A stretch of DNA of 64,000 nucleotides from Bacteroidia bacterium (lineage in GTDB: Bacteria > Bacteroidota > Bacteroidia > B-17B0 > Aurantibacillaceae). Positions within the stretch are counted from its first letter, which is position 1; every line of letters starts with the position of its first letter. Shown piece by piece: positions 1-64,000 of the stretch. The DNA is taken from contig JACMNO010000111.1 in the NCBI GenBank assembly GCA_014378485.1, positions 1-64,000 on the forward strand. Direction: 5' to 3'. Below the pieces are notes generated by a model, which was not told the DNA's origin, did not search any database, and worked only from the letters and a program-made list of their open reading frames with translations. A program made the position numbers and the translations under genes.

Positions 1-63
1 ATATAAAGCACGAAGTTTTCCTTCGATAGATGCATCAATTTTTTCTTTGATTTTAGCGCACAT
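1..63 (-). CDS. N-terminus of a zinc-ribbon (C4-type) coiled-coil protein, truncated by window edge
   Basis: Reverse strand reads MCAKIKEKIDASIEGKLRALY from ATG at 63-61; position next to a Nif3-like gene and N-terminal sequence resemble the usual Bacteroidota neighbour. Only 21 aa visible. Confidence 0.5.
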   Translation of the reverse strand, partial: MCAKIKEKIDASIEGKLRALY

Positions 64-66
64 AGT

Positions 67-1161
67 TTAAAAATAATTAACTGGGTTAGTGTTTGTTTCC
101 GTTAAATAGCTTGCAAAAGTAGGAAATTTATTTGATATAATCTCATAAAAAATTTCAGGGGTAAATTGCTCTGTTTCATAATGACCAATATCAGCAATTA
201 AAACCTTGTTCTCAGCATCAAAAAACTCATGGTATTTAAAGTCTGAACTAATGTAAATATCTGATTTTAAACTTATTGCATTTTTAAGTAAAAAACTTCC
301 GCTACCACCACACAATGCCACTTTTTGTATGGTTTTATTTAAGAAGGAGGTGTGTTTAATAAACTTTACCTTAAATGTAGTTTTTAACAGGGTTAAGAAT
401 TCTTCTTCTTTCATAGGATTTACTAATTCTCCGGTCCTGCCGGAACCTATATTTTGGTATATGTTTTCTAATTGGTAAATATCATAAGCAATTTCCTCAT
501 AAGGATGGGACTGTTTTAATGCAGAAAGCATCTGAGACTCGTTAACCGTTTCATAAATCAATTCTAATCTGGTTTCTTTTTCAAGACTCAATTTCCCTTT
601 TTCTCCTATAAAAGGATTGGATTGTTCATTGCCTTTGAAACTTCCTATCCCTTCTGTAATAAAGCTGCAGTTGTCGTAATTGCCAATATTTCCAGCACCA
701 GCTTGAAACAAACTTTCTCTTACATTCTCCAAGTGAGTTTCAGGAACAAAAGTGACTAACTTTTTTAACAGAGATCTTTTTGGAGCAAGTATTTGCTGGT
801 TAATTAAGCCCAGCTTGTCTGCTATTTTTTTGTTCACGCCAAGTTTTACATTGTCAAGATTGGTATGGCACGCATAAATGGCAATGTTATTTTGAATAGC
901 TTTTATGATAGTTCGTTCCACATAATTAGAGCCGTTTAATTTTTTTAACCCGCTAAAAATAATAGGATGGTGTGAAATAATTAAATTACATTTTTTTTGA
1001 ATGGCCTCTTCAATAACAGCTTCTGTACAATCCAAACATAGCAAAGCACCTGTTAGCTCTTGATTGGTATGGCCTGTCAATAATCCACAGTTATCGTACA
1101 ATTCCTGGTAGGAGAGAGGGGCAAATTTTTCCAGCTCATTAGTGATTTCTTTAAGTTGCAT
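67..1161 (-). CDS. Nif3-like dinuclear metal center protein (YbgI/DUF34 family)
   Basis: 364 aa ORF; ISHHPIIFSGLKKL, HTNLDNVKLGVN and IGHYETEQF metal-site motifs; inserted central domain typical of the long form. Confidence 0.9.
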   Translation of the reverse strand: MQLKEITNELEKFAPLSYQELYDNCGLLTGHTNQELTGALLCLDCTEAVIEEAIQKKCNLIISHHPIIFSGLKKLNGSNYVERTIIKAIQNNIAIYACHTNLDNVKLGVNKKIADKLGLINQQILAPKRSLLKKLVTFVPETHLENVRESLFQAGAGNIGNYDNCSFITEGIGSFKGNEQSNPFIGEKGKLSLEKETRLELIYETVNESQMLSALKQSHPYEEIAYDIYQLENIYQNIGSGRTGELVNPMKEEEFLTLLKTTFKVKFIKHTSFLNKTIQKVALCGGSGSFLLKNAISLKSDIYISSDFKYHEFFDAENKVLIADIGHYETEQFTPEIFYEIISNKFPTFASYLTETNTNPVNYF

Positions 1162-1199
1162 ATTTGTTTTTTTGACTAATAATTAGGAACTCTTTTAAT

Positions 1200-1760
1200 T
1201 TATTTCATTACCTCTTTATACCTAGAGCAACTCACCAAATGATCATTAATAATACCTGCAGCCTGCATGTAAGCATAACAAATAGTTGAACCCACAAAAG
1301 TAAACCCACGTTTTTTTAAAGCCTTACTAATTTCATCTGATTCGGAGCTTGTAGCGAGGATTTCTGAAGGCTGTTTAACTTTTGTTACAATAGTTTTATG
1401 ATCTGTAAATTGCCAAATATATTTATCAAACGAGCCAAATTCTTTTTGTATTTCCATAAATTCTTTGGCATTTTTTATAGTTTCTGTTATCTTAAGTTTG
1501 TTTGTAATAATACCGGCGTTTTGCATTAATTCTAAAACCTTATCTTCATCAAATTCAGCTACTTTTTTGACATTAAAATTCGCAAAAGCTTTATTAAAAT
1601 GTTTGCGTCTGTGTAAAATAGTTTTCCAACTTAATCCTGCCTGAAAGCAATCTAACACTAAAAACTCAAAATGTTTTTTATCATCATGCACTGGTGTTCC
1701 CCATTCTGTATCATGATAGAGGAGCATTTGTACATCGTTTTGTGGCCATGTGCAATTCAT
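1200..1760 (-). CDS. tag: DNA-3-methyladenine glycosylase I
   Basis: W..YHDTEWGTPVHDDKKHFEFLVLDCFQAGLSWKTIL..R and FVGSTICYAYMQAAGIINDHLVSC motifs; start set to ATG at 1760. Confidence 0.93.
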   Translation of the reverse strand: MNCTWPQNDVQMLLYHDTEWGTPVHDDKKHFEFLVLDCFQAGLSWKTILHRRKHFNKAFANFNVKKVAEFDEDKVLELMQNAGIITNKLKITETIKNAKEFMEIQKEFGSFDKYIWQFTDHKTIVTKVKQPSEILATSSESDEISKALKKRGFTFVGSTICYAYMQAAGIINDHLVSCSRYKEVMK

Positions 1761-1818
1761 AAAATAGTTTAGAATTATTAAAAACAAAAATTATCTTTAT
1801 GCTAAAATTAAACATATT

Positions 1819-2259
1819 ATGGGAATAGAAGAAAAAATTAATGCTGATGTAAAAGCCTCCATGCTAGCAAAAAACGCTAAACGATTAGAAGCTGTAAGAG
1901 CCATTAAATCAGTGATCTTATTGTTAAAAACATCTCCGGAAGGATTAACAGAAGATAGTGCTACCAAAGCTATTCAGAAAGAATATAAAAAGCGTAAAGA
2001 AACTTATGAAATTTACGTTCAACAAAACAGACCGGATTTAGCAGATGATGAATTATCACAGGCTTTAGTGATGGAAGAGTATTTACCAAAAGCCTTATCC
2101 GAGGAAGAACTTAAAACTATCATTAAAAACGCTATTACTGAAATTGGGGCTACTTCATCAGCAGATATGGGTAAAGTAATGGGCGCAGCAAATAAAACGA
2201 TTGCAGGAAGAGCGGATGGTAAATTAGTATCTCAGCTTGTAAAAACAATGTTGGGATAA
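1819..2259 (+). CDS. GatB/YqeY domain-containing protein
   Basis: 146 aa; EEKINADVKASMLAKNAKRLEAVRAIKS ... ADMGKVMGAANKTIAGRADGKLVSQLVK typical of YqeY. Confidence 0.93.
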   Translation: MGIEEKINADVKASMLAKNAKRLEAVRAIKSVILLLKTSPEGLTEDSATKAIQKEYKKRKETYEIYVQQNRPDLADDELSQALVMEEYLPKALSEEELKTIIKNAITEIGATSSADMGKVMGAANKTIAGRADGKLVSQLVKTMLG

Positions 2260-2481
2260 AACTACTTCGCAATTAAATGGCCCGTTATTAAATTTGATGA
2301 CGGCTTTTTTGTTTTAATGCCTAAAAATGACCGTTTTTTTATTTTGTGCTAAAAACCCATTTAACGGTAGTGTATTTTTCAATTAGCTTATTTAAATTTG
2401 CCAAATTCTGTGGCATTTAATATCCGTGTTACTGGGTATTGTTTTACCTACCAAACAATGTTACTTTCGTTAAATTATTTT

Positions 2482-2697
2482 ATGAGAAAAGCTGTTTTTA
2501 TATTTTCCATTTGTTTTTTTATTGTTTGCTCGTCTTGTCAGAAAGAGTATGATTGCGTTTGCACGAATGTATCAACTGGAGAAAAAATATATAGAGATAA
2601 AGTAAAAACAACTAAGCTTGGCAAAAAAGGATTTGAAAAATCATGCAAGTCAAATAATGACACGATCAGGGAATTAAAAGATTGTCGGATAGAATAA
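2482..2697 (+). CDS. small putative lipoprotein
   Basis: MRKAVFIFSICFFIVCSSCQKEYDCVC signal/lipobox; start moved to internal ATG. Confidence 0.6.
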   Translation: MRKAVFIFSICFFIVCSSCQKEYDCVCTNVSTGEKIYRDKVKTTKLGKKGFEKSCKSNNDTIRELKDCRIE

Positions 2698-2720
2698 CAA
2701 ACTAGGCAAATATATTTAAT

Positions 2721-2752
2721 AAAAAACCCTCAGATTTATCTGAGGGTTTTTT
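2721..2752. terminator. bidirectional intrinsic terminator
   Basis: AAAAAACCCTCAGATTTATCTGAGGGTTTTTT, between convergent genes. Confidence 0.9.
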
Positions 2753-2759
2753 ATTGATA

Positions 2760-5294
2760 TTAACTATCTTCTTTTTTCTTTTTTGGTTTTGGTTTGACAG
2801 TTTTCACTACGATTTCATTTTTCACGGCATCAAAATCTATTTCAATTGCATCTCCTTCAGATAAATTACTTTGTATTATCTCTTCTGCCATTGGATCCTC
2901 TAAATACTTTTGAATAGCCCGTTTTAAAGGACGAGCACCATATTGTATATCATAACCCTTCTCAACAATAAAGTCTTTAGCAGAATCCGAAATTTTGATG
3001 GTATATCCTAAATTATTTACACGGCCAAACAAGCTGTTTAATTCAATATCAATAATTTTGTGAATATCTTTTTTATCTAAAGAGTTAAACATGATTACAT
3101 CATCGATACGGTTTAAAAATTCAGGTGCAAAGGCTTTTTTCAAAGCATTTTCTACTACACCTTTATTCGCTTCTTCTGCGTGCTCTTGTCTGGTTTGAGT
3201 TCCAAATCCTACACCTTGTCCAAAATCTTTTAACTGACGGGCACCAATATTAGAGGTCATAATGATTATCGTATTTTTGAAATCAATTTTACGACCCAAA
3301 CTATCCGTTAATTGTCCGTCATCTAAAACCTGCAATAACATGTTAAAGACATCCGGATGCGCTTTTTCTATCTCATCCAATAAAACAACAGCGTAAGGAC
3401 GACGACGAACTTTTTCAGTTAACTGACCTCCTTCTTCATAACCAACATATCCCGGAGGTGCACCAATTAAACGGGTTACAGCAAATTTTTCCATATACTC
3501 ACTCATGTCAATGCGAATTAACGCTTCGTCATTATCGAATAAATGTTTTGCTAAAATTTTAGCCAATTGAGTTTTACCAACACCTGTTGGACCTAAGAAA
3601 ATAAATGAACCAATTGGTTTATTAGGATCTTTTAATCCGGCACGGTTACGTTGAATGGCTTTCACCACTTTTTTCAATGCTTCATCCTGGCCAATTACTT
3701 TGCCTTGTAATGTCTCTACCATTTTTACCAACTTCTCACCTTCATTCTGAGAAATACGCTGAACCGGCACACCACTCATCATCGAAACAACTTCTGCAAC
3801 GTTATCTTCTGTAACTGTTACGCGATTCATCTTTGTTTCTTCTTCCCATGCTTTTTTAGCCGTATCTAATTGTGCCTGTAATTGTTTTTCAGTATCACGT
3901 AGTTTAGCTGCTTCTTCATATTTTTGAGAACGAACCACCTGATTCTTTAATTCTTTAATGTCCTCCATTTTTTTCTCTAGTTCCAAAACATTTTCAGGAA
4001 CATTGATATTTGTAATGTGAACGCGGGAACCTGCTTCATCTAGCGCATCAATCGCTTTATCAGGCAAATGTCTGTCTGTTAAATAACGTGCCGTTAATGT
4101 TACGCAGGCTTTAATTGCCTCCGGAGTATAACATACATTATGATGATCTTCGTATTTAGACTTAATGTTATTTAAAATCTGTAAAGATTCATCTTGTGTA
4201 GCTGGCTCTATAATTACCTTCTGGAAACGACGCTCTAATGCACCGTCTTTTTCAATATGCTGGCGGAATTCATCTAACGTTGTCGCTCCAATACATTGGA
4301 TCTCGCCACGAGCTAAAGCCGGTTTAAACATGTTACTCGCATCCATACTGCCACTCGCACCACCTGCACCAATGATGGTATGAATTTCGTCAATGAATAA
4401 AATCACGTCAGGATTTTTTTCTAATTCATTCATTACGGCTTTCATACGTTCTTCAAATTGTCCGCGGTATTTTGTACCGGCAACCAAAGAAGCAAGATCA
4501 AGGGTAACAACTCGTTTTCCAAATAATACTCGAGATACTTTACGTTGAACGATCCGTAAGGCTAAACCTTCTGCAATGGCAGATTTACCCACACCCGGTT
4601 CACCAATTAAAATCGGGTTATTCTTTTTACGACGTGATAAGATTTGAGAAACACGCTCAATTTCTTTTTCACGACCAACAACAGGGTCTAATTTTCCATC
4701 CTCCGCCATTTTAGTTAAATCTCTTCCGAAATTATCTAAAACAGGTGTTTTGGATTTTGATTCGCCTGGTTTTTTAGCTGCGCCAGTTCCGGTACTTCCA
4801 AATGATTCTTCATTTTCATCATCATCTCCGGTTGCTGCATTTTCAATTTTATGCGGGTTTTCCATATATCCTTCTAATTCAAGTTTTACAGCATTATAAT
4901 CTACTCCAAATTTCCCTAAAGTTTTAGACACCACATTATCATTGTCTTTTAAAATACACATTAATAAGTGTTCAGTCCCAATTTGAGGTGCTTTAAAAAC
5001 TTTAGCTTCCAGGTAAGTAAGTTTTAAGGTCTTTTCGGCCTGTTTAACTAATGGAATATTTGCTAAATTATTTACCTTTTTCATTGAAACGGGTAAGCTT
5101 TGTTCTATTTGTTTTCTAAGATCCTGAATATTAATAGCCAGGTTTTTTAATAATTTAATGCCAACGCCTTCTCCATCGCGAATCATGCCCAACATCAAAT
5201 GTTCAATTCCTATGTAATCATGTCCTAATCTTAATGCTTCTTCTCGGCTAAACGTTATCACGTCCTTTACGCGCTGTGAAAATTTTGCTTCCAT
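2760..5294 (-). CDS. clpC: ATP-dependent Clp protease ATP-binding subunit ClpC
   Basis: Clp N-repeats, two AAA+ modules ([27 protein letters not shown]), UVR-like middle region, C-terminal D2. Confidence 0.95.
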
Positions 5295-5568
5295 ATCTTT
5301 TTTATAGTTCTTTTTAGGTTCTAAACACAATTAATGCCACAATCAAAAGTAACCGTTAATGGCAGTTTCACTACTTTTTCGATGCCTTTTTTTTAACATT
5401 AAACTTGTTAATAACTATACATCTAAATTACTAATAAAATAGGTATTTTCAAAGCCTATTAGCTTATTTTTTGAATATATATTACATGAATTGTAACAAA
5501 AATTAACTGACAGAATTTCTGAATAAAAAAACAAATAAAAGTATAAGAATTAAAAAACAAAAAAGAAT

Positions 5569-8130
5569 ATGAGCGGAGAGAAAATTATCCCAATTAACAT
5601 TGAAGAGGAAATGAAAACAGCTTATATCGATTATTCGATGTCGGTTATTGTATCGCGTGCGTTGCCTGATGTAAGAGATGGTTTAAAGCCTGTACATCGC
5701 AGGGTGTTGTACGGAATGTTGGATTTAGGTGTATTGCATAATCGTCCTTATAAAAAGTCGGCACGTATCGTTGGAGAAGTTTTAGGGAAATATCACCCGC
5801 ATGGTGATACCTCAGTTTATGATACAATGGTGCGTATGGCTCAGGAATGGAGCTTGCGTTACATGTTGGTTGATGGACAAGGTAATTACGGTTCGGTAGA
5901 TGGTGATCCACCGGCTGCAATGCGTTATACTGAAGCGCGTTTTCGTAAAATTACAGAGGAGATCATTGCTGATATTGAAAAAGACACAGTGGATTTCCGT
6001 CCCAATTTTGATGACTCTTTGACTGAGCCTACTGTAATGCCAACTCGTATACCAACTTTATTAATGAATGGTGCTTCGGGTATTGCTGTTGGTATGGCCA
6101 CCAATATGGCACCTCATAATTTAACAGAAGTAGTGAATGGTATTTTAGCTTATATCGATGATAATAACATTGATATTGATGGCTTAATGAAGCATATTAA
6201 AGCGCCTGATTTTCCTACAGGCGGAACTATTTATGGGCACGAAGGTGTAAAAGATGCTTTCCGAACTGGCCGTGGTCGTGTGATGATGCGCGCCAAAGCA
6301 AGTATTGAACCGGTAAACAACCGAGAGCGTATTATCGTTACTGAAATTCCTTATCAGATTAATAAGGCAGAAATGATCAAGCGCCAATGGGAATTATGTA
6401 ACGAAAAGAAAATTGAAGGTATCACAGAAATTCGTGATGAGAGTAATCGTGAAGGAATGCGTATTGTTTATGAATTACGTACAGATGCTATTTCAAATGT
6501 TGTATTAAATAATTTGTATAAATACTCTGCGTTACAAACTTCATTTTCAATTAATAATGTGGTTTTAGTAAAAGGTCGTCCTGAGATGTTGAATCTTAAA
6601 GATATGATTCATCATTTTGTTGATCACAGACATGATGTAGTTGTTCGCCGCACGAAGTTTGATTTAATGCAAGCCGAAAAACGTGCTCATATTTTAGAGG
6701 GTTTATTAATTGCTCAAAAAAATATTGAAGAAGTTATTAAGATCATTCGTGAGAGTAATAGTCCTGATGCTGCAAAAGATGAATTGATCACACGTTTCAC
6801 TTTATCAGAAATTCAGGCACGAGCCATCTTAGATATGCGTTTAAGAACATTAACCGGACTAGAGGTTGATAAATTAAATGCTGAGTATGCTGAGTTGATG
6901 AAGAGCATTGCTTACTTCAAAGAAATTTTATCAGACGAAACATTACGTTTTAAAATTATTCGTGAAGAGTTAGTCGAGATCAAAGATAAATATGGTGATG
7001 AACGCCGCACGGATATTGTTTACGCCGGTGATGATTTAAAAATCGAAGATATGATTGCGGATGAAGATGTGGTAATTACTATTTCTCATTTGGGTTACAT
7101 GAAGCGTACAAACCTTGCAGAATACCGTTCTCAAAACAGAGGCGGAAGAGGAAGCAAAGGTACCGCAACACGCGATGAAGATTTTGTAGAACATATGTTC
7201 ATTGCATCAACGCATAATTATATTTTATTATTCAGTGAAAAAGGACAGTGTTACTGGATCCGTGCTTATGAAGTTCCGGAAGGAGCGAAAAACAGTAAAG
7301 GACGAGCAATTCAAAACCTGATCAGCATTGCGCCGGATGATAAAATAAAAGCGTTTATTAATATTAAAAACTTAAATGATGAAGAGTATATTCAAAACAA
7401 CTTCATTATATTATGTACTAAAGATGGTATCATCAAAAAAACTTCGGTAGAAGCTTATTCTCGTCCACGTTCAAATGGTATCAATGCCATTACCATTCGT
7501 GAAGGAGATGTTTTATTAGAGGCGGCTTTAACTAATGGCAGCAATGAAATTATGATCGCTACCAAATTAGGTAAAGTTTGTCGTTTCCCGGAAGCAAAGG
7601 TTCGTCCGATGGGCCGTAATGCCTCTGGTGTAATTGGTATTGATTTAAATGATGAAGAAGGTGGCAATAATGAAGTAGTCGGAATGATTTGTATCAATGA
7701 TATGCAGGCTAATGTGTTGGTAGTTTCTGAAAAAGGTTACGGAAAACGTTCTGATATTGAAGAATACAGGATCACGAATCGTGGTGGTAAAGGAGTTAAA
7801 ACAATTAACATAACCGAAAAAACCGGAAATTTAGTTGGAATTAAATCGGTGACCGATGCCAATGATCTAATGATCATTACTAAGAACGGAATTGCTATTC
7901 GGATGAATGTGTCAGATCTTCGTGTAATGGGACGTGCAACCCAGGGCGTAAAATTAATTAATATTCAGGATAGCGACAGTATCGCGGCAGTTACCAAAGT
8001 AGATCATGAAGATGAGGCCGATGTAGTTGTTGAAGGTGAAGTAACTTCTGATTTACCAACCGGTGATGTTGCACCGGAAGAAAATCCAAAGGATGAAAAT
8101 ACAACACCAACGGACGATGAAACTAAATAA
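5569..8130 (+). CDS. gyrA: DNA gyrase subunit A
   Basis: 853 aa; [42 protein letters not shown] active Tyr region, C-terminal pinwheel with [10 protein letters not shown] box; acidic tail. Confidence 0.97.
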
Positions 8131-8142
8131 TAGTTTATAATA

Positions 8143-8913
8143 ATGAGAAAATTTATTTTTTGTATGCTATATATTTTATGTTCTGTTTATTATGGACAAC
8201 AACAATATATAGCATACTTTACTCCTCCAACAGACTTTAGCGATTATAGTTTTTCTATGTATGGGCCAAGTACAAATGTTACTGATAATAGTGGCATACC
8301 AAGAAGTTGTACCTTTTATAATGGCTTGCTTGCTACTCCCGCAGTAGGAATGTATTATAAATGGGGAATGATTGACGCTCAAGCTCAAACATTGGCATAT
8401 TCATATGATAGCCTTGTTTTTAAATTTAAAGTGAAAACAAACGGTTATGCAAAAAACTTTAGGATTAGAGGAGAGTTTTTACAAAATACAGGTAATTTCC
8501 CTTATTCTTTAACTAAAAATTATAATGGATTAGATTCGTTAAATATCAGAATTAAAGTTGGTTTCATAACTGTAAATCCATTTAACTGGAAAGTATGGTT
8601 AGAAAAGCAAGACACTACTTTAAATAATTTTACAGTGAAATTAAGTGATCTGGATATTAAAGGTTATTTGCATTATGGTACTGTGGGATTAAATGATTTT
8701 TTAAAATCTGAAGGTAAAATCTATTGGAATAATGAAACCATTTTTTTTGATGAAAAATGGATGAATAAAAAATACTGGATAAACGATGTTTATGGTAAAA
8801 TTATTTATTCAGGAATTGTAAATTCAACTCAGGAAAAATTGAATTTAGGAAATGGCCTTTATATTTTAAATACGGAATATTCGTCTCAAAAAATGATTAT
8901 TTCATCTAATTAA
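8143..8913 (+). CDS. secreted protein with degenerate T9SS-type C-terminal tail
   Basis: Signal peptide MRKFIFCMLYILCSVYYGQQ; C-terminus WINDVYGKIIYSG...LGNGLYILNTEYSSQKMIIS resembles type A sorting domains. Confidence 0.6.
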   Translation: MRKFIFCMLYILCSVYYGQQQYIAYFTPPTDFSDYSFSMYGPSTNVTDNSGIPRSCTFYNGLLATPAVGMYYKWGMIDAQAQTLAYSYDSLVFKFKVKTNGYAKNFRIRGEFLQNTGNFPYSLTKNYNGLDSLNIRIKVGFITVNPFNWKVWLEKQDTTLNNFTVKLSDLDIKGYLHYGTVGLNDFLKSEGKIYWNNETIFFDEKWMNKKYWINDVYGKIIYSGIVNSTQEKLNLGNGLYILNTEYSSQKMIISSN

Positions 8914-9002
8914 ACCATAAATACTACACAAACGGTTGATATCAGTTAATTGCGGACAAAAACTATAATACTTAAAATATAAATTTGACCAAACTAAATA
9001 GT

Positions 9003-11870
9003 ATGAATAAAAAAACAATTATCACAGGAGCATTAAGTCTATTAGCCTTTGCTTCATTAGTAGCTCAGCCAACATTAGTTGAAAAAGTTGAAGTGACGCC
9101 AGGCAAAGTGGTTATTCCTTATGAGAAATGGAAATTGCCAAATGGTTTAACAATATTATTAAATGAAGATCATTCTGATCCTGTAGTGCATGTATTGGTT
9201 ACCTATAAAGTAGGATCTGATCGTGAGAGTCTTGGGAAATCTGGTTTTGCCCATTTCTTTGAGCACATGATGTTTCAAGGTTCCAAGCACGTTGCCGATG
9301 AAGAGCATTTTAAAATGGTTTCTACTGCAGGTGGTAATATGAATGGTAATACTACTGAAGACAGAACTGTTTATTTTGAAACTGTGCCTTCTAATAATAT
9401 GGAAATGGCTTTATGGTTAGAAGCCGACCGTATGGGTTTTTTATTAGATTCTTTAACTACTAAGAAATTTGAAAACCAACGTGATGCTGTAAAAAATGAG
9501 AAGTCTCAAAATGTTGAAAATCAGCCTTACGCCATGGCATTTGTTGAGGAGATCCAGAAAGCGTTATACCCTGAAGGACATCCTTACAGCTGGCCGGTAA
9601 TTGGGTATGTGGATGATTTGAACAGAGCAAATCTGGAAGATGTTAAAAACTTCTTTTTACGGTGGTATGGACCAAACAATGCGATTCTGACTATTTCAGG
9701 AGATTTCAGTTCTCCTGAAGCATTAGCAATGATTGATAAATACTTCGGAGGAATTAAACCTTGCCCGGAAGTTAAAAAAATGCGAGTTCCTCCTGTTACT
9801 TTAGCAACCGATAAATATACTGCTTATAAAGACCGTACGTATTTTCCTTTAAATTTGAGGGTTTATCCTACAGTTCCTCAGTACAATAGAGATGAACCGG
9901 CATTAGATATTTTAGGAATGATGATGGGAAGTGGAAACAACTCTATTTTCTATAAAAATTTCGTAAAAGCTAAACCTGAAATTGCTGCTGATGCAAGTGT
10001 GAGTCATCGCTCGAAAGAATTAGGCGGAGAGTTTTCTATCCAAATATTTGCTTATCCACCTGAAGATTTTAACCTTGAAAAACTATTTACTGATATTGAC
10101 AATAAAGTAAAATCTACGATTGAAGAGTTTGGAACTTCCGGAATTACGGATGAGGCTTTATCAAGAGCTAAGGCAGAAATTGAAGCCGGTATGTATGGTA
10201 GCTTATCTACTGTTGCAAGTAAGGCTGGTACAATATCTGAATGGGAACGTTTATTGGGGAAGACGTACACATTATCTGATGAAATTGACCGTTATAATAA
10301 AGTAACTAAAGAAGACATTATACGTGTATTTAATAAATACATTAAAGGTGCCGGTGCTGCTGTATTAAATACATACCCGATTATGAATCAAAAAGATTCA
10401 GTGAAAAGTATTAATCCTTACGCAGGTATGAAGTTTGAAACTCCAGCTGAATACAAGGGTTTAGCTTATTCCCCAACGGCAGATAAGTTTGACAGGGCTG
10501 CCAGACCAAAGGCAGGCGCTGCAAAACCCGTTACGATTCCTGATTATTTTTCTTCTAAGCTATCTAATGGTATGAGTATTATTGGTACAAAAAATACTGA
10601 AACTCCTGAAGTGACCATAGTTTTCACGATGGAAGGCGGAAGTTTGGTTTTACCTGCCGATCAACTCAAAAAAATGGGTGTGGCAGAATTAACAGCCAAT
10701 GTATTAAATGAAGGAACAAAAAATTATACGACTGAACAAATCAGCGCTGAGTTGGAAAAACTGGGAAGCAGTATCAATTTTTCGGCTAACAAATCTGCTA
10801 CAACTATTCAAATCAGTTCATTAAAAAAGAACCTTGAGGCTACTTTAAAATTATTCGAAGAGAAATTGTTGAATCCAGGTTTTAATTCCGAAGACTTTAA
10901 ATTAGCTAAAAAGCAATACAAAGAAAGTGTTAAAAATGATGAAACCAGCGCAAACACAATGGCTAATAGAGCTTTCAATTTTGCTTTGTATGGTAGTACT
11001 GTAATGGGCCTCGACCCATCAGTAAAAACAATTGAAAGCGTTGAATTGGCAGATGTGAAAGACTATTATAACAAATATTATTCTCCATCGGTTACAAACG
11101 CTGTTGTAGTTGGTGATGTTGAAGAAAAAGATATTATCGCTAAACTTTCTTTCTTAAATAAATGGCAGGCTAAAGAGGTTAAGATTCAGCCAATCCCTGA
11201 ACCAACACCATCAACTGAACCTCAATTTTTTATTTACAATAAATTTGGAGCCCCGTCTTCAGTAATCCAAATGGGATATCCATCTCTTAAATTCGATGCT
11301 ACAGGTGATTATTATAAAAACAGGATTGCCAATTATGTTTTTGGTGGCGCGTTTAATAGTCGATTGAATTTAAATTTACGTGAAGATAAAGGATATACTT
11401 ATGGCATCCGTTCAGGTTTTTCTGGCGGAAAATACACAGGAACATTTGCTATTTCTTCTTCAGTAAAACGTCCTGCTACTGCGTTATCTTTAGCAGAGAT
11501 TATAAAGGAGTTTACTAATTATCAAACGAACGGTATTACTGATAAAGAATTGGAGTTCACTAAAAATTCTTTATTAAATGAGGAAGCTTTAAAATATGAA
11601 GCACCTTATCAGAAAGCAGCTTTCTTGTCAAATATTGTGAGGTATAATTTAGATAAAGGATTTACTGCTCAGCAAAACCAGATCCTGAAAAGTATGACTA
11701 AGGATGAGGTGAATGCGCAGATTAAAAAATACTTTGATCTGAATAAATTAACCACTGTAGTGGTTGGCGATAAAGCAATGATTGAAGCCCAATTAGATAA
11801 AGCTTCAAAGGATGTTAAAAATAAAGATATATTAAATAAAGTTAAATTAAAGAAAATTTCAGTTGATTAA
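9003..11870 (+). CDS. M16 family zinc metallopeptidase (two-domain insulinase-like)
   Basis: Signal peptide, HFFEHMMFQGS (HxxEH) active site in first half, second M16-like half without the motif. Confidence 0.93.
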   Translation: MNKKTIITGALSLLAFASLVAQPTLVEKVEVTPGKVVIPYEKWKLPNGLTILLNEDHSDPVVHVLVTYKVGSDRESLGKSGFAHFFEHMMFQGSKHVADEEHFKMVSTAGGNMNGNTTEDRTVYFETVPSNNMEMALWLEADRMGFLLDSLTTKKFENQRDAVKNEKSQNVENQPYAMAFVEEIQKALYPEGHPYSWPVIGYVDDLNRANLEDVKNFFLRWYGPNNAILTISGDFSSPEALAMIDKYFGGIKPCPEVKKMRVPPVTLATDKYTAYKDRTYFPLNLRVYPTVPQYNRDEPALDILGMMMGSGNNSIFYKNFVKAKPEIAADASVSHRSKELGGEFSIQIFAYPPEDFNLEKLFTDIDNKVKSTIEEFGTSGITDEALSRAKAEIEAGMYGSLSTVASKAGTISEWERLLGKTYTLSDEIDRYNKVTKEDIIRVFNKYIKGAGAAVLNTYPIMNQKDSVKSINPYAGMKFETPAEYKGLAYSPTADKFDRAARPKAGAAKPVTIPDYFSSKLSNGMSIIGTKNTETPEVTIVFTMEGGSLVLPADQLKKMGVAELTANVLNEGTKNYTTEQISAELEKLGSSINFSANKSATTIQISSLKKNLEATLKLFEEKLLNPGFNSEDFKLAKKQYKESVKNDETSANTMANRAFNFALYGSTVMGLDPSVKTIESVELADVKDYYNKYYSPSVTNAVVVGDVEEKDIIAKLSFLNKWQAKEVKIQPIPEPTPSTEPQFFIYNKFGAPSSVIQMGYPSLKFDATGDYYKNRIANYVFGGAFNSRLNLNLREDKGYTYGIRSGFSGGKYTGTFAISSSVKRPATALSLAEIIKEFTNYQTNGITDKELEFTKNSLLNEEALKYEAPYQKAAFLSNIVRYNLDKGFTAQQNQILKSMTKDEVNAQIKKYFDLNKLTTVVVGDKAMIEAQLDKASKDVKNKDILNKVKLKKISVD

Positions 11871-11925
11871 TTATGTAAATGCACAATATTTGCGTCTACT
11901 ATATAAATGAATAAATAACTCATAT

Positions 11926-11963
11926 AAAAAAGCACCGGATCAGTTTTGTCTGGTGCTTTTTTT
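11926..11963 (+). terminator. intrinsic terminator
   Basis: AAAAAGCACCGGATCAGTTTTGTCTGGTGCTTTTTTT. Confidence 0.85.
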
Positions 11964-11989
11964 ATTACCTTAATCCAAAATTTAACAAT

Positions 11990-13132
11990 ATGAAAAAATT
12001 TGTTACCGCTGTTTTATTATTAAGTACGGCCTTATCATTTAGTCAAAGTAATCAAATCCAAAATGCAATTAATTACCTGCGTAACAAGGAGCTTGATAAA
12101 GCCAAAGCTTCTGCAGATGCAACAACCATTCATGAAAGTACCATGAACAATCCTAAAGCATGGATGTACAGGGGAAAAGTTTACCAGGCCATTTATTTTG
12201 ACACATCACGCGTTGTGAGAGCTTATGATAATGAATCTGCAGAAAAATCATTGGAGAGTTATATTAAATGTTTGAAACTTGATAAAGATTTGGTTTACAA
12301 AGATGAAGTAAAAGGACCATTGGTTCAAGCTACAGCAGCAGTAAGTAATAAAGCCAATGCTTATAAAATAAGTAAAGAGTTTGAAAAAGCATTGTATTGT
12401 TACGATTTATTAGAGCAGGCATTGCCTTATGACTTCGATCAGGGTATGAAACGTGCCAACATCACAAAGGAAAAATTGATGTATAGCAAATTTGATATGT
12501 ATAAATATGCAGCTAATAAAGAAAAAACAAAGGAATACGCAGATAAATTAATTGGTATAAAATATAAAGAACCGAAGATTTATACTGACATGGTTAAGCT
12601 TTCTTTAATAGATAGAGATACCACAAAAGCATTGGAATACATTGAAAAAGGTAAACAAATGTTTGAAGATAATATGGAGCTAGTGAACCAGGAAATAAAT
12701 ATCTATTTAGCACGTAATAAAACAAATGAACTTAAAACAAAGTTGAACGATGCGATTAATCTTGCGCCTGATAATGAAGTATTGCATGCTATCCTAGCTA
12801 ACCTTTATCAAAAGACAAAAGAGAATGATAAAGCTGAAGCCGAATATTTAAAAGCGCTTGAAATTAAATCTGATTACGAAATTGCCAATTATAATTTAGG
12901 TGTTATGTATTTTAATTTAGGGAATGAATGGAATGATAAACTCGGTGCACTTCCTCCTAAAGAAACTGCGAAGGCTAAAGAATACGAAACCAAAGCAAAT
13001 GAATATTTCAGGAAAGCGGTTACTAATTTTGAAAAATCTTATGAAGTATCTCCTGATAAAGCAACTAAGCAACAATTGCGTAAATTGTTTTTAAGACTAG
13101 GTGAAACAGAAAAAGCAGATAAATATAAATAA
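11990..13132 (+). CDS. secreted tetratricopeptide repeat protein
   Basis: Signal peptide MKKFVTAVLLLSTALSFSQ; TPR-like repeats. Confidence 0.8.
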   Translation: MKKFVTAVLLLSTALSFSQSNQIQNAINYLRNKELDKAKASADATTIHESTMNNPKAWMYRGKVYQAIYFDTSRVVRAYDNESAEKSLESYIKCLKLDKDLVYKDEVKGPLVQATAAVSNKANAYKISKEFEKALYCYDLLEQALPYDFDQGMKRANITKEKLMYSKFDMYKYAANKEKTKEYADKLIGIKYKEPKIYTDMVKLSLIDRDTTKALEYIEKGKQMFEDNMELVNQEINIYLARNKTNELKTKLNDAINLAPDNEVLHAILANLYQKTKENDKAEAEYLKALEIKSDYEIANYNLGVMYFNLGNEWNDKLGALPPKETAKAKEYETKANEYFRKAVTNFEKSYEVSPDKATKQQLRKLFLRLGETEKADKYK

Positions 13133-13159
13133 CATACCTTAGTCACTTAAATCACTAAC

Positions 13160-14500
13160 ATGAAACTTTTACAAATTATTGTTCTTCTTAATTTACCATA
13201 TATTGTTTTTTCTCAAAAAAATAAAGTGCAGGGCGCTTGGCGGTCGTTAAGTGATTATGAATCGACATTAACGGATAACCCGGATGTATCCTATTTATTA
13301 AAAGCCAAAGAAAGTATTGATATGGCGGCCAATAACGAGGAGACAAAAAACCAGATAAAAACACATGCCTATAGATGCAGAATATATGTGAGTTTGTTTT
13401 CTGAGAATTTAAAAGCAGAAGAAAAAAAGTTGACAGCAACCATTGCTGATAAAAACGAAAGGATGCAAACGGCGTATGGTAATGTTGCAGTGGGAGAATT
13501 AGAAGAAGCAAATAAAAGTGTTGCCAGGATCAGGGAAATCGACCCTAAAAAATTTGAAAAAATTTCAAAAGGTGAAACGGATTCAGAAGAAGATGGAAAA
13601 CTCTTTACATCCATTAGCCAGATTCAGGTTTACCAGGCAAATTTAGCAACAGGAAAATACAAGCTTAAAAAGTTTGATGAAGCCGCTGATTTTTTTGAAG
13701 CCCTAGCTTTATCAAATACAATGATGACAGGTAAAAAGGATACCTCTAATTTTTATAATGCCAGTGTCTGCGCTCAAAAGGCAAAAAATCCTACCAAGAT
13801 GTTTGAATACAATAAAAAAATGATTGAACTTAATATTGCTTCTCCATATAATTATCAAACAATTTATGATTTGAAGTCATCACAAAATGATACAGCCACA
13901 GCCATGGAATATTTAAAATTGGGCAGAAGCCAGTTTCCAAGTGATGTATTTTTAATGAATAAAGAAACAGAGATATTTCTGCAAAAAGGACAGCAGCAAA
14001 AAGCATTGGAAAATCTGAAAGCGGCCATTGCAAAAGAACCAAATAATGCTGTTTTGCAATATGTAATAGGAAATGTTTATGACAATTTAGCCAATCCTAA
14101 AGGCATATCTGGTAAAGATACTACTAAGCCAATTGATTATAATGAACTGGTATTTAAAGCAGAAGAGCATTACCAAAAAGCGGTTGATTTAAAGCCATCT
14201 AGTCAAGAAAGTTATTTTAATACCTTATATAATTTAGGTGCCTTATATAACAATTATGGTAATACACTTTATAATAAATCAATGGAGAAAGCCACTATTA
14301 CTGATTTAGCCAAAAAGCAAAAAGAGATGGATGCCAAAAGTATGGAGTATTATAAGAAAGCCATTCCATATCTTGAGCAGGCACTGGATGTAAAGCCTAA
14401 TGATCGTACTACCATGTCAGCATTACGAACTCTTTATTACAAAACAGGTAATGAAGCTAAAGGCAAAGAAATGAATGAAAAAATAAAGGGATTGAAATAG
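13160..14500 (+). CDS. secreted tetratricopeptide repeat protein
   Basis: Signal peptide; TPR-like repeats, architecture parallel to preceding gene. Confidence 0.8.
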   Translation: MKLLQIIVLLNLPYIVFSQKNKVQGAWRSLSDYESTLTDNPDVSYLLKAKESIDMAANNEETKNQIKTHAYRCRIYVSLFSENLKAEEKKLTATIADKNERMQTAYGNVAVGELEEANKSVARIREIDPKKFEKISKGETDSEEDGKLFTSISQIQVYQANLATGKYKLKKFDEAADFFEALALSNTMMTGKKDTSNFYNASVCAQKAKNPTKMFEYNKKMIELNIASPYNYQTIYDLKSSQNDTATAMEYLKLGRSQFPSDVFLMNKETEIFLQKGQQQKALENLKAAIAKEPNNAVLQYVIGNVYDNLANPKGISGKDTTKPIDYNELVFKAEEHYQKAVDLKPSSQESYFNTLYNLGALYNNYGNTLYNKSMEKATITDLAKKQKEMDAKSMEYYKKAIPYLEQALDVKPNDRTTMSALRTLYYKTGNEAKGKEMNEKIKGLK

Positions 14501-14524
14501 CTCCTTAATGATCGTGATTTTACC

Positions 14525-14560
14525 AAAAGAACTGCCATACCCGGGTAGTTCTTTATTTTT
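14525..14560 (+). terminator. probable intrinsic terminator
   Basis: AAAAGAACT...AGTTCTTTATTTTTTT hairpin after TPR gene. Confidence 0.55.
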
Positions 14561-14622
14561 TTACCGTTTTAACAATCCTGTTTTTTACCAAAAAAATACC
14601 TTTTTTTAACCACTTAAATAGT

Positions 14623-14630
14623 TAAATTTG
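14623..14630 (+). promoter_or_regulatory. Bacteroidota-type -7 box
   Basis: TAAATTTG matches TAnnTTTG, upstream of the TonB-dependent receptor. Confidence 0.5.
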
Positions 14631-14662
14631 CTATCCATTTTAAGATACAATTAACATTTCAT

Positions 14663-17008
14663 ATGACTCGTACATTTTACACTTTTTATTTACTATTCAT
14701 CACTTTAATGGGATTTTCCCAATATGCCACTATCAGGGGGTTTGTTTACAATAAATCAAACGGTGAACCTGTTGCTTTTTCAAACGTATTTTTGAAAGGA
14801 ACGACTTCTGGTGCATCCACTGATTTAAATGGTTATTTCTCAATTAATAAAGTAACCGCGGGAGCCTATACGATATTAGTGACTAATTTAGAATTTGATA
14901 CGATCTCTGAAAGTATTACTGTTAAAGCCGGCGAAATTATCAGTAAAAAATTCTTTACTGAAAAAGGAGGAATTATCTTGAATTCAATAGATGTAAGTGC
15001 TGATCAATCGGATAAAATAGAAACACCAAATGTAGCTGTTCAAAAAATAGACCCGGTAGCAATTAATAAATTGCCAAGTGTTGGTGAACCTGATTTAGCA
15101 CAATATTTACAGGTATTACCGGGAGTTGTTTTTACCGGAGATCAGGGAGGACAATTATATATTAGAGGAGGTTTACCTATACAAAATAAAGTATTATTGG
15201 ATGGAATGGTTATTTATAATCCATTTCACTCCATTGGTTTATTCTCAGTGTTTGATAATGATATTATGAGAAACGCGGACGTTTACAGCGCTGGTTTTGG
15301 CGCAGAATATGGCGGAAGAACTTCGTCGATTATGGATATTACAACACGAGATGGTAATAAAAAACATTTATCCGGAAAAGTATCAGCCTCAACTTTTGGA
15401 GCAAAATTAACGCTGGAAGGCCCTCTAAAAAAATTAAAAGAAGATGGTAAAGGAAGCTCTTCTTTTTTATTGTCAGGAAAAACATCTTATTTGCCTCAAA
15501 CATCCAAAACATTATATCCTTACGCTAATAAAACCAATGGTGATGGCTTGCCGTTTTATTATACAGATATATACGGTAAGGTATCTTTCAATGGAAATAA
15601 TGGCAGTAAAGTGAATTTATTTGGCTATAATTTTAATGATAAAGTTATTTACAAAGATCTCGCTAAATTTAATTGGACTTCTTTCGGTGGTGGAAGTAAT
15701 TTTATCTTGATCCCACAGAATTCTACTTTATTGATCGAAGGTAATTTTGCTTATTCACAGTATAAAATTAACTATCAGGGATCAACGGAAGCAGATACAA
15801 AATCAAGTTCTGTTGGCGGATTTAATGGTGGGTTTAATTTCCTGAAATATTATGGAAGAAACGAATTAAAGTATGGTTTCGAATTGGTAGGAACCAACAC
15901 AAATTATGAATTACAAAATCCAAACCTGGCTAAGATTTCTTATGCTAAAAATTCTTTAGAGCTTGGTGCACATATGAAATTCAGGTGGTTAGATAAAAAG
16001 AAATGGATCGTATTAGAACCTAGTTTCCGATTACAATACTACGCTTCTTTCAATAATTTATCTCCAGAGCCTCGTTTGCAGGGTAAAATTAATTTCACCA
16101 AAAAAATCCGTTTTAAATTTGCCGGTGGTTTATACAGCCAGAGTTTAATGAGCGCAAGTTCTGACCGTGATGTAGTTAATTTATTTTATGGTTTCATTAA
16201 TGGCCCTGAAAATTTACCGGCTAATTACAAAGACAAAAATAATAATACGGTTGCTACAAAAGGAGTGATTCAAAAATCGCGTCATGCCGTTGCCGGTTTT
16301 GAAATTGATATATTAAAAAATATTGAGATCCAAATTGAAGGGTATCAAAAATATTTCACGCAAATGGCAAGTGTAAACAGAGATAAACTGTTTGATGATA
16401 CTCCTGAAAATGCTGATAAATTAGACGCCAATAAAAAGGATTTTATTATGGAGCAGGGTGAGGCTACCGGTTTAGATTTTACAGCCAAGTATGAGAAAAA
16501 ACGGTTTTATTTTTGGGCAGTTTATTCATTGTCATTTAATAAGCGTTACACTGGTAACACAGCCAGTGGTGATGTGTATGAGTATGCTCCGGTATTTGAC
16601 AGAAGACATAATGTTAATTTAGTAGGTACTTACACCTTTGGTAAAAAACGTAACCTGGATCTGAGTGTTCGCTGGAACTATGGTTCAGGTTTCCCTTTTA
16701 CACCAACACAAGGTTACTATCCACAGGTTGACTTCAATAATAATTTTAATTTTGATTATTCCTCCGCAAATGCAAATTTAGGTTATGTACCTGGAGATTA
16801 TAATTCACGCCGTTTACCTGATTATCACCGAATGGATGTCAGCTTAAAATGGATGTATAACATTAGCGAAAAAACTAAATTAGAAGTAAATATTGGCGCA
16901 ACAAATGTATATAACCGCCAAAACATTTTTTATTACGATCGTATCAGAAATAAGCGTGTGAACCAGCTGCCTATTTTACCAAACGTAAACATTAGCTTTA
17001 AATTTTAA
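14663..17008 (+). CDS. TonB-dependent receptor with N-terminal carboxypeptidase-like regulatory domain
   Basis: ATIRGFVYNKSNGEPVAFSNVFLKGT...; plug domain (LPGVVFTGDQGGQLYIRGGLPIQNKVLLDGMVIYNP); beta-barrel ending in ...NVNISFKF. Confidence 0.92.
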   Translation: MTRTFYTFYLLFITLMGFSQYATIRGFVYNKSNGEPVAFSNVFLKGTTSGASTDLNGYFSINKVTAGAYTILVTNLEFDTISESITVKAGEIISKKFFTEKGGIILNSIDVSADQSDKIETPNVAVQKIDPVAINKLPSVGEPDLAQYLQVLPGVVFTGDQGGQLYIRGGLPIQNKVLLDGMVIYNPFHSIGLFSVFDNDIMRNADVYSAGFGAEYGGRTSSIMDITTRDGNKKHLSGKVSASTFGAKLTLEGPLKKLKEDGKGSSSFLLSGKTSYLPQTSKTLYPYANKTNGDGLPFYYTDIYGKVSFNGNNGSKVNLFGYNFNDKVIYKDLAKFNWTSFGGGSNFILIPQNSTLLIEGNFAYSQYKINYQGSTEADTKSSSVGGFNGGFNFLKYYGRNELKYGFELVGTNTNYELQNPNLAKISYAKNSLELGAHMKFRWLDKKKWIVLEPSFRLQYYASFNNLSPEPRLQGKINFTKKIRFKFAGGLYSQSLMSASSDRDVVNLFYGFINGPENLPANYKDKNNNTVATKGVIQKSRHAVAGFEIDILKNIEIQIEGYQKYFTQMASVNRDKLFDDTPENADKLDANKKDFIMEQGEATGLDFTAKYEKKRFYFWAVYSLSFNKRYTGNTASGDVYEYAPVFDRRHNVNLVGTYTFGKKRNLDLSVRWNYGSGFPFTPTQGYYPQVDFNNNFNFDYSSANANLGYVPGDYNSRRLPDYHRMDVSLKWMYNISEKTKLEVNIGATNVYNRQNIFYYDRIRNKRVNQLPILPNVNISFKF

Positions 17009-17017
17009 TCTTGTAGA

Positions 17018-17572
17018 GTGGCTTTTAAGATCTATACTAAAACAGGTGATAAAGGGCAAACTTCTTTAATTGGAGGAACCCGCATTCCTAAGTTTGATTT
17101 AAGAATTGAAGCTTATGGAACGGTTGACGAATTAAATTCTAATATTGGTTTAATAAGAGATCAGTCTATCGACGAAAATTCGAAAACAATGTTAATAGAA
17201 ATTCAGGATCGTTTATTTACAATTGGTTCCTTGTTGGCGGCTGATCCTGTAAAGAATAAAATGGTTTTGCCACAAATATCCGAACCTGATATTGAATTGC
17301 TGGAAAAAGAAATAGATGCTATGAATGAGCATTTACCTGAAATGAAATCTTTTATTCTTCCGGGTGGTCATACCACTATATCTTTTTGTCACGTGGCACG
17401 ATGTGTTTGTCGCCGTGCCGAGCGTTGTGTTTTAAGATTAAATGAAGAACAACCGGTTAATGAATTGATTTACAAATACCTTAACCGTTTATCGGATTAT
17501 TTATTTGTTTTATCCCGCAAGTTTACACATGATTTAGATGCCACTGAAACTCCCTGGAAACCAAGGATATAA
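17018..17572 (+). CDS. cob(I)yrinic acid a,c-diamide adenosyltransferase (PduO type)
   Basis: KIYTKTGDKGQTSLIGGTRIPK and HVARCVCRRAER; GTG start. Confidence 0.95.
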   Translation: MAFKIYTKTGDKGQTSLIGGTRIPKFDLRIEAYGTVDELNSNIGLIRDQSIDENSKTMLIEIQDRLFTIGSLLAADPVKNKMVLPQISEPDIELLEKEIDAMNEHLPEMKSFILPGGHTTISFCHVARCVCRRAERCVLRLNEEQPVNELIYKYLNRLSDYLFVLSRKFTHDLDATETPWKPRI

Positions 17573-18001
17573 ATGTCTTCTGCACAAGAAATAACAAATT
17601 TAATGATGGCCAAAGATTATTTTAGTCAATGGTTAGGGATTGAAGTTCTTGAAATAAATGAAGGTTCCTGCAAATTAAAAATGCTCATCCGCAAAGATAT
17701 GCTCAACGGATTTGGAATTGCTCATGGAGGAATAGCATATTCATTGGCAGACAGTGCCTTAGCCTTTGCTTCAAATTCTCCCGGACAAAAAGCGGTATCT
17801 ATTGAAACATCCATTTCTCACACCGAATCCTTAAAAGAACATGACATTATTATAGCAGAAGCAACTGAAGAAAAGCGTTCCAATAAAATAGGGATCTATA
17901 CCATAAAAGTAACCAATACATTAGATGAAAAAGTGGTGGCCTTATTTAAAGGAACTGTTTACCGAACTTCTAAAAATTGGTTAAATTCACCGCAAGATTA
18001 A
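17573..18001 (+). CDS. PaaI-family hotdog thioesterase
   Basis: GFGIAHGGIAYSLADSALAFASNS hotdog motif. Confidence 0.88.
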   Translation: MSSAQEITNLMMAKDYFSQWLGIEVLEINEGSCKLKMLIRKDMLNGFGIAHGGIAYSLADSALAFASNSPGQKAVSIETSISHTESLKEHDIIIAEATEEKRSNKIGIYTIKVTNTLDEKVVALFKGTVYRTSKNWLNSPQD

Positions 18002-18056
18002 ACCTTCACCTGATTTTTGAGTCTATAAAACAATAACCTTAAAAAAACTAATAAAT

Positions 18057-18524
18057 ATGAAAACTTTCAAAACACTTGTTCTTTCAATTTGCATCATATT
18101 AGGAACAAATCAGGCTTTTTCACAAAAAGGACATGGTCATGGGAATGGCGGTCACGGAAACGGAAATCATAAACAGGGCGGGACTAAAGTAATAGTTAAA
18201 GGAAACGGCCATCATGGAAACAGGGGCAGAAGTGTTTACCGCCCGGCTAATATAGTTGTTTTCCATCCTCACTGGCATCCTGCATACTCTTATAACCGTC
18301 GGTGGGTGTATTTTCCACGTTATAATTTTTATTGGGATAACTGGAGACAAGGTTATTATTACATGAATGGGCCGGCCTGGGTATTTAAAACCACTCCGCC
18401 ACCTGTGGTCATCAATGTAAACCTGGAAAAAGAGAAGAACTATGAATTAAAAGAGGATGAAGATGATCTGGATGACGTGTATAAAACTAATGACAAGCAC
18501 AAAACGGAGTTCAAACCTGATTAA
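18057..18524 (+). CDS. secreted His/Gly-rich protein of unknown function
   Basis: Signal peptide then KGHGHGNGGHGNGNHKQGG and HPHWHP; acidic tail. Confidence 0.65.
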   Translation: MKTFKTLVLSICIILGTNQAFSQKGHGHGNGGHGNGNHKQGGTKVIVKGNGHHGNRGRSVYRPANIVVFHPHWHPAYSYNRRWVYFPRYNFYWDNWRQGYYYMNGPAWVFKTTPPPVVINVNLEKEKNYELKEDEDDLDDVYKTNDKHKTEFKPD

Positions 18525-18565
18525 TTGATTTTTAAAGATAATTTGGTAATAAAGCAAAAAAAATC

Positions 18566-18573
18566 TATATTTG
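18566..18573 (+). promoter_or_regulatory. Bacteroidota-type -7 box upstream of rplS
   Basis: TATATTTG matches TAnnTTTG. Confidence 0.6.
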
Positions 18574-18579
18574 CGCTCC

Positions 18580-18646
18580 ACTTTTTAGCCTCTGGTTGCA
18601 TGGTGCAGCGAATGCCAGAAATGATAAATATTTAAAATAAGAAACA
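18580..18646 (+). promoter_or_regulatory. candidate structured rplS mRNA leader
   Basis: TCTGG (18591-18595) pairs CCAGA (18615-18619), inner TGCA-tgg-TGCA hairpin, between promoter and ATG. Confidence 0.45.
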
Positions 18647-19015
18647 ATGAGTTTATTATTAGATTACGTAAAAAAACAATTAGCAGCAGAAGTTGCTCAT
18701 CCAAAATTTAAAGCAGGTGATACAATTACTGTTCACTACAAAATTAAAGAGGGTGAAAAAGAGCGTATCCAGCAGTTTTCAGGTGTTGTAATTCAACGTA
18801 AAAATGAGCCGGCAACAGCATCTTTCACAGTTCGTAAAATCTCCAATGGAATCGGCGTAGAGCGTATTTTCCCTGTATCTTCTCCATTCATTGATAAAAT
18901 AGAATTAAATAAAGTTGGTATCGTTCGTAGAGCAAAAATCTACTATATTCGTACTCGTACAGGTAAAGCAGCGCGTATCCGTGAAAAGATCCAAAGAAAT
19001 GCTGATAAAGCATAA
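18647..19015 (+). CDS. rplS: 50S ribosomal protein L19
   Basis: [32 protein letters not shown] ... [17 protein letters not shown]. Confidence 0.97.
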
Positions 19016-19034
19016 TAGCATTTTCAATATATTT

Positions 19035-19070
19035 AAAAAGCCTCTTAGGATATTTTCTAAGAGGCTTTTT
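19035..19070. terminator. bidirectional intrinsic terminator
   Basis: AAAAAGCCTCTTAGGATATTTTCTAAGAGGCTTTTT between convergent rplS and murB. Confidence 0.92.
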
Positions 19071-19072
19071 AT

Positions 19073-20089
19073 TTAAATAATATTTACTTCGCGCTCCAAC
19101 TCAACTCCAAACTTGTCCTTCACGGTTTGTAACACATGCGTGGAAAGGTTATAGATCTCATTTCCTGATGCGTTCCCATAATTAACCAACACCAATGCCT
19201 GAAGGACGTGGACTCCGGCATCGCCCTTGCGATAACCTTTTAAGCCACTTTGTTCAATTAGCCAGCCGGCTGCCAATTTGTAATTTTGGTTTTCGAGTGG
19301 ATAAGCCACAAGGTTTGGAAATTCTTTTTTCAAATTTTCATAAACTGAAAATGAAACTTCCGGATTTTTAAAGAAACTGCCTGCATTCCCGATTTTTTTT
19401 GGATCTGGTAATTTGCTGCTCCGGATATTGATCACAGCTTGTGAAATGTCTTGAATATTCAGTTCAGAGATTTGCATCGCATCCAATTCCTGTTTGATGG
19501 CGCCATATTCAATGTGAAAAACAGGATGTTTAGACAATTGAAAAGTAACAGAAGTAATGATGAATTGATTTTTAAATTTACGTTTAAACACACTTTCCCG
19601 GTATCCAAATTCACATTCTGTTTTTGAAAATGTTTTTAATTCTCCGGTTTCTGCATGCACGGCCTCCATTTCATAGAAGGTATCTTTGATCTCTATTCCA
19701 TAAGCGCCAATATTCTGCATCGGGCTGGCGCCTGTGCAACCCGGAATCAAAGATAAATTCTCTAATCCCCCGTAATTTTTATTAATGCACCACATCACAA
19801 ATTCATGCCATACTTCGCCCGCTGCACATTTTACAAACACATGATCGCTGGTTTCTTTAATGAGCTCAATTCCTTTTAATTCATTTTTAATAACCAGTGC
19901 ATCTACGTTTTTGGTAATTAATAAATTACTGCCACCACCCAAGATCAGATGTTTATTGTTTTTGTATTCAATACTATGTAGCAATTCCTGAATATCCTGA
20001 ATCGATCGAACTGCAGAAAAATACCTGGCGGATGCTGCAATACCGAAAGTGTTGTAAGGTTGTAAAGAAATGTTGGAAGAAATAGTCAT
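19073..20089 (-). CDS. murB: UDP-N-acetylenolpyruvoylglucosamine reductase
   Basis: LGGGSNLLI, LSLIPGCTGASPMQNIGAYG, GNAGSFFKNP motifs. Confidence 0.96.
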   Translation of the reverse strand: MTISSNISLQPYNTFGIAASARYFSAVRSIQDIQELLHSIEYKNNKHLILGGGSNLLITKNVDALVIKNELKGIELIKETSDHVFVKCAAGEVWHEFVMWCINKNYGGLENLSLIPGCTGASPMQNIGAYGIEIKDTFYEMEAVHAETGELKTFSKTECEFGYRESVFKRKFKNQFIITSVTFQLSKHPVFHIEYGAIKQELDAMQISELNIQDISQAVINIRSSKLPDPKKIGNAGSFFKNPEVSFSVYENLKKEFPNLVAYPLENQNYKLAAGWLIEQSGLKGYRKGDAGVHVLQALVLVNYGNASGNEIYNLSTHVLQTVKDKFGVELEREVNII

Positions 20090-20103
20090 AGGATAAAATT
20101 AAA

Positions 20104-20128
20104 AGAAGCCTCACAGGGAGGCTTTTTT
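20104..20128 (-). terminator. probable intrinsic terminator
   Basis: AAGCCTCacagGGAGGCTT with flanking A/T tracts downstream of bacilliredoxin gene. Confidence 0.6.
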
Positions 20129-20170
20129 ATTTTCAGAACTTTTAAAAAGTCTACTGTGTGAAATTGGAGT

Positions 20171-20581
20171 TTAGCAAAATTCGTCGTAAACCATTTTTAA
20201 ATGTTCAGAGATCATTGCTGCTGTTCTTCCTTCAATATTATGACGTTCTACAAAATGAACCAGTTCACCATTTTTAAATAAAGCGATAGCCGGTGAAGAT
20301 GGAGGGTAGGGTGCAAAATGCTGGCGAGCCTGGTTAACAGCATCTCCATCAAATCCTGCAAAAACTGTAGCTAATTTAGAAGGTTTTTTACCATTTTCTA
20401 AACTTAATTTTACTCCCGGGCGGCAAGCACCGGCAGCGCAACCGCACACCGAGTTAACAACCATTAATACGGTTCCTTCATTTTTTAAAGCGCTTTCAAC
20501 GCTGTCAGGTGTTCTTAAATCTTCAAATCCTACAGCAGTTAATTCTGCTTTCATTGGGGTAACTAATGCTTCTGGGTACAT
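20171..20581 (-). CDS. BrxA/BrxB family bacilliredoxin
   Basis: VNSVCGCAAGACRPGV (CGC motif), 136 aa, YphP/YqiW-like. Confidence 0.93.
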   Translation of the reverse strand: MYPEALVTPMKAELTAVGFEDLRTPDSVESALKNEGTVLMVVNSVCGCAAGACRPGVKLSLENGKKPSKLATVFAGFDGDAVNQARQHFAPYPPSSPAIALFKNGELVHFVERHNIEGRTAAMISEHLKMVYDEFC

Positions 20582-20703
20582 ATCTTTTAGTTTTATATAT
20601 TATAAATTAATAGTATACAAAGATAGGGATCATTTGTTAAATTCAACTATTAAAATATCCTAAATTAGAAATGACTTCCTGGAAAGAGTTGGTAGAAGTG
20701 AAA

Positions 20704-21168
20704 TTAATTATGAGTGAATTTATGGTAGGTTTCACTGGCCATTAAAGATTTTTCTTTTTTATTTATCATCAATATAGCAACCGGATAGTCGTACAAGTCC
20801 TTCTTTAAAGTAGTAGTATTTTGTGTCAATTCGATTTGCAGTTCAAAAGGATCTTCAGTCAACTCTCTTAATCCACTTGGGATTTTAGTATTAATGATCA
20901 CTAATTTATCAGAATAGTTTGCTTTTTTAAATACAACAGAATATAACTTATTACTTTCCAATGAAAGAGTGATTGCTTTTGATTTTTTATTATAAATTGA
21001 ATCTTTTAATTGACCGTCGTTGTAAATAACGATAGAATAGTTATCGGTACTTTTATCTTCAATCAATGCCGAGGCATTAACTTCCACTATGATTATCTGA
21101 CCATTCATTTGTAGTGAAATAAATATAAAGGATGTAATGGAAAGTAGTTTTTGTAAGAATGTATTCAT
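20704..21168 (-). CDS. secreted protein of unknown function
   Basis: Signal peptide MNTFLQKLLSITSFIFISLQMNGQ; no recognised domain. Confidence 0.55.
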   Translation of the reverse strand: MNTFLQKLLSITSFIFISLQMNGQIIIVEVNASALIEDKSTDNYSIVIYNDGQLKDSIYNKKSKAITLSLESNKLYSVVFKKANYSDKLVIINTKIPSGLRELTEDPFELQIELTQNTTTLKKDLYDYPVAILMINKKEKSLMASETYHKFTHN

Positions 21169-21294
21169 ATGAGCTTAATTTAAATAATTTAACCTGTTAC
21201 AATTTTTATAAAGAACGGCAACTCTTTTACGTTAAGAATCATTTAAGGTTTCAAAAAAAACACGAAAAAGTTTTCTCGTAAGTGAAAAGACCAA

Positions 21295-23472
21295 TTAGAA
21301 TTTAAGCCTTGCCTGAAGCTTTAATTCTGTTTTATGATCAGAATTAATCTCATTTAAGCTTCCCGGGGATTGAATCATTTGATTGTCATAAATGGTTGAT
21401 GCCACTCTGACCCAGATTTCAAAATTGCGGGTAATATCCCAATTAACTATAAAATAAGCCCGTTGTCCTTTATTATATAACGCCGGGACTGAGTAGGAGT
21501 AAAGCACATCATTTTCATAAGTATAAACGCGGCTAACAAAACTCTTGGTGTCAAAAACCGCATAACGTATGGTAAAGGTAAAAGGAAATTTCATTTTTTT
21601 ATAGATAAGGTCCTGTACAAATGCAACGCCATCCTCATCAGTTCCAGTGCTTTTATCCACATGTGTGTATTCTACGCGAGATTTGAATTTGAGATCAGGT
21701 GTCATCTGAACTGATAAATTATAGCGGTAATTGTATTGAATATAGGGGGTTAGGTAATCATAAAAATTATCCTCTGTGCTATTGTTATATTTAGTGCGAT
21801 GTCGGAAACGAAAGTACATATCAATTTTTTTTGTTGGTGTATAGTTTAACTGTGTAAAAAAATCTCTTCCCGTAGATGGCGCGCTGGCTGTAGATTTGAG
21901 CCAATTAAACTGAAATTGATCAAGGTATACAGATAAAGTTAAACTTTTAAATATTTTGGCTTCCATTCCAATGTAAATACTTTTTTCATTTTGAGGTAAT
22001 GTGTTTTCGGAAACAGCACTTCCAAATAAGTTTTGAAAATTCTTTTCAAAATGACGATAGTGAGCAACGAAAGTTAATTTAGGGTCAAGCGCTACAATAA
22101 ATCCTTGACAGAAAGCCTTTCCGCCATTTGCGCTCATTGAATATTCTCCAAATAAATTAGCATTCCTGAAAACATAATTATAATCCAAACCACCTACAAA
22201 ATTACTTTTGCCCTGAAAATCATATTTATTGTATAGGCTTGGCGACTTTACCAGCTCTGCGCTTAAATTCATATTCTGCCCTGTGATTGCAACATGTAAA
22301 TTGCGTTTGTTATAAGCAATGTTTCCGCCAAGAATCGTTTGATTTATAATTCCTTTATCTTGCATCAGTGAATTGGTATTGTGCATACCACTTGTCTCTA
22401 AACTGCTGATACCAATTACATCAATTTCACCATTACTGTTTGTATCAGCTAAAACGGCATTCGCATCTAATTTTTTATAAGAAGCGAGCCCCGTCAATTC
22501 AAAATTTTTAACTTTAAAAGTTCCAGCTGCTCCTCTAAAAAACCTGTTTTCGTCAAAGCTTCTGTACGGTTTAATACCGGTTCCGTTCCGTTTGATACTT
22601 AATACGGAAGCAGATTTACCAAATCCAAATCCCTGCCATAGAGTTAAGCCCTGTCCAAAAGTAGCCTGGTAATCACCTACCACTAAAGTTTTAACGAATT
22701 TAATATTTCTTACGGCAATGTGTCCGCTATAAAAATCAAATCCTTTTGTTTGCTTGTATTCAGCGCGCTTATTGTTGGTGCCATCATTTAATGGAATACT
22801 GTCAATTGATGAACCTCCTAAACGAAATTCTTCCCCCGCATCCTTTTCTCCTGCCAGCACAAAAGATACATTATTGTTATATTGAAATGAGTAGCGGGCA
22901 AAAATCCGGTTAGGACTTCCTAAATAATAGCCGTTAGGTTTTAAGTTTCTCACACTGTCAGTAACATGGTAACCTGCCTGAGGTTCGAGAATCCTTTGAA
23001 AACGGGTCACAAATTCATGTTTGCCATCTTTGAACATTTCTTTGGTACTAAAAAAAGCGGAGTTAAAATTATCACTGACATATACAAAAGGGGTGATTTT
23101 TTTTATTGAGGCTAAGTCAAAACCATCAATGCTTTGCAATTCATATATACTAATCAAGTTACCGTTTTTTTCACGGTGTTTTAAGAGGTTATTGATTTGA
23201 ATATCAGTAAGTATCAGCAGGTCAGATAATTCTTCTCTTTTAGCCCGGTTAAGATTTATAGGATGTGATTTATAATAGGTCCACGCTTCTGTTAAGTTAG
23301 TAAGGTCACCATCTTCAGATTGCATTTGTTCCGATAATATTTCAATATTTTGATTGATTTGTTCATCAACTTGTTCACTGCCTTTGTTATTTATGGTATC
23401 GTTTTGGGCATGAGCGGTCATCATGCAAAGGCATAAAAAAAGAGTAATTATATGATGCCGTGCAGTGATCAA
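21295..23472 (-). CDS. outer-membrane beta-barrel protein with N-terminal helix-hairpin-helix region
   Basis: Signal peptide from TTG start; PINLNRAKREELSDLLILTDIQINNLLKHREKNGNLISIYELQSIDGFDLASIKKI matches duplicated HhH/ComEA-like pattern; remainder alternating barrel-like strands. Confidence 0.75.
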   Translation of the reverse strand: MITARHHIITLFLCLCMMTAHAQNDTINNKGSEQVDEQINQNIEILSEQMQSEDGDLTNLTEAWTYYKSHPINLNRAKREELSDLLILTDIQINNLLKHREKNGNLISIYELQSIDGFDLASIKKITPFVYVSDNFNSAFFSTKEMFKDGKHEFVTRFQRILEPQAGYHVTDSVRNLKPNGYYLGSPNRIFARYSFQYNNNVSFVLAGEKDAGEEFRLGGSSIDSIPLNDGTNNKRAEYKQTKGFDFYSGHIAVRNIKFVKTLVVGDYQATFGQGLTLWQGFGFGKSASVLSIKRNGTGIKPYRSFDENRFFRGAAGTFKVKNFELTGLASYKKLDANAVLADTNSNGEIDVIGISSLETSGMHNTNSLMQDKGIINQTILGGNIAYNKRNLHVAITGQNMNLSAELVKSPSLYNKYDFQGKSNFVGGLDYNYVFRNANLFGEYSMSANGGKAFCQGFIVALDPKLTFVAHYRHFEKNFQNLFGSAVSENTLPQNEKSIYIGMEAKIFKSLTLSVYLDQFQFNWLKSTASAPSTGRDFFTQLNYTPTKKIDMYFRFRHRTKYNNSTEDNFYDYLTPYIQYNYRYNLSVQMTPDLKFKSRVEYTHVDKSTGTDEDGVAFVQDLIYKKMKFPFTFTIRYAVFDTKSFVSRVYTYENDVLYSYSVPALYNKGQRAYFIVNWDITRNFEIWVRVASTIYDNQMIQSPGSLNEINSDHKTELKLQARLKF

Positions 23473-24333
23473 TTATAATTTTTCGGAAGCCTCCGGTGTT
23501 TTTTCTGGTGATTTTGATCGGTCTTTACCAAAAGAATAACTCAAGCCAATTTGTGGAGATAAGCCTAAAATACTATGATAAGAAGTACTTAGGTCAATTT
23601 TAAGCCCATTATAATTTACACCAACACCAAGTGCTGCTTGAGTAGGATAACTCGATCCTCCCACGCGGATATAAATCAACGAGGATGGTTTGTATTCAAT
23701 GCCTCCCTTGATATTGATTTTTTGGGCAGATGTTTTTTCTGCCTCTGCAGTTAAAAATACTTTTGGCGAGAAAATGTATTGGGCACCGAATTTAAAAATG
23801 GTTGGGATTCTTTCGTTATTGTATTCTGTGATCTTTGCTCTGAAAGGATTATACACATGGGAAGAGATAATCACCTGAGGCAAAATTTTAGCGGTTAATC
23901 CTACAGATCCTGTAAAAGCATGCGCCTGGCCGTATATATCTGCAATTTTAGTAGTTAAATAATCAAATCCAATTCCTGCTGAAATCCCTTCACCTAATTT
24001 CATACCATAACTCAAGGTTGTTTGTGATTCTCTGTACAACCGATATCCCATAGTAGAGTAACATAATCCAAAAGTTCCCTTTTTTATTGGCACCGCTGCC
24101 GCAAAACCAGTTTGAGTCAGTTCTTTCACAAAAAAACGGTTTTCATAAAAAGCGCCTGCTTCGCCCTTTCTCACAAAGCCTAAACTGCCCTGATTATTTC
24201 TGGTACTCCACACATCATACAAAGTAGAAGAAGCATGCCCCAATGAGGCAGAGCGAGGACCAATTGGACCATCACCGTTTGAAGCCAGCAGACTGATTGG
24301 TGAAAGTAATAGAGAGAGTATAATGAACTTCAT
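23473..24333 (-). CDS. PorV/PorQ-like outer-membrane beta-barrel protein
   Basis: GPRSASLGHASSTLYDVWSTRNNQGSLGFV and barrel-like repeats. Confidence 0.65.
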   Translation of the reverse strand: MKFIILSLLLSPISLLASNGDGPIGPRSASLGHASSTLYDVWSTRNNQGSLGFVRKGEAGAFYENRFFVKELTQTGFAAAVPIKKGTFGLCYSTMGYRLYRESQTTLSYGMKLGEGISAGIGFDYLTTKIADIYGQAHAFTGSVGLTAKILPQVIISSHVYNPFRAKITEYNNERIPTIFKFGAQYIFSPKVFLTAEAEKTSAQKINIKGGIEYKPSSLIYIRVGGSSYPTQAALGVGVNYNGLKIDLSTSYHSILGLSPQIGLSYSFGKDRSKSPEKTPEASEKL

Positions 24334-24490
24334 TTAATCAAATATATATTAAATTATTTACGTTTTACCCTGTTATCAAAAAAATTTTAAATAAAAACAA
24401 TAAAATAGTTACCTCATACTTTGCCAAAAAATCGTTAAAATATGCCGCTCCGGCCTGTGATAAATATTATGTCTACTTAAATAAAACTTC

Positions 24491-24498
24491 TATATTTG
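24491..24498 (+). promoter_or_regulatory. Bacteroidota-type -7 box
   Basis: TATATTTG, 23 nt upstream of ATG 24522. Confidence 0.55.
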
Positions 24499-24521
24499 AA
24501 TTCATACCGTGAAATTCATTT

Positions 24522-26789
24522 ATGCAAAATAAAATATTTATTTTTTGTTTATTATTTATTGCGAGGATAGGACAGGCGCAAAGTAATAAGGCTTTATACC
24601 GCGAAAAATTTACCGAAGGAAATTACCTGCTTCTGGAAAATAATTACGTGCTTGCACTCAAAAATTTTAAAGAAGCTTACCAAATCGATTCTTCTTCTGC
24701 TAACATTAATTATAAGCTTGGTTTGTGTTATTTACAATCTCCTTCCGAGAAATATAAAGCGATTTATCACCTTGAAAAAGCTGTTCAAAATGTGATCCAT
24801 AATTATTCACCGGAGAATGTGAATGAAAAAAGAGCCTCGGATCTTTCCTATTATTATTTAGGTGAGGCTTACAGATTAAATTATAATTTCATTGCTTCTT
24901 ATGTGTATTTCAAAAAATTTAAAGATTTGATTGGTGATAGAAATGCGGAGTTGACAGCTGATCTCGATAAGCAATTGCAATCCAATACCAATGCCCAGGA
25001 GTTTACCAAAGACACTGCTAAAGTGCGGATTGTAAATTTAGGAGACAGTATTAATTCCACTTTTCCGGATTACAGCCCTGTTGTTTCAGCTGATGAATCT
25101 ACTTTAATTTTTACCTCTAGACGGCCAGAAAGTACTGGCGGAGAAAAGACTGATGATAACCAGTACCTTGAAGATATTTACATCAGTAATAAACGTAAAG
25201 ATGGTAACTGGTCTGAAGCAAAGCCAATTGGTTCAACGATTAATACAATTGGAAATGAAGCCAGCGTTGGTTTATCACCGGATGGAACTAAATTATTTGT
25301 TTATGTTGATATAAATGGCGGCGATATTTATTACAGTAATCTGGAAGGTGAAAAATGGAGTCCATTGTTACCACTTGGACCCAGTGTGAATACCGTTGAT
25401 TGGGAAACTCATGCTACCATCACAGTGGATGGTAGCACTTTGTATTTTGTGAGCAACCGCAAAGAAGGTGGATATGGTGGAAGAGATATATGGAGATGTG
25501 TGAAACTCCCAAATGGCATGTGGAGCCTTGCCACAAACATGGGACCAACCATTAATACGGCTGAAGATGAAGAAGCGCCTTTTATTCACCCGGATGGAGT
25601 AACATTGTTCTTTAGTTCAAAAGGACATAAAAATATGGGAGGTTTTGATATTTTTAAAACCACTAAAAATGAAGAAGGTAAATGGAGTGAGCCTGAAAAT
25701 TTAAGAGCCCCAATCAATACTCCAGATGATGACATTTTCTATGTGCAATCTGCTGATGGAAAACGAGGTTATGTTTCTTCTGCAAGAAGAGGAGGCCTTG
25801 GTGATAAAGATATTTACCGCATTGATTTTGAAAGAGCGATCGCTGAACCATTGACTTTATTAAAAGGCGTTTTAACGTTTAATGGTGCAAACAAGCAACC
25901 ATCTAACGCCCGTATTACGGTGATGGATGAGGTTAATTTAGTAGTGCAGGATATTAGGCCAAACGAAAAAACAGGCAGATATATTATGATTTTAGCACCC
26001 GGTATTAAAGGTAAAACGTATAGTGTAAATTTTGAAGCAAATGGTTACCAGCCAATTTCTATTTCATTGATAATTCCGCCAAACTCATCTTATCAAGAAA
26101 TTGAAAAAGAATTTATTCTTCAGATGATTAATTTGGAGACAAAAACATTAGGAACTATGGGCGTGAAAGGTATTGTGAGAAATAAGGAAGGTAAATCTAT
26201 TCCAGGTGCAGCCATTGTTTTAAAAGATAACCTGAGCGGCAAATTACTTGAAACATTTTATACAACAATTGACTCGGGCTCTTATTATTTTGTAGTGAAC
26301 CGCGGGCAAAACTATAATATCTCTTATGAGTCCAAAGGCTATCTTTTCCATTCTGAAAACATCAACGTGCCGAAAGTAGCTGAGTACTCTGTAATGCAAA
26401 AAGATGTGATCCTGGATAGAGTGGAAGTGGGTTCTAAAATTGTGTTGAATAATATTTTCTTTGATTCCAATAAATCTATCCTGAGAAAAGAATCAGAAGT
26501 GGAAATTGATAAGTTGGTGGCATTAATGAAAGATTATCCAGAATTAGTGATTGAAGTTTCTGGACACACCGATAATAAAGGAAACGATGCAGCCAATATG
26601 ACTTTATCTCAAACGCGTTCACAGGCTGTTGTTAACGCTCTGATTAGAAAAGGTATTAAAAGGGATATGCTTATTGCCAAAGGTTATGGTGAAACGGTTC
26701 CAATTGCTCCAAATGCTTTACCAAAGGGCAAACCCAACCTCAAAGGGATGCAGCTCAACCGCAGGGTTGAAATGAAGATTGTCAAATAA
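24522..26789 (+). CDS. OmpA-family protein with TPR, PD40 beta-propeller and carboxypeptidase-regulatory-like domains
   Basis: PD40 repeats (PDYSPVVSADESTLIFTSRRPEST...), C-terminal OmpA (NNIFFDSNKSIL...VEVSGHTDNKGN.. LSQTRSQAV). Confidence 0.9.
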   Translation: MQNKIFIFCLLFIARIGQAQSNKALYREKFTEGNYLLLENNYVLALKNFKEAYQIDSSSANINYKLGLCYLQSPSEKYKAIYHLEKAVQNVIHNYSPENVNEKRASDLSYYYLGEAYRLNYNFIASYVYFKKFKDLIGDRNAELTADLDKQLQSNTNAQEFTKDTAKVRIVNLGDSINSTFPDYSPVVSADESTLIFTSRRPESTGGEKTDDNQYLEDIYISNKRKDGNWSEAKPIGSTINTIGNEASVGLSPDGTKLFVYVDINGGDIYYSNLEGEKWSPLLPLGPSVNTVDWETHATITVDGSTLYFVSNRKEGGYGGRDIWRCVKLPNGMWSLATNMGPTINTAEDEEAPFIHPDGVTLFFSSKGHKNMGGFDIFKTTKNEEGKWSEPENLRAPINTPDDDIFYVQSADGKRGYVSSARRGGLGDKDIYRIDFERAIAEPLTLLKGVLTFNGANKQPSNARITVMDEVNLVVQDIRPNEKTGRYIMILAPGIKGKTYSVNFEANGYQPISISLIIPPNSSYQEIEKEFILQMINLETKTLGTMGVKGIVRNKEGKSIPGAAIVLKDNLSGKLLETFYTTIDSGSYYFVVNRGQNYNISYESKGYLFHSENINVPKVAEYSVMQKDVILDRVEVGSKIVLNNIFFDSNKSILRKESEVEIDKLVALMKDYPELVIEVSGHTDNKGNDAANMTLSQTRSQAVVNALIRKGIKRDMLIAKGYGETVPIAPNALPKGKPNLKGMQLNRRVEMKIVK

Positions 26790-26956
26790 ACTGGATTCTG
26801 AATCATTAATGTTTGATCATTCGCTAAGATTGTAAGAAAAACAATGTAACTTCATATTACATAAGATAAGTATTTAGTAATTAAGTATTTAACGCATTAT
26901 TGCTAAGCTTAATCAACAAAATTTTATTATTAGAAAATAATTGAATAATATATTTT

Positions 26957-28390
26957 ATGAAAATTTTACTTACTGGAGTAACTGGATATATTGCACAAAG
27001 ACTTTTGCCGGTTTTATTAGAAAATAAGCACGAGGTTGTTTGTTGCGTAAGAGACAGCAGTAGATTTAATATTAAAAAATATTCTACATCAAATATCTCG
27101 GTAATTGATGTAGATTTTTTGAACAGCGAAAGTTTGCAGAATATTCCAAATGATATTGATTTGGCATATTACCTTATCCATTCGATGTCGACACAAAGTG
27201 GTGACTTTGAAAATATGGAAGACATATGCGCAACTAATTTTAGAAATCGTATTAAACAGACAAGTGCAAAACAGGTTATATTCCTTAGTGGTATTAGCAA
27301 CGCTAACTCACTATCAAAACATTTGTCATCAAGAAAGAATGTAGAAAATATTTTATCAAGTTCTGATTTTTCGCTCACTACCTTAAAGGCTGGTATTATT
27401 GTAGGATCAGGCAGCGCCTCCTTTGAAATCATTCGCGATTTGGTTGAAAAATTACCTTTTATGATTACACCACGGTGGGTAAAAACAAAATGTCAGCCCA
27501 TATCAATACGTAATGTTGTAGAATTTTTATTTGGAGTAATGGGTAAAACCGAAACATATAAGAACAGTTACGATATTGGCGGCCCTGACGTTTTAAGTTA
27601 TAAAGAAATGCTTTTACGATTTGCAAAAGTACGAGGATTAAAAAGGCGTATCGTTATAGTACCCGCAATGACACCAAAAATTTCTTCATATTGGTTATAT
27701 TTTGTTACATCTACCTCCTTTGCATTGGCTAAGAATTTAGTAAACAGTATGAAAATTGAAGTGATTTGCAAACCCAATAATTTAGCTTCAATGCTTGAAA
27801 TAAAGCTAATTGATTATGACACATCAATAAAATTGGCTTTCGATAAAATAGAACAAAACCAGGTTCTTTCAAGCTGGAAAGATGCACAATCAAGTAATAT
27901 ATTTAGAGGTGGATTTTCTAAATATATTGAAGTACCAATTAACGGCTGTTTTAAGGATGTTCGTTCACGTAAAGTTGATAATAGTGATGTTTCAATTAAC
28001 AGAATATGGTCTATTGGAGGGAAAACAGGCTGGTATTACGGAAACAGGCTTTGGGAATTCAGAGGTTTTTTAGACAAGATTGCCGGTGGTGTTGGAATGC
28101 GGCGAGGAAGAAAAAGTGATACCGAATTAAATACTGGAGATGCCCTTGATTTTTGGCGAGTGCTAATTGCTGACAAAGATCAGAAACGCCTGCTCTTGTA
28201 TGCCGAAATGAAACTACCGGGCGAAGCATGGTTAGAATTCAAAATTGACAAAAATGATATTCTTACACAAACAGCAACCTTCAGACCTTTGGGCTTATTG
28301 GGTAGATTGTATTGGTATTCGGTTCTTCCGTTTCATGGACTAATTTTTAATAGAATGATAAATAATATTGCTGAAATAAAAATAAAATAG
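26957..28390 (+). CDS. NAD(P)-binding SDR/NmrA-like protein with C-terminal DUF2867
   Basis: MKILLTGVTGYIAQRLLPVLL Rossmann start; C-terminal LLLYAEMKLPGEAWLEFKID...TATFRPLGLLGRLYWYSVLPFH. Confidence 0.85.
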   Translation: MKILLTGVTGYIAQRLLPVLLENKHEVVCCVRDSSRFNIKKYSTSNISVIDVDFLNSESLQNIPNDIDLAYYLIHSMSTQSGDFENMEDICATNFRNRIKQTSAKQVIFLSGISNANSLSKHLSSRKNVENILSSSDFSLTTLKAGIIVGSGSASFEIIRDLVEKLPFMITPRWVKTKCQPISIRNVVEFLFGVMGKTETYKNSYDIGGPDVLSYKEMLLRFAKVRGLKRRIVIVPAMTPKISSYWLYFVTSTSFALAKNLVNSMKIEVICKPNNLASMLEIKLIDYDTSIKLAFDKIEQNQVLSSWKDAQSSNIFRGGFSKYIEVPINGCFKDVRSRKVDNSDVSINRIWSIGGKTGWYYGNRLWEFRGFLDKIAGGVGMRRGRKSDTELNTGDALDFWRVLIADKDQKRLLLYAEMKLPGEAWLEFKIDKNDILTQTATFRPLGLLGRLYWYSVLPFHGLIFNRMINNIAEIKIK

Positions 28391-28632
28391 ATCGATAATA
28401 ATCGGTTTACAAAAGTGGATTGTCTATAAAACATTCATCTTTTAGAAATTCCAAGTCATACCTATTTATCTTATCAGTGATCTTTATTGCTTTTTTTGTT
28501 CAAAATATTTTTCAGGTAATTAGTGTGATGGCTGAGTGGCAGGCAAAGAAAATAGCTTGTATTTAATAATTTATTCAATTCCAGTATCTAAAGCACATTT
28601 GTAGACTGCTGAAACAATTAATTTATTCTATA

Positions 28633-29472
28633 TCAGGGTTTGATAAAATTCAGAATATCCTCGTAAGATTTCACCCAAGGATTATAAAACTGGAAAATCA
28701 TCGGCACATGCCGTTTTCCTTTTACGATGATGAGATGAGCATCTGGCTGGTACTTTTGTAATTCATCATAAAATGCCGCATTCATTTCTTTGATAATCTC
28801 ATTTGTTTTACCACCAACAAATTGTATAAATTTTGGTTTGTTCTTTGCTAAATGATAAACGGGGGAGTATTTTTTCCAGTTAACAGAATCATCAGTAAAA
28901 ACACGTCGATATATGGTATCTCTTTTGTTATTAGAATGGCGTAAATAATTATACATATCTAGTCCGAAAGCATCAATTAAAACTGCTCCTTTTATCGGGT
29001 TCTTCATTTTTAACTTTTCAAAATAGTGATCATCCAAAGCAACCATTGCTGCCAAATGACCTCCGGCAGAATGCCCTGATATAAAAATATTATTAGTATC
29101 CCCGTTAAAATTTAATGCATTTTCTTTTATCCATTTTACAGCCATAGCTACATCGTCAGCCATACCAACAATATCGGTTTTCGGACTCAACCTGTAACTG
29201 ATCACAACGCATGCAATATTTTTTCGTGCAATACCGTTTCCGAAAAACCGGTAAAGCGATTTTTTACCTTGAACCCAGTTACCACCATGAATAAACACCA
29301 GGATTTTTTTTGGAGTTTCAGATTTTCGGGGAGTATAAACATCAAGCTTTAAATCATGAGCTGAATCAAAGATTTGATCACTGAACTTATTGACTCTTTT
29401 TACAGAACAACCAGAAATCATTAGCAGAAAATATGCTATTAAAACTATAAACTTAAATGGAACATTACTCAT
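28633..29472 (-). CDS. alpha/beta hydrolase lipoprotein (esterase-like)
   Basis: Lipobox LMISGCS; FIHGGNWVQGKKS and ISGHSAGGHLAAM (GxSxG). Confidence 0.9.
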   Translation of the reverse strand: MSNVPFKFIVLIAYFLLMISGCSVKRVNKFSDQIFDSAHDLKLDVYTPRKSETPKKILVFIHGGNWVQGKKSLYRFFGNGIARKNIACVVISYRLSPKTDIVGMADDVAMAVKWIKENALNFNGDTNNIFISGHSAGGHLAAMVALDDHYFEKLKMKNPIKGAVLIDAFGLDMYNYLRHSNNKRDTIYRRVFTDDSVNWKKYSPVYHLAKNKPKFIQFVGGKTNEIIKEMNAAFYDELQKYQPDAHLIIVKGKRHVPMIFQFYNPWVKSYEDILNFIKP

Positions 29473-29586
29473 TATTTAAAAATACACCATTTAATTCAGA
29501 TAGAAGTTACAGGAAACCTATGCGAAATCAGTTTAATTATTTCTTTTTTGTACTTTGTAATAAATTTTAATTTTAATTCATTTCTG

Positions 29587-29979
29587 ATGAAACAATACCT
29601 TGCCCATATTTCAATTTTAGTAGATGACTATGATCTTGCAATTGATTTTTATACCCAAAAATTACATTTTATATTAGTAGAAGATATTACTTTAAGTGAT
29701 GATAAACGTTGGGTCTTAATTGCCCCGCCTGGTTCTAAAGAATGTTGTTTATTACTAGCCAAAGCATCCAATGATGATCAAAAAAGCAGGATTGGAGATC
29801 AAACCGGAGGTAGAGTATTTTTGTTTTTATACACGGATGATTTTGAGCGAGATTATCAAAATCTAGTGGAGAAAGAAATTTCAATTGTTAGAAAACCACT
29901 GAAAGAAGAATGGGGAACAGTGGCTGTTTTTGCAGACCTTTATGGAAATCTGTGGGATTTGATTGAGCCCATGAGATAG
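29587..29979 (+). CDS. VOC family (glyoxalase-like) protein
   Basis: AHISILVDDYDLAIDFYTQKL ... FADLYGNLWDLIEP. Confidence 0.9.
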   Translation: MKQYLAHISILVDDYDLAIDFYTQKLHFILVEDITLSDDKRWVLIAPPGSKECCLLLAKASNDDQKSRIGDQTGGRVFLFLYTDDFERDYQNLVEKEISIVRKPLKEEWGTVAVFADLYGNLWDLIEPMR

Positions 29980-30096
29980 ATCAAAATTTGAAAATTTATT
30001 GTAACTGGCAAGAAGATTATATGTATGCTGTTTAAAACAAATACAAATTATTTATTGTAAAACCCTTAAATTGGCTTTTGAAATTTAGATCATCAT

Positions 30097-30996
30097 ATGA
30101 AACATATACCATTATTAGCAATCACTTTTTTTCTTACTATTCAATCCGTCGCCCAAAAATCGCCCTGCGAAAAAGATTCAGTTTACAGACAGTTTGATTT
30201 CTGGATTGGTAACTGGGAAGTGTATGATCTTGCAAATAACAAAGCAGGTGATAGTAAAATAAGCTCAGTCTTAAATAGTTGTATGATCATGGAAGAATGG
30301 GAAAGCAGTAATAAAAAAAACGGTATTAATTATTCAGGAAAAAGTTTAAACACTTACAATGCCTCTACTAAGCAATGGCAACAATCATGGGTTGATAATT
30401 CAGGCGGTTCTAATAACTACCTTATCGGAAAATTTGAAAAGAATAAAATTGAATTTTTAACTGCTGCTTTTACTTTATCAAAAGATACATTAGCAATGAG
30501 GCGTTTAACTTTGTACAAATTAAGCGATCAAAAAGTGAGGCAGTTTGGAGAAATATCAAAAGACAACGGGAAAACTTGGTTAACTGAATACGATTTAGAT
30601 TATCGTAGAAAAAAAGGAAGTGGCATGTCTCCTGAAGCTGATATTAAGACGCAGTATTTTTTAATGGATGAGCATTTCAAAAAAAACGAAATGGAAAAAA
30701 TTGCGAATTCCTATATGGATGATGCAAGAATTGTAGGAACCGGTGAAGAAATTAAAGGCAAGGAAGCGATTGCCGCCTACTGGAAACAACTTGATGGTAA
30801 AGGAATAACCTGGGAACATCAGATTCAATCTATAGAAGTATGCAACGAAATGGCGGTTCAGACAGGTATCTCAAAATTAATATATTATCAAAAAGGTAAT
30901 AAGGAAACAGTTTCTGATGTTCGTTACACCATTATCTGGAAGAAAGATAAAGAAGGGATATGGAAGATTGCCCTTTATCATCATACAAAGCTTTAG
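30097..30996 (+). CDS. secreted protein: DUF1579-like N-terminal region plus SnoaL/NTF2-like C-terminal domain
   Basis: RQFDFWIGNWEVYD...; YFLMDEHFKKNEMEKIANSYMDDARIVGTGEEIKGKEAIAAYWK. Confidence 0.75.
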   Translation: MKHIPLLAITFFLTIQSVAQKSPCEKDSVYRQFDFWIGNWEVYDLANNKAGDSKISSVLNSCMIMEEWESSNKKNGINYSGKSLNTYNASTKQWQQSWVDNSGGSNNYLIGKFEKNKIEFLTAAFTLSKDTLAMRRLTLYKLSDQKVRQFGEISKDNGKTWLTEYDLDYRRKKGSGMSPEADIKTQYFLMDEHFKKNEMEKIANSYMDDARIVGTGEEIKGKEAIAAYWKQLDGKGITWEHQIQSIEVCNEMAVQTGISKLIYYQKGNKETVSDVRYTIIWKKDKEGIWKIALYHHTKL

Positions 30997-30997
30997 T

Positions 30998-31549
30998 ATG
31001 CTGGAAGTAAATTTTGACCCATTTCCGATTTTAGAAACGAACAGGCTTATTCTGAGAAAAATAATATTGGAAGACGCAGATGATTATTTTGAGATGAGAA
31101 ATAATGTAGATACAATGAAATATATCTGCAAACCAGTTCAAACATCTGTTGAAGAAACTAAAGAAAAGATTCTTCGGATCAATGACATGATAAATTTTAA
31201 TGATGGAATTGGCTGGGCTGTTTGCCTTAAAACAAACAATCAAATGATTGGTACAATATCATTTCATAAATTAATAAAAGAACATTACCGAGCGGAATTA
31301 GGATATATGCTTAATCCGAAATTTTGGAAACAAGGCATAACTACAGAAGCCGTAAAGGTTGTTATTGATTTTGGATTCAATCAAATGCACTTACATTCTA
31401 TTGAAGCGCATATAGATCCTGCAAATAAGGGATCTGAAAAACTACTGCAAAAATGTACCTTTACGAGAGAGGCTTATTTTAAAGAAAATTACTATTTTAA
31501 TGGAAAGTTTTTGGACACTGCGGTATTCTCATTAATTAATCCTTTTTAA
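30998..31549 (+). CDS. GNAT family N-acetyltransferase (RimJ/RimL-like)
   Basis: LETNRLILRKIILEDADDYFEM...ELGYMLNPKFWKQGITTEAVKVVIDFGF; start placed at internal ATG. Confidence 0.9.
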   Translation: MLEVNFDPFPILETNRLILRKIILEDADDYFEMRNNVDTMKYICKPVQTSVEETKEKILRINDMINFNDGIGWAVCLKTNNQMIGTISFHKLIKEHYRAELGYMLNPKFWKQGITTEAVKVVIDFGFNQMHLHSIEAHIDPANKGSEKLLQKCTFTREAYFKENYYFNGKFLDTAVFSLINPF

Positions 31550-31562
31550 AATAACCAATCAT

Positions 31563-32522
31563 TTGAAGTCGGATAATTTAAATATCTTAAAAGAAAATAA
31601 ATTGCATCCACGTAATAAACATCATGATCGTTATGATTTTGAACAGTTAATTGCTACTTGTCCGGATTTGAAACCTTTTGTTTCGATCAATAAATTCAAT
31701 AGTGAGACCATTGATTTTACTAACCCAAAAGCAGTTAAAACATTAAACAAGGCATTATTAAAACATTTTTATAAGATCAATCATTGGGATATTCCCGAAA
31801 ATTATTTATGTCCGCCAATTCCGGGAAGAGCAGATTACATTCATAATATAGCCGATATTTTAGCTTCCAGCAACGGAGGTATTATTCCAAAAGGTAAATC
31901 AGTTCATGTGTTGGATATTGGAGTAGGGGCTAATTGTATTTATCCACTAGTTGGTCATCAGGAATATGGATGGGAGTTTATTGGTACTGATATTGATGCG
32001 GTTGCTATAAAAGTGGCCAAACAAATTATCAGTTCAAATGCATTAACGGATTCAATTGAATGTCGTCTGCAAGCTGATCCTTCTTTCATTTTCAATAACA
32101 TATTAAAACCTAATGAAATGGTAGATATAACGATGTGTAATCCTCCTTTTCATTCTTCGGCAGCTGAGGCGGAATCAGGCACAGAGCGCAAGTGGAAAAA
32201 TTTAAAATATAAACAGCCATCAAAACCATTATTAAATTTTGGTGGTCAAAATTCTGAGCTTTGGTGCAAGGGTGGTGAAGTATCTTTTATAAGAAAAATG
32301 ATTGAAGAAAGTGCATTCATTTCAAATAGCAGCTTATGGTTTACCTCCTTGGTTTCTAAAAGTGAAAATCTTCCAGCAATTTATAATGCTTTAAAAAAAA
32401 CGGAAGCAGTTTTAGTAAAGACTATAAACATGTCGCAGGGCAATAAAACCAGTAGATTGGTTTCTTGGACTTATTTAAATGAAACACAACATATTCAATG
32501 GAGTTTAAATAGATGGAAATAA
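31563..32522 (+). CDS. rlmF: 23S rRNA (adenine(1618)-N(6))-methyltransferase
   Basis: LHPRNKHHDRYDFEQLI, VLDIGVGANCIYPLVG, MCNPPFHSS; TTG start. Confidence 0.94.
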   Translation: MKSDNLNILKENKLHPRNKHHDRYDFEQLIATCPDLKPFVSINKFNSETIDFTNPKAVKTLNKALLKHFYKINHWDIPENYLCPPIPGRADYIHNIADILASSNGGIIPKGKSVHVLDIGVGANCIYPLVGHQEYGWEFIGTDIDAVAIKVAKQIISSNALTDSIECRLQADPSFIFNNILKPNEMVDITMCNPPFHSSAAEAESGTERKWKNLKYKQPSKPLLNFGGQNSELWCKGGEVSFIRKMIEESAFISNSSLWFTSLVSKSENLPAIYNALKKTEAVLVKTINMSQGNKTSRLVSWTYLNETQHIQWSLNRWK

Positions 32523-32526
32523 TAGT

Positions 32527-32982
32527 ATGCTAAATAATAAAAATAGATTGAAACTGGAAGACGAATTCGAAGTGGATATTCATACTTTATATGAACAGTT
32601 TTGCGATTTTAAAAAATATGGAATGCATCATCCTGTGATGAAAAATGTGACGATTGTACAAGATAAAAGTCCTGAGTATATTGAATATGAAGTGAATGAA
32701 GAGGTATTATTATTTGGTTTTATCAAAGTTCGTCCAAATTATAAAGCTAAGGTCATTGAGATTGAAAAACATAAACAATTGCGTTATACTTCTCAGGTAA
32801 AACCTAATGTATATCTAAATATTGATTTCCATTTTGAAGAAGAAAGCGGGAAAACAAAAATGGTAGAGTATATTGAAGTCACTACAAATAAACTCGTAGC
32901 TTTTATATTTTTAGGTATACTGAAAAAAGCTCATTTGAAGGTATACCAAAATATCAAATATCATTTCAAAAAAATAGTGTAA
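32527..32982 (+). CDS. SRPBCC/polyketide-cyclase-like protein
   Basis: 151 aa START-like pattern; weak motifs. Confidence 0.55.
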   Translation: MLNNKNRLKLEDEFEVDIHTLYEQFCDFKKYGMHHPVMKNVTIVQDKSPEYIEYEVNEEVLLFGFIKVRPNYKAKVIEIEKHKQLRYTSQVKPNVYLNIDFHFEEESGKTKMVEYIEVTTNKLVAFIFLGILKKAHLKVYQNIKYHFKKIV

Positions 32983-33074
32983 TTAACACTATATATTTAA
33001 TTAATTAAACAAGCATGATTAATTTTTTCAATTTTTTTTCAGTAAGATTGTATTGAACCATTAACCTGATCTTT

Positions 33075-34253
33075 TTGAATTCACTGAAATATATAGCCCC
33101 ATTGGTTTTGTTTTCGATTTTAGCAATCAATTGCAATCAAAAAGAAGAGCCTGCAAAAGTAAACAATTATAGTAGCCCTGAAAAACCAACAGTTCGCTCA
33201 AAAATTGATTCAATTAAATACAAAGGTGAAATCTACCGTCTGGATACTCTCTTTTCAAAATTATACAAGGCCGATGCTTTTAATGGAAATGTTTTGATTG
33301 CTAAAGGACAAGAGATCATCTATCAAAAATCATTTGGATACGGTATTAAAGAAGCGAATAAACCCCTGAATGATTCTTCTTTGTTTCAACTGGCTTCCGT
33401 TTCTAAAGTGATTACAGGTGTTGCAGTCTTATTATTATTTGAACAGGGAAAATTAAACCTCGATTCTAAAGTTTCAGATATCCTTACCGATTTTCCGTAT
33501 AAGTCAATTACTGTGAAACAATTGTTATCACACCGTTCTGGCTTACCAAACTACACTTATTTTTGTGGTGAATTTTTAAACGATTCAGTTTGCACCATGA
33601 GCAACCAAATGATGTTGAACATTATTGTAAAGCATCAGCCAAAGCCCTATTTAAATCCGGGATTACGTTTCAATTATTGTAATACCAATTTTGCCTTATT
33701 GGCTCTGATCATTGAAAAGATTTCTAAAAAATGCTATTCGGATTTTTTGAAAGAAGAATTATTTTTGCCTTTAGGAATGAATCATAGTTACACAGCTTTA
33801 AATATAGATAGTACCAAAGAACAGATTACCCGCGGTTACACCATGAAATTTGGATGTGTAGCTAATGACCGTTATGATGGTGTTTTGGGTGATAAAGGAA
33901 TTTATACAACAACTTATGATCTGTTCTTATTAAGTTCAGCTTTATATCAACATAAATTACTGGCTAAAGAAACCCAACAACTGGCCTACGCGCCACATAG
34001 TTCAGAAAAAAAATTAAGCAATTATGGTTTTGGCTGGCGCATGAACCACATCAATGATCCTGACAAGGAAGTGTTTCATAATGGTTGGTGGCATGGTTAC
34101 AGAACCTCTTTTCACAGGAGGTTAAAAGATAGTTTAACAATTATTGTATTGAGCAACCGCTTGAATAAAAGTGTATATAATACCTGGAGAATTTATGCGG
34201 CTGTCGATGGACCAAAAGCAACAACTATTAAGCAAGAACCGGCGGAAGAGTAG
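33075..34253 (+). CDS. serine hydrolase, beta-lactamase class C family, lipoprotein
   Basis: FQLASVSKVITGVAVLLL (SxxK), YCNTN (YxN); lipobox AINCNQ; TTG start. Confidence 0.9.
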   Translation: MNSLKYIAPLVLFSILAINCNQKEEPAKVNNYSSPEKPTVRSKIDSIKYKGEIYRLDTLFSKLYKADAFNGNVLIAKGQEIIYQKSFGYGIKEANKPLNDSSLFQLASVSKVITGVAVLLLFEQGKLNLDSKVSDILTDFPYKSITVKQLLSHRSGLPNYTYFCGEFLNDSVCTMSNQMMLNIIVKHQPKPYLNPGLRFNYCNTNFALLALIIEKISKKCYSDFLKEELFLPLGMNHSYTALNIDSTKEQITRGYTMKFGCVANDRYDGVLGDKGIYTTTYDLFLLSSALYQHKLLAKETQQLAYAPHSSEKKLSNYGFGWRMNHINDPDKEVFHNGWWHGYRTSFHRRLKDSLTIIVLSNRLNKSVYNTWRIYAAVDGPKATTIKQEPAEE

Positions 34254-34260
34254 TTTTAAA

Positions 34261-34361
34261 CCCTGCGCGAGGGACGCAAGCGTAAATCCTTTTTGTGTTC
34301 TTTTACAAAAAGATTGAAGTAATGGCCCGGTTCCTGCCTGTAGCTTTGCAGGAACGCGCCC
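34261..34361. repeat. palindrome-rich intergenic element, Bacteroidota dispersed-repeat type
   Basis: CCCTgcgcgAGGG; CTTTTTGTgttcttttACAAAAAG; GTTCCTGC(34330-34337)/GCAGGAAC(34348-34355). Resembles a repeat I recall as common in Bacteroidota genomes. Confidence 0.6.
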
Positions 34362-34399
34362 AAATACTTTTAACTAAAAGAAAGTATAAATTAATTTCA

Positions 34400-34407
34400 T
34401 ACCTTTG
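34400..34407 (+). promoter_or_regulatory. Bacteroidota-type -7 box upstream of dusB
   Basis: TACCTTTG matches TAnnTTTG. Confidence 0.55.
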
Positions 34408-34411
34408 CGCC

Positions 34412-35398
34412 ATCGTAAAAATTGCTGATATAGAATTAGGGGATTTCCCTTTATTACTTGCTCCCATGGAAGATGTGAGTGATCCGCCATTTCGTTACGT
34501 TTGCAAAAAGTATGGTGCGGATTTGATGTACACTGAATTTATAAGTAGTGAAGGCTTAATCCGTGATGCTATAAAAAGCCGCAAAAAACTTGATATTTTT
34601 GATTACGAAAAACCTATAGGCATTCAAATTTTTGGTGGAGATGAAGAAGCGATGGCCATGTCTGCGAAAATAGTTGATGCCACGCAGCCTGATATATTAG
34701 ATATTAATTTTGGATGCCCTGTAAAAAAAGTAGTTTGTAAAGGAGCAGGAGCAGGTGTATTGAAAAATATTGATTTAATGGTTCGTTTAACCAAAGCGGT
34801 AGTAAAATCAACCAGTTTACCCGTGACTGTAAAAACTCGTTTAGGATGGGACGAAAGCACGATCAACATCATGGAAGTAGCCGAACGTTTGCAGGATGTC
34901 GGTATTAAAGCATTAACGGTTCACGGTAGAACTCGCGCTCAAATGTATAAGGGTTCCGCTAATTGGGAGCCAATTGCCGCTGTGAAAAATAATCCGCGCA
35001 TGCACATTCCTATTTTTGGAAATGGAGACATAACTACTCCTGAAAAAGCATTGGAATATAAAAATAAATATGGTCTGGATGGAATGATGATTGGGAGAGC
35101 AAGCATCGGATATCCATGGATTTTTAACGAGATCAAGCATTATTTTAAAACAGGTGAGCATTTGGCCAAACCAACTTTAGAAAATAGGGTAGAGGTTGCA
35201 TTAACGCACTTTGATAAATCCATTGAATGGAAAGGGCCGAAATTAGGTGTGTTGGAAATGCGCCCGCATTACACCAATTATTTTAGAGGGATCGATCATT
35301 TTAAAGAGACCCGTATGAAACTTGTAACTACTGAAAATATTGAAGAAATCAGAGAGTTACTATTATCTATTCCTGAAAAATATAATATAATGGTTTAG
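34412..35398 (+). CDS. dusB: tRNA dihydrouridine synthase DusB
   Basis: IELGDFPLLLAPMEDVSDPPFRYVCKKYGADLMYTEFIS, NFGCPVKKV, VKTRLGWD, LTVHGRTRAQMYKGSANW, GNGDI. Start uncertain: provided ORF from 34295 runs through the repeat element; homologous start maps to ATC 34412. Confidence 0.9.
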   Translation: MVKIADIELGDFPLLLAPMEDVSDPPFRYVCKKYGADLMYTEFISSEGLIRDAIKSRKKLDIFDYEKPIGIQIFGGDEEAMAMSAKIVDATQPDILDINFGCPVKKVVCKGAGAGVLKNIDLMVRLTKAVVKSTSLPVTVKTRLGWDESTINIMEVAERLQDVGIKALTVHGRTRAQMYKGSANWEPIAAVKNNPRMHIPIFGNGDITTPEKALEYKNKYGLDGMMIGRASIGYPWIFNEIKHYFKTGEHLAKPTLENRVEVALTHFDKSIEWKGPKLGVLEMRPHYTNYFRGIDHFKETRMKLVTTENIEEIRELLLSIPEKYNIMV

Positions 35399-35411
35399 CC
35401 ATTAATGTTTT

Positions 35412-35453
35412 AAAAAAGTACTTGTCATGAATTAATATGACCAGTATTTTTTT
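35412..35453. terminator. bidirectional intrinsic terminator
   Basis: AAAAAAGTACTTGTCATgaattaatATGACCAGTATTTTTTT between convergent dusB and valS. Confidence 0.8.
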
Positions 35454-35466
35454 ATTTTCAACTGTA

Positions 35467-38163
35467 TTAACTTAAAACTTCCAACTGCTCTTCCAATGTC
35501 TTTATTTTGGATAAAGCATCACTTTCTTTTTTTCGTTCTATTTCTAGTACTTCAGCTTTTGCATTCGCTACAAATTTTTCGTTTGATAATTTGATTTGCA
35601 CCGATTTTAAAAATCCTTTATTGTATTCAAGCTCTTTAGTCAATCGTTCAATTTCCTCTTCTTTATTCAAATTCATGGCTAACGGAATATAAAACTCCGT
35701 TGTTTTGATCTGAAAAGAAAATGCCCCTTCTACTTTTTCTTTGGTATAAGAAAAGGCAGACAAGTTTGCCAGTTTTATTATAGTATGATCAAAATAAGAG
35801 CTGGTAAAGTCTGATTTTTCAATTACTTCTAATTTCTCTTTTGGAGATAATTTTTTTTGTGCGCGGACGTTACGAACCATCGCAACCAATTCTTTGCTCA
35901 CTTCAAATTCTGCTAATTGTTTTCTATCAATCCAATCATTGATTTTTGGCCATTCCTCAACAATGATACAATCTTTGGCATCACGCTCTTTTATTAAATG
36001 CCAGATTTCTTCTGTAATAAATGGCATCCATGGGTGCATGATCTTTAATAAAGATTCAAGATAACCAATGGTTGCATTGTATGTTGCCTTATCAATTGGT
36101 TGAGCTTTTCCATCAACAAATTCCGGTTTGATGGCTTCAAGGTACCAGGCACAGAAATCGTCCCACACTAATTTGTAAGTTGTCATTAAGGCATCACTCA
36201 TTCGGTATTTCGAATAATGATCATTGATAATTTCTAATTGCTCTGCTAATTTATGTTCGAACCAAGTGATGGCTGCTTTTTGGGCGTCAGTCTGCACCAC
36301 TTCGACTCCGCTCAGTGTGACAGAACCTACTTCAAATCCTGCAATTAAACGAAACGCATTCCACACCTTATTGGAAAAATTTCTTCCCTGCTCGCAATAG
36401 CTTTCATCAAACATTAAATCATTGCCTGCCGGTGAACATAATAACATTCCCACACGAACACCGTCCGCACCATATTTTTCGATCAGGTCGAGTGGGTCAG
36501 GGGAGTTCCCTAAACTCTTACTCATCTTACGTCCCAATTTATCACGTACAATTCCTGTCAGGTAAACGTTAGTGAATGGCTTTTCGCCCATCCACTCATA
36601 ACCGGCAATTGCCATACGGGCTACCCAGAAAAATAAAATTTCAGGGGCAGTAACCAAATCGTTAGTTGGGTAGTAGTATTTCAAATCTTCATTAGCATTG
36701 GCTTTTCCGTTCCTGATAACAGCAGGATCAAAAACCGTAATTGGCCACAACCACGAAGAGAACCAGGTATCCAATACATCTTCATCCTGCTTAACATCGC
36801 TAATATTTAATGATGAGTTTTTAGTTTTTAATAATGTTATCGCTTCCTCTTTGGTTTTACAAATGACTGTATTTCCTTGTCCGTCATACCAGGCAGGGAT
36901 TCGTTGCCCCCACCACAACTGGCGACTGATGCACCAATCATGCACATTTTCCATCCAATGCTTGTAGGTATTAATAAACTTTTCTGGAATCAGTTTGATT
37001 TCACCATTCAACACATTTTCTAAAGCAGGTTTACTCACGTTCTCCATCTTTAAAAACCATTGCATACTTAAACGCGGTTCAATAACTGCATTGGTACGTT
37101 CGCTGTAACCAACCTTGTTTTTAATATCCTCAATTTTTGAAACTAAACCTTGTTCTTCTAAGTCTTTAATGATTTGTTTACGGCAGGCAAAACGATCCAT
37201 ACCAACATATACCCTTGCTGCCTCGCTGATCTTACCTTCCTGCGTTAATACATCAATGGTTTGTAGCTTATGTTTTTGTCCTAAATTAAAGTCATTAATA
37301 TCATGAGCAGGCGTTACTTTTAAAGTTCCCGTTCCGAATTCTTTATCTACGTATTCATCAAAAATAATTGGCACAACACGATTTACAATTGGCACAATTA
37401 CATTCTTTCCTTTTAAATGTGTGTAACGTTCATCAGTGGGATTCACACAAACAGCCGTATCACCCATGATCGTTTCAGGACGTGTGGTAGCAATAACAAT
37501 ATATTGTTCTGATCCCTCTCCTTCGGAGAGGGCTGGGGTGAGGCCGTTCTCAATTTGATATTTAACGTACACTAACTTACTCTGAGCTTCTTTATGAATT
37601 ACTTCTTCATCACTTACAGCTGTTAATCCTTGCGGGTCCCAATTCACCATACGGACACCGCGGTAAATATGTCCTTTATTATAAAGGTCAATAAATACAT
37701 CTATCACCGCTTCGCTCATATCTTCTTCCATGGTAAAGCGTGTTCTGTCCCAATCACAGCTAGCACCAAGCTTTTTTAATTGCTCCAGAATAATTCCACC
37801 GTATTTTTCTTTCCAGCCCCAAGCGTGTTTTAAAAAATCTTCGCGACTTAAATCCGCTTTATTAATTCCTTGTTCTTTTAACAGTGCTACAACTTTCGCT
37901 TCTGTTGCAATACTTGCGTGGTCAGTTCCCGGAACCCAACAGGCATTAAAGCCAAGCATACGGGCACGCCTGATCAATACATCCTGTATGGTATTATTAA
38001 GCATATGACCCATGTGTAACACACCAGTCACATTAGGTGGTGGAATTACGATCGTGTAAGGTGTTCTGTGATCAGGTGTAGATTTAAAGAATTTATTGTC
38101 TAACCAGTACTTGTACCATGTTTGTTCAGCTTGAGCAGAATTAAATGTTTTAGCGATTTCCAT
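35467..38163 (-). CDS. valS: valine--tRNA ligase
   Basis: IVIPPPNVTGVLHMGHMLN (HIGH region), GRKMSKSLGNSPDPLDLI (KMSKS), C-terminal coiled coil; start ATG 38163. Confidence 0.97.
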   Translation of the reverse strand: MEIAKTFNSAQAEQTWYKYWLDNKFFKSTPDHRTPYTIVIPPPNVTGVLHMGHMLNNTIQDVLIRRARMLGFNACWVPGTDHASIATEAKVVALLKEQGINKADLSREDFLKHAWGWKEKYGGIILEQLKKLGASCDWDRTRFTMEEDMSEAVIDVFIDLYNKGHIYRGVRMVNWDPQGLTAVSDEEVIHKEAQSKLVYVKYQIENGLTPALSEGEGSEQYIVIATTRPETIMGDTAVCVNPTDERYTHLKGKNVIVPIVNRVVPIIFDEYVDKEFGTGTLKVTPAHDINDFNLGQKHKLQTIDVLTQEGKISEAARVYVGMDRFACRKQIIKDLEEQGLVSKIEDIKNKVGYSERTNAVIEPRLSMQWFLKMENVSKPALENVLNGEIKLIPEKFINTYKHWMENVHDWCISRQLWWGQRIPAWYDGQGNTVICKTKEEAITLLKTKNSSLNISDVKQDEDVLDTWFSSWLWPITVFDPAVIRNGKANANEDLKYYYPTNDLVTAPEILFFWVARMAIAGYEWMGEKPFTNVYLTGIVRDKLGRKMSKSLGNSPDPLDLIEKYGADGVRVGMLLCSPAGNDLMFDESYCEQGRNFSNKVWNAFRLIAGFEVGSVTLSGVEVVQTDAQKAAITWFEHKLAEQLEIINDHYSKYRMSDALMTTYKLVWDDFCAWYLEAIKPEFVDGKAQPIDKATYNATIGYLESLLKIMHPWMPFITEEIWHLIKERDAKDCIIVEEWPKINDWIDRKQLAEFEVSKELVAMVRNVRAQKKLSPKEKLEVIEKSDFTSSYFDHTIIKLANLSAFSYTKEKVEGAFSFQIKTTEFYIPLAMNLNKEEEIERLTKELEYNKGFLKSVQIKLSNEKFVANAKAEVLEIERKKESDALSKIKTLEEQLEVLS
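36295..36323 (-). repeat. in-frame repeat element inside valS (CTGTCACACTGAGCGGAGTCGAAGTGGTG)
   Basis: Encodes GSVTLSGVEVVQ; resembles a repeat I recall as common in Bacteroidota and other bacterial intergenic regions. Confidence 0.6.
37514..37544 (-). repeat. in-frame palindromic repeat inside valS (GCCTCACCCCAGCCCTCTCCGAAGGAGAGGG)
   Basis: CCCTCTCC-ttc-GGAGAGGG stem plus GCTGGGGTGAGGC arm; encodes GLTPALSEGEG. Confidence 0.7.
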
Positions 38164-38249
38164 GAATGATATTAAAAATTTTGTTAAATTTCGCAAAAAT
38201 AGTGATACCAAACCATATGCATACTATCTTTATGGCACGATATTGGAAT

Positions 38250-38257
38250 TATTTTTG
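38250..38257 (+). promoter_or_regulatory. Bacteroidota-type -7 box
   Basis: TATTTTTG upstream of first DUF1573 gene. Confidence 0.5.
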
Positions 38258-38283
38258 AACTGTAAACAAAACAAAATTATAAA

Positions 38284-38784
38284 ATGAAAAAATTAATTTA
38301 TACCCTAGGATTTGTAGCTTCTTTAAGCTTTGTATCATTTGCACAGGAACATAGTGCTAACGATGGTCATAACCACGGTGCTGCAACAACAGCTAGTACA
38401 GCTCCGGTAAGTACTGCCGAAATTAAGTTTGATAAAATGGTTCACGATTACGGTGAAATTAAACAAGGCGATAATGGTGAGTGTGTTTTTAAATTTAAAA
38501 ACACTGGAAAAGAACCTTTAATTATTACTATGTGTCAGGGTTCTTGCGGTTGTACAGTTCCTCAATGTCCAAAAGATCCTATTTTACCGGGTAAATCAGG
38601 AGAAATAAAAGTAAAGTATGATTCTAACAGAGTTGGGCCAATCAGTAAATCAGTTTCGGTACAATCGAATGCAAAATCAGGAACTCAAACTTTACAAATC
38701 AAAGGAAACATTTCTGCTAAACCGGTTGAAGAAGCATTTCCAACAAACCAGCCTTCACAAGGTGCCCCATTAGAAAAAAAATAA
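38284..38784 (+). CDS. DUF1573 domain-containing secreted protein
   Basis: Signal peptide; IKFDKMVHDYGEIKQGDNGECVFKFKNTGKEPLII...CQGSCGCTVPQ. Confidence 0.92.
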   Translation: MKKLIYTLGFVASLSFVSFAQEHSANDGHNHGAATTASTAPVSTAEIKFDKMVHDYGEIKQGDNGECVFKFKNTGKEPLIITMCQGSCGCTVPQCPKDPILPGKSGEIKVKYDSNRVGPISKSVSVQSNAKSGTQTLQIKGNISAKPVEEAFPTNQPSQGAPLEKK

Positions 38785-38808
38785 TTAATCAATAAACACT
38801 CTCAAAAA

Positions 38809-39267
38809 ATGAAAAAAGTATTCGCAACAGTGGCATTATTCTTAGGATTAGGATTTGCAGCAAACGCACAGGAAGGCGGTTCAGTAGTTCCTAATATTGA
38901 TCCAAATGCCGCAGAAATGAAATTTGAAACAGATGTTTTGGATTATGGTACAGTAAAATTTGATGCAAATGGAGTTCGTGAATTCAAAGTGAAAAATGTT
39001 GGTAAATCTCCACTAACTATTTCTAACGTGCAAGGACAATGTGGTTGTACTGCTACAACCATTGATGGTAAACCAGGATGGCCACAAGAGCCAATTTTAC
39101 CAGGAAAAACTGCCAGCATCAAAGTTAAATATGATACAAAACGCCCTGGTCCGTTCGAGAAAAATGTTACTGTTACATCAAACTCAAAAGAGCCAAGTAA
39201 AGTAGTTAAAATCAAAGGTGTTGTAGAAGCTGCACCGGCTGTAGCAGCAACACCGGATGCTAAATAA
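38809..39267 (+). CDS. DUF1573 domain-containing secreted protein
   Basis: Signal peptide; MKFETDVLDYGTVKFDANGVREFKVKNVGKSPLTISNVQGQCGCT. Confidence 0.92.
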   Translation: MKKVFATVALFLGLGFAANAQEGGSVVPNIDPNAAEMKFETDVLDYGTVKFDANGVREFKVKNVGKSPLTISNVQGQCGCTATTIDGKPGWPQEPILPGKTASIKVKYDTKRPGPFEKNVTVTSNSKEPSKVVKIKGVVEAAPAVAATPDAK

Positions 39268-39664
39268 TTTAAATAATATTCTAAAAAACCCTTCTAATTT
39301 TAGAGGGGTTTTTTGTTTGATTTTGTTTTTTTTGAGTCAAATAATTTTTGCTCAACCCCAGCTAAAATTTAAAGACATAAAAAAGAATTTTGGCATTGTA
39401 AAAAAAGGAGAAATAGTATTGGTCGAATTTGATTTTACAAATACCGGAAACCAACCCGCCATTATTTCAGATGCTAAAGTGGAATGTTCCTGCACCACTG
39501 TTGAGTATCCAAAACAGCCAATTGCTCCCGGACAATCATCTAAAATCATGGTTAAGTTCGATACCAAATCTGTTTACGACAGACAGGATAGGATAGTACA
39601 AATCATTTCTAATGCGAAGAATTCTTCTCAAATGATCAGATTTAAAGGAGTCGTTTTAAAATAA
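39257..39664 (+). CDS. DUF1573 domain-containing secreted protein, start uncertain
   Basis: LKFKDIKKNFGIVKKGEIVLVEFDFTNTGNQPAIISDAKVECSCTTVEYPKQPI; ORF start overlaps previous stop and spans a terminator hairpin. Confidence 0.85.
   Translation: MLNNLNNILKNPSNFRGVFCLILFFLSQIIFAQPQLKFKDIKKNFGIVKKGEIVLVEFDFTNTGNQPAIISDAKVECSCTTVEYPKQPIAPGQSSKIMVKFDTKSVYDRQDRIVQIISNAKNSSQMIRFKGVVLK
39283..39314 (+). terminator. strong intrinsic-terminator-like hairpin inside ORF 39257..39664
   Basis: AAAAAACCCTTCTAATTTTAGAGGGGTTTTTT; about 14 bp stem with one wobble. Confidence 0.85.
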
Positions 39665-39738
39665 TATTTATATTAGTGTATCATAATGTGTTGCTGCGTG
39701 TGTAGGAACTGAATTGATTTTTATTTAAAAATATTAGT

Positions 39739-40674
39739 ATAAAAAGAAAACACATATTTATTTTTCTCACGTTTAGCGTCCTTTTTTTTAAAGCTCAGCG
39801 TTTAGAACCTTATTATGAAAATAAAAAATGGGGCTTTAAAGCCGGACAAAAAGTGGTGATTCCTTATGAATATGATACTGCTTTTGTATTTGATAAAACC
39901 AACCAGATTGCCTTAGTTGCTAATAGAAACGACTTCAATAAAATAGTAAATCCTTTAACAGGTGAAGAAGAAATTTCTTTTGATTATTTTTATATAGATA
40001 CTAAGAATAATAAGTTTAAATTATTGGCAGAACATTTTCCGGACAGTATGTTTACCTTTCCATACCAGCAGGAGTTAAAATCTTCTTACATAGACTCTAC
40101 CGGTTATTTTAAAATTCTGTTTCAAAATAAGCTATACCTTTTCTCTAAAAACGGAAAACAGTTATCTGCTGGCTTTGATAACATTTATACTTCGAAAACA
40201 CCCGGTTTTTTCGAGACAGAAAACGGTTCAGAAATTGATAAAAGAATCGTTCGAGAAAAGGGCCTGATTGATTCTTCCGGATTGGTGATCGTAAAATGTA
40301 AATATCATGATATAAAAATCAATAATGAAGATAGCTCTGTATATTGCTGCAGCGCCGTGTACAATAGCCGTCAGAATGATGATGTGTATGATTTTGAAGG
40401 AAAGCTGATTTATACCAATAAAAAACACATCGAGTTTTCATCCAAAACCATTCATGTTTTAAAATCCTATAAATCCTCTGAAAGTTTCACGATCGAAAAT
40501 TTATTGACCAATGATTCATATGAAATTGAAGGTAATGGATTTTACTATCTAAAAATGAATAAAGCACTTATTGTTAATAATAACGTTTGGTTTATTCTCG
40601 ACCTCCTAACAAGGAAGAGGCAAAAAGTAGACAGGGAAGAATACTTTAAAAATTTGCTTCAATTGCTTGATTAG
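39739..40674 (+). CDS. secreted WG-repeat-like protein of unknown function; canonical-start ORF is 39853..40674
   Basis: Upstream in-frame extension reads (I)KRKHIFIFLTFSVLFFKAQRLEPYYENKKWGFKAGQKVVIPYEYD, a signal peptide plus WG-like motif; no ATG/GTG/TTG available before 39853. Confidence 0.6.
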   Translation: MKRKHIFIFLTFSVLFFKAQRLEPYYENKKWGFKAGQKVVIPYEYDTAFVFDKTNQIALVANRNDFNKIVNPLTGEEEISFDYFYIDTKNNKFKLLAEHFPDSMFTFPYQQELKSSYIDSTGYFKILFQNKLYLFSKNGKQLSAGFDNIYTSKTPGFFETENGSEIDKRIVREKGLIDSSGLVIVKCKYHDIKINNEDSSVYCCSAVYNSRQNDDVYDFEGKLIYTNKKHIEFSSKTIHVLKSYKSSESFTIENLLTNDSYEIEGNGFYYLKMNKALIVNNNVWFILDLLTRKRQKVDREEYFKNLLQLLD

Positions 40675-40675
40675 G

Positions 40676-41119
40676 ATGAACTCTTTTAAAATTGATATCT
40701 CAAATCTTAAACATCATGATGATGCAGCCGCGCAATTAATTGAATTTGCTGGAGCAGAGAGGGTATTTTTATTTGATGCACCAATGGGCGCTGGTAAAAC
40801 AACTTTTATCAAGACTTTGTGCAGGCGTCTTCATATAACTGACACTATGAGTAGCCCAACTTATTCTATTGTAAATGAATATCATACGAATTCAAATCTT
40901 AAGCTTTTTCATTTCGATCTATACAGGATAAAAACGGCTGAAGAACTGTACGAATTAGGATTTGAAGAGTATGTTTTATCCGGAAATTATGTTTTTATTG
41001 AATGGCCTGAACTCTCTTTATCTTTTTTAAGTTCTTACCTAAGAATAATCATTAATTCCGAAAATAATATTCGTTATCTTTGTGCTGAAATTATTACAAA
41101 TAATGAAATTACCAATTAG
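40676..41119 (+). CDS. tsaE: tRNA threonylcarbamoyladenosine biosynthesis ATPase TsaE
   Basis: FDAPMGAGKTTFIKTLCRRL, SSPTYSIVNEY, HFDLYRI, FIEWPE. Confidence 0.95.
   Translation: MNSFKIDISNLKHHDDAAAQLIEFAGAERVFLFDAPMGAGKTTFIKTLCRRLHITDTMSSPTYSIVNEYHTNSNLKLFHFDLYRIKTAEELYELGFEEYVLSGNYVFIEWPELSLSFLSSYLRIIINSENNIRYLCAEIITNNEITN
41075..41082 (+). promoter_or_regulatory. Bacteroidota-type -7 box inside the tsaE 3' end
   Basis: TATCTTTG, 20 nt upstream of ATG 41103. Confidence 0.55.
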
Positions 41120-41942
41120 TCTCTTATTATTTTTTATCCCTTTCTGCATTTTTTCTCAATCAGAACAATTGAATACTTCAACTGTTTCGACTCCGAAAAA
41201 AAAAGGAAATTTTTATGCATCTTGGGGATATACTCGCTGCTGGTTTAGTAAAAGTGATATTCACTTTAAGGACCGCTCAAATAAGTACCATGAGGCAACA
41301 GGAAGGTATAATGATTATGATTTCACTATTTATGACGCCGAAGCAAAAGACAGGCCTGATTTTGATCAGATTAAAGATGTGGTGAACATAACAATTCCGC
41401 AGTTTGTCGTTCATGCAGGTTACTACTTTAATAATAAACATGATTTTGGTATTGAAATAAATTATGACCACGCCAAATACGTGGTAACTAATTACCAAAA
41501 AGTTCGGGTGAAAGGAACCTTTAACGGAGAGTATGTGGACAAAGATACGATCATTGATCCTGATAATTTTTTGCATTTCGAACATACCGATGGAGCAAAT
41601 TTTTGGATGATTAATTTTTTGAAACGTTGGAAATTATATGAACCTTCAAAAAAATTTAACGTTGGTTTTGTGGTAAAACCGGGTGCGGGCATAGTTTATC
41701 CCAGAACGGATGTAACTATGTTTGGAGAGCGACTAAATAACAAATGGCATATTGCAGGTTGGATTGTTGGTGTTGAATCCGGATTAAGAATGGAGTTCCT
41801 GAAACACGGTGTTTTTGAATTTACCGGAAAAGGGGTCTATGCTGATTACAGAAATGCCTTAGTACTTGGTAAAGGAAATGGTAAAGCGAGTCATCATTTT
41901 TTTGCGGCCCAACTCACTATGACTTTAGGGTTTATTCTTTAA
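41103..41942 (+). CDS. outer-membrane beta-barrel-like protein of unknown function
   Basis: Signal peptide MKLPISLLLFFIPFCIFSQ; barrel-like C-terminus HHFFAAQLTMTLGFIL. Confidence 0.65.
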   Translation: MKLPISLLLFFIPFCIFSQSEQLNTSTVSTPKKKGNFYASWGYTRCWFSKSDIHFKDRSNKYHEATGRYNDYDFTIYDAEAKDRPDFDQIKDVVNITIPQFVVHAGYYFNNKHDFGIEINYDHAKYVVTNYQKVRVKGTFNGEYVDKDTIIDPDNFLHFEHTDGANFWMINFLKRWKLYEPSKKFNVGFVVKPGAGIVYPRTDVTMFGERLNNKWHIAGWIVGVESGLRMEFLKHGVFEFTGKGVYADYRNALVLGKGNGKASHHFFAAQLTMTLGFIL

Positions 41943-42018
41943 CTATAAGAAATTTCTCTTTAATACACATTTGTATTTCTTACAACTTGATTTGTGAAAT
42001 AAATATTATATTTATTCT

Positions 42019-45000
42019 ATGAAATCATTCATTTGTATAATAGTTACAGTTCTTTTTTTTAACTTACAGTCATTATCGCAGCAAATTGTATTTAACCCAC
42101 TAGTTAACTGTGGTTCAGATACTTCATTTTTATCTGGGAATACTCAAAATTATTTCCATTCATCTGATATCCACATTGATAAAAGGGGGAATTACCATTT
42201 AGCAGGCTTTTCTAGTGGATATAATTATCCGAGTCAATCCGTGATGTTATATAGGAAATATAATAAACAGAAATTACCAATTTATTCTCGAAGTTATGTA
42301 AAACCATCTATAGGCGAAATAAATGGAGGTAATGAATATTTGAATAGTGTGACTACTGACGATTCATTAAATTATTATTACACAGGTCAATTCATGGGTA
42401 AGGGTAATTTTATTTTTGATAACCTTTATTATATCTGGGGCTCATCTTCTAACATATATGATTTTGCATTTATAACGAAGCATGATTCATTAAATAACCT
42501 AAAAAATCTTACCATTTTTGCCCCAAATTATGCAAGTAATTCTTCAAATAATGGATTTTGTGCTTTTACAGATATAGTTTATTTAAATGGTAAAATATAT
42601 ACTATTTTAAATACTGCTTTGCCAGGTTTTCTAAAAACATGTAATATATCAAATAATTCATGGACAAATGTGGGTTCATTGATAACGCCTGGCATGTATT
42701 TACTTGAGTATAATTTGTCAGGAAATTTAATAAATAAAATATTAATCACAGATTCTTATAATTCAATGCCTAACATTTTTTATTATGGAAGTGGCGCTTA
42801 TTCTCATTTTAATTCAAAAGCTGCTTCACTTGTAATTGATAAACAAAATAGACTTTTAATTCACTATTTGAATCAAACTAGGCCTGGGGAATATTTAAAT
42901 GCACCAATTACATTCGGTCCAAATGTATTAATGCCCGCTAATATGCCATTGAATATGTTGTATCCCAAAGGTGTTTCAACTATGGCAATTTATGATCCTG
43001 TGCATGGTTGGATAAATGGTAAAGTAATAGAAAAAGGAAATCTTTCCAATATAACTGGCTGTATTACTAATAGTGGTTCTGATATACATGGCAATAAATA
43101 CTTTTTAGGTAATAATATCTCATCAACAAGTTTTACAAATAATATCAGTATTATTAATAATGATAGTTTAAACAGTTTGGGTGCTTCGATTTCTAAAATT
43201 GATGTAAATGGAAATTTTGTTTGGAATAAATATTTCTTCAATTGTAGTATTGTTGATATGAAGCTATCGCCAGATGAAAAGCACATTGGAGTTGTAGTAA
43301 ATCCAAACGCTAGTTACACTACTTATATTTATTTTGGAAATAAATTTAGTTTTGGAAATTCACAAACGAATTTAGATACTGTTTATACGCCTAGTGGAGG
43401 CTCTGTGTTTTTGCAGTTTAGTAATAATGGTGTATTAGAGAAAAGTTACAATTTTACCTCATTGAATTTAGGTTTGTTTTTAAATATAGATGATAACGGC
43501 TATTTTAATTTAAATGGAATTAAAGTTCCTCAGGCACCTTCATATAATACTCGTACTACTTCAATAAAAATAGATGGAAATACTGGGCAGTGCACAGGTC
43601 CTGCATTTCCAGGAGGATTAAATGATACTTTATTTATTCATTTACCAAAAAAAGAATTATGTAGTAATACCTCTTTATATATTCCTTGGATTTCCACACC
43701 CTCAATACCTACAATTAATCTTGGTTATTATATAAATGGAAGTACCACTAAAAACTTTATAGCTAGTAATATTGCCGCTCAAACATATGGCTATCAGTGG
43801 AATATGCCGAATGTAATTCTTGGAGCGGATAGTATTAAATTATTTATTGAGAGTAGTGATTTATTATTTTCTCATCAAATTGGGTTTTATAAATTTCGCT
43901 CAAATAAAAATATACTCACATCAAGAGATACAACTATTTGTAAAAACATTCCATTAGTTCTCGCTCCAATTAATCCATCTAATTTAATTTGGTCACCTGC
44001 AAGTTATTTTACAAATCCACAGCTTGATACTACTCAAGTGGTTGGTATTACTAATGCTACTCAATTATTTGTAAAGGAAACATATACAAATTCCGTTTGT
44101 TTTAGCTATGATACCATTAATGTTCAAGTTTTTCTTGATCCGGTAGCAGCCTTTTCTCATTCACTATTACCCACAAGTTTATCATTGTTGAATAACAGTA
44201 TAAATTCTGATTCTATAAAATGGATAGTTAATAATGTAATGGCAACTACATATCCAAATAATTTAGTAACAGGATTTACATCACCAACAATGACAGTTTG
44301 TTTACTTGCTAGCAAATGTATAACAGATACAATTTGTCAAATAATTAATGTCCGTTACGCTGTAAATGATTCTCTTGAAATTTGTGCCTTAGACAGTGCT
44401 TTTTTACAAGGAAATTGGCAATTTTCTCCCGGCATCTATACTGATACATTGACTGCAACTTTTAATATAGATTCAATAGTAAAGACAACTTTGATAGTTC
44501 ATCCGGTTAAAAGCCGGCATACAGTTTTTTCAGTTTGTAGTAATGACAGTATATTCTTTAACGGTCAATACCATCATAATAATTATGTTTTTTCAGATAC
44601 TCTGGTAACATCATATGGTTGCGATAGTATTGTGAAAACAACGATAAACTTCAAACCTGTTTATTTTACTGCTACTAATATGTTTATTTGTGCATACGAC
44701 AGTGTGTTTTTAGAAGGGCAATACCGTGATCAGCCAGGATTTTTTAGAGATACTCTTCAATCAATTTATGGTTGCGATAGTATTGTTCATACGCAACTAA
44801 ATATTAATATAACTGATATAGGCACTACATTAAACGGGGCCGCCATTATGGCAAATGCTGTAAATGCAACATACCAATGGATTAATTGCTCAAATAATTT
44901 CCCATTAGTTAATGGAACAAGCCAGGTTTATAACCCAACCAATAATGGAAGTTACGCCTGTATTGTAAACCAGTTTAATTGCATAGACACTACAGCGTGT

Positions 45001-45267
45001 GTAACAGTGATGTCTGTAGGACTTACCAATACGCTTAAAGAAAAAGATGTCATTTACTACCCAAACCCTACAAACGGTATTTTCACAATTGAACTCGAAG
45101 AAACTGCAACTCTAGATATCTTTAATGTTTTTTCAGAGCTGATTTATAATGAGAATTTAAAACAAATCAGTAATAGAATTGACTTAACCAATTTACCGGA
45201 TGGAATTTACTTTATTAAAGTAACCCTGGATAAACAAGTTAAAAATGCTGTCATTATAAAAAAATAA
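42019..45267 (+). CDS. large secreted protein with C-terminal T9SS type A sorting domain
   Basis: Signal peptide; C-terminus IYYPNPTNGIFTIELEETATLDIFNVFSELIYNENL...LPDGIYFIKVTLDKQVKNAVIIKK. Confidence 0.9.
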   Translation: MKSFICIIVTVLFFNLQSLSQQIVFNPLVNCGSDTSFLSGNTQNYFHSSDIHIDKRGNYHLAGFSSGYNYPSQSVMLYRKYNKQKLPIYSRSYVKPSIGEINGGNEYLNSVTTDDSLNYYYTGQFMGKGNFIFDNLYYIWGSSSNIYDFAFITKHDSLNNLKNLTIFAPNYASNSSNNGFCAFTDIVYLNGKIYTILNTALPGFLKTCNISNNSWTNVGSLITPGMYLLEYNLSGNLINKILITDSYNSMPNIFYYGSGAYSHFNSKAASLVIDKQNRLLIHYLNQTRPGEYLNAPITFGPNVLMPANMPLNMLYPKGVSTMAIYDPVHGWINGKVIEKGNLSNITGCITNSGSDIHGNKYFLGNNISSTSFTNNISIINNDSLNSLGASISKIDVNGNFVWNKYFFNCSIVDMKLSPDEKHIGVVVNPNASYTTYIYFGNKFSFGNSQTNLDTVYTPSGGSVFLQFSNNGVLEKSYNFTSLNLGLFLNIDDNGYFNLNGIKVPQAPSYNTRTTSIKIDGNTGQCTGPAFPGGLNDTLFIHLPKKELCSNTSLYIPWISTPSIPTINLGYYINGSTTKNFIASNIAAQTYGYQWNMPNVILGADSIKLFIESSDLLFSHQIGFYKFRSNKNILTSRDTTICKNIPLVLAPINPSNLIWSPASYFTNPQLDTTQVVGITNATQLFVKETYTNSVCFSYDTINVQVFLDPVAAFSHSLLPTSLSLLNNSINSDSIKWIVNNVMATTYPNNLVTGFTSPTMTVCLLASKCITDTICQIINVRYAVNDSLEICALDSAFLQGNWQFSPGIYTDTLTATFNIDSIVKTTLIVHPVKSRHTVFSVCSNDSIFFNGQYHHNNYVFSDTLVTSYGCDSIVKTTINFKPVYFTATNMFICAYDSVFLEGQYRDQPGFFRDTLQSIYGCDSIVHTQLNINITDIGTTLNGAAIMANAVNATYQWINCSNNFPLVNGTSQVYNPTNNGSYACIVNQFNCIDTTACVTVMSVGLTNTLKEKDVIYYPNPTNGIFTIELEETATLDIFNVFSELIYNENLKQISNRIDLTNLPDGIYFIKVTLDKQVKNAVIIKK

Positions 45268-45277
45268 TGCATTAAAA

Positions 45278-45793
45278 TTAAAAACCTATTTTTCCTTTAT
45301 TTGATTCAAAACTGTTTTTAAGTCCGAGCATTTTTATCGCGGTAACCGCCGCTTCATCTCCTTTGTTACCATGTTTGCCACCGGTTCGGTCTTCAGCCTG
45401 TTCCTGTGTATTAACCGTTAATACACCGAAAATAAAAGGCATATTGAATTTAAGGTTTAGGTTAGTAATTCCCTTAGCTACAGCATCGCAAATAAAATCA
45501 AAGTGTTTGGTATCGCCCTGAATCACACAACCAATACAAATAACGGCATCTACATGGCTCAGTTCGGCCATGTATTGAGCGCCTAAGGTTAGTTCAAAGG
45601 CTCCCGGAACAGTTTTAGTTATGATATTCTTTTCTTTTACACCATGTTTAATTAAGGTATCATAAGCGCCCTTCATTAAACCATGTGTGATGGTGTGGTT
45701 CCATTCTGCCCACACAATTCCGAATTTCATCTTTGATGCATCCGGAATTTCTGTTCCTTCAAAAGTGGATAGGTTTTTATGTTCGCTTGCCAT
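45278..45793 (-). CDS. ribH: 6,7-dimethyl-8-ribityllumazine synthase
   Basis: [57 protein letters not shown]. Confidence 0.96.
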
Positions 45794-45814
45794 AATTTAC
45801 TTTTTAAAACAAAA

Positions 45815-45840
45815 AAAGGTGACTTACATCACCTTTCTTT
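45815..45840 (-). terminator. probable hairpin/terminator
   Basis: AAAGGTGActtacaTCACCTTT with T/A tracts between TPR gene and ribH. Confidence 0.65.
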
Positions 45841-45856
45841 TTATTGAATTTATCTC

Positions 45857-46615
45857 TTATTGAATGTTTCCTAAAGTTTTAACCCTTGCAATGTATTTGT
45901 CTACATCACGTGCTTCAGAGCTTTTTGAGTATTCATTTTTTAAACGCTCATAGGTTGCCAACGCTTCAGTATAATTAGCTTTTTGCTCATAAGCAAATGC
46001 AGCTTTCTTCAAGTAAATTGGAGTTGTAAATGAATTAGTAGATTGATCTGCTGCTTTCAAATAAAATTTAATGGCTTCGTCCACCTTATTCAATTCCATA
46101 TTAGCATCTCCAATAGCACCAATTGCAACCGGCGCTACCATTTCGTCTTTTACATCATATTGCTCTAAATAACCTATAGCTTCTTCAAATTTACCGGTAC
46201 GTAATAAACAGATTCCTGCATAATAATTAGCTAAACTTCCTGTTTTGGTAGCCCCATAATTATCAGCAATATCTTTAAAACCCATCATCGTTTTAGGGCC
46301 ATCAGCTGTTTGAACATTTAATCCACCGTTCAAAGCTACTAAAAAGCTATCTTTTTCAAAATAGGTTTGAGCAAAAAAAGCTTCGTTTGAGGCTGTTTTT
46401 TCTTCGCCAGGCAACCAGTAAAATTTATAGAAACTGAAGATAGCGACAATAGCTAAAAGAGCGCCACCACCATAAGTAATTGCTTTCTTATTCTTCTCGT
46501 AAAAAAACTCCAGTCCTCCAAAATCCATATTTTTAGATGATGATTTTTTAACAGACTTTGTTTCAAAATCATTACCGTTTTCTACTTGCTCAATTTGTTC
46601 AATTTCTTCAGACAT
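45857..46615 (-). CDS. membrane-anchored tetratricopeptide repeat protein
   Basis: Single TM (AITYGGGALLAIVAIFSFYKFYW) followed by TPR-like repeats. Confidence 0.8.
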   Translation of the reverse strand: MSEEIEQIEQVENGNDFETKSVKKSSSKNMDFGGLEFFYEKNKKAITYGGGALLAIVAIFSFYKFYWLPGEEKTASNEAFFAQTYFEKDSFLVALNGGLNVQTADGPKTMMGFKDIADNYGATKTGSLANYYAGICLLRTGKFEEAIGYLEQYDVKDEMVAPVAIGAIGDANMELNKVDEAIKFYLKAADQSTNSFTTPIYLKKAAFAYEQKANYTEALATYERLKNEYSKSSEARDVDKYIARVKTLGNIQ

Positions 46616-46703
46616 ATTAATTTAAAATTTTGAGTTGCGAAGATAAATAAAATTATCTACTATAAAAAAGAAAATAGCCCTGTTTTTAACCTTTTAAAGT
46701 TAA

Positions 46704-47081
46704 TTAATCCTCTGTCACAGCTATATCTCTGATCAAATTTTCTTTATTTTTCACAGTAATAGATAATCCACCACTAACTTCGTATGGTGGAGGAACATCC
46801 AAATCACGGCCCACGGCAAAAATATAATATGTTCCTTTAAAAAATGAGATGCTGTAATTTCCGTAGGAATCTGCCTGAACATAAGTATCATATGAGGTAT
46901 ATTCTTTGCCAGGAAATTCAGAACTGTTAAATTTTATATATACATAAGCATCAGGAATAGGCTTATTATGATGTTTCACTGTGCCCTTCAGGGTTGATTT
47001 ACCTCCTGTTTGATTTTTTTTACAGGAGCCGGATAAGATGATTAATGAGATAAATAGGAAAAGCTTTGCTGATAGTTTCAT
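46704..47081 (-). CDS. putative lipoprotein with carboxypeptidase-regulatory-like fold
   Basis: Lipobox LSGSCKK; LKGTVKHHNKPIPDAYVYIKF...YGNYSISFFKGTYYIFAVG. Confidence 0.65.
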   Translation of the reverse strand: MKLSAKLFLFISLIILSGSCKKNQTGGKSTLKGTVKHHNKPIPDAYVYIKFNSSEFPGKEYTSYDTYVQADSYGNYSISFFKGTYYIFAVGRDLDVPPPYEVSGGLSITVKNKENLIRDIAVTED

Positions 47082-47191
47082 TTTTGAAGGGTTTAATGCA
47101 TTTTTAAATATGCGATCTGCGGCAAATAGTTGTAATAATAAATCATTTAAAAAGCTTCGTAAAAATAAAGCTAATTAATTTAAATAGCAAT

Positions 47192-48700
47192 TTACTCGAC
47201 AAACCAGCCAATCAAGCGCCTGCGTAATTTACCGCTGTAGGTCTGGGTTTGGTAATCGGTATAATTATTTGTAGCATTTATACATTTGGCAAACTGTTTC
47301 ACACGGTATTTTACCTCTTCACTTAACAAATCAAATAATTCAAAGGCTTCATCAAAATCAGCGGCGTTGTCTTTAATTCTACCAAAATGGTCATCCAGTG
47401 ATTGGTCTAAAACTGTTTGTGGCTTTAAGCCTTTTCTTAAACATTGTAAATAGCGTTCCCTCACAATAAATGCTTCAGCAGATGAATTTAAAAACCGGGC
47501 TTTAATGTCTTCCGGTAATTCATAATCATTCTCTAATTCATAATCCCACTCATCCTTGTAGCGTTGCTCTAAATATAAATGCGGCGCTACAAATACGTGT
47601 TTCCAGTCAATTGGGAACTGCCATAAATTAAAACGCCTTGAATTATTTCCCAGATCAACAATATTGAATTTCTTTTTATTTGGAAGCACACGTGAACCCC
47701 GGCCAATCATCTGGTGATAAAGGGTCAATGATTTAGTGGCTCTGTTTAACATAATAGTTTCCACTTCAGGCTCATCAAAACCGGTGGTTAATATACTTAC
47801 CGAACTTAAAATACCATCTTTAGTATTCCTGAACCAATCTAATGTTTCAGCTCTATCCCTATCACTAAAAGTACTATCCAAATATTTGATAGGATACCCT
47901 TTGGCTTTAAACATATTATACACTGAAATACTGGTTAAAATACCTGCATTAAAAATTAATGTTTTAGTTCCTTTTCCTACTTCTTCATAAGCATCGAGCA
48001 ATTTGCCCTGCATGATAGCTTGAGTATATAGCATCTCATGCGAACCGGTTGTAAATTCACCATTGTTACCAATACGCAATGTGCTTAAATTTACGTCATT
48101 AGAGTAGGTAACGCCTTCCGCTAAAAAACCCTGTTCAATTAATGAAGAGATACTTTCACCAACAATAATTTCTTTGTAGGTTTGATAGAGCGGTAGTTTT
48201 TTATTACTGCTTAATGGGGTGGCTGTTACTCCTAAAATATTGACGTTCTCGAAGTAATGAAATATTTTTCGGAATGAATTATAATGAGCCTCATCCACGA
48301 TTACTAAACCAATATCTTCTAAAAACTGTTCATCTTCCTGCAAACGGTTATTTAGTGTTTCCACCAATGCCGTGAAACTCTGGTAATCACTTTGTTGGGT
48401 TAAGGTTTTTACTTCTGAGTTGATTACTTTATTTCTTATACCAAGACCAACAAGCACATCTGAAGTTTGCTTACTTAATTCAATACGATGAGTTAATATT
48501 AAAACTTTACGGTTAAAGTGGTTAATATAGCGTTTGGCGATTTCTGAGAAGATGATGGTTTTGCCACCACCGGTAGGAAGCTGAAATAAAATATTTTCGT
48601 TTGGTTTGGCTTCTTTTAATTTATTGAAAATTGTATTTACGGCCTCTTCCTGGTAGGGATATAATTGACGGGTCGATATGGTTTCTTCAGTTTCCAACAT
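47192..48700 (-). CDS. DEAD/DEAH box (SF2) helicase
   Basis: FQLPTGGGKTIIFSEIA, VIVDEAHYNSF, LGVTATPL, QMIGRGSRV. Confidence 0.93.
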   Translation of the reverse strand: MLETEETISTRQLYPYQEEAVNTIFNKLKEAKPNENILFQLPTGGGKTIIFSEIAKRYINHFNRKVLILTHRIELSKQTSDVLVGLGIRNKVINSEVKTLTQQSDYQSFTALVETLNNRLQEDEQFLEDIGLVIVDEAHYNSFRKIFHYFENVNILGVTATPLSSNKKLPLYQTYKEIIVGESISSLIEQGFLAEGVTYSNDVNLSTLRIGNNGEFTTGSHEMLYTQAIMQGKLLDAYEEVGKGTKTLIFNAGILTSISVYNMFKAKGYPIKYLDSTFSDRDRAETLDWFRNTKDGILSSVSILTTGFDEPEVETIMLNRATKSLTLYHQMIGRGSRVLPNKKKFNIVDLGNNSRRFNLWQFPIDWKHVFVAPHLYLEQRYKDEWDYELENDYELPEDIKARFLNSSAEAFIVRERYLQCLRKGLKPQTVLDQSLDDHFGRIKDNAADFDEAFELFDLLSEEVKYRVKQFAKCINATNNYTDYQTQTYSGKLRRRLIGWFVE

Positions 48701-48851
48701 TCAAAAAAATAAGCCTATAAACTTAGTATTTTTTTTGATTAAGCCGTAAAAAAATTGGAAATAAAAAGCAACGAGTTATTGACAATTAGATAGATATTAA
48801 TGATTAAATGCCAGTGTAAATATGTAAGATATTTTCAAAAATATTTATAAT

Positions 48852-50423
48852 TTAAAAAACTTCATCTATGTCATTTCTTCTTATGATATCATTGCTTGGC
48901 GCATCCTCATCATCCCACTTGGTTGATTGAAGTGTTTTCGTAGTTGGCTGTGATAAAAAATCTGAATTTTGAGCAATGCCAGAATTGTTATTGTTTCCTG
49001 AATAAATATCAGAGCCTTCAGTATAATCAAGATCTGTGAACTTAGCAAATTGACCGATAAATTTTAATGGCACATCTACAATAGATCCGTGCCTGTTTTT
49101 GGCAATAATAATTTCTGCCCTGTTTTTTGTTGGCTGGTTATTTTCATCCACTTCAATACCGTAATATTCAGGACGGTAAATAAACATAACCATATCCGCA
49201 TCCTGCTCAATGGCACCCGATTCACGTAAATCACTTAACTGCGGACGTTTACTTCCCCCAGGCCTGTTCTCTACCTGACGACTTAATTGTGATAGAGCAA
49301 TGATAGGAATCTCTAATTCTTTGGCCAATGATTTTAAACCACGGGATATGGCTGAGATTTCCTGCTCACGGTTTCCTTTACTGTCTGGTCCGCCACTCAT
49401 TAACTGCAAATAGTCAATAATGATCATGGAAATATTTTGTTGTTCTTTTAAACGGCGTGCCTTAGCTCTTAATTCAAAGATAGACAGGGCAGGGGTATCA
49501 TCAATGTACAAAGGCGCTACTGATAATTTTTTGATCCGCTCGTTTAATTGAACAAACTCATGATTATCTAAATTACCTTTTAAGATCTTATCCTGGTTAA
49601 TTTCTGTTTCGGAAGAAATCAAACGTTTTACCAATTGCAATGAAGACATCTCTAATGAAAAAATAGCAACCGGTTTATTAAATTCAACGGCTGCATTTTT
49701 TGCCATGGTAACCACAAAAGCGGTTTTACCCATACCTGGCCGAGCCGCTAAGATCATCAGATCTGATTTTTGCCATCCTCCTGTAATTCTATCTAGGGCA
49801 GTAAAGCCAGATGGAACACCTAACATACCATCTTTTTGTTGGGCAGCCATTTCAATTTCAGTAATAGCCTGTGCAATTAATGATGTCATGCCGGCATGTT
49901 GCTTGCGCACATTTGAATCTAAAATTTCAAAAATATGTTGTGTGGTAGCATCCAATAATTCAAATACATCCGTGCTATCTTCGTAAGCCGATTTGATCGT
50001 TTCTGTGCTGATACGAATTAACTCACGCTGTAAATATTTTTGTGCAACGATACGAGCATGATATTCAATATTTGCTGATGAAGCGATGCGGTTCGTTAAT
50101 GATGAAACATAAAAAGATCCACCAACGAGTTCCAATTCTCCGCTGCGTTTTAATTCCTGAGTAACCGTTAAAATATCAACGGGTTCGGAACGGTTAAACA
50201 GATTATAAATTGCTTTAAAAATAATTCCGTTTTGTTCTTTATAAAAACTTTCAGAGGAGAGCACATCAATCACCGTGCTTAATGCATCTTTTTCTAAAAG
50301 CATTGCTCCTAAAACAGCTTCTTCTAACTCAATGGCCTGTGGCTGAAGTTTACCAACTTCATTGGCAGTTAACGGAGTATATAATTTTTTACGGGTCTTA
50401 TTTTGATTATCGAAATTTTGCAT
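48852..50423 (-). CDS. dnaB: replicative DNA helicase DnaB
   Basis: PQAIELEEAVLGAMLLEKDAL; AARPGMGKTAFVVTMA; IIIDYLQLMSG; ELEIPIIALSQLSRQVE. Confidence 0.97.
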   Translation of the reverse strand: MQNFDNQNKTRKKLYTPLTANEVGKLQPQAIELEEAVLGAMLLEKDALSTVIDVLSSESFYKEQNGIIFKAIYNLFNRSEPVDILTVTQELKRSGELELVGGSFYVSSLTNRIASSANIEYHARIVAQKYLQRELIRISTETIKSAYEDSTDVFELLDATTQHIFEILDSNVRKQHAGMTSLIAQAITEIEMAAQQKDGMLGVPSGFTALDRITGGWQKSDLMILAARPGMGKTAFVVTMAKNAAVEFNKPVAIFSLEMSSLQLVKRLISSETEINQDKILKGNLDNHEFVQLNERIKKLSVAPLYIDDTPALSIFELRAKARRLKEQQNISMIIIDYLQLMSGGPDSKGNREQEISAISRGLKSLAKELEIPIIALSQLSRQVENRPGGSKRPQLSDLRESGAIEQDADMVMFIYRPEYYGIEVDENNQPTKNRAEIIIAKNRHGSIVDVPLKFIGQFAKFTDLDYTEGSDIYSGNNNNSGIAQNSDFLSQPTTKTLQSTKWDDEDAPSNDIIRRNDIDEVF

Positions 50424-50506
50424 AGGTTTATTAATGGGAGGGTAAAAATGATCATTACTTTCTAATAATTGAATTTAAGGTTTTTGTGCGCAGGAACCAA
50501 AACTAA

Positions 50507-50537
50507 CAACTGATTAACATGAATTTTTAATCAGTTG
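50507..50537. promoter_or_regulatory. 11-bp perfect dyad in divergent dnaB/kinase intergenic region
   Basis: CAACTGATTAA-catgaattt-TTAATCAGTTG. Confidence 0.4.
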
Positions 50538-50683
50538 ATTATCAAGGTCAGAATTGTTAGTAACGCATTTGCGATGAACTTTTTTGTTAAGAACTGACAT
50601 TATAAACTTTTTAACAATGCTTTTGTTAATTGATCTGAAAACAATTTAATGATTTAATAAATATCTTTAAACTATACAAAGTT

Positions 50684-52669
50684 TTGAAGAATTTTAAAAT
50701 CATATTCAATAAATCATTTCTTAAAATCATTTTATTGTTTTTGACTTTTAACTTGCATAGCCAAACTCATTATGAAAAAAAGTTTTTACGTTTTTTTAAT
50801 GCGCAAAGTTTAGCAGGAAAAATTAATGCATTTGACACACTAAATAATTCTTATAAAATAAATATCTATTCATTAATTAAGAAAGATTTGGAATTTATAA
50901 GGGAGAAAGCAATAGTTGATAATCAACCTGAAATCATTGATAAGCTTACTAAAATTGCCGGGGAAATTTATTTTTTAAATAAAAATTATTCGAAAGCAAT
51001 TCCATTATTTACTAATCTTCTAGAAAGTAATAAAATAAAGAATTATAAAGATAGTGCTGCTATTCTTTTTTATTTGAAGAATTCTTATTTCCATATTCAT
51101 TCCTTAAATAAGGCAATAGAAATTCATAGAATATTAATGACTTTGAAAGTTCGTCATTCTGATATAGATGAGTGGAAGTTTCATCCTAAATTAAGTGTCA
51201 TTTATTATGAGATGAAACTTTATAAAGAATGTTTAAAACAGCAATTATTGGAGTATGATGAGATCAATCAAGCCGACCATAGCCATATGATGCTGGGATA
51301 TTTTAATAACCGAGGTTTATTTTGGCAAAAATATGGTCAACTGGATAGTGCGATGATGTGTTTTAATAAAGCAAAAGAAATATTTTACACCAATCATGCC
51401 GGTAAACCAATAAAAGAATCTGAAGAATTTACACTTGGCCTCATTGAAGGTAATATAGGTCAGTTATATATCGAATTAAAAGATTATAAAAAAGCAATTC
51501 CACTACTTAAAAAAGATGTGATCAGCAGTACTTACGCGAAGGATTACCTGAATGCGGCAATCAGCGAAATAGAGTTGGCTAAATGTTATCTAAATTTAAA
51601 TCAACTCAATTTAAGTAAAAATTATTTGGATAGTGCAAATCAAAAACTTTTAACAGTTGAGGACTGTAATCCAAAACTTAAAATACTAAAACAATATGCG
51701 GAGTATTATGATAAAGCAGGTTCTTATCGTGTTTCTATTGATTATTATAATAAATACATTTCGTATAAGGATAGTGTAGATCAAAAAGTAAATTTAAAGG
51801 AATTAATTTCCTCTCAGGTTGCCAGTCAGGTTGAAGAAAAAGAAAATTTAATTCGAACTAGTCAAAAAAACATAAAGGAAAAAAATGCTGAAGTCAGTAA
51901 ACAAAAAACCATAAAAAATGCTCTTTTGTTTTGCGGTTTGGTATTAATTATTGTAATAGTTTTTGTTTTAGTGCAACTAAAAAAAACAGATACTAGAAAG
52001 CAATTATTAGAAATAAGAAATAAACAAATTGAAACAAGAAATGAGATCATCGATAAATCTCTTTTAGAGAAAGATCTTTTAATAAAGGAAGTTCATCATC
52101 GTGTGAAAAATAATTTGCAGATCATTTCAAGTTTATTAAAATTACAGTCCTCTAAAAGCACAAATGAAGAAGTAAGGAATTCACTGGGAGATGCGCATGA
52201 CAGAATCAATTCCATGGCTTTGCTGCATCAGCTTTTATATCGGAATAATCAAATGACGAGTATATTATTCAATGATTATTTATCAGGTTTAATTGATCAG
52301 ATATCTAACAGCTTTTCATTAATTAATAAAAACATACGCATTGATTATAAAATGGTGGAATTGGAACTTGATCTTGATACAGCCATACCTTTGGGATTAA
52401 TTACAAACGAATTGGTTTCAAATGCATACAAGCATGCATTTCATGGTAAGGAAGGCATTATTACCATTGAACTGTCTAAGTTGGTTAAAAACACCTATCA
52501 ATTAAAAATAGCGGATAATGGCAATGGACTTCCGGCAAACTTTGATCTCAATGGCATGGATTCTTTAGGGCTTGATATCGTTTGTATTTTATCAGAACAG
52601 ATAAACGCTGAACTTAAAATTTACAATAATGATGGAGCTCATTTTGATATTGTTTTTAAGTTGGGGTAA
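50684..52669 (+). CDS. TPR-sensor histidine kinase (HisKA_2/HATPase)
   Basis: Signal/TPR region, TM LLFCGLVLIIVIVFVLVQL, KEVHHRVKNNLQIISSLLKLQS (H-box), ITNELVSNAYKHAF (N-box); TTG start. Confidence 0.92.
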   Translation: MKNFKIIFNKSFLKIILLFLTFNLHSQTHYEKKFLRFFNAQSLAGKINAFDTLNNSYKINIYSLIKKDLEFIREKAIVDNQPEIIDKLTKIAGEIYFLNKNYSKAIPLFTNLLESNKIKNYKDSAAILFYLKNSYFHIHSLNKAIEIHRILMTLKVRHSDIDEWKFHPKLSVIYYEMKLYKECLKQQLLEYDEINQADHSHMMLGYFNNRGLFWQKYGQLDSAMMCFNKAKEIFYTNHAGKPIKESEEFTLGLIEGNIGQLYIELKDYKKAIPLLKKDVISSTYAKDYLNAAISEIELAKCYLNLNQLNLSKNYLDSANQKLLTVEDCNPKLKILKQYAEYYDKAGSYRVSIDYYNKYISYKDSVDQKVNLKELISSQVASQVEEKENLIRTSQKNIKEKNAEVSKQKTIKNALLFCGLVLIIVIVFVLVQLKKTDTRKQLLEIRNKQIETRNEIIDKSLLEKDLLIKEVHHRVKNNLQIISSLLKLQSSKSTNEEVRNSLGDAHDRINSMALLHQLLYRNNQMTSILFNDYLSGLIDQISNSFSLINKNIRIDYKMVELELDLDTAIPLGLITNELVSNAYKHAFHGKEGIITIELSKLVKNTYQLKIADNGNGLPANFDLNGMDSLGLDIVCILSEQINAELKIYNNDGAHFDIVFKLG

Positions 52670-52913
52670 GTTAAATTCACAATAAATATTCTGAGGTTGA
52701 AGAATTAAAGGAACGCTTATAATAGCGATCTTTTGTGATTTACTAACATTTAATTTCAAACCATAATTGATCATAGTAATCTGTATGTTCTGCGTTAAAT
52801 TCTTAATGCATTCTCTCAAACACTGATTATTCCTATTAACTCAGATTTAATCAATAATCATTTCAGATTATAATAACCAACTTCATCTGCGTTTTATTCT
52901 TTACAATTAAAAT

Positions 52914-53966
52914 TTACTTATCCTTCATTCCTTTTATAAAATCACTAATTAAATAGGCAATTAACTTTCCGGTTTTATAATCAGCTTTGATGTGAGATAG
53001 AATGGGGGCACCTTCGGCTATGTGCAAATACAAGGCATTTAATTGTTTAGCACATTGATACACATATTGCCTGGCATGCACCGGAGAAATTCCACTACTG
53101 GTTTTAGCACTGGAAGGAACATTAGTAATGGCATCCAAGTCAATTTCAACTCCACAGACATCATTTTTCACAAAGCCAATATTTTGATTCAATGTTTCAG
53201 CGTATGTTTTATTTTCTCTGATAAATACGTCTTCAAAGGTTCTGTAATACAAATGATGGTTGTTCTTTGTGAATTCTTTCAGAACACTACCGGTATTATA
53301 TTGTTCATGCATACAAAATACAGAATATCTATTCATATAATTTTCATGGTATGCATAACTAAAACCATTACCGCTGTGTCTGCCTTCTAATGGCCTGAAA
53401 TCTGTATGAGGATCACAATTAATAACATTTATCTTTTGATTTAATGCCAAAGAGCAGCCTTTAATTATTGGATATGAGTTGTTATGCCCGCCACCAACAA
53501 CGATCGGAATTTTTCGGCAATGAATAATTTTTGAAATGATTTCCGAAACTCGCTGATCGATAACAGAAACTAATTTCCTTAATTCTTCCATGTCATTTTT
53601 TTTCTTTGCCTCTAATGAGTTGGATTTTTCCATCACATCGTCTACAAATACATGTCCCAATACACAAATATTATTTCCGTTTAAAAACTCATTGCTCTGC
53701 TGGCTTAAAAAGCTGTCCAAGGCAGGTTTCCATGCGGTATGGGCTCCTCCACGACCATAGTTTGCTTTCACGCCAATATCTTCAGGTATACCTAATAAAA
53801 CAAATTTGCAGGATGAGTTCAATAACTCAACTTCCCAGTTTTCGGTTTGTAAAATAACTACATCTTCTCCGATTTTTACTTCATTCGTTCTTTTCCTCGT
53901 GAGTTGATCAATATCTTTTTTGTAATATCGTTCTAATAATTTCATAGCAGAATTTAATTTGTTCAA
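52914..53966 (-). CDS. arginase/ureohydrolase family protein (formimidoylglutamase-like)
   Basis: VVGGGHNNSYPIIKG, NCDPHTDFRPLEGRHSGNGFSYA, GVEIDLDAI. Confidence 0.9.
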   Translation of the reverse strand: MNKLNSAMKLLERYYKKDIDQLTRKRTNEVKIGEDVVILQTENWEVELLNSSCKFVLLGIPEDIGVKANYGRGGAHTAWKPALDSFLSQQSNEFLNGNNICVLGHVFVDDVMEKSNSLEAKKKNDMEELRKLVSVIDQRVSEIISKIIHCRKIPIVVGGGHNNSYPIIKGCSLALNQKINVINCDPHTDFRPLEGRHSGNGFSYAYHENYMNRYSVFCMHEQYNTGSVLKEFTKNNHHLYYRTFEDVFIRENKTYAETLNQNIGFVKNDVCGVEIDLDAITNVPSSAKTSSGISPVHARQYVYQCAKQLNALYLHIAEGAPILSHIKADYKTGKLIAYLISDFIKGMKDK

Positions 53967-53969
53967 AAA

Positions 53970-53994
53970 AAAAGTCCCGAAGCCGGGACTTTTA
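53970..53994 (-). terminator. intrinsic terminator
   Basis: AAAAGTCCCgaagccGGGACTTTT flanked by an A-tract. Confidence 0.75.
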
Positions 53995-54011
53995 AAATAA
54001 AATTTAATAGG

Positions 54012-54623
54012 TTACCACTCATCTGAATTAACAGGTGTATTACTCGGTATTTTCATTCCTTCTTTAACATCGTTAGCTAAAAGCGCGCCTTGCTTAAATG
54101 CTTCGCTTCTGATCCTTTTCCAAATATCCGGCGGAATTTTCATGCTCCCGCATTTAGGAACTTCACTATAAACATTACCTCCCGAGTGATCAGCAGTTTG
54201 TGCATTATGGCTTATTTTAGAAATGGTATACCGGTATTTTCCTTCTTTAGCATCAATGCTTAAATGCATAGTAATCGTTCCCTGCACATCTGCCACCGGG
54301 TTTAATTCTTTTGGTTTATAATTAAAAGTAACTACACACTCTGCTTTGCTTCCTGTTGTAACACCATTTCCTTTTTTATATTTTGTTGACTCTATTTTTA
54401 CAAAGTTAACGGCGCGTTTCAGAATTTCACCCGATGCCATAGCTTTTGGTGGATTGGTATCAACCGGTAATGACCCATCTTCATTTGGTGGCAATGAAAC
54501 AGGATCAGCAATCAAAGTAATTACTTCCTGGATCTTTTTTTCATCTGTTTTTGCTTCCTGAGCCGATAAACTATTGATTGAGAATAAAATCGCAACTGAG
54601 TATAATAATGTTGTTAACTTCAT
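54012..54623 (-). CDS. secreted protein of unknown function
   Basis: Signal peptide MKLTTLLYSVAILFSINSLSAQ; no recognised domain (DUF4468-like strand pattern possible). Confidence 0.55.
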   Translation of the reverse strand: MKLTTLLYSVAILFSINSLSAQEAKTDEKKIQEVITLIADPVSLPPNEDGSLPVDTNPPKAMASGEILKRAVNFVKIESTKYKKGNGVTTGSKAECVVTFNYKPKELNPVADVQGTITMHLSIDAKEGKYRYTISKISHNAQTADHSGGNVYSEVPKCGSMKIPPDIWKRIRSEAFKQGALLANDVKEGMKIPSNTPVNSDEW

Positions 54624-54669
54624 ATTTAGTTTTTACTTTTTATTGTAATCGACTATAAATTTAATGTTA

Positions 54670-57087
54670 TTAATAGATCTTACTATATTTATTAGGACTA
54701 ACTTCTAACATTAAATTGTAAATAACATCAAACACATCATCTGCACTTGGCTTAGAGAAATAATCTCCATCTGAACCATATGCAGGTCTGTGTTCTTTAG
54801 AAGTAATAGTAACAGGCTTAGAATCCAAGTATTTATAACCGCCTTGTTCTTCCAATACTTTCTGCATCATAAAACCTGTAGCTCCGCCCGGTACGTCTTC
54901 ATCAAAAAATACAACCCGGTTGGTTTTCTTCAGTGATTCAACAATGCTGTGATGAATATCGAATGGCAATAAAGTTTGCACATCAATTAACTCTACAGAA
55001 ATCCCATGTTCGTCCAATAGTTTAATTGCATCCTGTGCAATACGGATCGAGGATCCATAGGTCACCAATGTCACATCCAACCCTTCAATTAATGTTTCAG
55101 GAACACCTAAAGCAATTTTATACTCACCAATGTTAGTTGGTAAATTTTCTTTTAATCGATATCCATTTAATGGCTCAATAACTAAAGATGGTTCATCAGC
55201 TTCCAGTAACAAATTATAAAAACCTGCCGCCTGTGTCATGTTTCTTGGAACACATACGTTAATTCCTCTACAGGCATGAATAATCATTCCCATTGGAGAA
55301 CCACTATGCCATACACCTTCTAAACGATGACCGCGAGTACGTATAATTACCGGAGCTTTTTGCATGCCTTTGGTTCTCCATTGCACTGTTGCTAAATCAT
55401 CACTCATGATTTGCAATGCATACAATAAATAATCAAGGTATTGAATTTCTGCAATTGGTCTTAATCCTCTCATTGATAAACCGATTGCCTGGCCCATAAT
55501 GGTTGCTTCACGTATACCTGTGTCAAATACACGGTGTTCGCCGTATTTCAATTGTAATCCTTCCAATCCTTGATTAACGCCACCAATTTTTCCGGAATCT
55601 TCGCCAAAAATAAGGGTTTCAGGATATTTATTTAAAATATAATCGAAGTTTTCTCTTAACAGTTCTCTTCCATCCACCAATTTATCGCCACTAAACACTG
55701 CTGATACAGGTGTAACATTTGAAACCTTTGAATCTGACTGAGAATATAAATGAGAACTGTAACGATCAGTGTTTTCAATATTTGACAAACGAAGCCAGTT
55801 TGTTAATTTTGAGCGGGAAGCAGAATCTTCGTTTTTAATTAAACGCAATACTTTTTTAATTGCATTGTGAATCTCGCGTCGAATCGGTTCTTTAACTGCA
55901 TTTAACTCTGTTTTAACGGCGCTAATCTGAGCACCGCAATTTCCGTTGCTTAGTTCTTCAAAAATGGCAGACACTTCTGCTACTTCTGATTTGATCGGTG
56001 TTAAATAATCTGTCCAAGCTGCCTTTTGAGCAATTTTCACATCATTTTTTGTCTCTTCTTCAATGGCATTTAAGGTGGCTTCATCCGCTAATGCATTCTC
56101 AAGTATAAACTCACGCATTTTTTTAACGCAATCAAAATCCAGTTCAAACTGCAAACGCTCTTTTGATTTGTAACGCTCATGTGAACCAGACGTACTATGT
56201 CCCTGAGGTTGGGTTACTTCTTCTACATGCACCAAAACGGGCACATGCTGCTCACGACAAACTTTTGCCGCTTTTTCGTAGGTCTCACATAAATGAGCGT
56301 AATCCCAACCTTTTGTTTTAAAAATTTCAAATCCGTTTCCATCACCCTCTCTCTGAAAACCTTTTAAAATCTCAGAAATGCTTTCTTTAGTTGTTTGGTA
56401 TTTTTTAGGAACAGAAATTCCATGTCCGTCATCCCATACACTCATTAACATAGGAACCTGCAAAACGCCGGCAGCGTTAATCGCTTCCCAGAATAATCCT
56501 TCGGAAGTAGAAGCATCTCCAATAGTACCAAAGGCAATTTCATTTCCTTTATTACTGAAATTTAAAAATTTACCTTGGTGAAGATCTGTATTGACTTTAT
56601 AAAAATGAGATGCATAGGCTAAACCTAATAAACGCGGCATTTGCCCCGCTGTTGGAGAAATATCGGCTGATGAATTTTTTTGATTGATTAATGCTTTAAA
56701 GGATCCGTCGGTATTTAAACTATGTGTTCCAAAGTGACCACCCATTTGTCTTCCACCGCTCATTGGTTCTTTTTCAAGATCTGTATGTCCATAAAGCCCT
56801 GCAAAATATTCCTGCAAAGATAGCTGATCTATGGCCATCATAAAAGTTTGGTCACGGTAATAACCGCTTCTGAAATCCCCATTCTGAAACACTTTAGCCA
56901 TGGCTATTTGCGCCAGTTCTTTTCCATCACCAAAAATGCCGAATTTAGCCTTGCCGGTTAATACTTCTTTACGGCCTAATAAACTGGTTTGACGACTTTC
57001 ATTTATTAAACGAAAATCATTCAAAACTATTTTTTTAAAATCTTCAAAACTTAAGCCTTTAGCGGCTGACATAACTCCTTCTTGCAT
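54670..57087 (-). CDS. fused alpha/beta E1 component of 2-oxoacid (2-oxoisovalerate-type) dehydrogenase
   Basis: Thiamine pyrophosphate region IGDASTSEGLFWEAINAAG; beta part EDSGKIGGVNQGLEGLQLKYGEHRVFDTGIREATIMGQAIG; DEDVPGGATGFMMQ. Confidence 0.94.
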   Translation of the reverse strand: MQEGVMSAAKGLSFEDFKKIVLNDFRLINESRQTSLLGRKEVLTGKAKFGIFGDGKELAQIAMAKVFQNGDFRSGYYRDQTFMMAIDQLSLQEYFAGLYGHTDLEKEPMSGGRQMGGHFGTHSLNTDGSFKALINQKNSSADISPTAGQMPRLLGLAYASHFYKVNTDLHQGKFLNFSNKGNEIAFGTIGDASTSEGLFWEAINAAGVLQVPMLMSVWDDGHGISVPKKYQTTKESISEILKGFQREGDGNGFEIFKTKGWDYAHLCETYEKAAKVCREQHVPVLVHVEEVTQPQGHSTSGSHERYKSKERLQFELDFDCVKKMREFILENALADEATLNAIEEETKNDVKIAQKAAWTDYLTPIKSEVAEVSAIFEELSNGNCGAQISAVKTELNAVKEPIRREIHNAIKKVLRLIKNEDSASRSKLTNWLRLSNIENTDRYSSHLYSQSDSKVSNVTPVSAVFSGDKLVDGRELLRENFDYILNKYPETLIFGEDSGKIGGVNQGLEGLQLKYGEHRVFDTGIREATIMGQAIGLSMRGLRPIAEIQYLDYLLYALQIMSDDLATVQWRTKGMQKAPVIIRTRGHRLEGVWHSGSPMGMIIHACRGINVCVPRNMTQAAGFYNLLLEADEPSLVIEPLNGYRLKENLPTNIGEYKIALGVPETLIEGLDVTLVTYGSSIRIAQDAIKLLDEHGISVELIDVQTLLPFDIHHSIVESLKKTNRVVFFDEDVPGGATGFMMQKVLEEQGGYKYLDSKPVTITSKEHRPAYGSDGDYFSKPSADDVFDVIYNLMLEVSPNKYSKIY

Positions 57088-57196
57088 AATAAATCCTTAT
57101 CTTACAAATATAAATTTTTGACGGGAATTACAAAACAAATTGGACGTTATTTTTGTGCGAAAGAACTAATTTTTATGACCTAATTTAAAAATGGAC

Positions 57197-57233
57197 AAAA
57201 AAAATAGCCGTAATAATTATTACAGCTATTTTA
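57197..57233 (-). terminator. probable intrinsic terminator
   Basis: AAAATAGC-cgtaataattattaca-GCTATTTT with nested TAATAATTATTA. Confidence 0.6.
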
Positions 57234-57252
57234 AACATTTATTTTAGAAAGA

Positions 57253-57717
57253 TTATTTCTTTTTGCCGGCCTTTTCTTTACCGGAAAATTCATATTTCTT
57301 TTTCAATTTATCTTTTTTAGTGATTTTAATTTCTCCGCTGATGTCAAAATTATCAATTGTGCATTTCATCATTAATGTCTGATCAGCTGCATCAGTAGTT
57401 GAAATTTCTACTTCTGTCCAGTGTCCCTCAGATTGCTCTTCATCTACATAGGTAGAATCTTTAGTGATTTCATATTTGATCCATTTATATTCCATTTTTT
57501 CAAACAAAAAGTTACTGAATACGCCTTTTCCGGCTTTAAATTCAAATTCATCTTCAACACCTTTTTTTGGGGCCGCGCCTTCTTTTACTTCAGTCATAGT
57601 TATTGTAAACTTTCGTTTATCTAAAGCGTCTTTAGGTTCTCCTTTTTTGACAGCATTTATACTTAATAAACCAACTGTTAAAACAGAGGCAGAAATAATA
57701 ATGTGTTTTAAGTTCAT
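57253..57717 (-). CDS. secreted Lys-rich protein of unknown function
   Basis: Signal peptide MNLKHIIISASVLTVGLLSINAV; basic C-terminus; start set to ATG 57717. Confidence 0.6.
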   Translation of the reverse strand: MNLKHIIISASVLTVGLLSINAVKKGEPKDALDKRKFTITMTEVKEGAAPKKGVEDEFEFKAGKGVFSNFLFEKMEYKWIKYEITKDSTYVDEEQSEGHWTEVEISTTDAADQTLMMKCTIDNFDISGEIKITKKDKLKKKYEFSGKEKAGKKK

Positions 57718-57868
57718 GTTATTTATTTTAGGTTGATGTAAAGGTAGTAAAATAAAAGTGTCTGTTTGTAGGTGTTTATATTTTATTAATATTTTTTGGC
57801 AGCAATATATGCCAACAAAAGCTATCAATTTAAGCAATTGATAGTATCTTTATTAGATAATTTTTGAA

Positions 57869-59143
57869 ATGCAACCATTAGCGGAGAGAGTAAGGCCTAA
57901 CACACTTGACAATTATATAGGTCAGGAACATATCATCGGTAAAAATTCTGCTTTAAGAAAAGCAATTGAGCAGAATTTATTGCCATCTATTATTTTATGG
58001 GGACCTCCCGGTGTTGGAAAAACTACTCTAGCACAAATTATTTCTCAAACATTAAAACGTCCTTTTTATTCGTTAAGTGCAATTAATTCCGGTGTAAAAG
58101 ATGTTAGGGAAGTGATTGAGAAAGCATCACAGGATGGAGGATTTTTTAAACAGGAAAAGCCGGTTCTTTTCATTGATGAGATCCATCGTTTCAGTAAATC
58201 ACAGCAGGATTCTTTATTAAATGCTGTTGAAAAAGGAATTGTTACTCTGATTGGCGCTACCACCGAAAATCCTTCTTTTGAGGTTATTCCGGCACTTTTA
58301 TCAAGGTGTCAGGTTGTTGTTTTAAAGCATCTTACAAAGCCTGACCTAATTCAATTATTGAACAATGCTATCGCCACAGATGAGTCGTTAAAAAGAAAAA
58401 AAATCATTCTCAAGGAAACGGAAGCTTTACTCCGTATTTCAGGTGGTGATGGAAGAAAGTTATTAAATGCTCTTGAAATTGTAGTGAATTGTATTAGCGA
58501 ACCTGAAATTATAATTACGGATGAACTGGTAAAACAATATATTCAACAGAATCTAGCGCTCTATGATAAATCTGGTGAGCAGCATTACGATATCATTTCA
58601 GCTTTTATAAAATCCATTCGCGGTTCTGACCCAAACGGAGCTGTTTATTGGTTGGCCAGAATGATTGATGGGGGAGAGGAACCCGGCTTCATTGCCAGAA
58701 GATTATTAATATTAGCGTCAGAAGATATCGGAAACGCAAATCCCACAGCTCTAGTTATTGCAAACAATTGTTTTCAGGCAGTTAATGTAATAGGTTATCC
58801 TGAAAGCAGGATCATATTAGCTCAAATTGCCACTTATTTGGCCTGTTCCGCTAAAAGCAACAGTAGCTACATGGCAATTAATTTAGCCCAGCAGGAAATA
58901 AAGAAATCAGGGGATTTGCCGGTACCTTTACATTTAAGAAATGCTCCAACTAAACTGATGAAAGAATTAGGTTATGGTGAAGAGTATAAATATTCTCATG
59001 ATTATGATAATCACTTTGTGCCACAGGAATTTTTACCAATTGAAATTAGTGGCACAGCCTTTTATAATCCCTCAGAATTTTCAAGAGAAAAGGACTTAAA
59101 AGAATTTTTAAAAGAAAGGTGGGGTAAAAAGTATGGTTATTGA
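57869..59143 (+). CDS. rarA: replication-associated recombination protein A (AAA+ ATPase, MgsA/RarA)
   Basis: PLAERVRPNTLDNYIGQEHI, LWGPPGVGKTTLAQII, FIDEIHRFSKSQQDSLL, IGATTENPSFEV. Confidence 0.96.
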   Translation: MQPLAERVRPNTLDNYIGQEHIIGKNSALRKAIEQNLLPSIILWGPPGVGKTTLAQIISQTLKRPFYSLSAINSGVKDVREVIEKASQDGGFFKQEKPVLFIDEIHRFSKSQQDSLLNAVEKGIVTLIGATTENPSFEVIPALLSRCQVVVLKHLTKPDLIQLLNNAIATDESLKRKKIILKETEALLRISGGDGRKLLNALEIVVNCISEPEIIITDELVKQYIQQNLALYDKSGEQHYDIISAFIKSIRGSDPNGAVYWLARMIDGGEEPGFIARRLLILASEDIGNANPTALVIANNCFQAVNVIGYPESRIILAQIATYLACSAKSNSSYMAINLAQQEIKKSGDLPVPLHLRNAPTKLMKELGYGEEYKYSHDYDNHFVPQEFLPIEISGTAFYNPSEFSREKDLKEFLKERWGKKYGY

Positions 59144-59300
59144 TTGTTTATATTTAACCAAATAGATAAATAGGTTTGTTATTTATAATAATAAAATAAG
59201 ATAATTGGCATTTACATAATACTATAGTGAAAAAGCTTGTTACTTTCCTTAAACTTTTTTCAAGAGCAACTTATTCTATGTTACTATGAGTTTAGATTTT

Positions 59301-59789
59301 TTAATCCCTGTGAATTAACTCAGGAATTGGCTCGAAGATAATAACTTTACAGAAGCCAATAATTAATCCTCCGATGATCTGTTCAACAATTTGCCAAACA
59401 CAATCCGCCATAATATAGGTTATATTAATATTCTTGGTAAATGAAATTCCCAAAACGGTAACCAGGGCAAATAAAATAAATCCAATAAATACACCGCTTA
59501 CCAAGCCTCGCAACACAGGTTGAGCAATATGTTTTTGTAAAAGGCGGGATTCAAAAGTTCTATAAAGAATAAAAGAGATAACCAGGTAAACTAAAGCAGC
59601 AAGACTTAAAAACAACACTTTGGAAAAGGAAATGCGATTCAGATCATTTAAAAAAACGCCGTGCCAAAAATAAAAGGCTACATACATTAATACGGCAGCA
59701 ATAATCCAACTTAAATAAAATCTAAAAGAGTATAACATCGAGGTACAAAAATAATATAACTTTCCGAACAATAACAAAAACTTTGCCAA
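59301..59789 (-). CDS. polytopic membrane protein of unknown function
   Basis: Four hydrophobic segments in 162 aa; likely start at internal ATG (MLYSFRFYLSW). Confidence 0.6.
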   Translation of the reverse strand: MAKFLLLFGKLYYFCTSMLYSFRFYLSWIIAAVLMYVAFYFWHGVFLNDLNRISFSKVLFLSLAALVYLVISFILYRTFESRLLQKHIAQPVLRGLVSGVFIGFILFALVTVLGISFTKNINITYIMADCVWQIVEQIIGGLIIGFCKVIIFEPIPELIHRD

Positions 59790-59819
59790 TTATTGATTGG
59801 TATTATCTGCAAAAAAAGT

Positions 59820-59827
59820 TAAGTTTG
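59820..59827 (+). promoter_or_regulatory. Bacteroidota-type promoter immediately before ATG
   Basis: TTG (59797-59799)-N20-TAAGTTTG-N4-ATG (59832). Confidence 0.6.
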
Positions 59828-59831
59828 TCAT

Positions 59832-61427
59832 ATGCGCTTTTTTAACAAATTTGTAATCGGCTTTTTGCTACTATTCCTTATTGTTTCCTGTAAAAAAGAA
59901 ACGAGTTGGGATGTTGATTTGTCTATGCCAATCGCAAGAAGCCACCTTAATATCAGTGATTTTTTTGGGGACACTATTTTTCAGGCTGACCCAGCCGGTT
60001 TATTGCACATTGCTTTTAGTAAAGACCTTGTAAACTACACCATGGATAGTTTGGTTAATTTACCTGATACTACTATTAATCTGCAGTATACAACATTTTT
60101 TGTAACATCATTATCACCCGGAGTTCAGCTGTTTTCCAACGCAACTTCAAATGATAAGGAAATTACCTTTAATGTGAGCAATGGGGTAGAACTTAATAAA
60201 GCAATTGTTAGAACAGGGTTTTTAAAAATTGAGTATATCAATTCCTACGGTCAACCCTTAAAATTTGATTATAATATCAATTCAGCCACATTATATGGTT
60301 CTCAATTAAATATATCGCAGGTTATTTCCGGAAACTCTTCATTAACAAAAATGTATCCGCTGGATAGCTATAACATTAATTTAACAGGGATTTCGGGTAA
60401 TAAAGTAAATACATTAGTTCAAACATACACCATCAGTACAGATGCGAGTGGAAATCCTGATCAGTTATTACAGGGTCAGGGCTTAATTATAAAATTATCT
60501 TTTATTGACATTGTTCCTGAATATATACAGGGTTATTTTGGGCAGCAGAATTTATCATTTGGGCCGGATTCAAGTTCTTTAGGGTTTTTAAGTAATTTCA
60601 GCACTAATAACCTGATGCTTTCTCAATCAGCCATTAATTTCAGGATTGTGAATGAATTCGGGATTGAAATGAGCAGCTCCATCAACCAGCTTCGTTCCAT
60701 AAAATTATCCCCACGTAATGTTGTGACCCTGAATTCCGGCAATTTACTGCAATCTATTAATATAGGAAGAGCCAATAAAACCAATAATCCTTCAAACCCT
60801 GTTTTTCCATGGTTTAAACAAATCAATGTGAATTCAACTAATTCCAATTTAAATCCTTTTTTACAGAATTTACCCAACTATTTAGGCTATACCGTTCAGG
60901 CAATAATCAATCCTCTTGGAAACATATCTGCTGGAAATGATTTTGCTTATTTTGGAAAAGGATTAAAAGTAATTGCGGATATCGATATTCCTTTAGCCTT
61001 ATCAGCTGATTATTTTAAACTTATTAATTATTCGAAAGTTGACCTGACACAGTTAAAAGAATTGAACGATGTTAATTCATGCCAAATCATTTTGGACGTT
61101 AGAAACAATTATCCTTTTAAAACACTAATACAAGGATATATGATGAATGATCAAAATCAAATCATTGATTCTTTGTTTTTTCCCGGACAAAATGTGATTG
61201 AACCGGCCATAACAGACGTCAATAATGTGGTATTGAATTATATTGATTCTAAACTAGTTGCTGATTTTGATAAAGACAAAATCACTCATTTAACGCAGTG
61301 CAAACAAATCAAGTTTATAAGTTATTTATACTTAACCAATCAACCAACGCCTATAAAAATTAACGATGACAGTTATTTGGACCTGGTATTGCACGCTGAT
61401 TTAAATTATAAAGCTAGAGCAAAATAA
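59832..61427 (+). CDS. putative lipoprotein of unknown function
   Basis: Lipobox LFLIVSCKKE; 531 aa. Confidence 0.75.
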   Translation: MRFFNKFVIGFLLLFLIVSCKKETSWDVDLSMPIARSHLNISDFFGDTIFQADPAGLLHIAFSKDLVNYTMDSLVNLPDTTINLQYTTFFVTSLSPGVQLFSNATSNDKEITFNVSNGVELNKAIVRTGFLKIEYINSYGQPLKFDYNINSATLYGSQLNISQVISGNSSLTKMYPLDSYNINLTGISGNKVNTLVQTYTISTDASGNPDQLLQGQGLIIKLSFIDIVPEYIQGYFGQQNLSFGPDSSSLGFLSNFSTNNLMLSQSAINFRIVNEFGIEMSSSINQLRSIKLSPRNVVTLNSGNLLQSINIGRANKTNNPSNPVFPWFKQINVNSTNSNLNPFLQNLPNYLGYTVQAIINPLGNISAGNDFAYFGKGLKVIADIDIPLALSADYFKLINYSKVDLTQLKELNDVNSCQIILDVRNNYPFKTLIQGYMMNDQNQIIDSLFFPGQNVIEPAITDVNNVVLNYIDSKLVADFDKDKITHLTQCKQIKFISYLYLTNQPTPIKINDDSYLDLVLHADLNYKARAK

Positions 61428-62674
61428 TGCGAACCCGGTTAATTCTATATTTCTTATTTTTCTCATTGACAGTTTTTTGTCAGTATAATTCTGCTTTCTT
61501 AAATTTTGAAAAAACCGGAAGATGTATTTCCATAAATGGAGAGTATGAATTAGGATCCAATGGCATCTATAATTCATTGCTTAATAAATTTATATATGGA
61601 GGTTATATTGATAAAAAAACAAAAGATAATTCAAATAATCATATGAAAAACCTGAATGTAATGGGTGCAAATATGAACTATGATATATCTGCTTTTTTTG
61701 GAAGGAATTCTAAATATTCTTATTTGGTTGGTTTTAAAGATCAAAGAATATTTAATTCTTCATTCACTAAGGATTTTTATCAATTAGTGTTTTATGGCAA
61801 TCAACCCTATAAAAACGAAACAAAAAATCTTTCAGGATCAAGTATTAATTCGTTAAGGTTTCAGGAGTTAAAATTAGGATTTATCTGGCATAAAATTGAT
61901 ACAACCGCTAAAGTAGGCTTATCAGTATCTATACTTAAAGGTCAACAATTATTTTATATCAGGGCCAAAGAAGGATCTTCTTTATACACAAATTCTGATG
62001 GTACAGAATTAGTGTTTAATTCTAATTTCAATATGGCCTTAAGCGATACCAATAACAGAAAAAATCCATTTGCCTATACAGGAATAGGAGCAAGTGCCGA
62101 CATATTTTTTGAAACACCATATAAAAGTAAAATAGGGAAGGGGAGTGTATTAACAGTTAATGCAAATAATATTGGTTTTTTGCATTGGTTCGATAACAGC
62201 GTGCAGTATAACAGTGATTCATCCTTTAAATTTGAAGGTTATCACATTAACAATCTTCTGGACTTAAAAGATTCAACCTTATCAGCCATTAATCGTGACA
62301 GCATTATCAGAAACACCACAAATGCCCATAAAGAATCCTTTAATATCAATATCCCTACAAATTTGCTGATTATTAATAAAATCCGTTTCACTAATAAATT
62401 TGTATTAGGAACAGGATTCAGGTATTTATTCAATTCTAATTTTAAGCCTTATTTTTTCACTGATGCTGAATACCAGATAACACCAAGAATAACTGGAGCG
62501 TTGCATATCGCATATGGAGGTTATTCAAAATTAAATGTAGGGCTGGCATTTTCTTACCTGTCACCATCCTGGTTTTTCAAAATTGGCAGTAATAGTTTGC
62601 AGGGTTATATTTCTCCTGCCAATACTTATGGCCAGGGAGCATTTGTAAGTATAGCCAAAAAATTTAAAAGATAA
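61427..62674 (+). CDS. outer-membrane protein, DUF5723-like
   Basis: Signal peptide; barrel-like 415 aa; overlaps previous stop by one base (translational coupling). Confidence 0.6.
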   Translation: MRTRLILYFLFFSLTVFCQYNSAFLNFEKTGRCISINGEYELGSNGIYNSLLNKFIYGGYIDKKTKDNSNNHMKNLNVMGANMNYDISAFFGRNSKYSYLVGFKDQRIFNSSFTKDFYQLVFYGNQPYKNETKNLSGSSINSLRFQELKLGFIWHKIDTTAKVGLSVSILKGQQLFYIRAKEGSSLYTNSDGTELVFNSNFNMALSDTNNRKNPFAYTGIGASADIFFETPYKSKIGKGSVLTVNANNIGFLHWFDNSVQYNSDSSFKFEGYHINNLLDLKDSTLSAINRDSIIRNTTNAHKESFNINIPTNLLIINKIRFTNKFVLGTGFRYLFNSNFKPYFFTDAEYQITPRITGALHIAYGGYSKLNVGLAFSYLSPSWFFKIGSNSLQGYISPANTYGQGAFVSIAKKFKR

Positions 62675-62679
62675 GGATC

Positions 62680-64000
62680 ATGAAACAAATCGTATTTATA
62701 TTATTACTTGTTTTTAGTTTATTTGCTAAAGCTCAACCACCTAAAAAATTTCATTGTAAATACGGAGGTAATGGATACGATGTGGGATATGATGTTAAGC
62801 AAACCCTTGATAAAGGTTATATCATTACCGGTTCTACCAGCAGTTTCGGGCAGGGAAATACAGATCTATATTTATTGAAACTGGATAGTATGGGCCAGGT
62901 AAAATTTGAAACATCATTTGGAGGATACAGTAATGATATTGGACAAAGTGTGATTCAGTTATCCGATTCAAGCTATATCATGACAGGATACACAAGTTCA
63001 ACAGGCATTGGAGGTTATGATATTTTTTTAGTGAAAGCAGATAAAAATGGCACCTTAGTTTGGCAAAAAACAATAGGAGGGAGCGATTGGGACTTTGCGC
63101 ACAGTATGCAGCAAACAAGTGATGGTGGATTTATTATTGCCGGAACTACGTATAGTTTTGGTTATGGAAATGCGGATGGATATATAGTAAAAACAGATGC
63201 CAATGGAAATGTAACCTGGAGCAAAACATACGGCGGCAAAAAAGATGATGAGTTTAAATCTGTTATAGAAACAGTAGATGGAAAATTTGCTTTAACCGGT
63301 TATTCAAAAAGTTACTCAGATTCTTTAGGTGATACTTGGCTTTTTAAAATTGAAACTAATGGTGATTCATTAAGATGTAATTTTTTTGGCGGACAAAGAG
63401 AAGATTTTGGCAACGATATAATTCAAGACAATCTAGGTAATTATTATATCGCAGGTGCTATAGACTCTTTAAAACCTGGATATTTAGATAGCTATGCTCT
63501 GAAAATTAATAGTTTTGGAATATTGGTTTGGAAATGGGAAGATGGTTATTTAAACACCAATGATTCTTATAATAGTGTTGTTCTATCAGGTAAAAATTCT
63601 GGTTATACTGTATACTCTCAAACAGAAACATTTACTGGTTATGGTATTCATATAAAATTAATGGAACTTAATTCTCTTGGTTACTACAATAGTGCAACTG
63701 AATATGGAGATATACTTGCAGATGAAATTTTAAAAATCACATCGACTTCTGATAAAGGATATATTGGGGTTGGATATACAAATAATTATGGAGCGAAATT
63801 GACTGATGTCTATTTACTAAAGCTTGATACGACATTGTTAGGAAGCATAAGCATAGTATCAGTAAATGAAATAATTAAAAATAATTTTGAAATAGAAATA
63901 TATCCAAATCCTGCATCAAAAGATATAATTATAAAATCATCTATTAGTTTTAATGCTGATGATCTTAAATTATTTGATGCAATTGGTAATGAGCTATTGA
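62680..64000 (+). CDS. secreted beta-propeller-like protein with T9SS type A tail, truncated by window end
   Basis: MKQIVFILLLVFSLFAKAQPPKKFHCKYGGNGYDVGYDVKQTLDKGYIITGSTSSFGQGN...; repeated DGGFIIAGTT/GYIITGST units; ends in ...EIEIYPNPASKDIIIKSS. Confidence 0.85.
   Translation, partial: MKQIVFILLLVFSLFAKAQPPKKFHCKYGGNGYDVGYDVKQTLDKGYIITGSTSSFGQGNTDLYLLKLDSMGQVKFETSFGGYSNDIGQSVIQLSDSSYIMTGYTSSTGIGGYDIFLVKADKNGTLVWQKTIGGSDWDFAHSMQQTSDGGFIIAGTTYSFGYGNADGYIVKTDANGNVTWSKTYGGKKDDEFKSVIETVDGKFALTGYSKSYSDSLGDTWLFKIETNGDSLRCNFFGGQREDFGNDIIQDNLGNYYIAGAIDSLKPGYLDSYALKINSFGILVWKWEDGYLNTNDSYNSVVLSGKNSGYTVYSQTETFTGYGIHIKLMELNSLGYYNSATEYGDILADEILKITSTSDKGYIGVGYTNNYGAKLTDVYLLKLDTTLLGSISIVSVNEIIKNNFEIEIYPNPASKDIIIKSSISFNADDLKLFDAIGNELL

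Follow-up and report, generated by a model that had tools for sequence, protein, structure and literature searches.

An in-frame palindrome in valS of a Bacteroidia bacterium as the probable solo end of a DUF559 nuclease element

The intrastrand-triplex motifs TM/TMECO combine a stem with a mirrored third strand (GGGGTGAGG), occur in multiple copies and are widespread in bacteria (PMC4666352). For E. coli K-12, Holder et al. (2015) described 23 TM copies, all of them intergenic and most of them short units lacking a nuclease gene, and found no mobility function beside them; TMECO forms a triplex in vitro, and TM sites are prone to rearrangement in E. coli (PMC4666352). Short palindromes that lie in frame in flexible regions of conserved genes are known as Rickettsia palindromic elements and as intragenic REPs of the CGTC and GTAG types, REPs being occasionally intragenic, and the CGTC superfamily is said to have no dedicated transposase (PMC3733652). 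In REPtrons, which comprise a RAYT gene and its REPs, a nuclease or transposase gene is placed between inverted copies of a dispersed palindrome. Inteins place a nuclease in frame within conserved enzymes, as the elements described below do in LeuRS, RecG and MutS. Here, we describe a repeat in valS that shares features with several of these systems and leads to a nuclease family, DUF559.

The 64-kb stretch of DNA that was analyzed (the window) carries valS, encoding valyl-tRNA synthetase (ValRS), on the minus strand at 35467..38211, as an open reading frame of 914 aa starting at TTG and matching 1GAX with an E-value of 3e-185; an alternative ATG at 38163, the same that is used by relatives, yields 898 aa. 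Within this frame, positions 37513..37545 (minus strand) hold 33 nt that encode the peptide GLTPALSEGEG and are composed of CCTCACCCC-AG-CCCTCTCC-GAA-GGAGAGGG. The first-pass annotation had proposed an in-frame palindrome with a perfect 8-bp stem at 37514-37544, and the minus-strand sequence of this segment, GCCTCACCCCAGCCCTCTCCGAAGGAGAGGG, bears this out: the two arms form a hairpin (37514..37532, minus strand) of eight perfect pairs around the 3-nt loop GAA, which folds better than 195 of 200 shuffles (z -2.5). The 31-mer is the sole match in the window at up to three mismatches, and 100 dinucleotide shuffles of the window gave no match to the repeat. The CCTCACCCC tag (37535..37543, minus strand) mirrors the stem arm at seven of eight positions. 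With a GC-rich stem (CCCTCNCC/GGNGAGGG) and a third strand (CCTCACCC) mirrored at 7/8 positions, the repeat is of the string type given in Table 1 of PMC4666352 and is by sequence an intrastrand-triplex motif of the TM/TMECO kind. It differs from the E. coli motifs, which are intergenic and have no reported mobility gene, in having a coding copy and in the link of its family to DUF559.

To compare ValRS proteins, sixty genomes from the genus, the family and the class were searched. The span from WDPQG to TTRPET measures 57 aa here versus 46-47 aa in most congeners, and as removal of the 33 nt restores the length of the relatives exactly, the insertion is a clean one of 11 codons, close to the ten or so residues expected earlier. 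The site is empty in most relatives, and the repeat is confined to its own species among the sampled congeners, in line with the lineage-limited insertion that had been suspected. Thus, as in the Rickettsia palindromic elements, an in-frame palindrome absent from relatives is present, and the proposed analogy of a dispersed palindrome read in frame in an essential protein holds, although the sequence family and the partner differ from those of the Rickettsia elements and the CGTC/GTAG REPs. The insert lies in the CP1 editing domain, in the turn that precedes the strand bearing IATTRPET. ValRS of T. thermophilus (1GAX) shows a gap at this position, and both this protein and the relatives have a short turn there. 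In an AlphaFold model, of which the editing domain alone was used because the model was poor overall (pLDDT 54, shallow alignment), the insert is modelled with low confidence as a loop joining strands 195-205 and 221-226 (898-aa numbering) of the editing domain, which is reliable apart from this loop. The pN/pS of valS against three congeners is 0.06-0.075, indicating strong purifying selection; together with the low-confidence loop this speaks for tolerance only, and the earlier term 'domesticated' is not retained. It is confirmed that a hairpin-forming repeat was inserted into the essential valS gene without breaking its frame.

The same ValRS loop has received at least three independent insertions by the valS-repeat family, one of them inverted, and has also been hit by another palindrome family, whose link is to GIY-YIG genes. 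In a genome of another genus of the same family (G033, locus L059), the repeat family sits at this position in inverted orientation and encodes SPLSFGEGQGGEA, and in a genome from another taxonomic family (G385, L062) the same repeat family, in the orientation of our valS copy, encodes LSLALSKGEG. G016, G001 and G008 carry a different palindrome at the loop (GCTTCGACAGGCTCAGCC in G016). A second in-frame palindrome was found in our valS at 36298..36324 (minus strand), (TCT)GTCACACTGAGCGGAGTCGAAGTG, encoding SVTLSGVEV, and the corresponding loop in relatives is either empty or filled by other palindromes. This second repeat consists of GTCA plus a palindrome, whereas the repeat at 37513-37545 has no CGTC (GTCA) tag. 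By its sequence, the second insert, unlike the first, resembles the CGTC superfamily, and its family is linked to GIY-YIG genes.

Copies were also sought in the rest of the own genome, a metagenome-assembled genome (MAG) of 3.53 Mb and 89% completeness. The expectation of further genomic copies was borne out only in part: the exact 31-mer was not found a second time in this genome and the tag-plus-arm string occurs once, whereas related copies are present and mostly intergenic. Intergenic hairpins were located at C22:104760, C22:110813 and C47:36487, and C62:58355, C62:58435 and C75:40576 carry versions with an altered stem. Within metH, an open frame is enclosed by a further pair of hairpins, C22:165994 and C22:166434, both pointing outward. 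The hairpin pattern yielded 13 matches compared to 5 for the reversed control in a pattern-based census that may miss decayed copies. Since a looser tag pattern (3 mismatches) was barely above its control (12 versus 9), copies were accepted on hairpin and context jointly. The repeat is therefore dispersed and multi-copy, as are TM motifs, with about nine own copies, several of them decayed, and occurrences in 89/247 genomes of the class.

The frame within metH turned out to encode a DUF559 domain (PF04480, E 2e-36). The entire element (G000 C22:165994-166451, L030; 460 nt, CCTCACC...GGTGAGG) contains no stop codon, and the metH reading frame continues through it. Three congeners (G003, G004 and G008) have nothing at this site, G017 carries a DUF559 element there, and other palindromes occupy it in G016, G015, G011, G014, G010, G005, G019 and G002; by these site states metH behaves like valS, with the full element present. 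Between the own genome and G017 the DUF559 domain in MetH shows a pN/pS of 0.33, i.e., moderate constraint, and the two elements are 71% identical with flanks at about 81%, values that give no evidence of recent homing. No target-site duplication was evident at metH, where the flanks are too diverged. In MetH of G041, a decayed peptide resembling the right end (VIPQGEDLGEAR) is left over. A further DUF559 fragment with an internal stop (L031, G000 C22:10029-10163) is probably a decayed element.

A survey with PF04480 gave matches in 124/247 genomes of the class, many in frames of 350-1900 aa, and 90 loci, with long frames preferred, plus 80 from named genomes were sampled, both sets being biased towards embedded cases. 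At these loci, 157 F1 hairpins per 151 kb occurred within 450 bp of DUF559 compared to 27 per 772 kb farther out, an about 30-fold enrichment. As such near and far counts set intergenic or boundary DNA against coding DNA, 33 Y1_Tnp and 30 GIY-YIG loci served as controls; no F1 hairpins were found within 450 bp of the former or near the latter. Three or more hairpins were present in 53/124 genomes with DUF559 versus 6/123 without (Fisher p 5e-13 across 247 genomes, kinship ignored). Several hairpin-rich genomes had no detected DUF559 (G153, G183 and G080, two of these incomplete MAGs), and roughly half of the DUF559 loci were not matched by the F1 patterns, in part because of variant stems in other lineages. 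Where DUF559 stands as a solo gene, the flanks were mutually inverted at 17/36 loci compared to 8/288 mismatched pairs, an arrangement shared with insertion sequences that have terminal inverted repeats. The valS-repeat family is thus tightly linked to DUF559. Solo DUF559 genes also occur as tandem duplicates about 560-580 bp apart (L079/L147 and L150). The nuclease profile matches 3HRL and, at E 1.5e-6, 3R3P, the mobile-intron endonuclease I-Bth0305I; by this homology DUF559 is a PD-(D/E)XK nuclease of the Vsr- and homing-endonuclease-like kind.

In the named-genome sample, DUF559 lay within frames of more than 330 aa at 61 of 80 loci. According to NCBIfam and Pfam, the hosts of embedded domains include MetH and LeuRS (two sites each), IleRS, MetRS, acetyl-CoA synthetase, RecG, RecJ, MutS, TsaD, TsaB, HsdR and IcmF; for HisF, HisD and guanylate kinase, DUF559 is found close to one end of the frame. 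Many embedded domains are palindrome-bounded and in frame, and they occur in cultured isolates, e.g., in LeuRS of Cellulophaga baltica DSM 24729 and RecG of Flavobacterium difficile. LeuRS site A, directly 5' of the TTRPDT codons, is the place homologous to our ValRS insert; many genomes have a full DUF559 element there, and G365 (L063) has a solo palindrome. The MetH and LeuRS sites are shared by many families, and on the DUF559 tree the labels of the sites are clustered (53 changes versus 106 when shuffled); this tree has too few columns to separate homing from descent. A Pfam scan (E 0.01) of seven embedded proteins detected no intein or Hint model. DUF559 elements hence differ from inteins, in that no splicing domain was found and palindromes form the boundaries, and from I-Bth0305I, a homologous nuclease domain also borne by a mobile element, in that this enzyme is encoded by a mobile intron whereas DUF559 elements carry neither an intron nor an intein signature and are read through in frame. 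REPtrons share the arrangement, yet their partner is an HUH tyrosine transposase rather than a PD-(D/E)XK nuclease that is often embedded in host proteins. In the open-access literature that was searched, no prior report of DUF559 with repeats, of such in-frame nuclease insertions or of GIY-YIG with palindromes was found.

Palindromes of other types accompany other enzymes. In relatives, GIY-YIG genes have GTCA-tagged palindromes in inverted flanks (24/64 inverted-flank matches versus 19/512 mismatched pairs). Small GIY-YIG genes with inverted GTCA-tagged palindromes were noted at L218, L222, L225, L226, L348, L349, L355 and L382. Their palindromes resemble the CGTC superfamily and are of the same type as the second valS insert, making GIY-YIG a candidate partner of CGTC-type REPs. 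Some Y1_Tnp genes have palindromes of their own, of the GGGCTTTAGCCC type (L209, L202, L208, L213 and L029).

The association may reach beyond the class. In E. coli K-12, a distance of 167 nt separates TMECO no. 9 (1351204-1351239) from ycjD (1351407-1351760), whose product carries a DUF559 annotation; the PF04480 profile gave no match in the E. coli control genome despite this annotation. The 3' end of ycjD is formed by a decayed TM copy (L341, NC_000913.3 1349800-1352400). This region is present with a coverage of at least 80% in 3362/5426 E. coli genomes, and in strains without ycjD, sapF is adjoined by an MFS gene rather than by a clean empty site. TM-type copies also adjoin DUF559 genes in Synechocystis B12 and Pseudanabaena galeata, as do related GC-rich hairpins in Deinococcus, Sphingomonas and Shinella, while no palindromes were found at several other DUF559 loci of the plasmid collection (Picosynechococcus, Azospirillum, Novosphingobium). 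On P. galeata plasmid pPg_02 (L340), a large annotated CDS encloses DUF559, with several triplex-type palindromes to either side, an arrangement suggesting that the embedded form may extend beyond Bacteroidota.

We consider it likely that the valS insert, palindrome plus triplex tag, is the solo end of a DUF559 mobile element. A complete element would consist of two outward-facing, inverted palindromes around a DUF559 nuclease gene. We infer that DUF559 mobilizes the element or its solo ends: the nuclease may cut or nick at or beside the palindrome, perhaps at an extruded hairpin or triplex, and at the target, and repair would then copy the whole element or a single palindrome into the new site. 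Insertions in essential genes would survive only when free of stops, divisible by three in length and situated in a surface turn, and purifying selection would retain these; the F1 unit of our valS copy is open in three forward and two reverse frames, which should help in-frame survival. As no splicing domain was found, the mature protein presumably retains the inserted peptide or, with a full element, the complete nuclease domain. The strongest competing explanation, which we regard as improbable though deserving weight, is that the ValRS loop, rather than receiving a lone palindrome, once housed a full DUF559 element that was reduced to one palindrome by internal deletion. LeuRS site A, with its full elements and the solo palindrome of G365, and the right-end-like remnant in MetH of G041 are in favor of such a loss. 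However, none of about 127 long-frame cases was a ValRS carrying a full DUF559 element, the solo copies of the own genome, G033 and G385 have perfect stems and no nuclease-gene residue, and the E. coli copies are mostly short and nuclease-free (PMC4666352).

Somewhat less probable still is a spread of the repeat by triplex-induced breakage, template switching or gene conversion with no dedicated enzyme, DUF559 being a passenger or a repair or defence nuclease that acts on such structures. Vsr-type enzymes function in repair, which would fit this explanation. Some TM-rich genomes have no detected DUF559, and the in vitro triplexes and rearrangement-prone sites of E. coli (PMC4666352) would fit it as well. 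The inverted, outward-facing palindromes on either side of the nuclease gene and their local enrichment argue against it, and a passenger repair gene would not give rise to in-frame nuclease elements in unrelated hosts. An ordinary REP moved by a RAYT/Y1 (HUH) transposase, as implied by the first-pass label 'REP-type', might be suspected from the four Y1_Tnp genes of the own genome and from REPs being sometimes intragenic (PMC3733652). This possibility is highly unlikely, as the GTAG tag is absent, none of the 33 Y1_Tnp loci is flanked by an F1 copy within 450 bp, and the palindromes of Y1 genes are distinct; the assignment of the valS repeat to the GTAG REP/RAYT type was therefore rejected. 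The source genome is a MAG, yet the lack of shuffle matches, the dispersed related copies, the independent insertions into the same loop, and equivalent findings in cultured isolates and complete genomes make chance expansion of the loop, or an artefact of assembly, a negligible possibility.

Taken further, the solo-end interpretation would make palindrome-bounded, stop-free DUF559 elements, inserted in frame and unspliced, an undescribed kind of mobile element and the missing mobility system of orphan triplex repeats from Bacteroidota to E. coli (ycjD/TMECO), with a parallel GIY-YIG system for orphan CGTC-tagged palindromes; we see this wider proposal as evenly balanced. DUF559 and GIY-YIG would thereby become candidate nucleases for TM/TMECO (PMC4666352) and CGTC REPs (PMC3733652), respectively, both of which were described without a mobility enzyme, and the pairing of DUF559 with TM is testable in E. 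coli K-12 via ycjD. In-frame nuclease domains in LeuRS, IleRS, MetH, RecG and MutS, in which no splicing domain was found, would represent a selfish-DNA lifestyle within essential genes that is unlike that of inteins and introns.
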